DNA from: a virus
Direction: 5' to 3' (one strand)
IMG/VR virus record: IMGVR_UViG_3300043331_000893
Coordinates: 1 to 36,785 of that record
Length of the DNA stretch: 36,785 bases
Shown here: one piece after another, positions 1-36,785 of the stretch
How positions within the stretch are numbered: the first letter of the stretch is position 1
How the letters are laid out: the number at the start of each line of letters is the position of its first letter
Notes under the pieces: model-generated
Seen by the model: only the letters and a program-made list of their open reading frames with translations
Database searches by the model: none
What the model was told of the DNA's origin: nothing
Program-made: the position numbers and the translations under genes

Positions 1-18
1 AAATTCCCTTTGCTGTGC

Positions 19-42
19 GAGCCCGGCCATTGTGCCGGGCTC
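19..42. terminator. Hairpin at the end of the leftward block
   Basis: A perfect 9-bp stem (GAGCCCGGC / GCCGGGCTC) with a 6-nt loop lies 9 bases past the stop codon of the leftmost minus-strand gene. Read rightward it is followed by AATCATTTT; read leftward there is no T-run. It probably ends or insulates transcription at this boundary, but the direction is uncertain. Confidence 0.5.
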
Positions 43-50
43 AATCATTT

Positions 51-1562
51 TCAGGCATTGCCGTGCGGGATGCCGTCAAGCGATCCGGCGGCGATCGCGG
101 CGCGGCGATCACGGCCGTTGCTGCCCAGCGCCGGCCCGTCACGGGTATCCACCACCTTCGGCTCACCCGCCAGTGATAGCCGGTGCGTGACATAAGGCTT
201 CAGCCGAATCCCGACGTACTTCTTACCATTCGAATGAATCTTGCCGCCCCCAAGGTCGCTGAGAATCGCCTCAAGCGCGGCGCCAAAGTCGTTACTATTC
301 ACGATTTCCACAATTTCGTTGTCGGCCTGCCATTGCCGGAAGGCGTTTTGCATGGTCGCCGCCGGCTCGCGCTGGCTGTGATCCTCGCCGTGGACGAGGC
401 AGCAATCGACGATGAAGCGCCGAACCACCGCCCGCACCCGCTCCTGCGCCGGAGTCAGCGGTTCCGGTTCGGCCTCATCTTCGATAGGGCCTGAGGCGTC
501 CACAGCGGCTTCGTGATGGCCGGAGTCGAATGCGCGAAGCATCTCCAGGTCTTCCAGGTCGAAAGGCGGCTCCTCGGCTTCCTCTGCGGCTTCTAGGCCC
601 ATATCCGATTCGATGAAATCGGCATCCGGCGCCGGAGCGCTGGCGTCGATGGCGTCCGCCGGCGGAAATAGTTCGGCTGCCGGGCGACGGTCGAGCGCAG
701 GCTCGGCATGACGAACCGCCCCCATATCGATCACAGCAGCGGCCGGCGACGGCGGGTCCATGAAGGTGAACGGCGACCACGACCGCCCGGCGAGCAGAAA
801 CAGGATGATCAGCAGCGACAAGGTGAGCCGCGCGCCGGTCTCCGACAATCCGAACATCTGATGCATGTAATTCGCCCGCGCATCGGCGACGCCGGCCGAA
901 GCGAGCGGGGCAAGGTCGGCGGTGATTTTCCGGATTCGCTCCTGCGCGCGCTCAACCCCTTCGGCGATGCCGAGCTCGGCTTGCAGCTTGTCGACAGGCG
1001 AGGCGGCCAATTTGGCGGACAGCGCGGTATAAACCGACCGGTGTGCGCGGCAGCGCTCGCCGCAACCCTTGTCCGCCGCCTCGGCATCACCATCGGCTTT
1101 TGCCCTGTCCGCCTGACTTTGCAGCGCGCGCATCCCGAACAGCTCGCCCCGGACAGCTTCGACCGGACGGACAATCCCGGCGCGGGTGATCTGGGCTTGC
1201 AGATTGGCGCGCTCGGCTTCCATCGCCGCCCGTGCGGACGCCGAGGATTCGCCGATGGACGCCTTGGCTTCGAACAGGGTTGCGAGAAAGCCCAGCTCAT
1301 ACTGGACGGTGACGACGGTCGCAAGCACCAGCCCGATGACGCCGACCCGCGCCGCCCATGGACGCTCGATCCGGTAGAGATGTGCAACCCGGTGCCAGCC
1401 GACGACCTCCCACAGCACGGCAGCAACGCCGATTGCGGAATAGATCAGCGCCACCAGTGGATCGGGGGACAGCGCCATGCCGTACAGAACGGCGAAAGCG
1501 AGGCTCACCGCGACGCAGACGCCGCACACGATGAGCCCAAGCGGGTTTACATTACGCATCAT
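51..1562 (-). CDS. Four-TM membrane protein with coiled coil and D5/P4-primase-like winged-helix C-terminus
   Basis: This 503-residue protein has three hydrophobic segments near the N-terminus (about residues 8-29, 35-54, 72-92), then an Ala/Glu/Arg-rich probable coiled coil (about 100-220) and a fourth hydrophobic segment (about 244-262). An acidic Pro/Ala-rich linker follows. The last 140 residues (from about 358) read like the winged helix at the C-terminus of D5/P4-type phage primases: a helix containing FRQWQADNE, then SNDFGAALEAIL, then GKKYVGIRLK. No primase or helicase motifs are present. The start ATG is preceded by AGAGGG at good spacing. It is the last gene of the leftward unit. 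Its function is unknown; a membrane-anchored DNA-binding or regulatory protein is one reading. Confidence 0.8.
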   Translation of the reverse strand: MMRNVNPLGLIVCGVCVAVSLAFAVLYGMALSPDPLVALIYSAIGVAAVLWEVVGWHRVAHLYRIERPWAARVGVIGLVLATVVTVQYELGFLATLFEAKASIGESSASARAAMEAERANLQAQITRAGIVRPVEAVRGELFGMRALQSQADRAKADGDAEAADKGCGERCRAHRSVYTALSAKLAASPVDKLQAELGIAEGVERAQERIRKITADLAPLASAGVADARANYMHQMFGLSETGARLTLSLLIILFLLAGRSWSPFTFMDPPSPAAAVIDMGAVRHAEPALDRRPAAELFPPADAIDASAPAPDADFIESDMGLEAAEEAEEPPFDLEDLEMLRAFDSGHHEAAVDASGPIEDEAEPEPLTPAQERVRAVVRRFIVDCCLVHGEDHSQREPAATMQNAFRQWQADNEIVEIVNSNDFGAALEAILSDLGGGKIHSNGKKYVGIRLKPYVTHRLSLAGEPKVVDTRDGPALGSNGRDRRAAIAAGSLDGIPHGNA

Positions 1563-1644
1563 GAATACGCCCTCTTTGGCAGCTTCGGTTTGATTCGGCA
1601 GTTTCGCCGATTCGGATACCGATAGCCATGAAGCGGCGTTAACG

Positions 1645-2625
1645 CTATGCCCCCATCATCTCAATGAGGCTGCCGCCCGGCACTTTCGATTCGACCTCGC
1701 GGAGGTTTCGAACTGCCTGATCGAAGTAACTTTTCTTCAGCTCCGACCCGACCGCCCGCCGACCCATATCGACAGCGACGTAAAGCTCAGATCCGATACC
1801 GGCGAACGGGGAAAACACGGTATCGCCGGGATTCGTCCACAGATCGACGCATCGCCTGATCACCGTCAGTTGCAGCGGCGAGATGTGCCGCTCGTCGTGC
1901 TCCTCGCGGGCGGCCTGGCGGCTGAGAACATCGCCTTGCGCGATATCGAGCCAGATCGGTTCGGCGTAGCGCTGCCAGACCGCGACCGAATACCAGGCAT
2001 CGCCTGGAACATTCTTGCTCCGCTTCGCCCCGGTCTCGGTGATCAGCGCGCCATCCGGCTCGGCCTCGCTGCCGTAATAGGCGTCGAACGGACCCGATAC
2101 CGGCTCGGGATTGTCGCCGTCCTTGCGCATGGTGACGACATAGTCGGCCACTGCCATCCGCGAGATGGTGGAGTCCTTGCAAATCTGCTTATGCAGCAAT
2201 CCTATCGCCTTTGTCCGCTGCATCGCCGAGACCGGATCTTTGCGAATGCAGACCTCGGAATGATAGATGAACCCGGCTTCCTGAAATGCCCGGATGATCT
2301 CGCCGCGGAAATCGCGCAATCCCATGAAGCCGTCCCGCGTCTTCGATGTCGGAAGCTGCATACAATGGATCGAGCACAACCGGCCCGGCATGGTGGCGCG
2401 ATGCAATTCGGTGATCAGAAACCGGAAATGGGTCCAGAATGTCTCGCTGTCCCGGCAGTTCGACATGTCGCGCGGGTCGTCGGAGAAAACATAAAGACTC
2501 TCGAATGGCGGAGAAAAGATAGTGTAGTGCAAAGAATTGTCTGGCAACCCCCGCGCCACATCAACGCAGTCACCATTATAGATCACGAACTTATCGCCAT
2601 TAACCTGATCAACTACATTGCTCAT
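1645..2625 (-). CDS. Phage DNA methyltransferase (N4/N6 amino type, beta-class order)
   Basis: The protein is a predicted SAM-dependent DNA methyltransferase of the N6_N4_Mtase superfamily. Catalytic motif IV (SPPF, about residues 38-41) precedes the SAM-binding motif I (FAGIGS, about residue 275, followed by a GRRAVGSELK segment), the permuted order of the beta class. The middle region (RDGFMGLRDFRGEIIRAF, then YHSEVCIRKDP and AMQRTKA) matches a phage methylase type often found beside helicases. I place the start at the ATG giving MSNVV, with AAGGG 8 bases upstream; a GTG and another ATG lie up to three codons earlier. It probably protects phage DNA or marks it; whether it acts on adenine or cytosine cannot be told from sequence. 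No restriction partner is visible. Confidence 0.93.
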   Translation of the reverse strand: MSNVVDQVNGDKFVIYNGDCVDVARGLPDNSLHYTIFSPPFESLYVFSDDPRDMSNCRDSETFWTHFRFLITELHRATMPGRLCSIHCMQLPTSKTRDGFMGLRDFRGEIIRAFQEAGFIYHSEVCIRKDPVSAMQRTKAIGLLHKQICKDSTISRMAVADYVVTMRKDGDNPEPVSGPFDAYYGSEAEPDGALITETGAKRSKNVPGDAWYSVAVWQRYAEPIWLDIAQGDVLSRQAAREEHDERHISPLQLTVIRRCVDLWTNPGDTVFSPFAGIGSELYVAVDMGRRAVGSELKKSYFDQAVRNLREVESKVPGGSLIEMMGA

Positions 2626-2700
2626 CTTCATCACCCTTAATTCTTGATAAGAAAATCTTTATCGACGTTCTCTCTACGCCGGCCGTTTCACGATACGCCG

Positions 2701-4122
2701 TTACCGGCCAAGCCATGCCGGTATCTCCATTTTGATTGTGTGTTTCGCCGCTGGCACCCTGATGCCGCGAAGATTGGCTCGCGTGAAATCCTTCATGAAC
2801 GCAGCCATTGCCGCGCCCATTTCCTCGTGCTGGCGTTCCTTGCGCTGCAAATTGGCGACGACCGCGCCCTCAAGCTCCGAGGCGACCATGTAGACATTGA
2901 CCGGACGGGACTGCCCGAACCGCCAGCATCTCCGGACGGCCTGGAAAATCTGTTCGAACGAGTCGGACAGCCCGAGGAAAATCATGTCCGAACAGCGCTG
3001 GAAATTCATACCGAACCCAGCCAGCGACGGCTTGCTGAGTAGGATGTCCACCTTACCGTGAGCAAAGCCCAGAAGCCGTTCCGCCTTGGTTTCCGGGTCG
3101 TCGCTGCCGCGCACTTCCACCGCGCGCGGCACTGCGGCTTTCATCGCATCGGCTTCGGCGTTGAGGTTGCACCAGATCAGCCATGGCTTGTCCGGATCGG
3201 CGGCAATGATTTCCGCCGCCTTTGCCGCCCGCGATTCGATGCTGTCCCGGCGAGCGCCCAGCCGCTCCGATAGCGTGCGCGCCTCCATCGGGAACAGCGC
3301 GCCATTGGTCGGTGCATATTCGACCGGCACAGTCACCTGATGATAGACCAGCGGCGGCAAATCGTAGCCCGCATCCTCGTACCCAAGGTCGCGCGGGTGC
3401 CGCGCCATCGCCGCCCACGACGCGACCCATTGCCAGAAATCCGTCTGCGCATGGCGCTTCAGCCGCCAGCCGCCCTCCGCGCCATCGGCCCCGCCGGCCC
3501 GGATCGATCCGTCATGGACGAAATAGGTTGCCAGCATCTCCTTCTGCGTTGTGACACCGAGGAATTCGGCATGGTTGCCCAGCTCGACCCAATCGTTTGG
3601 CGCTGGCGTTGCGGTGCAAGCGAGCCGGTACGGAATGATCTGGCAGGCATCGGTGAGCGCGGCGCGTGTCTTCGAGTCGTGCGCCTTCAGGATCGATGAT
3701 TCGTCGAGCACGATTCCTGCGAACGATCCGAGATCGAATTTCTCGACGCGGTCGTAATTGGTCACGACGATTTCGGTCTTTGCCGCACCCTTATCGCGAG
3801 CATAGGCAACGCCTTCTATGCCGAATTTCGTCGCCTCTTCGACGGTCTGTTGCGCCACCGCCAGCGGCGTCAAAATCAGGATGCGCCCGCCGGAATGCGC
3901 CGCCAGCGCATCGGCCCACGATAGCTGCATCACGGTTTTGCCCAGCCCGGCGTTGGCGAAGATCGCCGCCCGCCCGCGGCGCAAAGCCCAGCGCACGATA
4001 TCACCCTGAAAGGGCTTGATCGCCGGCGGCAAATCGATCTGATCGGAGATCCCGAACGACGGCGCGATCGCAGCCTTTCCGGCGATGAACGCCGCATAGG
4101 CATCAGGATTTGGTAAATCCAT
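2701..4122 (-). CDS. SNF2/DEAD-box-type helicase
   Basis: This is an SF2 helicase-like ATPase of about 473 residues. Walker A is NAGLGKT (residues 57-63), followed by motif Ia (ILILTPLAV), the Walker B/DExx equivalent LDESS (139-143), motif III (ACTATPAPND) and a C-terminal RecA-like lobe ending in motif VI (QAVRRCWRFGQSRPVNVY, about residue 400), as in SNF2-like phage helicases. The DEAH box is reduced to DESS, which is common in phage members. The start overlaps the upstream HTH gene in a TGATG junction (a GTG one codon earlier is also possible), so the two are translationally coupled. It likely acts in phage DNA replication, recombination or branched-DNA processing. The methyltransferase gene follows downstream. 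Confidence 0.93.
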   Translation of the reverse strand: MDLPNPDAYAAFIAGKAAIAPSFGISDQIDLPPAIKPFQGDIVRWALRRGRAAIFANAGLGKTVMQLSWADALAAHSGGRILILTPLAVAQQTVEEATKFGIEGVAYARDKGAAKTEIVVTNYDRVEKFDLGSFAGIVLDESSILKAHDSKTRAALTDACQIIPYRLACTATPAPNDWVELGNHAEFLGVTTQKEMLATYFVHDGSIRAGGADGAEGGWRLKRHAQTDFWQWVASWAAMARHPRDLGYEDAGYDLPPLVYHQVTVPVEYAPTNGALFPMEARTLSERLGARRDSIESRAAKAAEIIAADPDKPWLIWCNLNAEADAMKAAVPRAVEVRGSDDPETKAERLLGFAHGKVDILLSKPSLAGFGMNFQRCSDMIFLGLSDSFEQIFQAVRRCWRFGQSRPVNVYMVASELEGAVVANLQRKERQHEEMGAAMAAFMKDFTRANLRGIRVPAAKHTIKMEIPAWLGR

Positions 4123-4358
4123 CACTTCCCCTTCCGGTAGGTCTTCATAAACTCATTGCAGGCGGCGATCGTCGACGATTTTGGCGCCCGGCCGGCGCGA
4201 AGCCTGGCGACGAACCGATCCGAGCCCGTCACCGATTCGGAGAACGCCCGCGCGCTCATACCGGTCCGCTGCAAAAATTTCTCGATATCGGCGAGCAGCT
4301 TCGCCGCCACCGGATCATGCGACGGCTCGTCCGTCATTAGGATATCCTGCTTACTCAT
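4122..4358 (-). CDS. Small HTH transcriptional regulator, candidate repressor
   Basis: This 78-residue protein has a compact helix-turn-helix region (about residues 24-62, including GMSARAFSESVTGSDRFVAR and a second helix pair with STIAACNEFM), like short Cro/CI-type phage regulators that lack a dimerisation/cleavage domain. It is the first gene of the leftward unit and begins right beside the divergent control region with two inverted operator-like copies, so it is the natural candidate to bind them. AAGGAG precedes the ATG by only about 2 bases, which is tight for a normal ribosome site. Whether it acts as the lysogeny repressor or as a Cro-like regulator cannot be decided. Confidence 0.85.
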   Translation of the reverse strand: MSKQDILMTDEPSHDPVAAKLLADIEKFLQRTGMSARAFSESVTGSDRFVARLRAGRAPKSSTIAACNEFMKTYRKGK

Positions 4359-4362
4359 AGCT

Positions 4363-4384
4363 CCTTATGCGTCATTAATGGCGC
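4363..4384. promoter_or_regulatory. Operator copy OL with candidate leftward promoter
   Basis: A 22-bp segment repeated exactly, in inverted orientation, at 4449-4470. Its core, GCGTCATTAATGGCGC, is itself a near-perfect 16-bp dyad with one mismatched base pair. Read leftward, CATAAG at the outer end of the repeat can serve as a -10 box, with TGGACA 18 bases upstream as -35. A transcript starting 6-7 bases past this -10 would begin at or next to the HTH start codon. Confidence 0.7.
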
Positions 4385-4448
4385 GTTTGTCCAGTTAAGA
4401 ACTGTTGCAAATTTACAATTCCTAAATTCATCAACAGGGCTTGCCTTT

Positions 4449-4470
4449 GCGCCATTAATGACGCATAAGG
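4449..4470. promoter_or_regulatory. Operator copy OR with candidate rightward promoter
   Basis: The inverted partner of the copy at 4363-4384, identical over 22 bp and separated from it by 64 bp. On the plus strand, TTGCCT (4441-4446) and CATAAG (4464-4469) form a candidate promoter with a 17-bp spacer, and the 16-bp dyad lies between -35 and -10. A protein bound here would block rightward early transcription. Confidence 0.7.
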
Positions 4471-4527
4471 GTTTCAGCGCCGTGATCGGGCCTCACCCCT
4501 CTCACCCAACCCTATCGTCTGGCGCTC

Positions 4528-4573
4528 GGCGGCGGCCGCAGAATTCCCCCAGCTCCGGCCGCCGCCCTCTTTT
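4528..4573 (+). terminator. Leader hairpin with T-run, candidate attenuator
   Basis: An 11-bp perfect GC stem (GGCGGCGGCCG at 4528-4538 pairing with CGGCCGCCGCC at 4556-4566) with a 17-nt loop is followed by CTCTTTT. It lies between the candidate rightward promoter and the first early gene, so it could act as an intrinsic terminator in the leader that must be overridden for early expression. Confidence 0.55.
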
Positions 4574-4591
4574 GCTCAGGAGTTGGATCGT

Positions 4592-4906
4592 ATGCGCAAG
4601 GGCACACCACGCGAGATATTGCGGCACCTGAACCGCCCGCGCGAAACGCGCATTGCCGAGCTCGAGGCCAGCATCCGGCGCGACGCCGAGAAGCTCGCCG
4701 CCATCGCCACCGACAAGCGAATCACGTTCTTCTGGCAGCAGATGACGAATCTGCTGCGTGACAAAGGCGCGCTCCTGACCGGGGACGGCAGGGGCGGCTT
4801 CCTACCAAAAAAAATAAGTCCCCATCATCCCGAAACCGACGACATCATAGGAACGAACCATGACGATCACCTTCGGACTCCCCCGAGAAAGCCTGGAAGC
4901 CCGTGA
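4592..4906 (+). CDS. Small charged protein, first gene of the early operon
   Basis: As written, the ORF from the ATG at 4592 (CAGGAG 9 bases upstream) encodes 104 residues. The first about 70 are helical and charged, with the pattern of a small DNA-metabolism or regulatory protein; I do not recognise a family. The last 30 residues (after FLPKK) are low-quality, rich in His/Pro, and overlap the next gene by 47 bases, unlike the 1-8 base overlaps elsewhere in this operon. An A8 tract (4807-4814) sits at the junction: with one A fewer the frame would end at a TAA directly after FLPKK. The natural product may therefore be about 74 residues. Confidence 0.65.
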   Translation: MRKGTPREILRHLNRPRETRIAELEASIRRDAEKLAAIATDKRITFFWQQMTNLLRDKGALLTGDGRGGFLPKKISPHHPETDDIIGTNHDDHLRTPPRKPGSP

Positions 4907-5831
4907 GGGCTCGATCGGCGCATCGGATACGCGAATCATCTGCAACGGCACCGATGCCGAAGTCTTTGCCCTTTGGGAAATCAAGTCAGGCCGCGCCGAG
5001 CCGGCGGATCTCGACGACAACATCTATTGCCAGATGGGGCAGTTCATCGAGCCCTTCACCCAGAATTGGTTCGAGCGCCGCACCGGCCTGGACGTCGGAA
5101 TGCGCGGCGAGCACATCACCAACCCGGATTACCCGGGCTTGCATGTGACGCTCGATGGATTTCTGCACGACCTCGCGCCCAAGGATTACCGTCAGACGGC
5201 GGATTTCAAATTCGCCTGGGGATGCCACAAGCCGCGCGTTCCGGTCGAGGCGGTTTTCGAGATGAAGTTCCGCGACGGAATGCAGTTCAAGCCCGACGAG
5301 CAGGTGAAAACCTTTATGCCACAACTGCATCAGGGCATGGCGTTGACTGGCGCAAAATTCGCGGTGTTGGCGACACTGACCACGCCGCTCGCCGTGCATT
5401 GCCGCGTGGTGCCGTTCGACCAGTTCTATTGGGCGGAATGCTTCGCGCGCATCTCGGATTTCCAGGAGGCCGTCCGGGACGACCGCGAGCCGCTGAAATT
5501 CCCGCCGCTGAAAACGGCGAAAGTGCAGGGCGTCCAGGCGGTGAAGACCGTGCTCCGGACCGTCGATATGTCGAAAGACAAGTCCGCCAACGAATGGGCG
5601 GCCTGCGCAGCGATGCTGGCGGCGAGCCTTCCGACCGATGAGGATAAGCGCCGCGCCAAGCGCGAGACCCAAGCCAAGGACGGGATGAAATCCCTGATTG
5701 GGTCCGACGTCGGAATCGCCAGCGGCTTCGGCGTCACTGCAAAGCGCAACGGCGCCGGCGCAATCTCATTCGAAGTCGACGAGAAGGCCATTGCCGACGC
5801 CAAGCGGTTTTCAGCGGGAGCGGCGGCATGA
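4860..5831 (+). CDS. YqaJ-like viral exonuclease (PD-(D/E)XK)
   Basis: This 323-residue protein matches the YqaJ/lambda-exonuclease group. It has an N-terminal GSIGASDTRII segment (about residues 19-29), a GQFIEPFTQNWFERRTG helix, the catalytic Asp in VTLDGF (about residue 97) and the ExK pair in FEMKF (about 133), then a Gln-rich helix (PQLHQGMALTG). It is predicted to resect double-stranded DNA ends 5' to 3', handing single strands to the ERF-type annealing protein encoded two genes downstream. AGGAACGAACC precedes the ATG. Its stop overlaps the next start (ATGA). Confidence 0.9.
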   Translation: MTITFGLPRESLEAREGSIGASDTRIICNGTDAEVFALWEIKSGRAEPADLDDNIYCQMGQFIEPFTQNWFERRTGLDVGMRGEHITNPDYPGLHVTLDGFLHDLAPKDYRQTADFKFAWGCHKPRVPVEAVFEMKFRDGMQFKPDEQVKTFMPQLHQGMALTGAKFAVLATLTTPLAVHCRVVPFDQFYWAECFARISDFQEAVRDDREPLKFPPLKTAKVQGVQAVKTVLRTVDMSKDKSANEWAACAAMLAASLPTDEDKRRAKRETQAKDGMKSLIGSDVGIASGFGVTAKRNGAGAISFEVDEKAIADAKRFSAGAAA

Positions 5832-6064
5832 TCATCATTTCCCGTCTGCTCGGCAGGACCTATCAGGGCACGGGCCGGGACGCCGGGATCAAGCGTCACG
5901 CACGCCGCGAGGATGAGAGGCATTCACTCTGCGGTGTCTGGCCTCGCGGCGGCTCGGCGGGATGGTCCAATGGGCCCGTTGCCTCACCGCTCAATCTGCC
6001 GAGCTGCCCGCGATGCAGGGCGTCGCTCGCAAAAATTTGGAGAAAGGCACAAGAACATGGCTAA
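5828..6064 (+). CDS. Small Cys/His protein, possible zinc finger
   Basis: A 78-residue ORF starting at the ATGA junction with the exonuclease gene and overlapping the annealing-protein start by 8 bases. It has HSLCGVW near residue 35 and SCPRCRASL near residue 60, a His/Cys plus CPxC arrangement like small zinc-binding phage proteins. The neat junctions on both sides support it as a gene. Function unknown; a helper of the recombination module is possible only by position. Confidence 0.6.
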   Translation: MIIISRLLGRTYQGTGRDAGIKRHARREDERHSLCGVWPRGGSAGWSNGPVASPLNLPSCPRCRASLAKIWRKAQEHG

Positions 6065-6887
6065 GGCCACACTGCATACCGTCGAGAATCACCCGGCTCC
6101 GCTGGCCGCATATACCCTGCACGAGAAATACCTCCCCCGCGAGATCGTCCAGGCGGTGATCGAGATCAAGAAAACCATCGATCCGGCGAAGCGCGGCGAG
6201 CAAGGGCAGGACGGCGAGCGCACATTTGCCTATGCCGGCGTCGACGACATTTTCGCCGCACTGCAGCGCCCGATGGCCGAGCACGGGATGCTGGTCGAGG
6301 TCGTCGACGCGGAAGGCTTCGACGTGATCGACGCCAGCGACAAGATCGGCATCAAGATCGCCTTTCAGCCGGTGATCTATCTGCAGACCCCGGACAATCT
6401 CGTCATCTATGACAACCCGCGCGCCATCATGCGCATGTTCGGCGAGTGGACCGGCAACAACACGTGCGCCAGCCTCCGTACGCTGGCAGAGAAAACCTTC
6501 CTCCGGGCGCTGTTCAAATTACCGGCCGCGCCCGCAGAGCGACCCGACGCCCCGAGCGAGGCGAACCCGCGGCCCCATGAAGGCAGCGCCGGAGCCGAGC
6601 TCGGCGGCGAAGGGCGCAAGCTGCGCTCGGTGCTCAACCCACTCACGCTGCCGGCAGAGGAAAGTGCGACCCAGCGGGCGAAAATCATCGCAGCAATGGA
6701 GTCCGCCTACGCGATGGCGCAGGACGACAGCCAGGACGGCGCGGACCATATCGGCGCGATCGACAGCGCGTTCAAAAGACATCAGAGCACATGGGCCCGG
6801 CTCACGACGAAAGATCAGGAGCTCGTGAAGGCCGCGCGGTCGCGCCTCATCGGCACGGCCGCGGGCGGAAATGGAGATGCGGCGTGA
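6057..6887 (+). CDS. ERF-family single-strand annealing protein
   Basis: This 276-residue protein fits the ERF superfamily of phage recombinases. The N-terminal domain (about residues 20-165) includes FAYAGVDDIFAALQRPMAEHGM and a GEWTGNNTCASLRTLAEKTFLRALF segment. A Pro/Ala/Glu-rich linker and a helical C-terminal tail follow. The start ATG at 6057 has GGAGAAAGG upstream; a longer in-frame extension to 5913 lies inside the preceding gene and is rejected. With the YqaJ-type exonuclease it forms a two-component homologous recombination module. Confidence 0.88.
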   Translation: MAKATLHTVENHPAPLAAYTLHEKYLPREIVQAVIEIKKTIDPAKRGEQGQDGERTFAYAGVDDIFAALQRPMAEHGMLVEVVDAEGFDVIDASDKIGIKIAFQPVIYLQTPDNLVIYDNPRAIMRMFGEWTGNNTCASLRTLAEKTFLRALFKLPAAPAERPDAPSEANPRPHEGSAGAELGGEGRKLRSVLNPLTLPAEESATQRAKIIAAMESAYAMAQDDSQDGADHIGAIDSAFKRHQSTWARLTTKDQELVKAARSRLIGTAAGGNGDAA

Positions 6888-7000
6888 CCCGCCGCCCTTC
6901 CCAGACCGAATCCGGAAAACTCCTCATCGCCTACATTGACGGGGCAATAGACCGCGCCGAATATCTCCGGCGGCTGAAGGAAATCGAGGGCCAGAAATAA
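6884..7000 (+). CDS. 38-residue hypothetical protein
   Basis: A GTG start overlaps the annealing-protein stop (GTGA) and the TAA stop overlaps the next ATG (TAATG). The product ends with IDRAEYLRRLKEIEGQK, a short amphipathic helix. The two tight junctions and normal codon use support it; I do not recognise it. Confidence 0.6.
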   Translation: MTRRPSQTESGKLLIAYIDGAIDRAEYLRRLKEIEGQK

Positions 7001-7287
7001 TGGACGAGCGCTACCAGACCTGCCCCGAGCTGCAATTGCTCTACGAGAAGATCGCCGAAGACTGCAACGCCTATATGGCGGATTTTGCGCAGCTTTCAGA
7101 CGAGGATCGCGCCGAGGTTCTCCGCAATGTGCTCGGCACACTGTCCGGACTAATCGTGAACGTCGTCCATCAGTTCTGGGAAGACGAACCGGAAGACGCC
7201 TTGGCGATCATCAACCGGATTCACGTCGGCATGGTGAACAAACTTGCGGAGCAGTATCAGTGCCCGCCGGGGACGAAACCGTCATGA
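7000..7287 (+). CDS. Hypothetical early protein
   Basis: A 95-residue, acidic, mostly helical protein (for example LSDEDRAEVLRNVLGTLSG and EDALAIINRIHVGMVNKLA). It joins its neighbours by TAATG upstream and ATGA downstream, so it is translated as part of the early operon. No family recognised. Confidence 0.75.
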   Translation: MDERYQTCPELQLLYEKIAEDCNAYMADFAQLSDEDRAEVLRNVLGTLSGLIVNVVHQFWEDEPEDALAIINRIHVGMVNKLAEQYQCPPGTKPS

Positions 7288-7700
7288 GCGAGCGCCCCCC
7301 GAACCTCCATGAAAAATTCGCCGCGGCACTCTTGCAACTGCTCGACGCACAAGGCAATGGCATCCCGTTCGCGGAAGCTCAACTCCTGAGTCCGCATGAA
7401 ATCATCGGCTTGTTCCAGTGCCATCATGAGGTAAAGCGCGCGAACGGTGGCGGAAACCACCCCACCAACCTTACGATGATGCTTTACCGCGAGCACCGCA
7501 CCCGGACGGCAAAGATCGACGTGCCGGAAATCCGCAAGGGCCGCCGCCTCGCCCGTGGCCATCAGGCGCACATCGCCGCTGTCCGGTCCAAGATCCTCGC
7601 CGTCCCGGACACCCGTCCGGACAAGCCCCGGACACGCTGGCCAAAGGGGCGGAAAATCCAGAACGGACAGAAGCTGCAATCCCGGTCATCGTTCCGATGA
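7284..7700 (+). CDS. HNH-like protein
   Basis: Residues about 44-85 carry CHHEV, then GGGNHPTNLTMML, then YREHRTRTAKIDVPEIRKGRRL. This resembles a common small phage HNH-type family in which His of the first strand, Asn of the NL segment and His of EH..K make up the metal site. It may be a nuclease acting in DNA processing, though such proteins also occur as early-operon accessories of unknown role. The Lys/Arg-rich tail suggests nucleic-acid contact. I take the ATG at 7284 (ATGA overlap) over an in-frame start 24 bases earlier. Confidence 0.75.
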   Translation: MSERPPNLHEKFAAALLQLLDAQGNGIPFAEAQLLSPHEIIGLFQCHHEVKRANGGGNHPTNLTMMLYREHRTRTAKIDVPEIRKGRRLARGHQAHIAAVRSKILAVPDTRPDKPRTRWPKGRKIQNGQKLQSRSSFR

Positions 7701-7921
7701 AACCCATTATCATCATCACATGCATTCTCGCCAACGGCACGTTCACCAGCCCGCGCGGGGAGTACGACAATTTCAAGCTCTGCAACTGGTATTCGGAGCA
7801 GTTCGAGGCGCACCTGTACCCAAAGGAAGAGGACCGGAAAGCCTTGTGCTGGTGCCATCGGCGGCCGGCCGCGCCCTTGCCGGAGCGGGCTGTCGACTAC
7901 GACAGAAAGGCGCCGCGATGA
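7697..7921 (+). CDS. Hypothetical early protein
   Basis: A 74-residue protein beginning with a hydrophobic strand (MKPIIIITCILANGTF) and containing CNWYSEQFEAH and CWCHRRP. ATGA overlaps at both ends tie it to its neighbours. The N-terminus could be a short beta strand or a weak signal. Not recognised. Confidence 0.65.
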   Translation: MKPIIIITCILANGTFTSPRGEYDNFKLCNWYSEQFEAHLYPKEEDRKALCWCHRRPAAPLPERAVDYDRKAPR

Positions 7922-8250
7922 AGCTCACGCTCAAATCAGTCACGGTCACGGTTGACGACCTCGCCGTTGATGTCGATCCGGAAGATCTGAGCGACGACGC
8001 CCTCATGCAGTGCGTCCACATCGCGCAAGATCGCGGGCTAATGACCGCTTCGGCTGGCGATCTGCGCATTACGCTTGAACGGGTTTACTCGTCACTAATT
8101 CGAGGCGACCACGTCATGGCAATGGCGCAACTCGCCCCCGCCATGCACGCCGAGTCGTCGTCGCGCGTGATCAAGCAAGTCCTTTATGAGAAGAAGCTCG
8201 CCGCTAGCGCCAACGGCCACGCTGCGCCACACCGGGAGGCGCAAAAGTGA
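7918..8250 (+). CDS. Hypothetical early protein
   Basis: A 110-residue protein starting at the ATGA overlap (an upstream in-frame extension lies wholly inside the HNH gene and its successor and is rejected). It has a beta-rich N-terminus (KLTLKSVTVTVDDLAVDV) followed by an acidic then helical region and a Lys/Ala tail. Not recognised. Confidence 0.7.
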   Translation: MKLTLKSVTVTVDDLAVDVDPEDLSDDALMQCVHIAQDRGLMTASAGDLRITLERVYSSLIRGDHVMAMAQLAPAMHAESSSRVIKQVLYEKKLAASANGHAAPHREAQK

Positions 8251-8567
8251 ATCTCCCCGGCGGCGAGGACGTTCTCGACCACGCAACCGGCGATGTCTAC
8301 GACTATTGGCAGCGCGCCGTCGCCGCTCGGGATGGCTCTGTCCCCATGCTATGGCGGGACGCCCCGGTCGAGATCAAAGTGCAATGGCTGCGCCCGATGC
8401 GAGAATTCGCCGAGCGCATCGCCCTCGGCACGGTCGTCGACGCCGCCGAAACCCTCAGCACCTATGACGGCTGCCAGGGCGGCGCATACCGCGCGGCAAT
8501 GCTTCGCTATGCCCGCGAGGAATTGGCGCTGGAACCCGACCAGCTCACACAAGGAATTGCCCCATGA
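8247..8567 (+). CDS. Hypothetical early protein
   Basis: A 106-residue protein with a GTG start overlapping the preceding stop (GTGA). It includes GGEDVLDHATGDVYDYWQRA and a helical middle (LRPMREFAERIALGTVVDAAETL). Ends in an ATGA overlap with the next gene. Not recognised. Confidence 0.7.
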   Translation: MNLPGGEDVLDHATGDVYDYWQRAVAARDGSVPMLWRDAPVEIKVQWLRPMREFAERIALGTVVDAAETLSTYDGCQGGAYRAAMLRYAREELALEPDQLTQGIAP

Positions 8568-8893
8568 CCCCATTCGAAAAGCTGCTCGCCGATGTCATCC
8601 CGGAATACGATTCGACGGAGGCGACCATTGCCGCCATTCTGGATGCGATGAAGGATCGCAGAATCACCGTCATCGCATCTGATGATGTGGTCAGGTTCAA
8701 AGTCACCTATCCGTGCGCTGGCGATCCGCGCGATGCCGCCGAAGACTTCGCCGAAAAATTCCGTGGCTTCATCCTCGAAAACAACATGGTGAAGGCTGTT
8801 GCGGCGATGGACCGAAGCGCTTTCACCATGTTCGCCGACCTGATTCTGCCAGGCTACGCCAAGCAAGCCCGCGAACAACAGGGCCAAGCGTAG
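8564..8893 (+). CDS. Hypothetical early protein
   Basis: A 109-residue, mainly helical acidic protein (TPFEKLLADVIPEYDSTEA at the start, then a predicted beta hairpin around RITVIASDDVVRFKV). ATGA overlap upstream, 4-base gap downstream. Not recognised. Confidence 0.7.
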   Translation: MTPFEKLLADVIPEYDSTEATIAAILDAMKDRRITVIASDDVVRFKVTYPCAGDPRDAAEDFAEKFRGFILENNMVKAVAAMDRSAFTMFADLILPGYAKQAREQQGQA

Positions 8894-8897
8894 CCCC

Positions 8898-9167
8898 ATG
8901 CCCACCACGTTCGGTATCCGTCTCGTGTCCTGCCCGCTCTGCGGGTCGACCCTCTATCGCGCATCGGGGATCGTCGGCGGGCCGACGATGATCTACCAGC
9001 CCCGTGCCGGCTTCGATTTCTCATGGAAGCATTTCCCGCGCGGGCTCGGCGAATATCACGAGGCGACGCGCTTCCGCGCCGATGTCTGCCGCAATTGCGG
9101 CGATCCGCTCGCCGAGCTGTTCGAGCCGGCGATCCGTTTCATCAAAAACCGTGAGGTCGGAAGATAA
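8898..9167 (+). CDS. Two-CxxC zinc-ribbon-like protein
   Basis: An 89-residue protein with Cys pairs at residues 12/15 (CPLC) and 64/67 (CRNC), the layout of a zinc ribbon with a 48-residue insert. The TAA stop overlaps the next ATG (TAATG). A structural zinc site is likely; whether it binds DNA, RNA or a protein partner is unknown. Confidence 0.7.
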   Translation: MPTTFGIRLVSCPLCGSTLYRASGIVGGPTMIYQPRAGFDFSWKHFPRGLGEYHEATRFRADVCRNCGDPLAELFEPAIRFIKNREVGR

Positions 9168-9505
9168 TGGCTAACGTCTCAGTGAGAATGCTCACGCAGT
9201 CCAGCAAATGGGATCAGTCGATCGAGCACCGCGGAATGTCGAAAGAAACGCTCGACGCGCTCGACAAGCTGGATCGGCATGGCAGTCTTTTCCGCATGTG
9301 GGGCGGGGCGTGGACCTATTCTGGATGTGCGCTGAAGACAATCCGCAAGGGCGAGTTTGCGGCTTATGAGGTGCCGGTCTGGTCCGTCACGACGCCGGTG
9401 ATTCGCACGCTCATCGCGCGCGGGCGGGCCCGTTGCGCAGCAAACGGTGCCGATGTCGTGGAGTATGTTCCGCGCGGTGAGGCAGACGTTACAGAATCAG
9501 CATAA
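9167..9505 (+). CDS. Hypothetical early protein
   Basis: A 112-residue basic protein with RHGSLFRMWGGAWTYSGCAL in the middle and a VPVWSVTTPVIRTLIARGRA helix; the reduced core looks small and globular. It joins the preceding gene by TAATG. Not recognised. Confidence 0.65.
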   Translation: MANVSVRMLTQSSKWDQSIEHRGMSKETLDALDKLDRHGSLFRMWGGAWTYSGCALKTIRKGEFAAYEVPVWSVTTPVIRTLIARGRARCAANGADVVEYVPRGEADVTESA

Positions 9506-9538
9506 ACGGGAAGACATGCGCCATGATGGAGCGGCCGG

Positions 9539-9880
9539 ATGTCTCATCTCCCGAAAGCCTTCGGCGGCCTCGTTTATGGCGTCGAGGCTCTGCAGCGGGC
9601 GCTTGCGCGCAACGGGTATAACTATGACGGCTTCCGGCTGCTGATCCCGTCCGCGCTCGGCGCCGAAGTGGAAAACGAAATGCTCGGGATGCCCGTCGAA
9701 ATGTGGGCACCCTATACCGAGGGAATCAGGATCTACGCGGACGGCTATCTGAAGCAGATGATTCTGTGCGATTCGATCTGGGTCGGCTGGAAGACCCGCT
9801 CAACGAAGGGGAAAACCGATGTCAAGTCACGTAGCGCGGCAGGCAACCGCTCACACCTCCCCCGCCGTAACGCCCAATGA
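9539..9880 (+). CDS. Hypothetical early protein
   Basis: A 113-residue ORF with GGAG 8 bases before the ATG. The first about 85 residues look well formed (GFRLLIPSALGAEVENEMLG, then VEMWAPYTEGIRIYADGY). The Arg/Ser/Lys-rich last 25 residues overlap the next gene by 62 bases, which is long for this operon, so the C-terminus may be affected by the same sequence disturbance seen just downstream. Not recognised. Confidence 0.6.
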   Translation: MSHLPKAFGGLVYGVEALQRALARNGYNYDGFRLLIPSALGAEVENEMLGMPVEMWAPYTEGIRIYADGYLKQMILCDSIWVGWKTRSTKGKTDVKSRSAAGNRSHLPRRNAQ

Positions 9881-10076
9881 CAGCGCGGACCTGCCGGGCG
9901 GGCGTTCGCGCTTTACATCGGCGTGGCGGGCAACCTGCACTATCAGGACGGCGCCGGCGTCGAGCGCGCCGCGACCGCAGTCATCGCCGGGACTGTTCCC
10001 CTGCGAGGTGAAACGGGTCTACTCCACCGGCACCACCGCGACCGGCATCCTCGCCCTTTACACCAAGGGCAGCTGA
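9819..10076 (+). CDS. Small phage decoration/spike-like protein with two compensating frameshifts
   Basis: The frame starts MSSHVARQ...TPNDSADLPGG and ends CEVKRVYSTGTTATGILALY, both typical of a small widespread phage family (AG/TGTTAT..VALY type, often near head genes). The middle, however, reads as family sequence in another frame: ALYIGVAGNLHYQDGAG to VIAGTVP at 9908-10000. One base appears to be missing near 9906-9908 and one extra C present in the C4 run 9998-10001, and the two cancel. GGGGAAAACCG provides a ribosome site. Either the assembly has two errors or the gene really carries paired frameshifts, in which case the 30-residue core is altered. Confidence 0.6.
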   Translation: MSSHVARQATAHTSPAVTPNDSADLPGGRSRFTSAWRATCTIRTAPASSAPRPQSSPGLFPCEVKRVYSTGTTATGILALYTKGS

Positions 10077-10077
10077 C

Positions 10078-10251
10078 ATGCTGGACGCCATCGCCATCTG
10101 GCTGATCGTCGGCATCGTCGTCGCCGAGATCACCTATCAGTTCACCAAGCGGAAGCGGCCGAATTTACGCCGCAAGCGCGACTATGCCTTGGTGGTGATT
10201 CTATGGCCGCTGTTCATTGCGAATGCGGTTTACACCGCTTTCCAAAGATAA
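10078..10251 (+). CDS. 57-residue two-TM protein
   Basis: An ATG one base past the preceding stop opens a 57-residue ORF with two hydrophobic helices (about residues 3-19, AIAIWLIVGIVVAEITY, and 38-54, ALVVILWPLFIANAVY) separated by a very basic loop (KRKRPNLRRKR). This is a hairpin membrane protein with a positive cytoplasmic loop. It closes the early operon and is followed at once by a hairpin terminator. It could be a holin-like, antiholin-like or superinfection-related protein, but nothing in the sequence decides this. Confidence 0.65.
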   Translation: MLDAIAIWLIVGIVVAEITYQFTKRKRPNLRRKRDYALVVILWPLFIANAVYTAFQR

Positions 10252-10280
10252 AGCCGGCGGGAGGTTATCCGACCGGCTTT
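10252..10280 (+). terminator. Candidate early-operon terminator
   Basis: AGCCGG (10252-10257) pairs with CCGGCT (10273-10278), with further possible GG/CC pairs inside, followed by TTT. A second small stem (AGAC / GTCT) followed by TTTT lies just downstream at about 10285-10301. Both come directly after the last early gene. Confidence 0.5.
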
Positions 10281-10370
10281 ATACAGACTTTGTGTCTTTT
10301 TGGTACTATTCGCCGTGAAGGGCAGGGGCTATAGTCCGCATCGCATTGAAAACAGAAGGGACACTAACAG

Positions 10371-11441
10371 ATGAAAACAAAACTGGCAATTGCGCTGCTT
10401 GCCGCACTGGCTGCGGGACCTGCGTTCGCCGCGGATGTGTACCATCACGACGGCGGGCTGAAGGATGATAGCCCCGGCTATTCGGGCGAGCGGCGAGCGG
10501 ACCATTCCGGTCTCTATATCACCGGCGACCTCGGCATCGCATCCGGCGACCGCAGCACCACCGTCAGGAACAATCGCGCCATCGATCTGGATGTGACCGA
10601 CCCGGCGTATACGGCTGTCCTGGACGGCGCGGACGGCTCAGCACCTAACGGCGTTATTTCCGATGCCGAACGGGAGGCTGCATCAGCGTTCCTGGACACG
10701 TTCAACGTCCCGCACACGATCACCGAAGACAGCCTCAACATTCCGCTGATTGCCGACCGGCTCGGAATCGGGAATGATAGTGATTTCGACGCGACCGCTT
10801 TCGGCGCGGAACTCAGCTATCTGTGGCAGCTTCCCGGCCGCCGTCTCGGCCTCGAGCTCGGCGTCGGCGCGACGTTCTATCAGAACAGCGAGACCGGCAT
10901 CGCTTACACCGGCCAGAACGGCGCATTCGTCGGCGGCACGGCTGCGGCAGACGCGGCAGTCGGCGGCGTCCCGCTCTGCACTGGCATCGGAACCTGCGCT
11001 GGCGATCCATCGATCCCGCAATCCGGATTCGCCAAGGTCGAGCGCAATTTCGACATCGACCTCATCGGTCGGCTGCATTATTTCGTCACTCGCGATCTGT
11101 CGCTGAGCGGCGGCGGCGGCATCTCGTTTGCGCGCGCCGACATATCCGGCGGCACGTTCGACGACACTGGCGCTTTCGGTGGGCTCAACACACGCTTCAG
11201 CGGCGACGAGTCCTCGATCGGCTACGTGCTCAACGCTGGCGTGAACTGGTGGGTTGCGGACTATATCCGTCTGTCGGCTGAGTACAGCTTCAAGCACCAC
11301 GAGTTCAGCGGCGGCGGCTCGGCAGCAGACAATCTCAATCTCGCCCCCGGCGTCGATCTCAACGGCTCTGCCAATACCAAGGTGGACGTTGAGGACGACA
11401 TCCACGCCATCAAGGGCCGGATCGGCATCATACTGAACTAA
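10371..11441 (+). CDS. Outer-membrane beta-barrel protein (Omp25-like), phage cargo
   Basis: This 356-residue protein has a classical signal peptide (basic MKTK, hydrophobic core, AFA cleavage site near residue 20) followed by a barrel with alternating strands. Examples are GLYITGDLGIASG, LGLELGVGATFY, FDIDLIGRLHYFVTRDL, IGYVLNAGVNWWVADYIRLSAEYSFKHH and a C-terminal strand ending IKGRIGIILN. This is the layout of alphaproteobacterial Omp25-like or porin-like surface proteins. AGAAGGGACA precedes the start. It stands alone between terminators, so it is probably transcribed independently, as is typical of lysogenic-conversion genes. A role in altering the host surface or blocking superinfection is inference. 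Confidence 0.85.
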   Translation: MKTKLAIALLAALAAGPAFAADVYHHDGGLKDDSPGYSGERRADHSGLYITGDLGIASGDRSTTVRNNRAIDLDVTDPAYTAVLDGADGSAPNGVISDAEREAASAFLDTFNVPHTITEDSLNIPLIADRLGIGNDSDFDATAFGAELSYLWQLPGRRLGLELGVGATFYQNSETGIAYTGQNGAFVGGTAAADAAVGGVPLCTGIGTCAGDPSIPQSGFAKVERNFDIDLIGRLHYFVTRDLSLSGGGGISFARADISGGTFDDTGAFGGLNTRFSGDESSIGYVLNAGVNWWVADYIRLSAEYSFKHHEFSGGGSAADNLNLAPGVDLNGSANTKVDVEDDIHAIKGRIGIILN

Positions 11442-11496
11442 GCGTTTTGACAGCCGGGAAAGACCGGCACCCTCTAGTGCCCATAGAAACTGACAC

Positions 11497-11526
11497 CCCG
11501 CGGAAGGCTGCCTTCCGCGGGTTTTT
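11497..11526 (+). terminator. Terminator of the outer-membrane protein gene
   Basis: A perfect 11-bp stem, CCCGCGGAAGG / CCTTCCGCGGG, with a 3-nt loop is followed by TTTTT. It lies 55 bases past the stop codon. Confidence 0.92.
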
Positions 11527-11532
11527 CATTGC

Positions 11533-11561
11533 TTGACGCCCGCACGAATCCGCGTCATAAA
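11533..11561 (+). promoter_or_regulatory. Sigma-70-type promoter for the candidate RNA
   Basis: TTGACG (11533-11538) and CATAAA (11556-11561) with a 17-base spacer (or TCATAA with 16) lie right after the preceding terminator. The predicted start is near 11567-11569. No ribosome site and ORF of reasonable length follow. Confidence 0.6.
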
Positions 11562-11566
11562 AGCGC

Positions 11567-11803
11567 AGGGATTCCGCTCATATTGAGCGAACGAGTTCTG
11601 ACGGCGGCGTCTTAAGCGGAAAGCAAGGAGGGCCTAGACTGCTTGCTGGATGTGACGCTAGCGGTGAAGTGGAGTAGAGCGCGGCCTAGAACCTGAAACG
11701 GACCGCGGCGAAGCTGGGGGATAGAGTCAGGGTGAACCCCCTGCCGTCAGGAGGCCATAAACAAACAACCCGCCGAGAGTGATCTCGGCGGGTTGTTTGC
11801 GTC
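11567..11803 (+). ncRNA. Candidate structured non-coding RNA, about 235 nt
   Basis: The stretch between a promoter and a perfect terminator has no credible ORF but many mutually compatible stems. CGCTCA/TGAGCG (11575-11580 with 11584-11589) forms a first hairpin. GGCGTC/GACGCT (11606-11611 with 11654-11659) encloses AGCAAG/CTTGCT (11622-11627 with 11642-11647). CGCGG/CCGCG (11680-11684 with 11703-11707) and CAGGG/CCCTG (11728-11732 with 11739-11743) follow. The octamer GGCCTAGA occurs twice, at 11631 and 11683, first in an apical loop. TTCCGC (11572-11577) could alternatively pair with GCGGAA (11616-11621), so two conformations are possible. I do not recognise a known RNA family. Confidence 0.6.
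11762..11803 (+). terminator. Strong terminator ending the candidate RNA
   Basis: A perfect 17-bp stem (11762-11778 with 11783-11799) closed by a GTGA tetraloop; the inner part is GC-rich (CCCGCCGAGA / TCTCGGCGGG) and the outer part is A-rich on the left and T-rich on the right (TTGTTTG). By symmetry it may work in both directions. Confidence 0.85.
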
Positions 11804-12094
11804 TATTCGGATAACGTAGGCCTCACAGGTCCGCCGCCTCATTGCTGGCCATATTCCCCGCACCAGCAATGTCCGGGACCAGCTAAAGTATTATATAATT
11901 AGGGTGAAATTGTCTGTCGCCTTTTGGCCACATTAACCCGTTCATCTATGGTTAATGCGTCGCGCTCAAAGGCCCCCGTCCGCCGACATCCGGGACCTGA
12001 AAGTGCCGGTCTCCCCGCTGACTGGACCGATAAATCGCAGGCATATGTTTGGGGGTCGTGCCGTTGTCCGGCGTTATAAGGCGCGACCCCTTAT
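11804..12094. other. Gene-free stretch between the RNA and the late operon end
   Basis: No credible gene. It contains a 9-bp inverted repeat CATTGCTGG / CCAGCAATG (11840-11848, 11863-11871), an AT-rich patch (11886-11905, including TATATAAT) and an 8-bp inverted repeat CATTAACC / GGTTAATG (11931-11938, 11950-11957). A GGGGTCG / CGACCCC stem (12052-12058, 12084-12090) followed by TTATTT abuts the stop of the minus-strand gene and may terminate rightward transcription. None of these has a clear function otherwise. Confidence 0.4.
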
Positions 12095-12478
12095 TTACCT
12101 TCGATCCGTCTTGCCATGCCTGTTCACGTCCGGCCGCAAGAGCGCAATCGGCGATTCCTCCCGCCCGCTCGGCAGCAGAAACGGATCGAAGCACCGCCAT
12201 TCCGAGCTCGCGTTCACCGCTTCCGTTTGCAGGCACCATTCGAACATATCGCGCCGATGCCAGCCCGGATAGCGATCACCCAGAATGCGGCTGCTGACGG
12301 AATCCACCTTGGTTTCAAGGGCGGCGATCCGGCCAAGGATGCCGATCCAGATCGCCGTGAACGTCCCGGCGACGCTGATCGCCGCCACGATGACGAGAAA
12401 GGCCTGGATCGCGGGTACGGAAAGGCGCGCCACAGAGACGCCGCCGCCATTGCTGTGTCCGTTGCCGTTCTCAGCCAT
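12095..12478 (-). CDS. Small single-TM protein of the lysis end
   Basis: A 127-residue protein with a Gly/Asn/Ser-rich N-terminal tail, one hydrophobic segment (about residues 24-47, AFLVIVAAISVAGTFTAIWI), a short coiled segment (RIAALETKVDSVSSRI) and a C-terminal part with RYPGWHRRDMFEWCLQTEAV. The layout resembles small phage membrane proteins found at the end of lysis cassettes, sometimes called holin-like, but one TM plus a long soluble tail does not prove holin function. It starts 8 bases inside the preceding gene and is the last gene of the late block. Confidence 0.75.
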   Translation of the reverse strand: MAENGNGHSNGGGVSVARLSVPAIQAFLVIVAAISVAGTFTAIWIGILGRIAALETKVDSVSSRILGDRYPGWHRRDMFEWCLQTEAVNASSEWRCFDPFLLPSGREESPIALLRPDVNRHGKTDRR

Positions 12479-12665
12479 CAGGCTTGTGCTTCGGCTTTTC
12501 GTTAAGGATCGGCGTGACCTCGCCCTTGTTCACGGCGATGATTGCGCCGGCGGCGGCGTTGTTCCACCTCGTGTCCTCATCGACCCCGAGGGTAATATCC
12601 TCGTGCCAGCGCTTTTTCATCATCGCGGCGACGGCGCGGACGTTGGCGTTGGTCGGGTCCATCAT
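12471..12665 (-). CDS. Small hypothetical lysis-region protein
   Basis: A 64-residue protein (starting MMDPTNANVRAVAAMMKKRW, ending in a Lys/Pro-rich tail) with no hydrophobic segment long enough for a membrane span; INNER region AAAGAIIAVNKGEVTP is only mildly hydrophobic. AAAGAG precedes the ATG. It overlaps the next gene by 8 bases. Not recognised. Confidence 0.65.
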   Translation of the reverse strand: MMDPTNANVRAVAAMMKKRWHEDITLGVDEDTRWNNAAAGAIIAVNKGEVTPILNEKPKHKPDG

Positions 12666-12718
12666 GGCAAAACTCTTTACCTAAGCGCGGCGCTAAGTTA
12701 ACGAAACGCCGTTTTTCC

Positions 12719-13018
12719 TTACATAACCGGCTCTCGGCAGCGCCTCACCAACTCGGCAAGTTCCTGTCCGGCCGCCCGTTTCCGGATAACATCGGCTCTC
12801 AGCCGGTCGATCCAGTCCGCCGTCTTGGACACCGTGACCGGGGCGGACGGCGGCTGGACACGCGCCTCGATATTGGCCAGTGTCCGGCCGGACGGTGCCG
12901 GACACTTCGAAGAGGTCAGATCAAGAACCGGGTCTGGCCCGCCGCCCCCCGTGCAGCCAGTCAGCCCAGCGATCATCAAACACGACGCCATCAGCGCCCG
13001 CATCAGTCTTGCGCTCAT
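12719..13018 (-). CDS. Rz1-like outer spanin lipoprotein
   Basis: I start this 99-residue protein at the ATG giving MSARLMRALM (GGGAGAG upstream). It has a short lipoprotein signal with a lipobox LTGC at about residues 19-22, then GGGGPDP and a Pro-containing extension (VQPPSAPV). It lies out of frame inside the end of the Rz-like gene, overlapping it by 98 bases and running past it, a known spanin arrangement. The product should be an outer-membrane lipoprotein that pairs with the inner-membrane spanin to fuse membranes at lysis. It is longer than lambda Rz1, with a helical Arg-rich tail. Confidence 0.82.
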   Translation of the reverse strand: MSARLMRALMASCLMIAGLTGCTGGGGPDPVLDLTSSKCPAPSGRTLANIEARVQPPSAPVTVSKTADWIDRLRADVIRKRAAGQELAELVRRCREPVM

Positions 13019-13262
13019 CGCGAAGCTCTCCCAATTCGCCGGCTTCCTTCGCCGCGGCAATCTCATGCGCCCGCTCAAGCTCGGCGAGCGCAGCTGTGGT
13101 TTTCTCTCCCGCCTCCCGCGCTGCATCCTTCAGCTTCTCGCGCTCGACCGCTTGCGCCGCTCGCTCCTCGACCCGGCCCTCATGCTTGATCCGTTCGATT
13201 CCGAAATAGACCCCGGATATCACCGCGAGCGCGATGCCGAGGTAAAGCAGGATCGGCGGCAT
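12921..13262 (-). CDS. Rz-like inner spanin
   Basis: A 113-residue protein with an N-terminal membrane anchor (about residues 3-20, PILLYLGIALAVISGVYF) followed by a long charged coiled-coil (EERAAQAVEREKLKDAAREA and onward), as in i-spanins. The start forms a TGATG junction with the endolysin stop. The Rz1-like gene is nested in its 3' end. Together they complete the lysis cassette of endolysin, Rz and Rz1. Confidence 0.82.
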   Translation of the reverse strand: MPPILLYLGIALAVISGVYFGIERIKHEGRVEERAAQAVEREKLKDAAREAGEKTTAALAELERAHEIAAAKEAGELGELRDERKTDAGADGVVFDDRWADWLHGGRRARPGS

Positions 13263-14611
13263 CACGAGCCCCCTTTCGTCCCGACGGGGCGAGACCAGCG
13301 TTCGAACCGCTCAGCAAGCGCCGCCCCATATTTCCGGTACAGGAAATAGGCTGCCAGCGCCGCGGCGATGGTCAGGGCGCTGGTGGATGCAAATTTTAGC
13401 AGCCCGGCGAGCCCCTGAATCGATGACTGCCAGGTCCCGGCATCCTTAGCGAGTGCGTTGAGCTGGTCGAACATGCCCGCCTGATTGAGCGCCGAGGCCC
13501 CCGCCCCGGTCGTCAGGAGCACCGCAGCGGCCTTGTCCTTGTCCGCCTGCGCCACGACGGGGTCGCCCGCCTTCCGGGCGCCAGCGACCCCCAGGGCCAC
13601 GTAGGATGGGGCAGGGAAGGGCTTAGCGTCCGATGCGAGAATTGCAGCCATGGTCTCCGGCGTGACGATGCCGTCCGCCGAGCGGCCGTTCTCGAGCTGG
13701 AAGTCCATCACCGCCGAGCGCGTCCGGGTGCCAAATACTCCGTCCGTGTCGAGCTTGCCCTCGGCGTAATTGAGCGCATTGAGCCGGACCTGCATCGTCT
13801 CGACCGCCTTGCTCTTCGGCGAGCCGTAGCGATAGGTGATGACATCGCTCTTCGGAGCCTTGGCGCCGAGCGCCGCCGCCCATTTCTTGAACCATGCGAT
13901 CCGCTCCGGTAGGCCATTGACCTGCCCCGTGGAAAACGGGTTGCCAGTGTTGATGCCGCGGCAGCACGCCTCGAAATTGCCGAGCAGCGCGATGGGATTG
14001 AGGTTGCCCGCCGATGGATGCTTGGTCCATGTCACCGCCGCCACCAGCGCCCAATGCTTCGGGTTTTCGATCTGCTTCGGATCGGAGCCGAACGGAATCC
14101 CCGTCACCTTCTCAAGGTATTTGTAAAATCCTTTGCTGGTAGCCTGGAGCGGTCCGCCGCCGCGGTAGTTGTAGCCGTCATCGTCGTTGGTGCCGTCGTC
14201 CTCATTGCCGAGGCGGAAGCCGTAATTGTAATCGAAGATCAATTCGCGATGCGCGGCGTGGTATTCGGCGAGATCGGAAATCCCATCGCGGTCCGCATCG
14301 TCGTTGATACCGTTGCCGTCCGGATCGTAAGCGCCCTTGACGCCCTTCAGCACCTTGGCCCCAACGCGGTAGCGCGTCGGGAAGATCTTCATCAGGGTCT
14401 TGGCTTGATATTTGTCGCTTTCGCGAACAACGGTCCCGCCGCCGGTCTCCTCGCAGACGTTCGCCATGAACGCCGCCATGATGCGCGGGTCCGCATCAAT
14501 GCCCGTCTCGGTGAAGATCGCCCCCGCCTCCGGCGAGGTGAACGCCTTCACGAAATCATCGGAGGCTTTCGGGCAGAGCTTTCTCAGCAACTCTTCGGTC
14601 AGCATGGCCAT
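13262..14611 (-). CDS. Endolysin: GH19-type domain with Ca-binding-like insert, peptidoglycan-binding domain and C-terminal TM
   Basis: The 449-residue protein opens with a chitinase-like GH19 lysozyme domain (about 1-250), with the catalytic Glu candidates in NVCEETGGG (54-55) and the NYRGGGPLQ motif (148-156). An insert at about 94-117 has the spacing of calcium-binding loops (DPDGNGINDDADRDGISD). A PG_binding_1 domain follows (about 262-325, with VETMQVRLNALNY and DGVFGTRTRSAVMDFQ). The C-terminus carries a hydrophobic helix (about 410-427) and a basic end. AGGG lies 8 bases before the ATG. It degrades peptidoglycan at lysis. The C-terminal anchor is unusual and suggests that it may associate with the inner membrane. 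Confidence 0.88.
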   Translation of the reverse strand: MAMLTEELLRKLCPKASDDFVKAFTSPEAGAIFTETGIDADPRIMAAFMANVCEETGGGTVVRESDKYQAKTLMKIFPTRYRVGAKVLKGVKGAYDPDGNGINDDADRDGISDLAEYHAAHRELIFDYNYGFRLGNEDDGTNDDDGYNYRGGGPLQATSKGFYKYLEKVTGIPFGSDPKQIENPKHWALVAAVTWTKHPSAGNLNPIALLGNFEACCRGINTGNPFSTGQVNGLPERIAWFKKWAAALGAKAPKSDVITYRYGSPKSKAVETMQVRLNALNYAEGKLDTDGVFGTRTRSAVMDFQLENGRSADGIVTPETMAAILASDAKPFPAPSYVALGVAGARKAGDPVVAQADKDKAAAVLLTTGAGASALNQAGMFDQLNALAKDAGTWQSSIQGLAGLLKFASTSALTIAAALAAYFLYRKYGAALAERFERWSRPVGTKGGS

Positions 14612-14659
14612 GGCGTCGACCCTGGATAAATCCGGACAGGGAACGCGAAACTAACCGCC

Positions 14660-14701
14660 AGCATGGCCGATGAACGTTACAGCAGCGCTTCAAACCGAGG
14701 G
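14660..14701 (-). repeat. Diverged copy of the late 40-bp repeat
   Basis: Shares GGCCGATGAACGTTACA and GCTTCAAA (plus strand) with the copies at 29831 and 35833, with about six differences between the blocks. On the minus strand it starts at the stop codon of the upstream 77-residue gene (TTTGAAGC contains that TGA) and ends about 49 bases before the endolysin start. Proposed late promoter or activator site for the lysis genes. Confidence 0.7.
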
Positions 14702-14923
14702 CGCGACGAACTCCTCATCCGCGAAGCTCCAGCCGATCTCGACCGGGCTGCCATCGGGAACCGCGACAAGCGTCATCCCGTCCGGCGCCCAATTCTCCGG
14801 CCCGATGATCATGTTCACCACCTTGCCGTCCCGGATCTCCGCATAGCGAATCCGGGCATTATCGTGGATGGTGATTCCGGCCTTGCCGCCGGCTGCGACC
14901 TGTACCGCTGCGTCAATAGACAT
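14690..14923 (-). CDS. Small tail-fibre-associated hypothetical protein
   Basis: A 77-residue protein with YAEIRDGKVVNMIIGP, then APDGMTLVAV and PVEIGWSFADEEFV. This is the pattern of short beta-rich proteins encoded just after tail fibre genes, where a variable residue is followed by GW and a final F/P motif. GGAGCGG precedes the ATG. A tail-fibre assembly or capping role is plausible by position. Confidence 0.7.
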   Translation of the reverse strand: MSIDAAVQVAAGGKAGITIHDNARIRYAEIRDGKVVNMIIGPENWAPDGMTLVAVPDGSPVEIGWSFADEEFVAPSV

Positions 14924-15058
14924 ATTCCGCTCCGTTCATGAAACCATTGCGCCGCCCCGGCGTTATCATCTCAGGCCATCACGTCCCCGATGGTGCGGTC
15001 CCCTCAGAAGCGGGCGGGTCCGCCCCCGAAATAAGCCTGTCGCGCTTCATCCCCGAAA
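14924..15058 (-). other. Short gap with possible micro-ORFs and a GC hairpin
   Basis: Minus-strand ATG frames of 23 codons (starting MKRDRLISGADPP, ATG near 15043) and 18 codons (MITPGRRNGFMNGAEYVY, overlapping the next start) lie between the fibre gene and the 77-residue gene. A GGGCGG/CCGCCC stem lies near 15011-15026 without a T-run. Coding status is uncertain. Confidence 0.3.
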
Positions 15059-15949
15059 TCAGGCCGGGAACCCGAACACGATCACATCAATTCGGCCAGG
15101 CCCGCCCGCGCCGGACGATGCCCCGCCGGTGTTCTCCGCACCACCGCCGCCGCCGGCCGGCTGCTGCCCGGCAGTGCCGCTGGCGCCGTTGAAGCCGGCA
15201 GCGCCGCCATTGCCGGCATTCTGGCTGGTGCCGGCCGTTCCGGCCGCCCCCGACGAGGCCCCGGCACCGCCACCGCCACCATAGATGGAATTGGCGCCAT
15301 TAATGCCGGAGGCGCCGCTATCGGCACCTCCGCCGCCGCCATGCCAGATGCCGCCCGTCGCCGAGCCCGAGCCGCCAGGCGAACCCTGCCCATGGACCAC
15401 CGGCGTGGCCGCCGACAAAATGTCGAGGCCGGCAATCGGACCACCCCCGAAGCCGCCGCCGGGGCCGCCGCCTCCTCCCACGCCCGTGGCGCTAAACAGC
15501 GAACCGAGCGTGCTGCTGCCGCCACTCGCGCCATTGGCGCTCGACCCGACACGCGCCGGGCCGCCGGCGCCGATGGTCACCGTTTCGGTCACGCCCATAT
15601 CGGACAGAACGCACCAGCGCTCGGTGTAGCCGCCGCCGCCGCCGCCGCCGCCGCCGCCCGAACCCAACCGCCCCGAGCCGCCACCCGGCCAGCCGCGGAT
15701 CAGCACCGGCGAATTGGCGTTCAGTCCCAACGGCTTGGTCCATGTGCCGGAGGAGTTGAAGCGCTGGAAGTCGATCGTGGCGTTCGACGATGACGAAGGG
15801 AGGTCCGTCATCTGCATCACACCACCGACATTGCCATAAAACTGGCCATCATGTCCGATGTCGTCGTCGGGCGTGATCCTGAGCTTAACCAGCCCCGAGT
15901 CGGTGTAATCAGCCTGGACGACGTTGCCATCCTGCAAATTCGGCGCCAT
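15059..15949 (-). CDS. Glycine-rich tail fibre / receptor-binding protein
   Basis: The 296-residue product has an N-terminal beta-rich part (about 1-70: LRITPDDDIGHDGQFYGNVGG), a linking segment (FQRFNSSGTWTKP), then a domain of dense Gly/Ala/Ser runs (from about residue 85), much like the Gly-rich polyglycine-sandwich tips of phage adhesins. It closes with a GPGRIDVIVFG strand. GGGGGA precedes the ATG at 15949; a start 66 bases earlier falls inside the J-like gene and is rejected. A (GCC)10 run encodes ten glycines. It likely contacts the host receptor. Confidence 0.8.
   Translation of the reverse strand: MAPNLQDGNVVQADYTDSGLVKLRITPDDDIGHDGQFYGNVGGVMQMTDLPSSSSNATIDFQRFNSSGTWTKPLGLNANSPVLIRGWPGGGSGRLGSGGGGGGGGGGYTERWCVLSDMGVTETVTIGAGGPARVGSSANGASGGSSTLGSLFSATGVGGGGGPGGGFGGGPIAGLDILSAATPVVHGQGSPGGSGSATGGIWHGGGGGADSGASGINGANSIYGGGGGAGASSGAAGTAGTSQNAGNGGAAGFNGASGTAGQQPAGGGGGAENTGGASSGAGGPGRIDVIVFGFPA
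15629..15658. repeat. (GCC)10 trinucleotide run inside the fibre gene
   Basis: Ten perfect GCC units on the plus strand encode ten consecutive glycines in the Gly-rich fibre. Gain or loss of units keeps the frame. Confidence 0.9.
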
Positions 15950-15959
15950 GATCGTCCCC

Positions 15960-18900
15960 CTAAAACGGCAAATAGATCGGCTCGCCGGAAGCCGTGAGAA
16001 TTTGTTGGCCGCCATCGGCCTCCGACGACAGCAGTAGCACAGGCGCTGCCTCGTCGATCAGCGTCATGCTGGCCGTAAACTGATTCTGCGGCTTGATGCC
16101 CAGCACCAGCATCCGCTTTTCCACGGATGAGAACGGACCGGCGGCGACGAGGCAGTCTTTCAGCAGCGGCTCCCAAACCCCGATCCAGTCCGTCCCCACA
16201 TCGGGCTCCGTTGCCGCGCCTGAGGTATGCGCCCCCAGCGCCGCATAGGCTGCCCCTCCCGATGTCACCACATCGTCGACCGCATAGGCCGTGGATGTTG
16301 CCCATGCACCTTGATCGGTGAACATGGACGGCAGCGGCGGCGGGCCGGCGAAGGTGACAGTATCGGTTTCCTCGGTCTCGGCGAGATCCAGCGTCAGCGT
16401 CGATCCATCCTTGAGTTGGATGATCACCCCGCATGGCTGCTCGCCGGCCTCGACCAAATCCAGCCGCAAGGTGCTGTCCGTGACAAGCCCGGTCAGCGTC
16501 CCGCCGGACAGCGTCGCCGCCACTATGCGCGCGCTGTCATAATGCCGCTTCAGCGTGTCGTGGGTGAGCGAGACCAGCGAACCCTTGGTGCAGTAGAGAT
16601 TCTGGATATCGGTCTCGATATTGTAGAGCGCCGGGCGCCGCAGAAGCTGCTTGAAATCCAGATTGGCCCGCTCAATCGCCCGGTCCGGATTGGTGATGCC
16701 GATATAGTCCACCGCCTCGATTTCGGTCCCGGACAGGTTTCGATAAACGAAAATCTCGGTCGGACGGTAGTCGTTGCCCTCGTCATTGAACCGGACGCGA
16801 AATCCGTCCGGGACGCGGGGAAAGGCCCGGCGGATCGCGAGGTCGCGCGAATTGCGCTGCGAGAACAGAGCAACGGGGGATTCCGCGCTGCGGTCGCGCT
16901 CAATGATCACGCCAGTTTTGTCGGATATCCTCGATGCGGCATGGCCGCAAGCGGCGACGATCTTCAGCGCCTCGCCGAGCGTCTTATTACCGGCGAAATA
17001 GGCGTTGCACTCACGGCTCGACAGGGTCGCGCCGTTGAAAACCGTGGCCGCATCCGGGCTGCCGTGGACGGTGAACCCGCCGCCCGTGCCGAGGTTGGTC
17101 TCGAATGCATGACCGCCATTTCCCGACAGATAGACCAGCGGCGCCGATCCGGTCGGAAGATTGCCGGTTGCGCCCAGACCCACCGGCCGGCCGTTCGCCG
17201 AGATGAACTTGCGCCGGTTGGCTTCATCGGAGAAATCGATATAGACGCCAGGCGCGAACCACAGTTCGGCGATATCCCCCTCAAAAAACGCTGCGCCCGA
17301 TGGGTAAGCGCCGACCGCATAGTCTGCAACCGTGAAGTCTATCGTGTCGTCGGCGTAATCGGCAACAATTAGCCCAGACACGTCATTGACATACAAGTGT
17401 CTTTTATTCGTATCCGACAAGTCAAAGCTGGCTAGGACATGCGACCATTGCCCTATTGGCAGTTGAGCTTGAGACAACACTCCAAGTATTGTGGTTCCTG
17501 CGCTGTTGGTTGCGACAATGACCACTTGCCCATCTGAACCAGAGAACTCGATTTTCAGCCTGTCCGCAGTGCCCGCCAGCGAGCTGGACGAGGAAAATAT
17601 TTCGATCAGATGGGATCGACGTCTCACCCACACCGAAAATGTCATCAGCTTGCTGTCCGCCGCCCCCGTCAGTCCGGCGCCGCGCGTATAATAATCGGCC
17701 GACCCATCGAATGCCCTGCCAATCGTGCGCCGGTCGCCACAAAAATCATACCACTCCGCAAGCTCGTCATCATTGAGCTGCGATTCAGCGAACGGAGCCC
17801 GGATCGACTGCCCGCCGAGCGCCAACTCGCGCCACCACGCCGCCGGGTTGTTGGACGGCTCGTATGTATCCCAATCCGTGCCGTCCCAGACATGGGCGTA
17901 GCCCTGGGCGAGCATGGTGAGCGAGGAAATGGCGAGATTTTTTGCCCGCACCGCGAGCAGGGTCATCCCCTTTTCGCGCAAAGGATATTCGTTCCACACC
18001 CCGGACAGGGTTTGCCAGGACAGCTTGACCGGAACCTTCGACTGATCCTTTCCGATGGCCGGCGGTGACGACGATGGAGTATGGGTGAAGAAAAACGGCG
18101 CCGACACACCGAGATAGACATAGGACGTGCTGAGATCGCTCGCCTTATAGCCATAGCCGCGTGTGACCTGGATTTCATAGGTTCCCTTCGGGAAGGTCGC
18201 CGGGTCCAGGAAGATTACCGCAACGCCGTCGTCGGAGAGGATTTTCGCTGCCAGCTTGCCCGCACCTGGCGCGAAATAGCTGTGAGTGTCGAACCCCTCC
18301 TGGTTGTCGGCATTCTGGGCGTAAAATGCGTATTTCCACGGCGGAAAGCTTTGGTTCTGATCGATCGCAGGGAGCGAGGAATCAACCGCCCGCCATTTCA
18401 GCTTCACCGTGCCGCGGAACGACTCCAGCTTTTCGCGCTGGGCGTGCAGCTCGGGCAAGTTGATCCACGATGCGTCCCCGATCTGGCGCATCCGGATGCG
18501 TATCCCAACGCCGCCGGGCGTCGTGCCGCCTGATGTCTCCTGTTGCAGCAGCCCCGACCAGAAGAATGTGAGCCATAATTCATCGCAGTCCGACCGGGTC
18601 CGGGCCGTCTGCCATGTCGGATGGGAGTTCGCCGGGGTCGATGCGTCCTGCAATTCATGAGAATTCGCCGAGGTCGCCGCGTCCTTCAATTTGTGCGGCG
18701 GCAGTTCGAGCCCGACATTGACCTCATAGACCTGCTTGGTGATGACGGTCAGGTCGGAATCGTCGGTGATGACGTCGCGGATTTCATATTCGACGCCGGA
18801 GAGGCTGGCGATCGGGGCGTCGTTGATCCGGATATCGCTGATGAGATGCGGCCCATTGAGGCCGACGATCGCATTGATGTACTGATCGTCGTTGATCGAT

Positions 18901-19508
18901 TCCGACCATGGCGGAACCAGATGCGGCGGTGTGACCTTGTGCGTGCCGGCAACGAACGGAATCGGCTCGAATTGGCCGATAGTATTTCCCTCGATCGATG
19001 ATACGCCGAGCGTCCCCGCCGTGGTGCGGTCGTCCTGCTTCTCGGCGGTCGGCGGCGGCACCAGCGCATTGATGGCGAGCGCGCCGACGATGGAGACGCC
19101 GGCTGCGGCGAGCGCGGCGGATGTGGAGCCGGCGGCGAACAGCGTCGATGAGACCGACAGCGCCCCGCCAGGCCCGAGAATGCCCCCCGTAATCGCCGTG
19201 GTGGCGACGACAAGGGCGATGGTGGCGATGATCGCGAATGCGTTCTTGCCGCCATCGCCGCCGCCGGGCCGCACGCAGACTTGCAGCATGTGCCGCGAGC
19301 CAGGCTTCGGCTTCACCTTGTGCCAGATCTCGCGGGGGATCTCGTGATCGCCGATCCGCACCAGCCCATGGCTCCACACTTCCGGCGGCAGGCCGGGGAA
19401 GCCGAGCAGAATGTCGGCAATCGACTGCCCGGCGTCCGCCCGGTGCGGGATCGCCTCCAGTTTGAACATGGAAGGCCGGAGGACGACATTGACCTGTCCG
19501 TCATGCAT
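15960..19508 (-). CDS. J-like tail tip (host specificity) protein with inserted LamG domain
   Basis: This 1,182-residue protein is the tail tip/central fibre. It has a short N-terminal domain, two hydrophobic stretches (about 95-117 and 128-150) typical of J-like proteins, then the tail hub part (PPTAEKQDDRTTAGTLGV..., GPHLISDIRINDAPI). An extra domain at about residues 600-790 (YYTRGAGLTG, FSVWVRRRSHLIEIFSSS, GQWSHVLASFDLSDT, AELWFAPGVYIDFSD) reads as a LamG/concanavalin-like jelly roll, splitting the hub. The C-terminal part continues with a TIM-like region and CBM/fibronectin-like tail, ending YLPF. The start ATG at 19508 overlaps the NlpC gene by 8 bases. It sets host range with the neighbouring Gly-rich fibre. 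Confidence 0.88.
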   Translation of the reverse strand: MHDGQVNVVLRPSMFKLEAIPHRADAGQSIADILLGFPGLPPEVWSHGLVRIGDHEIPREIWHKVKPKPGSRHMLQVCVRPGGGDGGKNAFAIIATIALVVATTAITGGILGPGGALSVSSTLFAAGSTSAALAAAGVSIVGALAINALVPPPTAEKQDDRTTAGTLGVSSIEGNTIGQFEPIPFVAGTHKVTPPHLVPPWSESINDDQYINAIVGLNGPHLISDIRINDAPIASLSGVEYEIRDVITDDSDLTVITKQVYEVNVGLELPPHKLKDAATSANSHELQDASTPANSHPTWQTARTRSDCDELWLTFFWSGLLQQETSGGTTPGGVGIRIRMRQIGDASWINLPELHAQREKLESFRGTVKLKWRAVDSSLPAIDQNQSFPPWKYAFYAQNADNQEGFDTHSYFAPGAGKLAAKILSDDGVAVIFLDPATFPKGTYEIQVTRGYGYKASDLSTSYVYLGVSAPFFFTHTPSSSPPAIGKDQSKVPVKLSWQTLSGVWNEYPLREKGMTLLAVRAKNLAISSLTMLAQGYAHVWDGTDWDTYEPSNNPAAWWRELALGGQSIRAPFAESQLNDDELAEWYDFCGDRRTIGRAFDGSADYYTRGAGLTGAADSKLMTFSVWVRRRSHLIEIFSSSSSLAGTADRLKIEFSGSDGQVVIVATNSAGTTILGVLSQAQLPIGQWSHVLASFDLSDTNKRHLYVNDVSGLIVADYADDTIDFTVADYAVGAYPSGAAFFEGDIAELWFAPGVYIDFSDEANRRKFISANGRPVGLGATGNLPTGSAPLVYLSGNGGHAFETNLGTGGGFTVHGSPDAATVFNGATLSSRECNAYFAGNKTLGEALKIVAACGHAASRISDKTGVIIERDRSAESPVALFSQRNSRDLAIRRAFPRVPDGFRVRFNDEGNDYRPTEIFVYRNLSGTEIEAVDYIGITNPDRAIERANLDFKQLLRRPALYNIETDIQNLYCTKGSLVSLTHDTLKRHYDSARIVAATLSGGTLTGLVTDSTLRLDLVEAGEQPCGVIIQLKDGSTLTLDLAETEETDTVTFAGPPPLPSMFTDQGAWATSTAYAVDDVVTSGGAAYAALGAHTSGAATEPDVGTDWIGVWEPLLKDCLVAAGPFSSVEKRMLVLGIKPQNQFTASMTLIDEAAPVLLLSSEADGGQQILTASGEPIYLPF

Positions 19509-19974
19509 AGGCGGCCTCGGCAAGGATCGATTCGGCCACACCTCCGGCAAAGCGCCAGAAGCTTTCCACGCGCGACTTGATCATGTGGTGCGAGCGGTAA
19601 GGGACGATCGTTACGCCCGAGCCTTCCTCGGTATGGATCAGCGCGCCGGGGCGGATCACCAGGCCGATATGGATCGGCCGGGAATGCTGCCGCCCGCCGT
19701 CGCGGAACTGGCCGCGCATCAGCACGACATCGAACATCCGCTCGCGGCCTTCCGGCACCGACTGCCAGGCCACACTTTCCGATTCGGAAATTATGGTCCG
19801 CAACTTTGCGAGGTTCTCGCCCTGCCCGACATCGGGGAACTCCGGCAGCACGATGGCCGCCCGCTCGGCGAGGATCAGCCGCACCAGCCCGTAACAGTCG
19901 CATCCGGATCGGGAAAGTCCACGATCCAAAAAAGGGATAGAAAGATAAGTCGACCAGTCGCTAGACGATTTCAC
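19501..19974 (-). CDS. NlpC/P60 tail assembly peptidase (lambda K-like)
   Basis: This 157-residue protein carries the NlpC/P60 Cys motif GCDCYGLVRLIL (catalytic Cys near residue 26), a His in HIGLVI and ends with a SFWRF segment typical of tail-associated members. I place the start at a GTG (19974) that overlaps the TGA of the micro-ORF (GTGA), giving MKSSSDWSTYLSIPFLDRG; an upstream GTG at 20004 is in frame but overlaps the micro-ORF. It probably cleaves peptidoglycan during DNA entry or acts in tail tip maturation. Confidence 0.85.
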   Translation of the reverse strand: MKSSSDWSTYLSIPFLDRGLSRSGCDCYGLVRLILAERAAIVLPEFPDVGQGENLAKLRTIISESESVAWQSVPEGRERMFDVVLMRGQFRDGGRQHSRPIHIGLVIRPGALIHTEEGSGVTIVPYRSHHMIKSRVESFWRFAGGVAESILAEAAYA

Positions 19975-20036
19975 GTCGCGAGCCCTTTCTTTTGCCAGTT
20001 CCACTGGCGGTAGTTCACAACAATCGCAGCCGTCAT
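19971..20036 (-). CDS. 21-codon micro-ORF coupling DUF1833 and NlpC genes
   Basis: An ATG overlaps the DUF1833 stop (ATGA) and, 21 codons later, the TGA overlaps the GTG start of the NlpC gene (GTGA). The peptide starts MTAAIVVNYRQWNWQ and ends KKGLAT, with two Trp residues. The double coupling makes chance less likely. It may be a small structural peptide or only a coupling device. Confidence 0.5.
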   Translation of the reverse strand: MTAAIVVNYRQWNWQKKGLAT

Positions 20037-20524
20037 CGGAAGATCACCGGCGATATCTTGTTGGTCAGCCGCCGGCCGGGGCAGGGCTCCGACGACAGTC
20101 CACGGATAAACAATCGCCCGGTCACCGCAACGGCTGTGATCTCGACATCCACAAGCTCCAGGTTCGACGCCTCATATTCGATCACGTCCGGCGTGGTGCG
20201 CATGATCATCTGAATCATCACCGTGAGCGCGTCGTCCGGCAGGGCGAGCACCGTCGATCCGATCCTGTCGTCGACATTCTGGATGCGGATGAACGCCTCC
20301 GGCGGATTGTCGTCGTCGGAGAGCAGCGTAATTTCGAACGGGAAGGTCTGGAATTCCTCCCCGTTCGAGGTGAGAGTTTCGAACTCGTTCGGGTCGCCTG
20401 ACACGAAGCGGAACGGATCGTTGAAGGTGGAGTGGTCGATGGTCAGCAGGATCCGGACATCCTCGTCGCGGAACGGCGAGAAAAGCTGGCGTCTCAGCAG
20501 TGCGGAGAGGGTGCGACCGGCCAT
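20033..20524 (-). CDS. DUF1833 tail protein
   Basis: A 163-residue protein matching the DUF1833 type, which sits between minor tail proteins and the NlpC peptidase in lambda-like tails. Diagnostic stretches: RILLTIDHSTFNDPFRFVSG near the start, then FPFEITLLSDDDNPPEAFIRIQNVD in the middle, and VEITAVAVTGRLF late. It begins one gene after the 130-residue protein and couples to the micro-ORF. Probably part of the tail tip complex. Confidence 0.85.
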   Translation of the reverse strand: MAGRTLSALLRRQLFSPFRDEDVRILLTIDHSTFNDPFRFVSGDPNEFETLTSNGEEFQTFPFEITLLSDDDNPPEAFIRIQNVDDRIGSTVLALPDDALTVMIQMIMRTTPDVIEYEASNLELVDVEITAVAVTGRLFIRGLSSEPCPGRRLTNKISPVIFR

Positions 20525-20534
20525 TGCCCAGCCC

Positions 20535-20927
20535 CTACGTCGTTAGCCCGCCCAGGGCGTACCACAAATTGGCGTCGCGCTTATAAAGCCAGGCGAATTT
20601 GTAACGCGCGGCGAAGACAAGGCCGTCCGGAGACTGAATGGTGACATCAGCTCCGGCAACAATCGTCGTTGCACCCGCTCCCTCCTGGCAGACGACCAGA
20701 GTATGATCGTTAAGCCATTTCCCGGTGGCGTCATTGGGGATGGTGAAGGTGTTCGCGCCGGCCACATTCATGAACACGATCCGGCCGATATCGGCCAGCG
20801 ACGCAATGGCGTTCGCCGTATAGACCGATGGCGGCAGGGGGGGGATGCGGGAAAGCTCCTTACCGCGCATCTTGTCGTGGCCATAGGGTACAAGCTCGTC
20901 TCCGGTAATCAATCCAGGGCCGGTCAT
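20535..20927 (-). CDS. Small beta-rich tail/fibre-associated protein
   Basis: I start this 130-residue protein at the ATG giving MTGPGLITGDELV, with AGGAG upstream; a 55-codon extension lies inside the fibre gene and is rejected. It contains SLADIGRIVFMNVAGANTFTI and TTIVAGADVTIQSPDG, repeated short strands like those of fibre head or base domains, and ends LWYALGGL. Its place beside the fibre gene suggests a fibre partner. Not recognised at family level. Confidence 0.75.
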   Translation of the reverse strand: MTGPGLITGDELVPYGHDKMRGKELSRIPPLPPSVYTANAIASLADIGRIVFMNVAGANTFTIPNDATGKWLNDHTLVVCQEGAGATTIVAGADVTIQSPDGLVFAARYKFAWLYKRDANLWYALGGLTT

Positions 20928-20938
20928 ATCCAGGTCTC

Positions 20939-23515
20939 CTAAGCCTTTTCGATGAGGAACGAAATGATCAGCGTGCCATTGAAGGCTGCCGACGCGTGAC
21001 GGTTGAATATTTGAATAGCGACCGATCCGGCAGCCGGGGTGATGCGGCCGACCATAGGCACGCCGGCAGTATTGCTGCCGTTCGCCACCCATGCACCGAC
21101 GATATCCGCGGCAGCGATACGGTCATTGGTCACGGTCAGGACATAAGGCGTATCGCCAGCCGGAACCGTCAGGCTTTCGGTGGTGATCTTGCCTTTCATC
21201 TTGTGCGATGTCGCGGTGGCCGCGGTGGTGCCATTACCGGACGCCGCCGCCGTGCCGGCATTGATCGGCGCCACTCCAGCCGTATACCGGATCGGCAGGC
21301 AGCCGCTGCCGTCCGGCGTCACATTGCCCTCGGCCTCCCCCGTCACCCCATTGACGATGAAGCAGATGAAGCCCGTGCCGTGCAGGATATTGCCCTGCCG
21401 GGTGAGCCGGTTGCGGTTGATCCGGACGTTGGTCCAGTTGCGGACTGTGCCGCAACGGTGAAAATCGGCGGTGACGGCGTCGGACGACTGATCAAGGCTA
21501 TAGGGCGTGCGGGTGATCACCTCATTGTCGCAGACCACCAGTCCGTCTCTGACCACGGTGTTGACATCGAGCCAGCTCCAGCGCGGGTCGTGGCAGCGGT
21601 TGCCCTGGATGCGGTTGTTGCGGCCGCCCGAGAAGAACGGCCGTGCCCAGCCGTAGATCTCGCAATCGACGATGCTGGAATTGATGTCGTCGGCATTGGT
21701 CAACCACGCCGTCGGCTGGGCAACTTCGGGCGATCCACTGTCCGGGATCAGCCTATTGCTGTCGTAGCGGTTGCCGATGACGACCGATTTGCGGACATGC
21801 ATCGTCGCGCCCTTGCCGGTCGATTGCGTGATGCCATTGCGCAGGCCGGAGAAATTGAACCAGCAATCCTCGATCTCGATCAGGCAGGACGGCGTGCCGG
21901 CACAATCGATGCCGGCCATGCCCTCCTCGGTGACGCCATTGACGCGGGTGATCGATCCGGACGAGCCGGTATAAGTGCCGAGTCCCGAAGTATCGAGCAG
22001 CGCCGGCACGCGCAGGCTGAATGTGGTCGGGCTGAGTACCACGACATAATAATCGATGTCATTGATCGTGCTCCAGGTGCCACCTGTGAGGCCGGAGAAC
22101 CGCACCATATCGCCGGTAACGAATCCGTGCGGATTGTCGATCAGCCCCCAGCGCGTGGTGAATACGCCGGGATTGGCGGCGGTGGCCGCGCTGATCAACA
22201 GCGTCGGCCCCTGATCGTTGGTGCGCTTGACAGTGCCCTGGACGTTCTGCGAGGCGTTGTAGGTCCCGAGCCCGGAGGTATTTAGCGCCGCGCCCGGACC
22301 GAACAGATTCCACGTCGTGCTCGACACGGGCACCAGGATGTATTCAGTGGCGTTGATCGTCGACCATGTGCCGCCGGCAAACGCGGAGGGCTTGACATAG
22401 GTGCCGGTCGGGACGCCATGGGCCGATCCGGAGGTAAACACGCCGGGATTGGCCGCCGTCGCCGCGGTCACGGTGATACTGGTGACGCCGGCCGGAATGG
22501 TGCAGGTCTCGGTCGGCTCCATCCGGCATTTGGTGATCTTCAGGTCGACGCCTTGACCCTTGACTAACCGGCGCGCCTTGCCGTGGAACTTAAGATGGCA
22601 GTTGTGAATCAGGAACTGCCCCGGCGCCAGCGAGGCTTGATTTAGCAAGTGAATGAGATCGTAGTCGTCGCCTTCATTGGTCTCGGCGCCGGCATCGATG
22701 ACGCAATTCATGATCGCGCCGATGCAGCGATTCTGCACGCCGCTCGAGGCGTTGAACCACTGGATGAAGGTGCATTTGCCCGGCTGGTCGGAGTAAGTGC
22801 CGTTTTCCTTCGACCGGAAATCATCGAACTTGCAATTGTCGACGACGAACAGCTTGTCGTTATTGCTCAGAATGCCGATGGTGCCAGCAACCGACGCCGT
22901 TGCCGAGTCGGCCGTGGTCCAGCCGAAATTATGCATCCGCTGGACATTCCGGACCGTGAGCTCGCCGCCGGGCGAGTTGGACGTGTTGCTGGTGCGGATG
23001 CAGATCTCCGCGATGGCGCCACCGTCGAACTCGCCGCCATCGATCATGGCGACGACGCCCTCACGAAACCAGAAGAACACATTCGTCGAGTTCTTGCCGG
23101 ACGTATTGCAGGTCAGCCTGGCGCCTGGCAGGAACTCCAGATAGACGCCGAGCACCTCGGATGTGGAGATGTCGACCGCGGCCGTCCCGACCGAGCCGCC
23201 GCCAAAATCATAATCCCCGGCCGGGATGACGATTTTCTGCCCGGCCGCGTTGATGATGTCCTGGGTCAGCGCCGCGCCGTTCTGCGTCGCCGTATTCGAT
23301 GGCGACATGGTGGTGACGATGCCGGTGAGCAGGCCGCTGATCGCCGTCTGCATTGCGGCGATGTCGGCGGCGTTGAGACCGATGGCAGCCGCCTGAGCCG
23401 AAGTGACGTTGTACAGCTCGACGAAATTATCGTTGATCTTGTCGCCGCCGGCGCGGAGTGCATCGCCAGTGCCATCGTTCGCCACGGCCCCGAGATTGAT
23501 CGGTTGATAGCTCAT
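20939..23515 (-). CDS. Large tail fibre/tailspike with FCCH-type repeats and beta-helix-like regions
   Basis: This 858-residue protein starts with a typical fibre attachment peptide (MSYQPINLGAVANDGTGD, then GGDKINDNFVELYN). A parallel beta-helix-like stretch (about 60-330) follows, with short strands such as LFVVDNCKFDDFRSKENGTY. Two tandem repeats of the FCCH/ubiquitin-activating-enzyme-like type lie at about 347-425 and 440-527 (ATAANPGVFT..., GTWSTIN, TSGLGTY). A second beta-helix-like region and a beta-sandwich C-terminus (LTVTNDRIAAADIVGAW, SFLIEKA) complete it. The gene is set between minor tail genes, not at the end of the tail block, and overlaps the upstream stop by one base. No lyase site is obvious. 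Confidence 0.85.
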   Translation of the reverse strand: MSYQPINLGAVANDGTGDALRAGGDKINDNFVELYNVTSAQAAAIGLNAADIAAMQTAISGLLTGIVTTMSPSNTATQNGAALTQDIINAAGQKIVIPAGDYDFGGGSVGTAAVDISTSEVLGVYLEFLPGARLTCNTSGKNSTNVFFWFREGVVAMIDGGEFDGGAIAEICIRTSNTSNSPGGELTVRNVQRMHNFGWTTADSATASVAGTIGILSNNDKLFVVDNCKFDDFRSKENGTYSDQPGKCTFIQWFNASSGVQNRCIGAIMNCVIDAGAETNEGDDYDLIHLLNQASLAPGQFLIHNCHLKFHGKARRLVKGQGVDLKITKCRMEPTETCTIPAGVTSITVTAATAANPGVFTSGSAHGVPTGTYVKPSAFAGGTWSTINATEYILVPVSSTTWNLFGPGAALNTSGLGTYNASQNVQGTVKRTNDQGPTLLISAATAANPGVFTTRWGLIDNPHGFVTGDMVRFSGLTGGTWSTINDIDYYVVVLSPTTFSLRVPALLDTSGLGTYTGSSGSITRVNGVTEEGMAGIDCAGTPSCLIEIEDCWFNFSGLRNGITQSTGKGATMHVRKSVVIGNRYDSNRLIPDSGSPEVAQPTAWLTNADDINSSIVDCEIYGWARPFFSGGRNNRIQGNRCHDPRWSWLDVNTVVRDGLVVCDNEVITRTPYSLDQSSDAVTADFHRCGTVRNWTNVRINRNRLTRQGNILHGTGFICFIVNGVTGEAEGNVTPDGSGCLPIRYTAGVAPINAGTAAASGNGTTAATATSHKMKGKITTESLTVPAGDTPYVLTVTNDRIAAADIVGAWVANGSNTAGVPMVGRITPAAGSVAIQIFNRHASAAFNGTLIISFLIEKA

Positions 23516-23958
23516 CAGAAGTTATCCCAGGTAAACAGAGTGCTATCGAATGTAACGGTATCGGAATCAAAGGTCGGCTGTTGCGGAGGCGCATCGCCCA
23601 ACTTGATCACGCTGACCCCGAGCCGCCAGCGCCCGGGGCCGACAGGGGTCAATTGCGGCGGGTTCTCCGGCTCGAACAGATAGACCCCGGGCACATCGTA
23701 AGCCGGGTTGTCCCAGATGAATTTTTTCTGCCCGTCCCGAAGCGTCGTCCGAAAGAACGCCTTGAAGCTGTCCCGCTCGGTATCGGAGTGCAGGATGAAC
23801 GAGGCCTGGACGGCAATCGAGTCTAGCGTCGACATCCGCCATGAGGTCGGCGGGCCGGTGTCGGGCTGAAACGAGGCATTGCCGGAGATCACCGCCTCGC
23901 GATAATTGCCGATCTCCGGCTCCGAAGGGACGGTGGACGGCCATGATGGGTCTGCCAT
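23515..23958 (-). CDS. Minor tail protein, paralogue A
   Basis: A 147-residue protein sharing a line of motifs with the next gene: WPSTVPSEPEIGNYRE, SWRMSTLDSIAVQASF, ERDSFKAFFRTTLRDGQKKF, WDNPAYDVPGVYLF and PGRWRLGVSV. A small extension at the end (FDSDTVTFDSTLFTWDNF) looks like a short repeat of the beta type. The family occurs after the tape measure gene in siphophages (lambda M/L position). Probably part of the tail tip. Confidence 0.8.
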   Translation of the reverse strand: MADPSWPSTVPSEPEIGNYREAVISGNASFQPDTGPPTSWRMSTLDSIAVQASFILHSDTERDSFKAFFRTTLRDGQKKFIWDNPAYDVPGVYLFEPENPPQLTPVGPGRWRLGVSVIKLGDAPPQQPTFDSDTVTFDSTLFTWDNF

Positions 23959-23967
23959 GCCTCGCCC

Positions 23968-24327
23968 TCACTTGATCCGGACCAGTTCGACGTCGAGCCG
24001 CCATTGGCTCGGACCGATCGCGGTGAACTGCGGCGGTTCGCCGAAAATATAGCGCGCCGGCGTGCCGTAGGCCGGGTTGGTCCAGGTGAACGGCTTCACG
24101 CCGCCTTTCAGCGTCTCCCGCCACCACGTCCAGAAATCGTCTCGCTCGGCGTTGGTATAGAACAGGAACGAAGCCCGGATGGCGGCGCTGTCCAGGGTCG
24201 AGCGCTGCCAGGATACCGGCGTGCCGATGTCGAGCTTGAACGTGCCGAGATTGGGCGTCAGCACCTCCCGGTAGTCGCTCTGCTCCGGCTCGCTAGAAAC
24301 GGTTTCTGGCCATGCTGCGTCCGACAT
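23968..24327 (-). CDS. Minor tail protein, paralogue B
   Basis: A 119-residue protein clearly related to its downstream neighbour (WPETVSSEPEQSDYRE, SWQRSTLDSAAIRASF, ERDDFWTWWRETLKGG, WTNPAYGTPARYIF, PSQWRLDVEL). It begins 4 bases after the tape measure stop. Same role expected; the pair is a tandem duplication. Confidence 0.8.
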   Translation of the reverse strand: MSDAAWPETVSSEPEQSDYREVLTPNLGTFKLDIGTPVSWQRSTLDSAAIRASFLFYTNAERDDFWTWWRETLKGGVKPFTWTNPAYGTPARYIFGEPPQFTAIGPSQWRLDVELVRIK

Positions 24328-24330
24328 GTC

Positions 24331-27120
24331 TTACCTTCTAATAGGCGTTGCGCCGACGCCGAAGCGCCCGCCGAGCGGATCGTCGAGCCGCCCGCGCGCG
24401 ATGCCGTCGCTGACCGTGGAAATGATGACATCGGTGATTTCCGCGCCGCCCGCGCTGCGGCGCTTCTCGGTCCGCACTTGCGCGCCGGCGTGGTTGATGA
24501 CGTTGACGATGGTTCCCGGCCCGCCACGCCCCTGTTGCTGCGGCGTGGCGACCGAGACCCGCTCGCCCGGCGTGGCGCGGAACGCCACCACCTGGCTGTC
24601 CGTGCCGCCATTGCCGGCGACGGTGAACGCGCCGCCCGTGGCGAAGCCGAACAAGCTTCCGACCCCGGCGAGGCCGCCATTGCCGCCGACATTGCCGCCG
24701 ACATTGCCGAAGCCGCCCCCCAGCCCGCCGAGCGCCGCCTTGGCGATCTGTCCGAACAGGACATTGGCGGACAGCCGGACAAGATCGGACAGGATGGAGT
24801 TGACGAAATTCGAGAAGTTGAATTTGCCCGTCCGGGTGAACTCGACAATGGCGTCCGTGGCGTGGCCGAAGGCCGATGTGACGAAATTGCCGATCTGGTC
24901 GCCGAGCGCCGTGGCACTGGCCGCGATCTGGTTCAGCCCCTTGGCGATGCCGCCGAAAATGGTCTGGTCGTTGGAGAGCAGTTTTTCGCGCAAGCGCTGC
25001 AAAGTGTCGGCATATTGGGTTGCGGTGATAGTGCCGTCGCCGAACAGGTCGTTGAGGACGCCGATGGCTTCCCGTGCGTCGTCCGCCGGCCCCTGAATCT
25101 CTTTCAGGAGCTGCTTGACGTAGTCGATTTCCTTGCCGAAGCCCCCAGCGTGCTTGCCATCTCCGGGAGGTTTGTCCGACCCACCCTCTATCGTCGTCGT
25201 GAAGCTGCTGCCTATGCGAGTCTGGGCGAGGCCCTCAGCGTCCCGTTTCAGTTTGTCCAGCACCCCGCCTTGCGGGTTGAGCAAGCGCAGCGGTGGCAGA
25301 AAGTTTATTTCGCCGGTCAGGCCGTTGACGGCGTTCGCCAGCCCCTGGACGACCAGATCGGCAAACGATTTCAGGCTTTCGGCGATGGCATCGAAGGCGT
25401 TCTTGAAGCGCTGCTCCATGCTTTTGGTGGCAGCCGCCGTGCCCTCATCGATCAGCCCCATGGCCCGCAACGCATAGGTCACCAGATCGCTGAAGCCGGT
25501 CGCGATTCGGTTTTGCGCCGCCTGGAACAGATCGGCGAGCGTCGCCGACTTTGATCCAGAAATCAGAACGTCGTCGCCGAACCGCTGCACGGCGGTGATG
25601 GCGAGGCCGATGCCGACCGCGAAAGCGGTGAACGGGTTTGAAAGCGCGAACACCACCAGCGCCGCCCCGAGCCGGAACACCAGCCCGATCAGCAGCGGCA
25701 ACAGCGCTATCAGCCTGACGATCCCCTCAATGAAACCGAGCAGCAGGAAGGGGGAGAACGCCACGGCGAATCCGATGCCGATATTAAGCAGGATCGGGGC
25801 AAGCGTGTTGATGGCTAATGTAATGCCGGAAAGTGTGCTGGCGACCACCTGCAGCACCGTGCGTAGAGCCCTCTCCAATCCGGCATCGCCGAGAGCGATG
25901 ATCAGATTTCGCACCTGGGCGAGGACCTGATTCAGATCGTTCGCAAGCGTGTCGCGCTTAATTTCAAATTTCTTTTGCAGAAAATCGTCAGGCAGTGCCT
26001 TGAGCTCGGCACGAAGAGCGTTCACCTCGTCGATGGCGTTGATAAGAATATCCGCACCCGTTCCAGCCCGTTGCTTGAAGAGTTGGAACGATTCCGACGT
26101 TGTGATATTGGCGTTATGCAGATTCTGAAGGGCACCGATTACGCCGTGGACGGCAGGGTCGATATCCCTGAGTTTAAGGTGCACCGAATCCAACGCCTTG
26201 ACGAAAGCCTTCTGATCCTCGGACGATGCGGCCTTGCTGAAAATGCCGCGAAGCGCCGTGCCGCCTTGGTCTCCGGTCAGACCTCTATTCGCCAGCACGC
26301 CAAGGATGGCCGCAACATCCTCGATCGGCGTTTTGAAGCCGGCCGCAATCGGTCCCGCATATTTAAACGCCTGCCCCAATTGGCGGACATCGGTGGCGGT
26401 TTTCGACGCCGTCGCCGAGAGGATATTCGCAACCCTCGCACCATCAGCGAGTTCCAGTTTCATGCTTTGGGTGATCTTGGCCAGGAAGTCCGATGTCTCG
26501 CCAAGCTGCAACTCTTCCGCCTGCGCAAGCTGCAGTGTCGGGACGATCAGCGCCAGCGACCCTTGCGTATCCGCGCCAGCGCGCGCGAGCAGTTCAAGCC
26601 CGCGCGCGGCCTCGGTCGCGCTAAAGCGTGTGGTCGAGCCGAGATTGAGCGCGGTCTCCCGCAGCTTGGCGAAATCCGCATCCGTCGCCAGCGTCACGGC
26701 GCGGACGGATGCCATCTGATCGCCGAAGTTAGATAGCTCGCGGACGGCAGCAATTGCCGCAAAGCCTGCCGTAAACCCGGCGACTGCGCCATTAAGGCTG
26801 AGAAGCTGACCCTGCAGTCGGGCAAAGGTTCCACCAAGCAAACTGCCCGCCACAGCAGATTGCTGCAATCCGCGCGTTGTAGCACCGACGCTCGCCGCTG
26901 CCGTCGCGCCGAATGATGCGGCTTCGCGGCCGGCCGTGCGCGCCGCTGCCCCTACCTGACGGTAGGATTGCGCAGCCCGTTGATTGGCCTGGGTGATCTT
27001 CTGCGAGGCGGCATCTCCCGCCTTCTCGATTTCCTTGACGTCGGAAACCGCCTTCTGCTTACCCGCCTGGGTGTCCGGGATGATGCGGACCCGGATGCCG
27101 ACTGTCGTGTCATCGCCCAT
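24331..27120 (-). CDS. Tail tape measure protein
   Basis: At 929 residues this is the ruler protein that sets tail length. The N-terminal half is rich in Ala/Gln coiled-coil sequence (SYRQVGAAARTAGREAASFG); a conserved TMP core follows, with LNLGSTTRFSATEAARGLELLA and TASKTATDVRQLGQAFKYAG. A strongly hydrophobic block (about residues 423-510) is the usual membrane-penetrating part. The C-terminus contains DSQVVAFRATPGERVSVATP, a common ending. The start ATG at 27120 overlaps the chaperone frameshift product by 11 bases. Length implies a tail of roughly 140 nm by the usual 0.15 nm per residue. Confidence 0.93.
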   Translation of the reverse strand: MGDDTTVGIRVRIIPDTQAGKQKAVSDVKEIEKAGDAASQKITQANQRAAQSYRQVGAAARTAGREAASFGATAAASVGATTRGLQQSAVAGSLLGGTFARLQGQLLSLNGAVAGFTAGFAAIAAVRELSNFGDQMASVRAVTLATDADFAKLRETALNLGSTTRFSATEAARGLELLARAGADTQGSLALIVPTLQLAQAEELQLGETSDFLAKITQSMKLELADGARVANILSATASKTATDVRQLGQAFKYAGPIAAGFKTPIEDVAAILGVLANRGLTGDQGGTALRGIFSKAASSEDQKAFVKALDSVHLKLRDIDPAVHGVIGALQNLHNANITTSESFQLFKQRAGTGADILINAIDEVNALRAELKALPDDFLQKKFEIKRDTLANDLNQVLAQVRNLIIALGDAGLERALRTVLQVVASTLSGITLAINTLAPILLNIGIGFAVAFSPFLLLGFIEGIVRLIALLPLLIGLVFRLGAALVVFALSNPFTAFAVGIGLAITAVQRFGDDVLISGSKSATLADLFQAAQNRIATGFSDLVTYALRAMGLIDEGTAAATKSMEQRFKNAFDAIAESLKSFADLVVQGLANAVNGLTGEINFLPPLRLLNPQGGVLDKLKRDAEGLAQTRIGSSFTTTIEGGSDKPPGDGKHAGGFGKEIDYVKQLLKEIQGPADDAREAIGVLNDLFGDGTITATQYADTLQRLREKLLSNDQTIFGGIAKGLNQIAASATALGDQIGNFVTSAFGHATDAIVEFTRTGKFNFSNFVNSILSDLVRLSANVLFGQIAKAALGGLGGGFGNVGGNVGGNGGLAGVGSLFGFATGGAFTVAGNGGTDSQVVAFRATPGERVSVATPQQQGRGGPGTIVNVINHAGAQVRTEKRRSAGGAEITDVIISTVSDGIARGRLDDPLGGRFGVGATPIRR

Positions 27121-27490
27121 GATCCGCCCCACCAACGCCGGCCGCGCCTCGCGCCCGTCCGGCCTCTATCTCCTGCTGGCGCGCAACCGCGTCCAGATAA
27201 TAGGCGTCCAGCTTGCGGATGATGGTCGCAAATGCGAACGCCACATCCCGCTCAAGCCCCGACCACTCGGCATAGTCCCGGATCTGGTTCCACGGGATCG
27301 GCCCCAATGAAAACCCGATCCCGCGGCACGTCGACAGATCCCAGAACGCCGACAGATAAAACTCATCCGTCGGGCTGACCTCCGGCTGCTCGGTCCACCA
27401 GTCCGGCGGCTTCCTGCCTTTGGCAAGCGCGGTCTGAACGGACCATCCGTCCCGCTGATACCTCAGCTCGAATTCAAGCCGCTTCGTCAG
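27110..27490 (-). CDS. T-like extension of the tail assembly chaperone, made by -1 frameshift
   Basis: An open frame of 126 codons (starting LTKRLEFELRYQRDGW, containing DEFYLSAFWDLSTCRGIGFS, ending GGADHGR) that begins exactly where the G-like gene ends, in the -1 frame. There is no usual start codon with a ribosome site at the junction; the site GGGAAAC joins the two frames, giving a fusion of about 271 residues. This is the G/GT arrangement of siphophage tails, in which the longer form binds the tape measure protein during assembly. Confidence 0.85.
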   Translation of the reverse strand: MTKRLEFELRYQRDGWSVQTALAKGRKPPDWWTEQPEVSPTDEFYLSAFWDLSTCRGIGFSLGPIPWNQIRDYAEWSGLERDVAFAFATIIRKLDAYYLDAVARQQEIEAGRARGAAGVGGADHGR

Positions 27491-27924
27491 TTTCCCGCGA
27501 CGGCATCCACATCGACCGGCGCACGCGCGATGAAGTTTTCCGGGACCTCGGCAAAGGTGCGGATATCGTCGATCATGTAGCCCGGTAGAGCCGCGAACAG
27601 AGACGCGCAAGCAGCGACGCTGAACGGCACTTCGTTGCCGTCATGGTCCCGCACATGCCGCCAGCCGGCGACCACGCACTCCGGGAACAACTCGCGAACC
27701 GCCTCGCGCTGCTTTTCGATGTTCTCGACCGTGGCACCGCGCATCCGGGACACCTGATGCTGTCCGCCGAACTTGCGCAACAGGCCGTTGAGATAGTCCT
27801 TATTTTCCGTCCCCGCCGGGCGCAGAATCAGCACCGGCTTGGGCTCTTCGTCGAGCCCGAAGAGCGTGTATTCCGTCGTCTTGCCGACGACGTCGAGCTT
27901 TCGGAACTGGCTGAAATCAGTCAT
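27487..27924 (-). CDS. Tail assembly chaperone, G-like short form
   Basis: A 145-residue protein with FRKLDVVGKTTEYTLFGLDE at the start and helical QREAVRELFPECVVAGWRHV in the middle, a type of chaperone seen before the tape measure gene. GGAGGT lies 6 bases before the ATG. It ends in DAVAGN followed by TGA, with the slippery site spanning GGA AAC. About 1-5 percent of ribosomes would be expected to make the longer fusion. Confidence 0.85.
   Translation of the reverse strand: MTDFSQFRKLDVVGKTTEYTLFGLDEEPKPVLILRPAGTENKDYLNGLLRKFGGQHQVSRMRGATVENIEKQREAVRELFPECVVAGWRHVRDHDGNEVPFSVAACASLFAALPGYMIDDIRTFAEVPENFIARAPVDVDAVAGN
27490..27496 (-). promoter_or_regulatory. GGGAAAC slippery site, programmed -1 frameshift
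   Basis: The X XXY YYZ heptamer G GGA AAC lies at the end of the G-like frame, immediately before its TGA. Slipping by one base moves translation to GGG AAA and then CTG ACG of the T-like frame. GGGAAAC is a recognised -1 heptamer in phage tail chaperone genes. No stable pseudoknot was identified downstream by eye. Confidence 0.85.
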
Positions 27925-28156
27925 GTGCGGCGACCTCCAAACTAGGAGCGTCACAGCCCTGCTTTCGAGATCCGGCGACGATTGCCATTTCAGTGGTGTC
28001 GACGACATGCCACCACTCAATGTGGCCATTTTCACCGAGGAGTCGTTTCCCCTCGAAAACGGCTGCATCAAGCGTCTCATGGCTCCCGCGCCAGTCATGC
28101 CAGCCGCCCTTTGAATAGTGGGTATTCCCCGCGAACACAGCGAAATTAAGCGTCAT
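27917..28156 (-). CDS. Small hypothetical protein before the chaperone
   Basis: A 79-residue protein starting MTLNFAVFAGNTHYSKGGWHD, with HETLDAAVFEGKRLL and HIEWWHVVDTTEMAIVA. It belongs to a small phage family with a YxxGGWxD then WWxVVD pattern. GGAG lies upstream of the ATG, and it overlaps the G-like gene by 8 bases. Role unknown. Confidence 0.7.
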   Translation of the reverse strand: MTLNFAVFAGNTHYSKGGWHDWRGSHETLDAAVFEGKRLLGENGHIEWWHVVDTTEMAIVAGSRKQGCDAPSLEVAAHD

Positions 28157-28229
28157 TTTGGCGTTGCTCCTGTGGCGTTGCTTTCCGGCGGGACGCGGCA
28201 CATACCCGCCGCACTCACGGCGACAAACC

Positions 28230-29795
28230 TTACGAGGTCGGGACGACCGGGAACAAGGATACGCCGATGGATGTCCCCAGCGTGGAATGCTGGTGCGCGG
28301 CGCCGGTGAGTTTCAGCCGCACGGATTCGTTGACCGGCAGCTCCGGCGAGCCGTCGCCGAGCGTCATTGCCGGGATGTCGACCGCGATCGCGCCGTCCGC
28401 GTTCTTGACGATGAAGTCCGCCGTCACCTCGGTATTGGCGCGAATGGCATCGATCACATTGCCTTCGGTGAACAGGATCGATCCTTCCAGATCGACCTCG
28501 AAATTGCCGGTGTTCATGTAGCGGGCGCCGAGCGTGCCGAGCACCTTCTCCGGCGAGACGTTGTTTTTCAGGGTCAGCTTGCAATCCTTGAAGTCGGTGG
28601 TGAGGCCGGTCTCGTCGATTGCCGTTACCCGCAAGCGCAGGATGTCAGCCGAGGTATTGAGCGCGCCGGTCTTCACGGGCGAGATCGCCGAGGATGCGCC
28701 CGAGACGCGCGATGTGGTCGGGTTGTCGGTATCCGTGCCGACGAAGGCATAATCGCAGCCGGCCTTGTTCGCGAGCGGCAAGTTGAAAGTGAGCTCGTTG
28801 CAGTAGTTGCCCTTGGAGTAGGAATATTCGTCGCCGGACGGATTCTGCAGCCCGGTCCAGCTCGCCTCGATCGAGAACGAACGTTCGAGATAGGCGACAT
28901 TGTCGACCGCGACATTGCGGATGAAGCGCCCGAATAGGAGGTCCACAGCAACATTGGAGCCACCGGCGCCGGTGGTGGTGCCGTCCGACGTGATCAGCGT
29001 CGGCGACAGCTTGTCGAGCGTCACGGCCGAGACGGCGATGGTTCTCACGCGCCCGTAGCCGTAAGAGACGATGGGGCCGGCGCCGAAGAAACGATTCGTG
29101 TTCGTCAGCCCGCCGACGTGGATCACCTGCCCGACCGTCAGGCCCAAGGTGGTGAAATCGATCTTGGACGCGCCGGCAACCGAGTGGTTGCCGCTGGTCA
29201 GCGTGCCGACGCCTGCCGAGACGGTGATGGCGAGATCGCCGGCGGTGGCGCGGATGCCGCAAAGCTCCACTTCGGCATTGGTCGGGGGCGTCTCAGCCGT
29301 CGAGCCGGTGATCGGGAGCGTGGTGCCCGCAGCGGCGAGGTCGGATGTCAGCGCGCGCAAGCCGTTATTCGCTGCATTCACATAGCCGCGGCCATAGACC
29401 AGCGAGAACGGGCCGGAGGCGTTGAACTGGAATTTGGCCGCCTGGGCAGCGGTCGCGCCGGGAATGGTATAGCCGCCGGACACCGCAGTCACACCGCGGA
29501 AAATGCAATCCGAATTGACGGCGGTGGCGAAGACGAAACCTTCGATAAACAGCTCGAACGCCGACATGGTCAGATCGTGCGCGACCTCGAAAGCGCTATC
29601 GAGATCGGTGACTGTGCCCTTGCGGCGCTGGCGGTTTTTCGAGATCGGGGAGCGCGCGACGGTTTTGATTTCCGCGCCGATTTTCGGAACGTCGTTCGGC
29701 TCGAGCAGAAACCAGGTTGCCCCGGTCGGGACCGTGCCGTGCACAACTTCGACCGCTGCTTGCAGCGAAACATTGTTCGTAAGCACGCGCCCCAT
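28230..29795 (-). CDS. Major tail tube protein
   Basis: A 521-residue protein opening MGRVLTNNVSLQAAVEVVHG, with SPISKNRQRRKGTVTDLDSAF and a series of beta strands (FEVDLEGSILFTEG, VSVRLKLTGAAHQHSTLG-like end), the pattern of long siphophage tail tube proteins carrying additional domains. A ribosome site GAGGGGCG precedes the start. It begins the tail transcription unit, just behind the 40-bp repeat, and precedes the chaperone and tape measure genes. Confidence 0.85.
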   Translation of the reverse strand: MGRVLTNNVSLQAAVEVVHGTVPTGATWFLLEPNDVPKIGAEIKTVARSPISKNRQRRKGTVTDLDSAFEVAHDLTMSAFELFIEGFVFATAVNSDCIFRGVTAVSGGYTIPGATAAQAAKFQFNASGPFSLVYGRGYVNAANNGLRALTSDLAAAGTTLPITGSTAETPPTNAEVELCGIRATAGDLAITVSAGVGTLTSGNHSVAGASKIDFTTLGLTVGQVIHVGGLTNTNRFFGAGPIVSYGYGRVRTIAVSAVTLDKLSPTLITSDGTTTGAGGSNVAVDLLFGRFIRNVAVDNVAYLERSFSIEASWTGLQNPSGDEYSYSKGNYCNELTFNLPLANKAGCDYAFVGTDTDNPTTSRVSGASSAISPVKTGALNTSADILRLRVTAIDETGLTTDFKDCKLTLKNNVSPEKVLGTLGARYMNTGNFEVDLEGSILFTEGNVIDAIRANTEVTADFIVKNADGAIAVDIPAMTLGDGSPELPVNESVRLKLTGAAHQHSTLGTSIGVSLFPVVPTS

Positions 29796-29830
29796 GTGTG
29801 TCGCCCCTCAGCTAATCGATTCCGATGGCG

Positions 29831-29870
29831 AGGATGGCCGATGAACGTTACAAGCGTGCTTCAAATGCGG
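29831..29870 (-). repeat. 40-bp late repeat, copy B
   Basis: Identical over 40 bases to the copy at 35833-35872. On the minus strand its blocks are TTTGAAGC (containing the TGA of the upstream gene), ACGCTTG and TAACGTTCATCGGCC. AAGC-AC-GCTT forms a small dyad. It ends 36 bases before the tail tube start. Confidence 0.9.
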
Positions 29871-30082
29871 CGCTCTAAAGCGTGGTCCCACTCATCGACA
29901 AGAAACTGCAGCGCATCCCATTCATCGGCGGTAATCTCGTCTTCCGGACGAGGCAACCGCCAGACGCCGTTGCCGACCATCTTCCATCCCCACTTTCGCA
30001 GGAACGCAATGGTCTTACGCTCGCCGACGCCGCCCTCATCTCCCCATTTGGCCCGCAACTCTTCGCTTGCTTGCGGCATCAT
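29861..30082 (-). CDS. Small tail-completion-region protein
   Basis: A 73-residue protein starting MMPQASEELRAKWGDEGGVG and containing RKTIAFLRKWGWKMVGNGVWRLP, then a helical acidic tail. The ATG overlaps the preceding stop (ATGA). It lies between the tail terminator-like gene and the tail tube gene. Not recognised. Confidence 0.65.
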   Translation of the reverse strand: MMPQASEELRAKWGDEGGVGERKTIAFLRKWGWKMVGNGVWRLPRPEDEITADEWDALQFLVDEWDHALERRI

Positions 30083-30501
30083 TTCGTCTCCGAACACCAG
30101 AATTTGCACAGCGCATCGACCCGGTGATAATTCCCCTCGATCCCGCGTTCTACAACCTGCGTCTCAAGGAAATACACATCCTGGACCGTGACGCCTTCGA
30201 AGGCCGCGCGGAAAGCACCGACGAGCTGATCGGCTTTCTGCGTCCCCTTGTCGGTCAGGCAGAACAATTCGAGCGTCCCGACCAGTTCGCGCTTGAAGCG
30301 GCGGCCGCCTTCCGGCCCAAGCGTTTCCTGTTTCGCATTCACCTCACGGACGACGAACCGCGCCCAAGACTTACCTTCGCTGGAATCCGGATGCTGAAAG
30401 CTCTCATTGTCGAGCACATAGGGGACCGGCGGGCTGAGTGCATCCCAGACGGAGATGAAACGGGCATAGGCGATTTCCTTCGCCTGATTGGTGGTGGTCA
30501 T
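30079..30501 (-). CDS. Tail terminator-like protein (DUF4128 type)
   Basis: A 140-residue protein with YVLDNESFQHPDSSEGKSWARF and RFKRELVGTLELFCLTDKGTQK, then DVYFLETQVVERG. This fits the DUF4128/minor tail U-like family that caps the tail tube. It overlaps the upstream tail-completion gene by 4 bases, in the usual siphophage order (completion, terminator, tube). Confidence 0.75.
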   Translation of the reverse strand: MTTTNQAKEIAYARFISVWDALSPPVPYVLDNESFQHPDSSEGKSWARFVVREVNAKQETLGPEGGRRFKRELVGTLELFCLTDKGTQKADQLVGAFRAAFEGVTVQDVYFLETQVVERGIEGNYHRVDALCKFWCSETK

Positions 30502-30902
30502 GATTCGCCTGCCATCGGGGCATTTACCGAACGCACGCCAGCATCGACCGCCCGCTCAACCCAGCCCGCGCCCGCCTGCTTCGAATGCCCCTCATTCAGC
30601 TTACGGATATAGGGGACGTGGTTTGAAATCCAGATCGTTCCCTGATGAAGCCTGTAGACCAGCAGCCGGGACAGGCTTGCGCCCTGTCCGGAAGCGGACG
30701 GGCTGCCCTTGGATGCCGCTTTCCCTGTCGGAGGCGTCCCGACCGAGGCCAGCCAGTTCGCCCGGCTCCATCCGGTATCGACCGGATTCGCCTTCACCAA
30801 CTCCCCATGAACCGCGAACGCCACGCGCTTGATTTTGCGCTCGGCGACGTTGTCGATCGCCCTTCCGACTTTGACTGCAACGTCGATGTCCTGGGGGGGC
30901 AT
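30498..30902 (-). CDS. HK97 gp10-like tail completion protein
   Basis: The start is the ATG giving MPPQDIDVAVKVG (AGGAG upstream). The 134-residue protein has AFAVHGELVKANPVDTGWSRANW and SNHVPYIRKLNEGHSKQAGAGW, the signature of the HK97 gp10 / minor tail Z family. It joins heads to tails. A longer in-frame extension to 31076 overlaps the DUF3310 gene entirely and is rejected. Confidence 0.85.
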   Translation of the reverse strand: MPPQDIDVAVKVGRAIDNVAERKIKRVAFAVHGELVKANPVDTGWSRANWLASVGTPPTGKAASKGSPSASGQGASLSRLLVYRLHQGTIWISNHVPYIRKLNEGHSKQAGAGWVERAVDAGVRSVNAPMAGES

Positions 30903-30910
30903 GGCGGCTC

Positions 30911-31153
30911 CTATTCTGCGGCGCGGGCCGTGCTCTGTATTTCCCGATCGATTTCTCGCTCGATCTCCCGGTCGAGATACCACCGCGCTTTCCGCAGATC
31001 CTCGGCGCGCGAACCCTTGCGCCCGGCGCGCGAGATATATTTGACGGCATTGCCGAGGTTGAACCCCAGCCCCCACGCCTCAATCACCTTGATCGCTTCG
31101 TAAGGATTGTCCGCACCGCCATAGTGCGCGGGATGGTTTACGGCTTCGGTCAT
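30911..31153 (-). CDS. DUF3310 protein
   Basis: An 80-residue protein with VNHPAHY (5-11), YEAIKVIEAWGLGFNLGNAVKYISRAGRKG and a helix EDLRKARWYLDREI; this is the DUF3310 pattern (SaV-like). Members are usually in early or metabolic phage regions and are associated with nucleotide metabolism. Its ending EIEREIDREIQ is unusually repetitive. Here it sits between structural genes, overlapping its upstream neighbour by 4 bases. Confidence 0.85.
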   Translation of the reverse strand: MTEAVNHPAHYGGADNPYEAIKVIEAWGLGFNLGNAVKYISRAGRKGSRAEDLRKARWYLDREIEREIDREIQSTARAAE

Positions 31154-31743
31154 GGCAGGTCCGCCATTTCCTTGCCGTCTTCAATCCATGGCGCTGGCTC
31201 GCGCGGCGGCTCGCCTCCGGCGTCTTCCGGGGCGTCCTTCGCGAATACCGTCTCGCCCTTCTGGACGGAGTCCTGCGCTTGCAGATTGCCGAACACGGTC
31301 TGGGCGGCTTCCGCGCCGCGAACCTTGGTCTCGGTCCCGTCCCACATCACCTTGAACCAGCCGCGGCCGGTGTGCTCGATATAGCGCGTGGTGGTGCCGC
31401 CGGGGAGGATTTCTCGCTCTTTCTCAGGCGAGGCGGCCGCCTCCGGCGCGGGGTGTCCGGAGGCGGGATCAGCCACAACGGGCAAGATTGCAGATGAGGC
31501 AGGGTGTTGTGGCTGGGCGGGCTCTTGCGGCGGCGCTGAGACGCCGACCGGATGGTGAGCGCCGTTCGCTCGAACGGACAGGCAAATCAGGCGGCTAACG
31601 AACAGCCTGCGAAAATGATCCGGGTCGCGCGCCGCCTCGACCGGAACCGGATCGTTCATCTCATACTGATGGCCACTCATGACGAACCGTCGACGCGCGA
31701 TATACTGTTTTTCTGGATCGAATTGCTGGTCGGAGATGGTCAT
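31150..31743 (-). CDS. Hypothetical head-tail region protein
   Basis: A 197-residue protein, starting MTISDQQFDPEKQYIARRRF (GAAGGGGCG upstream). The N-terminal 60 residues are compact; a Pro/Ala-rich linker (about 70-120) follows, and a small domain TTRYIEHTGRGWFKVMWDGTE near 130 lies before an acidic tail. It is the first gene after the major capsid gene, with a weak relative of the late repeat upstream. Role unknown; head completion is possible by position. Confidence 0.65.
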   Translation of the reverse strand: MTISDQQFDPEKQYIARRRFVMSGHQYEMNDPVPVEAARDPDHFRRLFVSRLICLSVRANGAHHPVGVSAPPQEPAQPQHPASSAILPVVADPASGHPAPEAAASPEKEREILPGGTTTRYIEHTGRGWFKVMWDGTETKVRGAEAAQTVFGNLQAQDSVQKGETVFAKDAPEDAGGEPPREPAPWIEDGKEMADLP

Positions 31744-31764
31744 TATCGCCCCTTCGGCTAGCGC

Positions 31765-31800
31765 AACGTCGGCCACATGGACCGACGTTACAAATACCCC
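31765..31800 (-). repeat. Weak relative of the late repeat, with hairpin
   Basis: Read leftward it has TTGTAACGT followed by CGGTCCATGTGGCC, matching only the core of the 40-bp repeat. It also forms an 8-bp stem AACGTCGG / CCGACGTT (31765-31772, 31782-31789). It lies after the major capsid gene and 22 bases before the next start. Confidence 0.4.
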
Positions 31801-31830
31801 ATCTCAGACCTAGGCTGATTCCGTCAGCGA

Positions 31831-32901
31831 TCAAACGATCGAGCTGAAGAAATAACCAAGTTCGGTGCTGATCGTCTTCTGCTGGAAAGCCACTTCTAGC
31901 TCGACCCGATCCGATCCGATGTTCTCCATGCGGAAGCGGCGAACGCGCGCGCCGCCCTCGGACGCGCCGAGGTAGCCGGTCCAGGCGAAGGTGTAGCCCG
32001 CGCTCGGAACCATCAAGCCCGGCGTTGCCGGCGCATAGGCCAGCAAGGCGTGATTGCCGCCGATGAAGGAATGCGCGTTGGTCTGGCCTTCCTTCGCGGT
32101 GTTCTGAATCCCGTTCATCACGAGGATTTCATCGACCTCCAGCAGACCCATCAGCGCCTGGCGCGATGTTTTCGCCGGTGCGCCAGCCGTCTGGCCATAT
32201 TTGATGCGATCGACGATATCGGGATGGTCGAGCAGCGTGTCATAGACCGCGCGGCCCAGCACGAGCTTATTCGGCTCGAAACCGGTCGATCCGGCCATCG
32301 TCCGCTTGGCCGTCCGGACATCCTCAATCGGCGTAGACGAGGCGTCCGACCACACCAGCGCCGACGTGCCGGGAACCGGAACGCCGGTCGTTCCGGCGAT
32401 GTTCGTCCCCCAGATGCCGGTGGTGAAGAACGTCGATGCCCACAGCGATTCCTTGTAGATCAGCGACTGGTGTGCGAGCAGCGCGGCGGCATCGCGGTCC
32501 GGGCCGATCATCGAATCCGCATTGGCGCGGACCTGGTCCGGAATGTCGTGGTGGATCGCCGCGACCGAGCAGAAGTAGGACGTATTCGAGAGCTGGTAGC
32601 CGACGCCCTTCGATTCGGTTCCGGGCGCCCGCTTCTCCATCTCGTTGCGGTTGAAGAACCCGCGGTCGTAGACGTAATAGGCGTCCGACTGCTTCGAGAC
32701 AGGGACGTTCGGAAAGACCTTGTCCGCGATGAAGTTGACCGGGTTCTGCATGAACGCAACCGAGATATTCGTCAGCGGCGTATTGATATGAACGTCGCCC
32801 TGGGTCGGCTGTGCCTTCAGCACGAAAACCGGGGAACCGTCCATGCTGACCAGCCGGGCCCCCGCCGCCATCAGCGACTGCGCGTCGAAGTGTTTCGTCA
32901 T
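31831..32901 (-). CDS. Major capsid protein
   Basis: At 356 residues it matches a phage major capsid type with TNISVAFMQNPVNFIADKVF, YYVYDRGFFNRNEMEKRAPG, and the middle VLGRAVYDTLLDHPDIVDRI; a late SAGYTFAWTGYLGA stretch and beta-rich FRMENIGSDRVELEVAFQQ follow. It forms the icosahedral shell. GGAGCAAG lies before the ATG. It follows the decoration protein and scaffold-like genes, the usual order. A 6-bp GC hairpin (32917-32931) lies just upstream of the ribosome site. Confidence 0.9.
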   Translation of the reverse strand: MTKHFDAQSLMAAGARLVSMDGSPVFVLKAQPTQGDVHINTPLTNISVAFMQNPVNFIADKVFPNVPVSKQSDAYYVYDRGFFNRNEMEKRAPGTESKGVGYQLSNTSYFCSVAAIHHDIPDQVRANADSMIGPDRDAAALLAHQSLIYKESLWASTFFTTGIWGTNIAGTTGVPVPGTSALVWSDASSTPIEDVRTAKRTMAGSTGFEPNKLVLGRAVYDTLLDHPDIVDRIKYGQTAGAPAKTSRQALMGLLEVDEILVMNGIQNTAKEGQTNAHSFIGGNHALLAYAPATPGLMVPSAGYTFAWTGYLGASEGGARVRRFRMENIGSDRVELEVAFQQKTISTELGYFFSSIV

Positions 32902-32916
32902 CTGACTTGCTCCATT

Positions 32917-32931
32917 GCGGCCCCCGGCCGC
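32917..32931 (-). other. Hairpin upstream of the major capsid ribosome site
   Basis: GCGGCC / GGCCGC stem with a 3-nt loop and no T-run, ending about 10 bases before the ribosome site. It could protect or process the capsid mRNA rather than terminate it. Confidence 0.35.
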
Positions 32932-32965
32932 GCTCGTAATTCAGGCTTGCGGGTGTTCCGAATGG

Positions 32966-33337
32966 CTACGCACCGACCTGCCCAGGCGCGACCTGGACCT
33001 GGAAGACATCGTTCGTCGCTGCGTCCTGCGCCGCGAAGCCGACGTAATGCTGGTTGTTCGTAACCGTCGCGATCAGCTTGCCGCCGGTGGTGGCCGTGAC
33101 CTTGTCGCCAGAACTGATCGCCCCGCCCGCGATGCCCTTGCCAAACCCGCTGACGCAGACCTCGCCCGGCTGCCCGGAAATCGGCTTGTTCATCAGAAGT
33201 CCGGCCAAAGGCTCCGTCGAATCCGTGGCCCCGACGATTGCCCTGTCTGTCCCATATTTCACCGCGGTGAACTGCAATGCGGACAAATCAGCCCCCGCAT
33301 TGATCGAAACGCACTGCATTGCATTGGTGCCGGCCAT
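32966..33337 (-). CDS. Head decoration-like protein
   Basis: A 123-residue Gly/Ala/Thr-rich beta protein (MAGTNAMQCVSINAGADLSA, then EPLAGLLMNKPISGQPGEVC, then AGGAISSGDKVTATTGGKLI). Small trimeric head decoration or stabilisation proteins of this kind precede the major capsid gene in many siphophages. AGGAG lies before the ATG. It ends 64 bases before the capsid start. Confidence 0.75.
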   Translation of the reverse strand: MAGTNAMQCVSINAGADLSALQFTAVKYGTDRAIVGATDSTEPLAGLLMNKPISGQPGEVCVSGFGKGIAGGAISSGDKVTATTGGKLIATVTNNQHYVGFAAQDAATNDVFQVQVAPGQVGA

Positions 33338-33374
33338 GTCCAAATCTCCTTGAGAATTCGCCGGTTGAGATTTA

Positions 33375-33395
33375 GGCGGCGAGCTCTCGCCCGCC
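33375..33395 (-). terminator. GC-rich hairpin between scaffold-like and decoration genes
   Basis: Minus-strand stem GGCG-GCGA / TCGC-CGCC with a one-base bulge, just past the scaffold-like stop region. No T-run follows, so it may be a weak terminator or an mRNA stability hairpin at the boundary where capsid genes need higher expression. Confidence 0.3.
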
Positions 33396-33402
33396 GGCTG
33401 GG

Positions 33403-34488
33403 TTAGTGCATCGTCGGCTGAAGCGACTGCTCGTAAAGCGCCTTGCCTTCCGTGGTCTGAATGACCGCGTCGTAGGCTTTCGCGTAGGAGATGCCGTCCG
33501 CAGTCTCTCGAGCCTTGGCCAACTCATGAAGCTTGGCGACCGGGTCGGCATCCGCCATCGACGAAGCCCCGCCGAGCGCGCCCAGATTCTTGAAGATCGG
33601 AGCGAGCGAGTCCTTGCCGACATTGATCGCGGCAAGCGCTGCATCCTTCTGGGCAACGGGAAGATCGAGAATGCCCTTCGCCATCGCCACCTTTTCTTCG
33701 TGCGGCTTGCCGATATGCGTCCAGGACTTGGCGAGCGTCTCGGCTTCCGCGGCGAGAGCGGTTTCCTTGGTCGCAGCGAGCGTGGTGGTCAGGGCATCAA
33801 CGGTCTTTGCGAGCGATGCCGCAACCGGGCCGTCCGACTTCCGGACTTCGGTCCCGTCCGCCATCTTGTACAGGACCGGATCGGCCGTGCCGTTCGCCTT
33901 GGCCAAAGCTGCGGCGACTTCCGCCTCGCGGGCGCCGCCGTCCAGCTTTTCGAATGCCGTCTGTCCGGCCTCGTCGAGCCTGGCGTGATAAGCCTTGTGC
34001 GCGTCGTTCATGCCAGCCAAAGCCAGCAACTTCGCGAGCTGTGCTTCCGTCATTTCAACCTCACTGTTGGTTGCTGGTTGTTCCCCGGCGAAATCGTCCG
34101 CCGACTTTCTCGCGATAGCGGGAGCGGTATGGGTGTGGCCGCGAGCCATCCCCACCGTGATGTTGCCGCTGTCATCGATGGTGAACGGGTGCTGGTGGTC
34201 GCTGCCGTCCCAATAAGTGAGGCCGCCCCCGGCGCCGCATGTGTAGTCGTCGATCATGATCAGATGCGTGTGGCCGTCCGTCTCTCCGGTGAGCACGGCT
34301 TGGCCCTTGGCGATCATCTCGGCGATCTGCTCTTTGGTGAACGGAGAGCCGCCACCACCACCGCCGCCGCCGCGCAGCGGATCGGCACGCTTCATGATCA
34401 GCATCCGCGCGCCCTTCTGTGCGGGCTGGGTCACGGCGCTGATTTCGTCGAGTGCGAATTCGCGCATGATGTTTTTCTTGGCGGCCAT
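33403..34488 (-). CDS. Scaffold-like protein with N-terminal prohead peptide and His-rich segment
   Basis: The 361-residue protein starts with REFALDEISAVTQPAQKGARM, a conserved leader of prohead-associated proteins, then a Gly8 linker (about 40-47), then a His-rich segment (DGHTHLI..., WDGSDHQHPFTIDD, ARGHTHTAP) and a long helical Ala/Lys/Glu-rich C-terminal half as in scaffolds. Its place right after the XkdF-like protease and before decoration and capsid genes fits a scaffold removed or cleaved during maturation. Start choice: the longer MAAKK form; an ATG seven codons later is also possible. Confidence 0.75.
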   Translation of the reverse strand: MAAKKNIMREFALDEISAVTQPAQKGARMLIMKRADPLRGGGGGGGGSPFTKEQIAEMIAKGQAVLTGETDGHTHLIMIDDYTCGAGGGLTYWDGSDHQHPFTIDDSGNITVGMARGHTHTAPAIARKSADDFAGEQPATNSEVEMTEAQLAKLLALAGMNDAHKAYHARLDEAGQTAFEKLDGGAREAEVAAALAKANGTADPVLYKMADGTEVRKSDGPVAASLAKTVDALTTTLAATKETALAAEAETLAKSWTHIGKPHEEKVAMAKGILDLPVAQKDAALAAINVGKDSLAPIFKNLGALGGASSMADADPVAKLHELAKARETADGISYAKAYDAVIQTTEGKALYEQSLQPTMH

Positions 34489-34491
34489 GGG

Positions 34492-35199
34492 CTATGCGTC
34501 CTCATCGGTGATGCGCCGGCCGCCAATCGAAAAGCCGGTGTATTCGCCGGTCCGGAATTTTTCGAGCGTCGCCTGGCTGGCGGGCTTGACCCCGATCATC
34601 AGGCCGGAGGTCTTGCATTCGATGCCGAAGGATTTCGCCACCTCGGATGTCAGCGGAAACGCGAACAGCACCGAGCCGCCTTCAGCCTGCTTGTGCATGT
34701 CGCCGAGAACCCGGCTGTTCAGCATGAAGTCCGTCGCCGCCTTCAGCATCGCGGCTTCCGGGATGTGATCGCCCTGGGTGTCGAAATAATCCTCGCCATC
34801 CTCTTTACAGACCATCGCCCAGCCGAACACCACGCCCAGCGCGTCATCGACCTTGAGCACATTCACCCGGCGCTCGAATTCATCGCTTTGCGCCGGAGCT
34901 GGTTTCGCGACCAGCCCGGACACCCACTTCAGCACCGTCGCGCCGCCCATCAGCGCCCGCGCTTTTGCGCTCCGATCCCCCGGCAGCCCGTCCGTCTCGC
35001 TCAGCACCTCATGCAGCCGCTTGACAGTGCTCTCTCCGACCGGCTCGCCGACTGCGAGGTGTTGAGCGATGGCGAAGGCATAAGGATGCGCATCGCCGAC
35101 CTTGGTCGCCGTGAGCGCCGCCTTGCAGGCCGTCCGCACGCTCAGCGGCACGTCGAAGACTTCCTCGCCGGAAATCGGGGTGAGCGGGTGCATGAGCAT
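34492..35199 (-). CDS. XkdF-like prohead protease
   Basis: A 235-residue protein whose C-terminal half (from about 110) has FGWAMVCKEDGEDYFDTQGD, a His in DMHKQAEGGSVLFAF and PLTSEVAKSFGIECKTSGLMIG-type sequence followed by GEYTGFSIGGRR, the layout of XkdF-type proteins (Peptidase_S78-like) with a catalytic His/Ser pair. The N-terminal about 100 residues are a helical domain. It starts within a few bases of the preceding gene's stop (ends MLMHP start). It likely matures the prohead by cleaving the scaffold. Confidence 0.8.
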   Translation of the reverse strand: MLMHPLTPISGEEVFDVPLSVRTACKAALTATKVGDAHPYAFAIAQHLAVGEPVGESTVKRLHEVLSETDGLPGDRSAKARALMGGATVLKWVSGLVAKPAPAQSDEFERRVNVLKVDDALGVVFGWAMVCKEDGEDYFDTQGDHIPEAAMLKAATDFMLNSRVLGDMHKQAEGGSVLFAFPLTSEVAKSFGIECKTSGLMIGVKPASQATLEKFRTGEYTGFSIGGRRITDEDA

Positions 35200-35202
35200 T
35201 GG

Positions 35203-35790
35203 TTACGCCGTCTCACTCAGATCGAAGAAGAACAGCGATGCAAATCCGCTGGTGAATGTCAGCGTGCCGGTTCCCGTCGCGACCGGGCAGGCCGCATTCA
35301 GGAAAAGATCATTGTTGGTCGCGTGAGCATCCAGGAAGATCAGTGCGGGCCCGCCGCCGCCGATATCGAAGCTGTGCGCCTTCAGCGTTGCCGTTGCTGC
35401 GGCGCCCGTCGCGCTGGTGACGGGAACGTAATCCTGCATGGTGGATGCGAGCGTCGCATTGGATGCGACAGCCGAGCCGAGGCCGAAGGTGACGCCGGTT
35501 CCAACGTTGGCCGTGAACCCGGCCATGGTCGCCACGGCATCGATGATGCCGCCGGCAATCAGCATGTTGGTGTTGGCGGCATCGGCAATCTTCGTGCCGC
35601 CATAGTCATTGGCGGCGGTGAGGCTGATCACGACGCCGGTCAAATCGAATCTGGCTTCGAGCAGCGGCATTGCGCGCTTGATTAGCCGCGCCGAATTAGC
35701 AGCCGCCGGATAATTACCCTTGCCCCAAGCCGCGCCGCCGAAGTTCGCGGGGTTAGCGATAATTGCACGTTGCCTGATCAGCGCTACCAT
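35203..35790 (-). CDS. Hypothetical head-region structural protein
   Basis: A 195-residue protein, Ala/Thr/Gly-rich with VVISLTAANDYGGTKIAD, a hydrophobic NMLIAGGIIDAVATMAG helix and a beta-rich end. AGGGGCGG precedes the ATG. It is the first gene of a late unit, just behind a perfect 40-bp repeat, and lies before the protease gene. A head or fibre structural role is likely by position only. Confidence 0.65.
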   Translation of the reverse strand: MVALIRQRAIIANPANFGGAAWGKGNYPAAANSARLIKRAMPLLEARFDLTGVVISLTAANDYGGTKIADAANTNMLIAGGIIDAVATMAGFTANVGTGVTFGLGSAVASNATLASTMQDYVPVTSATGAAATATLKAHSFDIGGGGPALIFLDAHATNNDLFLNAACPVATGTGTLTFTSGFASLFFFDLSETA

Positions 35791-35832
35791 TTGAGACCCG
35801 CCCCTGACTATTTCCGTGTGTCTGTCAGGGTC

Positions 35833-35872
35833 AGGATGGCCGATGAACGTTACAAGCGTGCTTCAAATGCGG
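35833..35872 (-). repeat. 40-bp late repeat, copy C
   Basis: Identical over 40 bases to the copy at 29831-29870. It ends 42 bases before the start of the 35203-35790 gene. On the minus strand the frame just upstream reads TSRI then TGA within TTTGAAGC, as in the copy at 29831 where the upstream gene ends RRI-TGA. Confidence 0.9.
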
Positions 35873-35975
35873 GAGGTTCCGTTTAAGTCCGTGATCGGCG
35901 GAGCAGGCGGCATCCTACGGGGCCGTGAGATAGCCGGAGCGTAAATTCCCTTGCCGGAGGCGATTGACCGTGCAA

Positions 35976-36785
35976 TTACCACCCCACAGAGGCGCTTCCG
36001 ACCTCGCGGACCACGCCGTTGCGATCAATGACGAAATCGACCACGGCCCCCGCTGGCGCGGTCTTGTTTGCCCCAGCGGCAAGCATGAAGTGCGTCGTGG
36101 CGTGCGTCAGGAGCGCCGCCTGCTCGAAATGCACCGTGAACCGCGCGCCTTTCCAGGATGCGCGATCACTGACCGTCAAGTCCGCGCTCCGCACTGCAGC
36201 AATACAGAAATGCTTACCGGCCTCCGCCTTGATCGGGTTCGCCGCCCCGATGGTCATCCAGACATTGCGCTCCGGCATGCACTGCTTGAGCTCGCCGTGC
36301 TGCCGGTCGCGAATGTAAATGCGCCGGCGCGTCGAAACGTCGTTCCGCTCGGCCAGCGTGTGCATCACATTGCCGTCGACCTTGAAATGGTAGGTATGGG
36401 TGGTTTGCCACTGATTGCCGACCGCTTCGAAATAGCTGTCCGCCGCCAGGATCACATCGGCGATTTTAGACTCGTCGGTTGCAAACACATGATAGTTATT
36501 GCGTAGGGAGATGCTGGCGTGGGCGCCGGAATCGGCTTTGATGAAAGTGGAATTCGCAGCATCGGCATGGCCGCCATCGCTTTGGTGATGCTCGCAATTC
36601 TGGACGATCACGCGGCTCGGATAAACGACCCGGATCGGGTTTATGACGCTTTCCGACGATGGATCTGTCTGGACCTCAAAATAAATGTTGTCGATCAAGG
36701 CCCGCGTCGTCTGAAACACCTCCCCTTCATCGCCCAGAATGATCTTGTGATTGACCGATGTGGTGTTTTCGATGGTGGAATTGCG
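35976..36785 (-). CDS. Beta-helix/fibre-like protein, C-terminal part (runs off the window)
   Basis: The frame is open to the window edge, so only the last about 269 residues are visible. They include short strand repeats (RVIVQNCEHHQSDG, NSTFIKADSGAHASISLRNN, ADVILAADSYFEAVGNQW) typical of right-handed beta-helix proteins and end with a small beta domain (FVIDRNGVVREVGSAS). It has no start in the window. It is probably a fibre or an accessory surface protein set between portal-side genes and the head genes. Confidence 0.7.
   Translation of the reverse strand, partial: RNSTIENTTSVNHKIILGDEGEVFQTTRALIDNIYFEVQTDPSSESVINPIRVVYPSRVIVQNCEHHQSDGGHADAANSTFIKADSGAHASISLRNNYHVFATDESKIADVILAADSYFEAVGNQWQTTHTYHFKVDGNVMHTLAERNDVSTRRRIYIRDRQHGELKQCMPERNVWMTIGAANPIKAEAGKHFCIAAVRSADLTVSDRASWKGARFTVHFEQAALLTHATTHFMLAAGANKTAPAGAVVDFVIDRNGVVREVGSASVGW

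Follow-up and report, generated by a model that had tools for sequence, protein, structure and literature searches.

Gene surroundings of the untranslated interval

The window, by which we mean the whole stretch of DNA analysed, is one linear IMG/VR virus record of 36.8 kb and is possibly a fragment. Its head and tail genes are distant kin of those of the Roseobacter RDJL phages, the Rhizobium phages of the RHph_TM3 type and Pseudomonas phage KPP23, and the nearest relatives of its capsid show 49–61 % protein identity. The late genes lie on the - strand with the lysis genes at their end, at 12095, and a long untranslated interval separates them from the block of + strand genes (Table 1). The last product of the + strand block had no relative in Pfam, PHROGs, NCBIfam, the PDB, phages or plasmids, and its assignment to the outer membrane is based on a signal peptide and composition only. 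Neither ARAGORN nor Rfam found a tRNA or tmRNA gene in the window.

Table 1. Features of the untranslated interval and its flanking gene (positions in the window)
Feature	Position	Strand	Remarks
Secreted, outer-membrane-like protein gene (cargo gene)	10371–11441	+	356 aa; last gene of the + strand block
Whole untranslated interval	11442–12094		About 650 nt; flanked by the outer-membrane-like gene (+ strand) and the lysis genes (- strand)
Conserved RNA hairpin UGACA-GCCGG-GAAAGA-CCGGC	11448–11469	+	Lies 7 nt past the stop of the outer-membrane-like gene and 64 bases upstream of the promoter
Canonical intrinsic terminator after the outer-membrane-like gene	11497–11521	+	11-bp stem, 3-nt loop, TTTTT
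Candidate promoter TTGACG-N17-CATAAA	11533–11561	+	TTGACG 11533–11538, 17-nt spacer, CATAAA 11556–11561
Body of the putative small RNA	11568–11761	+	Purine-rich and lacking a credible ORF; start deduced from the promoter position
17-bp closing hairpin	11762–11799	+	Perfect stem 11762–11778/11783–11799, 4-nt loop; plausible terminator in either direction

The proposed RNA unit

The original prediction placed in 11533–11803 a structured RNA with its own promoter and a perfect terminator. We found the promoter as described, and only four sites on both strands of the window are as good. It is a 9-of-12 match located 7 nt past the T-tract of the upstream terminator, and we estimate post hoc that the chance of so good a promoter within 60 nt after that terminator is about 0.3 %. 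The strict promoter rule of our scan did not list 11533–11561. The region was also said to hold no credible ORF, and the longest + strand frame with an ATG, GTG or TTG start is indeed only 17 aa. Moreover, the + strand of the body is 60 % purine, a level reached at 0.3 % of window positions.

The features proposed inside the unit proved less exceptional. The octamer GGCCTAGA occurs twice (11631 and 11683), and we also located the nested stems GGCGTC (11606)/GACGCT (11654) around AGCAAG (11622)/CTTGCT (11642) and the alternative pairing of TTCCGCT (11572) with AGCGGAA (11615). However, an octamer repeat arises in 24 % of shuffles, inverted 6–8-mers are equally frequent in 10–14 % of them, and neither the nested stems nor the alternative pairing exceeds what chance would give. 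The body without the closing hairpin folds at a z of -1.7, a value equalled in 11 % of the 184 windows taken from this phage. Folding 11442–11803 as one piece gives a z of -5.7, largely owed to two terminator-like hairpins. As for the perfect terminator, the 17-bp stem is perfect and better than chance, but its T-rich tract lies inside the stem and is followed by CGTCTATTCG. The consensus terminator scan did not list 11762–11799, and the canonical terminator is the upstream one at 11497–11521.

The placement of the promoter, the lack of a credible ORF, the purine richness of the + strand and the 17-bp hairpin favour an autonomous small-RNA unit, and 11568–11799 is probably made as a discrete RNA.

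Searches for relatives of the unit

The original prediction recognised no known family for the RNA, and Rfam 15 likewise gave no match at the gathering score for the window or at a relaxed score for 11430–11960 and 11380–11600. A DNA similarity search with 11500–11810 returned nothing from phages or plasmids, and every match of three exact RNA patterns in IMG/VR was judged to be due to chance. Using the endolysin, the holin-like protein, tail fibre J and the outer-membrane-like protein as baits, we obtained no relatives, and the unit was not found in 49 related records. A covariance model built from the single sequence of the body produced no convincing hit either across 0.83 Mb, where the best one (E 0.14) lay inside a gene region, or in 29 whole records, where the best (E 0.09) was a 22-nt piece. 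The capsid search kept 80 viral loci and two genome loci, at most 61 % identical, and the RNA of 11533–11803 is absent from all of these. In the collections searched, which may lack the records closest to the window, we thus found no relatives for a covariation comparison of 11568–11758.

The nearest capsid relative from genome collections (61 %), together with related head and tail genes, lies on a 52-kb contig (L091 and L098–L100, JAKQEI010000250.1). It was assigned to a Bacteroidota MAG, probably by misbinning of a phage contig.

A hairpin shared by unrelated phages and plasmids

A search with a wider interval gave matches of 22–32 nt, all from 11440–11477, in phages sharing nothing else. 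Their shared core is TGACAGCCGGGAAAGACCGGCA (11448–11469), which corresponds to the hairpin in Table 1. With a 31-nt query we obtained 114 phage records at E up to 10; among these, we trust only near-complete matches of 95–100 %. An exact 22-nt match was found in phages of unrelated families, and the hosts include Pseudomonas, Stenotrophomonas, Cronobacter, Klebsiella, Acinetobacter, Synechococcus and Microcystis. The carriers include members of Schitoviridae (Pokken, Piffle, Paxi), Drexlerviridae (ESP2949-1, CS01), Hendrixvirinae (mEp390) and Dibbivirus, and further comprise Medea1, Cruim01, Klebsiella phage P7641, Acinetobacter phage Alexa, MinM2 and a Microcystis phage. The 22-nt sequence is matched exactly in E. 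coli prophages too, and plasmids from six genera (Tsukamurella, Serratia, Klebsiella, Pantoea, Acinetobacter and Phocaeicola) carry it as well. Most of the sites are unannotated and lie within long gaps. A pattern search of whole records located it at one place or in a small cluster per genome, with no hits in controls, and our covariance model R2 scored the window copy at 40 bits and the next best place in the window at 10 bits.

The hairpin matches no Rfam family, and the loci that bear it give only tRNA matches there. Full-text searches of the literature, mostly outside subscription journals, returned no earlier description. This widespread kind of hairpin is apparently uncurated.

To assess the pairing, we compared 18 distinct hairpin sequences. 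All 90 of the 90 cells were paired (100 %), double changes in the stem numbered 18 against 4.3 in shuffles and collapsed in every slid register, and the covariation was 0.70 against 0.17 when shuffled, figures that are inflated as some copies were chosen by a scan demanding pairing. Three compensatory copies (L234 946, L239 1813 and L241 1698) were found by sequence alone, and the compensatory stems so found are GCCCG/CGGGC, CCCCG/CGGGG and GATCG/CGATC; those from the scan requiring pairing are CCTCG/CGAGG, GACCG/CGGTC and TGCGG/CCGCA. The UGAC, the first GA of the loop and the closing G-C pair are invariant. Where a phage has a second copy, UGACA and the GAAAGA loop are preserved and the stem changes in pairs. 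The pairing pattern scan gave 30 sites in 70 kb of hairpin loci against 0.35 in shuffles, and its tightened form gave none in 2.16 Mb of other viral loci. The hairpin at 11448–11469 is almost certainly a real RNA element.

Three further ideas about the hairpin were rejected. A degenerate inverted copy near 12003–12024 and a 10-bp long-range complement between 11461–11470 and 12003–12012 received no support from the covariance model. A short peptide (MTAGKDRH) does not explain the conservation, as conservation extends to third codon positions and the reading frame is disrupted by loop insertions in Piffle and PB119.

Genomic context of the hairpin

The hairpin lies in untranslated stretches, in many phages at or close to their beginning, and often directly ahead of tRNA genes or structured RNA on the same strand. 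In three pairs of related phages, segments have been gained or lost at the 3′ edge of the hairpin. In several phages it follows a stop codon by 7–66 nt (7 nt in the window, about 30 in mEp390, 65 in ct7L0027), the distance being about 43 nt in the Pokken group and the Tsukamurella plasmid; in other carriers the gap from the preceding stop codon is 100–1100 nt. tRNA genes stand directly 3′ of it in L245, L246, L247, L248 and L254, and tRNA clusters follow it in Pokken, Piffle and PB119. In mEp390, ESP2949-1, Alexa, E. coli prophages and the Pantoea plasmid, the sequence 3′ of the hairpin is a strongly folded RNA of unknown kind. Two E. coli prophages carry two or three copies behind a repressor-like gene and on its strand, a place which we take to be the nutL or putL position of lambdoid phages. 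The hairpins of the window and of Acinetobacter phage Alexa have no gene after them on the same strand, unlike the leader positions seen in most others.

Several details of these loci deserve mention. The faecal phage scaffold MT835676.1 has a predicted tmRNA gene (L245 1495–1876) between two tRNA genes following the hairpin, and the Pantoea plasmid pPSP-26e has a predicted tRNA gene with the anticodon TTA, of suppressor type, 250 nt after it (L253 2771–2854). The lambdoid coliphage mEp390 (L232 1439–1521) and the myophage DIBBI (L246 1138–1221) share an 84-nt module, 94 % identical, that stops exactly at the hairpin.

A phage-encoded structured RNA, as first proposed for 11533–11803, is still the best reading of that region. 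The evidence from inside it is mostly at chance level, and the only demonstrably conserved RNA structure of the locus (11448–11469) falls outside it. The surroundings nevertheless strengthen the reading, because this covarying hairpin, found in phages at large, elsewhere precedes tRNA genes or structured untranslated RNA.

Comparison with known RNA elements

The put RNA of phage HK022 (putL/putR) is a cis-acting antiterminator of a lambdoid phage, about 70 nt long with two specific stem-loops, and it suppresses termination in cis by binding the beta' zinc-binding domain of RNA polymerase (PMC9378689). The window hairpin resembles put as a phage RNA hairpin element near an operon start, found in two E. 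coli prophages behind a repressor-like gene, but it is a single hairpin with a 5-bp stem, its conserved core being 22 nt, with an invariant UGAC and a GAAAGA-type loop. The hairpin is not HK022 put, because put is a 70-nt element with two stems and the HK022 genome (NC_002166) has no hairpin match on either strand. The sequence 3′ of the conserved 22 nt differs between phages.

Antitermination sites such as the lambda-type nut boxB and the boxBAC of rRNA likewise have a short hairpin, whose loop is of conserved purines and which precedes transcripts that have to escape Rho. The window hairpin shares the short stem and purine loop, but its loop has six bases and its flank is UGACA, in place of the boxB pentaloop and boxA. 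Moreover, we know of no partner protein for the UGACA hairpin. The likeness to phage tRNA and tmRNA clusters consists in the hairpin standing directly before or among such genes in several phages, although the window itself has neither gene.

Proposed function and alternative explanations

Most likely, the hairpin is a cis element attached to untranslated RNA cassettes. We tentatively consider 11442–12094 to be a phage RNA locus headed by this cis-acting hairpin, with a cargo RNA unit downstream, a reading that seems to us quite possible. By analogy with put or boxB-boxA elements, the hairpin would act in cis on the transcribing polymerase and sustain it through untranslated, Rho-exposed RNA. 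The unit 11533–11799, with its own promoter, a length of about 232 nt and the closing hairpin, would be the cargo RNA of this phage, small and stable. An effect on polymerase processivity is the simplest reading of the hairpin because it is placed after translation stops, where Rho would load, and is spread over host phyla. Antitermination rather than processing or recombination could be how it works, though we put this forward with reserve; transcript processing and recombination at the hairpin remain live alternatives. As the hairpin is separated from the unit by a terminator and by a promoter of the unit's own, the link between these two is one that we infer.

In a wider and more speculative reading, the UGACA hairpin might represent a new class of cis-acting RNA signal in phages of several host phyla, by which untranslated RNA genes (tRNAs, tmRNA and unknown structured RNAs) of phages and phage-like plasmids are transcribed through or processed. 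It might then serve as a bookmark for phage ncRNA genes, 11533–11799 being one of them. Many untranslated stretches in phage genomes have no explanation for their contents or expression; if the hairpin signals antitermination or processing, it would explain the expression of such regions and give a handle on undiscovered phage RNAs. The hairpin is almost unchanged in sequence between phages of Gammaproteobacteria, phages of cyanobacteria and an actinobacterial plasmid, so it probably meets a shared partner, which could be RNA polymerase, the ribosome or an RNase.

The unit might instead be a trans-acting small RNA, an accessory cargo carried beside the outer-membrane-protein gene that pairs with host mRNAs (e.g. 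of porins), with the hairpin being incidental. We regard this as unlikely, although a promoter and a closing hairpin directly behind an autonomous cargo gene would suit it and phage small RNAs of 50–300 nt are known, among them IpeX of prophage DLP12, which is made from the phage porin transcript and lowers OmpC (PMC12197685). Compared by description and without sequence, IpeX and the unit are both phage non-coding RNAs tied to an outer-membrane protein gene. However, IpeX is processed from the porin transcript, whereas the window unit has its own promoter and is parted from the gene by a strong terminator. Moreover, the neighbour is assigned to the outer membrane by signal peptide and composition only, and pairing of the unit with the phage's own genes was not beyond chance, the longest antisense match to the phage's own sequence being 12 nt. 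It is improbable that 11533–11799 is a plain spacer between the cargo gene and the lysis genes, holding a chance promoter-like sequence and a bidirectional late-operon terminator but no RNA gene. A body fold barely above shuffles and equalled in 11 % of phage windows, repeats and stems at chance level and the lack of conservation in the collections searched would all agree with a spacer, but three things argue against it: a promoter situated 7 nt past the upstream T-tract (post hoc chance about 0.3 %), the exceptional purine bias of the + strand and the perfect 17-bp hairpin where one is expected.

For the hairpin itself, the recombination alternative would make it a boundary in the DNA where cassettes of RNA genes are swapped, either site-specifically or between repeated copies, and not a transcription signal. 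This is suggested by three phage pairs in which one member has a segment (231, 337 or 195 nt) that the other lacks, beginning at most 10 nt from the 3′ end of the hairpin, and by the homology between mEp390 and DIBBI, which stops at the end of the hairpin. Nevertheless, such edges would be expected as well from recombination among repeats of a functional RNA element, no recombinase consistently adjoins the hairpin, and the covarying stem, the asymmetric conserved loop and the fixed orientation to the following RNA all speak against a DNA boundary. A mere DNA boundary thus appears quite unlikely to us, and the cis-acting RNA element remains our preferred reading of the hairpin.

Other untranslated elements

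We noticed an unannotated intergenic element in Rhizobium phages RHph_TM3_3_9 (L102 12656–12940) and RHph_Y5A (L228 2517–2800), which is 88.5 % identical between these two phage clades. It starts with a promoter-like TTGAC, lacks a credible ORF over about 230 nt and has a strong terminator, and its GGACTAGAGACGG ... GATAGTCC resembles a group I intron core, with no such Rfam match listed. We considered the RHph_TM3_3_9 copy as a positional analogue of the unit and rejected it, as its similarity to the unit is at chance level, being equalled in 40–55 of 300 shuffles, and its fold is unremarkable. Within the untranslated interval of the window, the part at 11840–12000 contains the unexplained inverted repeats CATTGCTGG/CCAGCAATG and CATTAACC/GGTTAATG flanking an AT-rich stretch, around which TCCGGGACC is also repeated, at 11872 and 11989.
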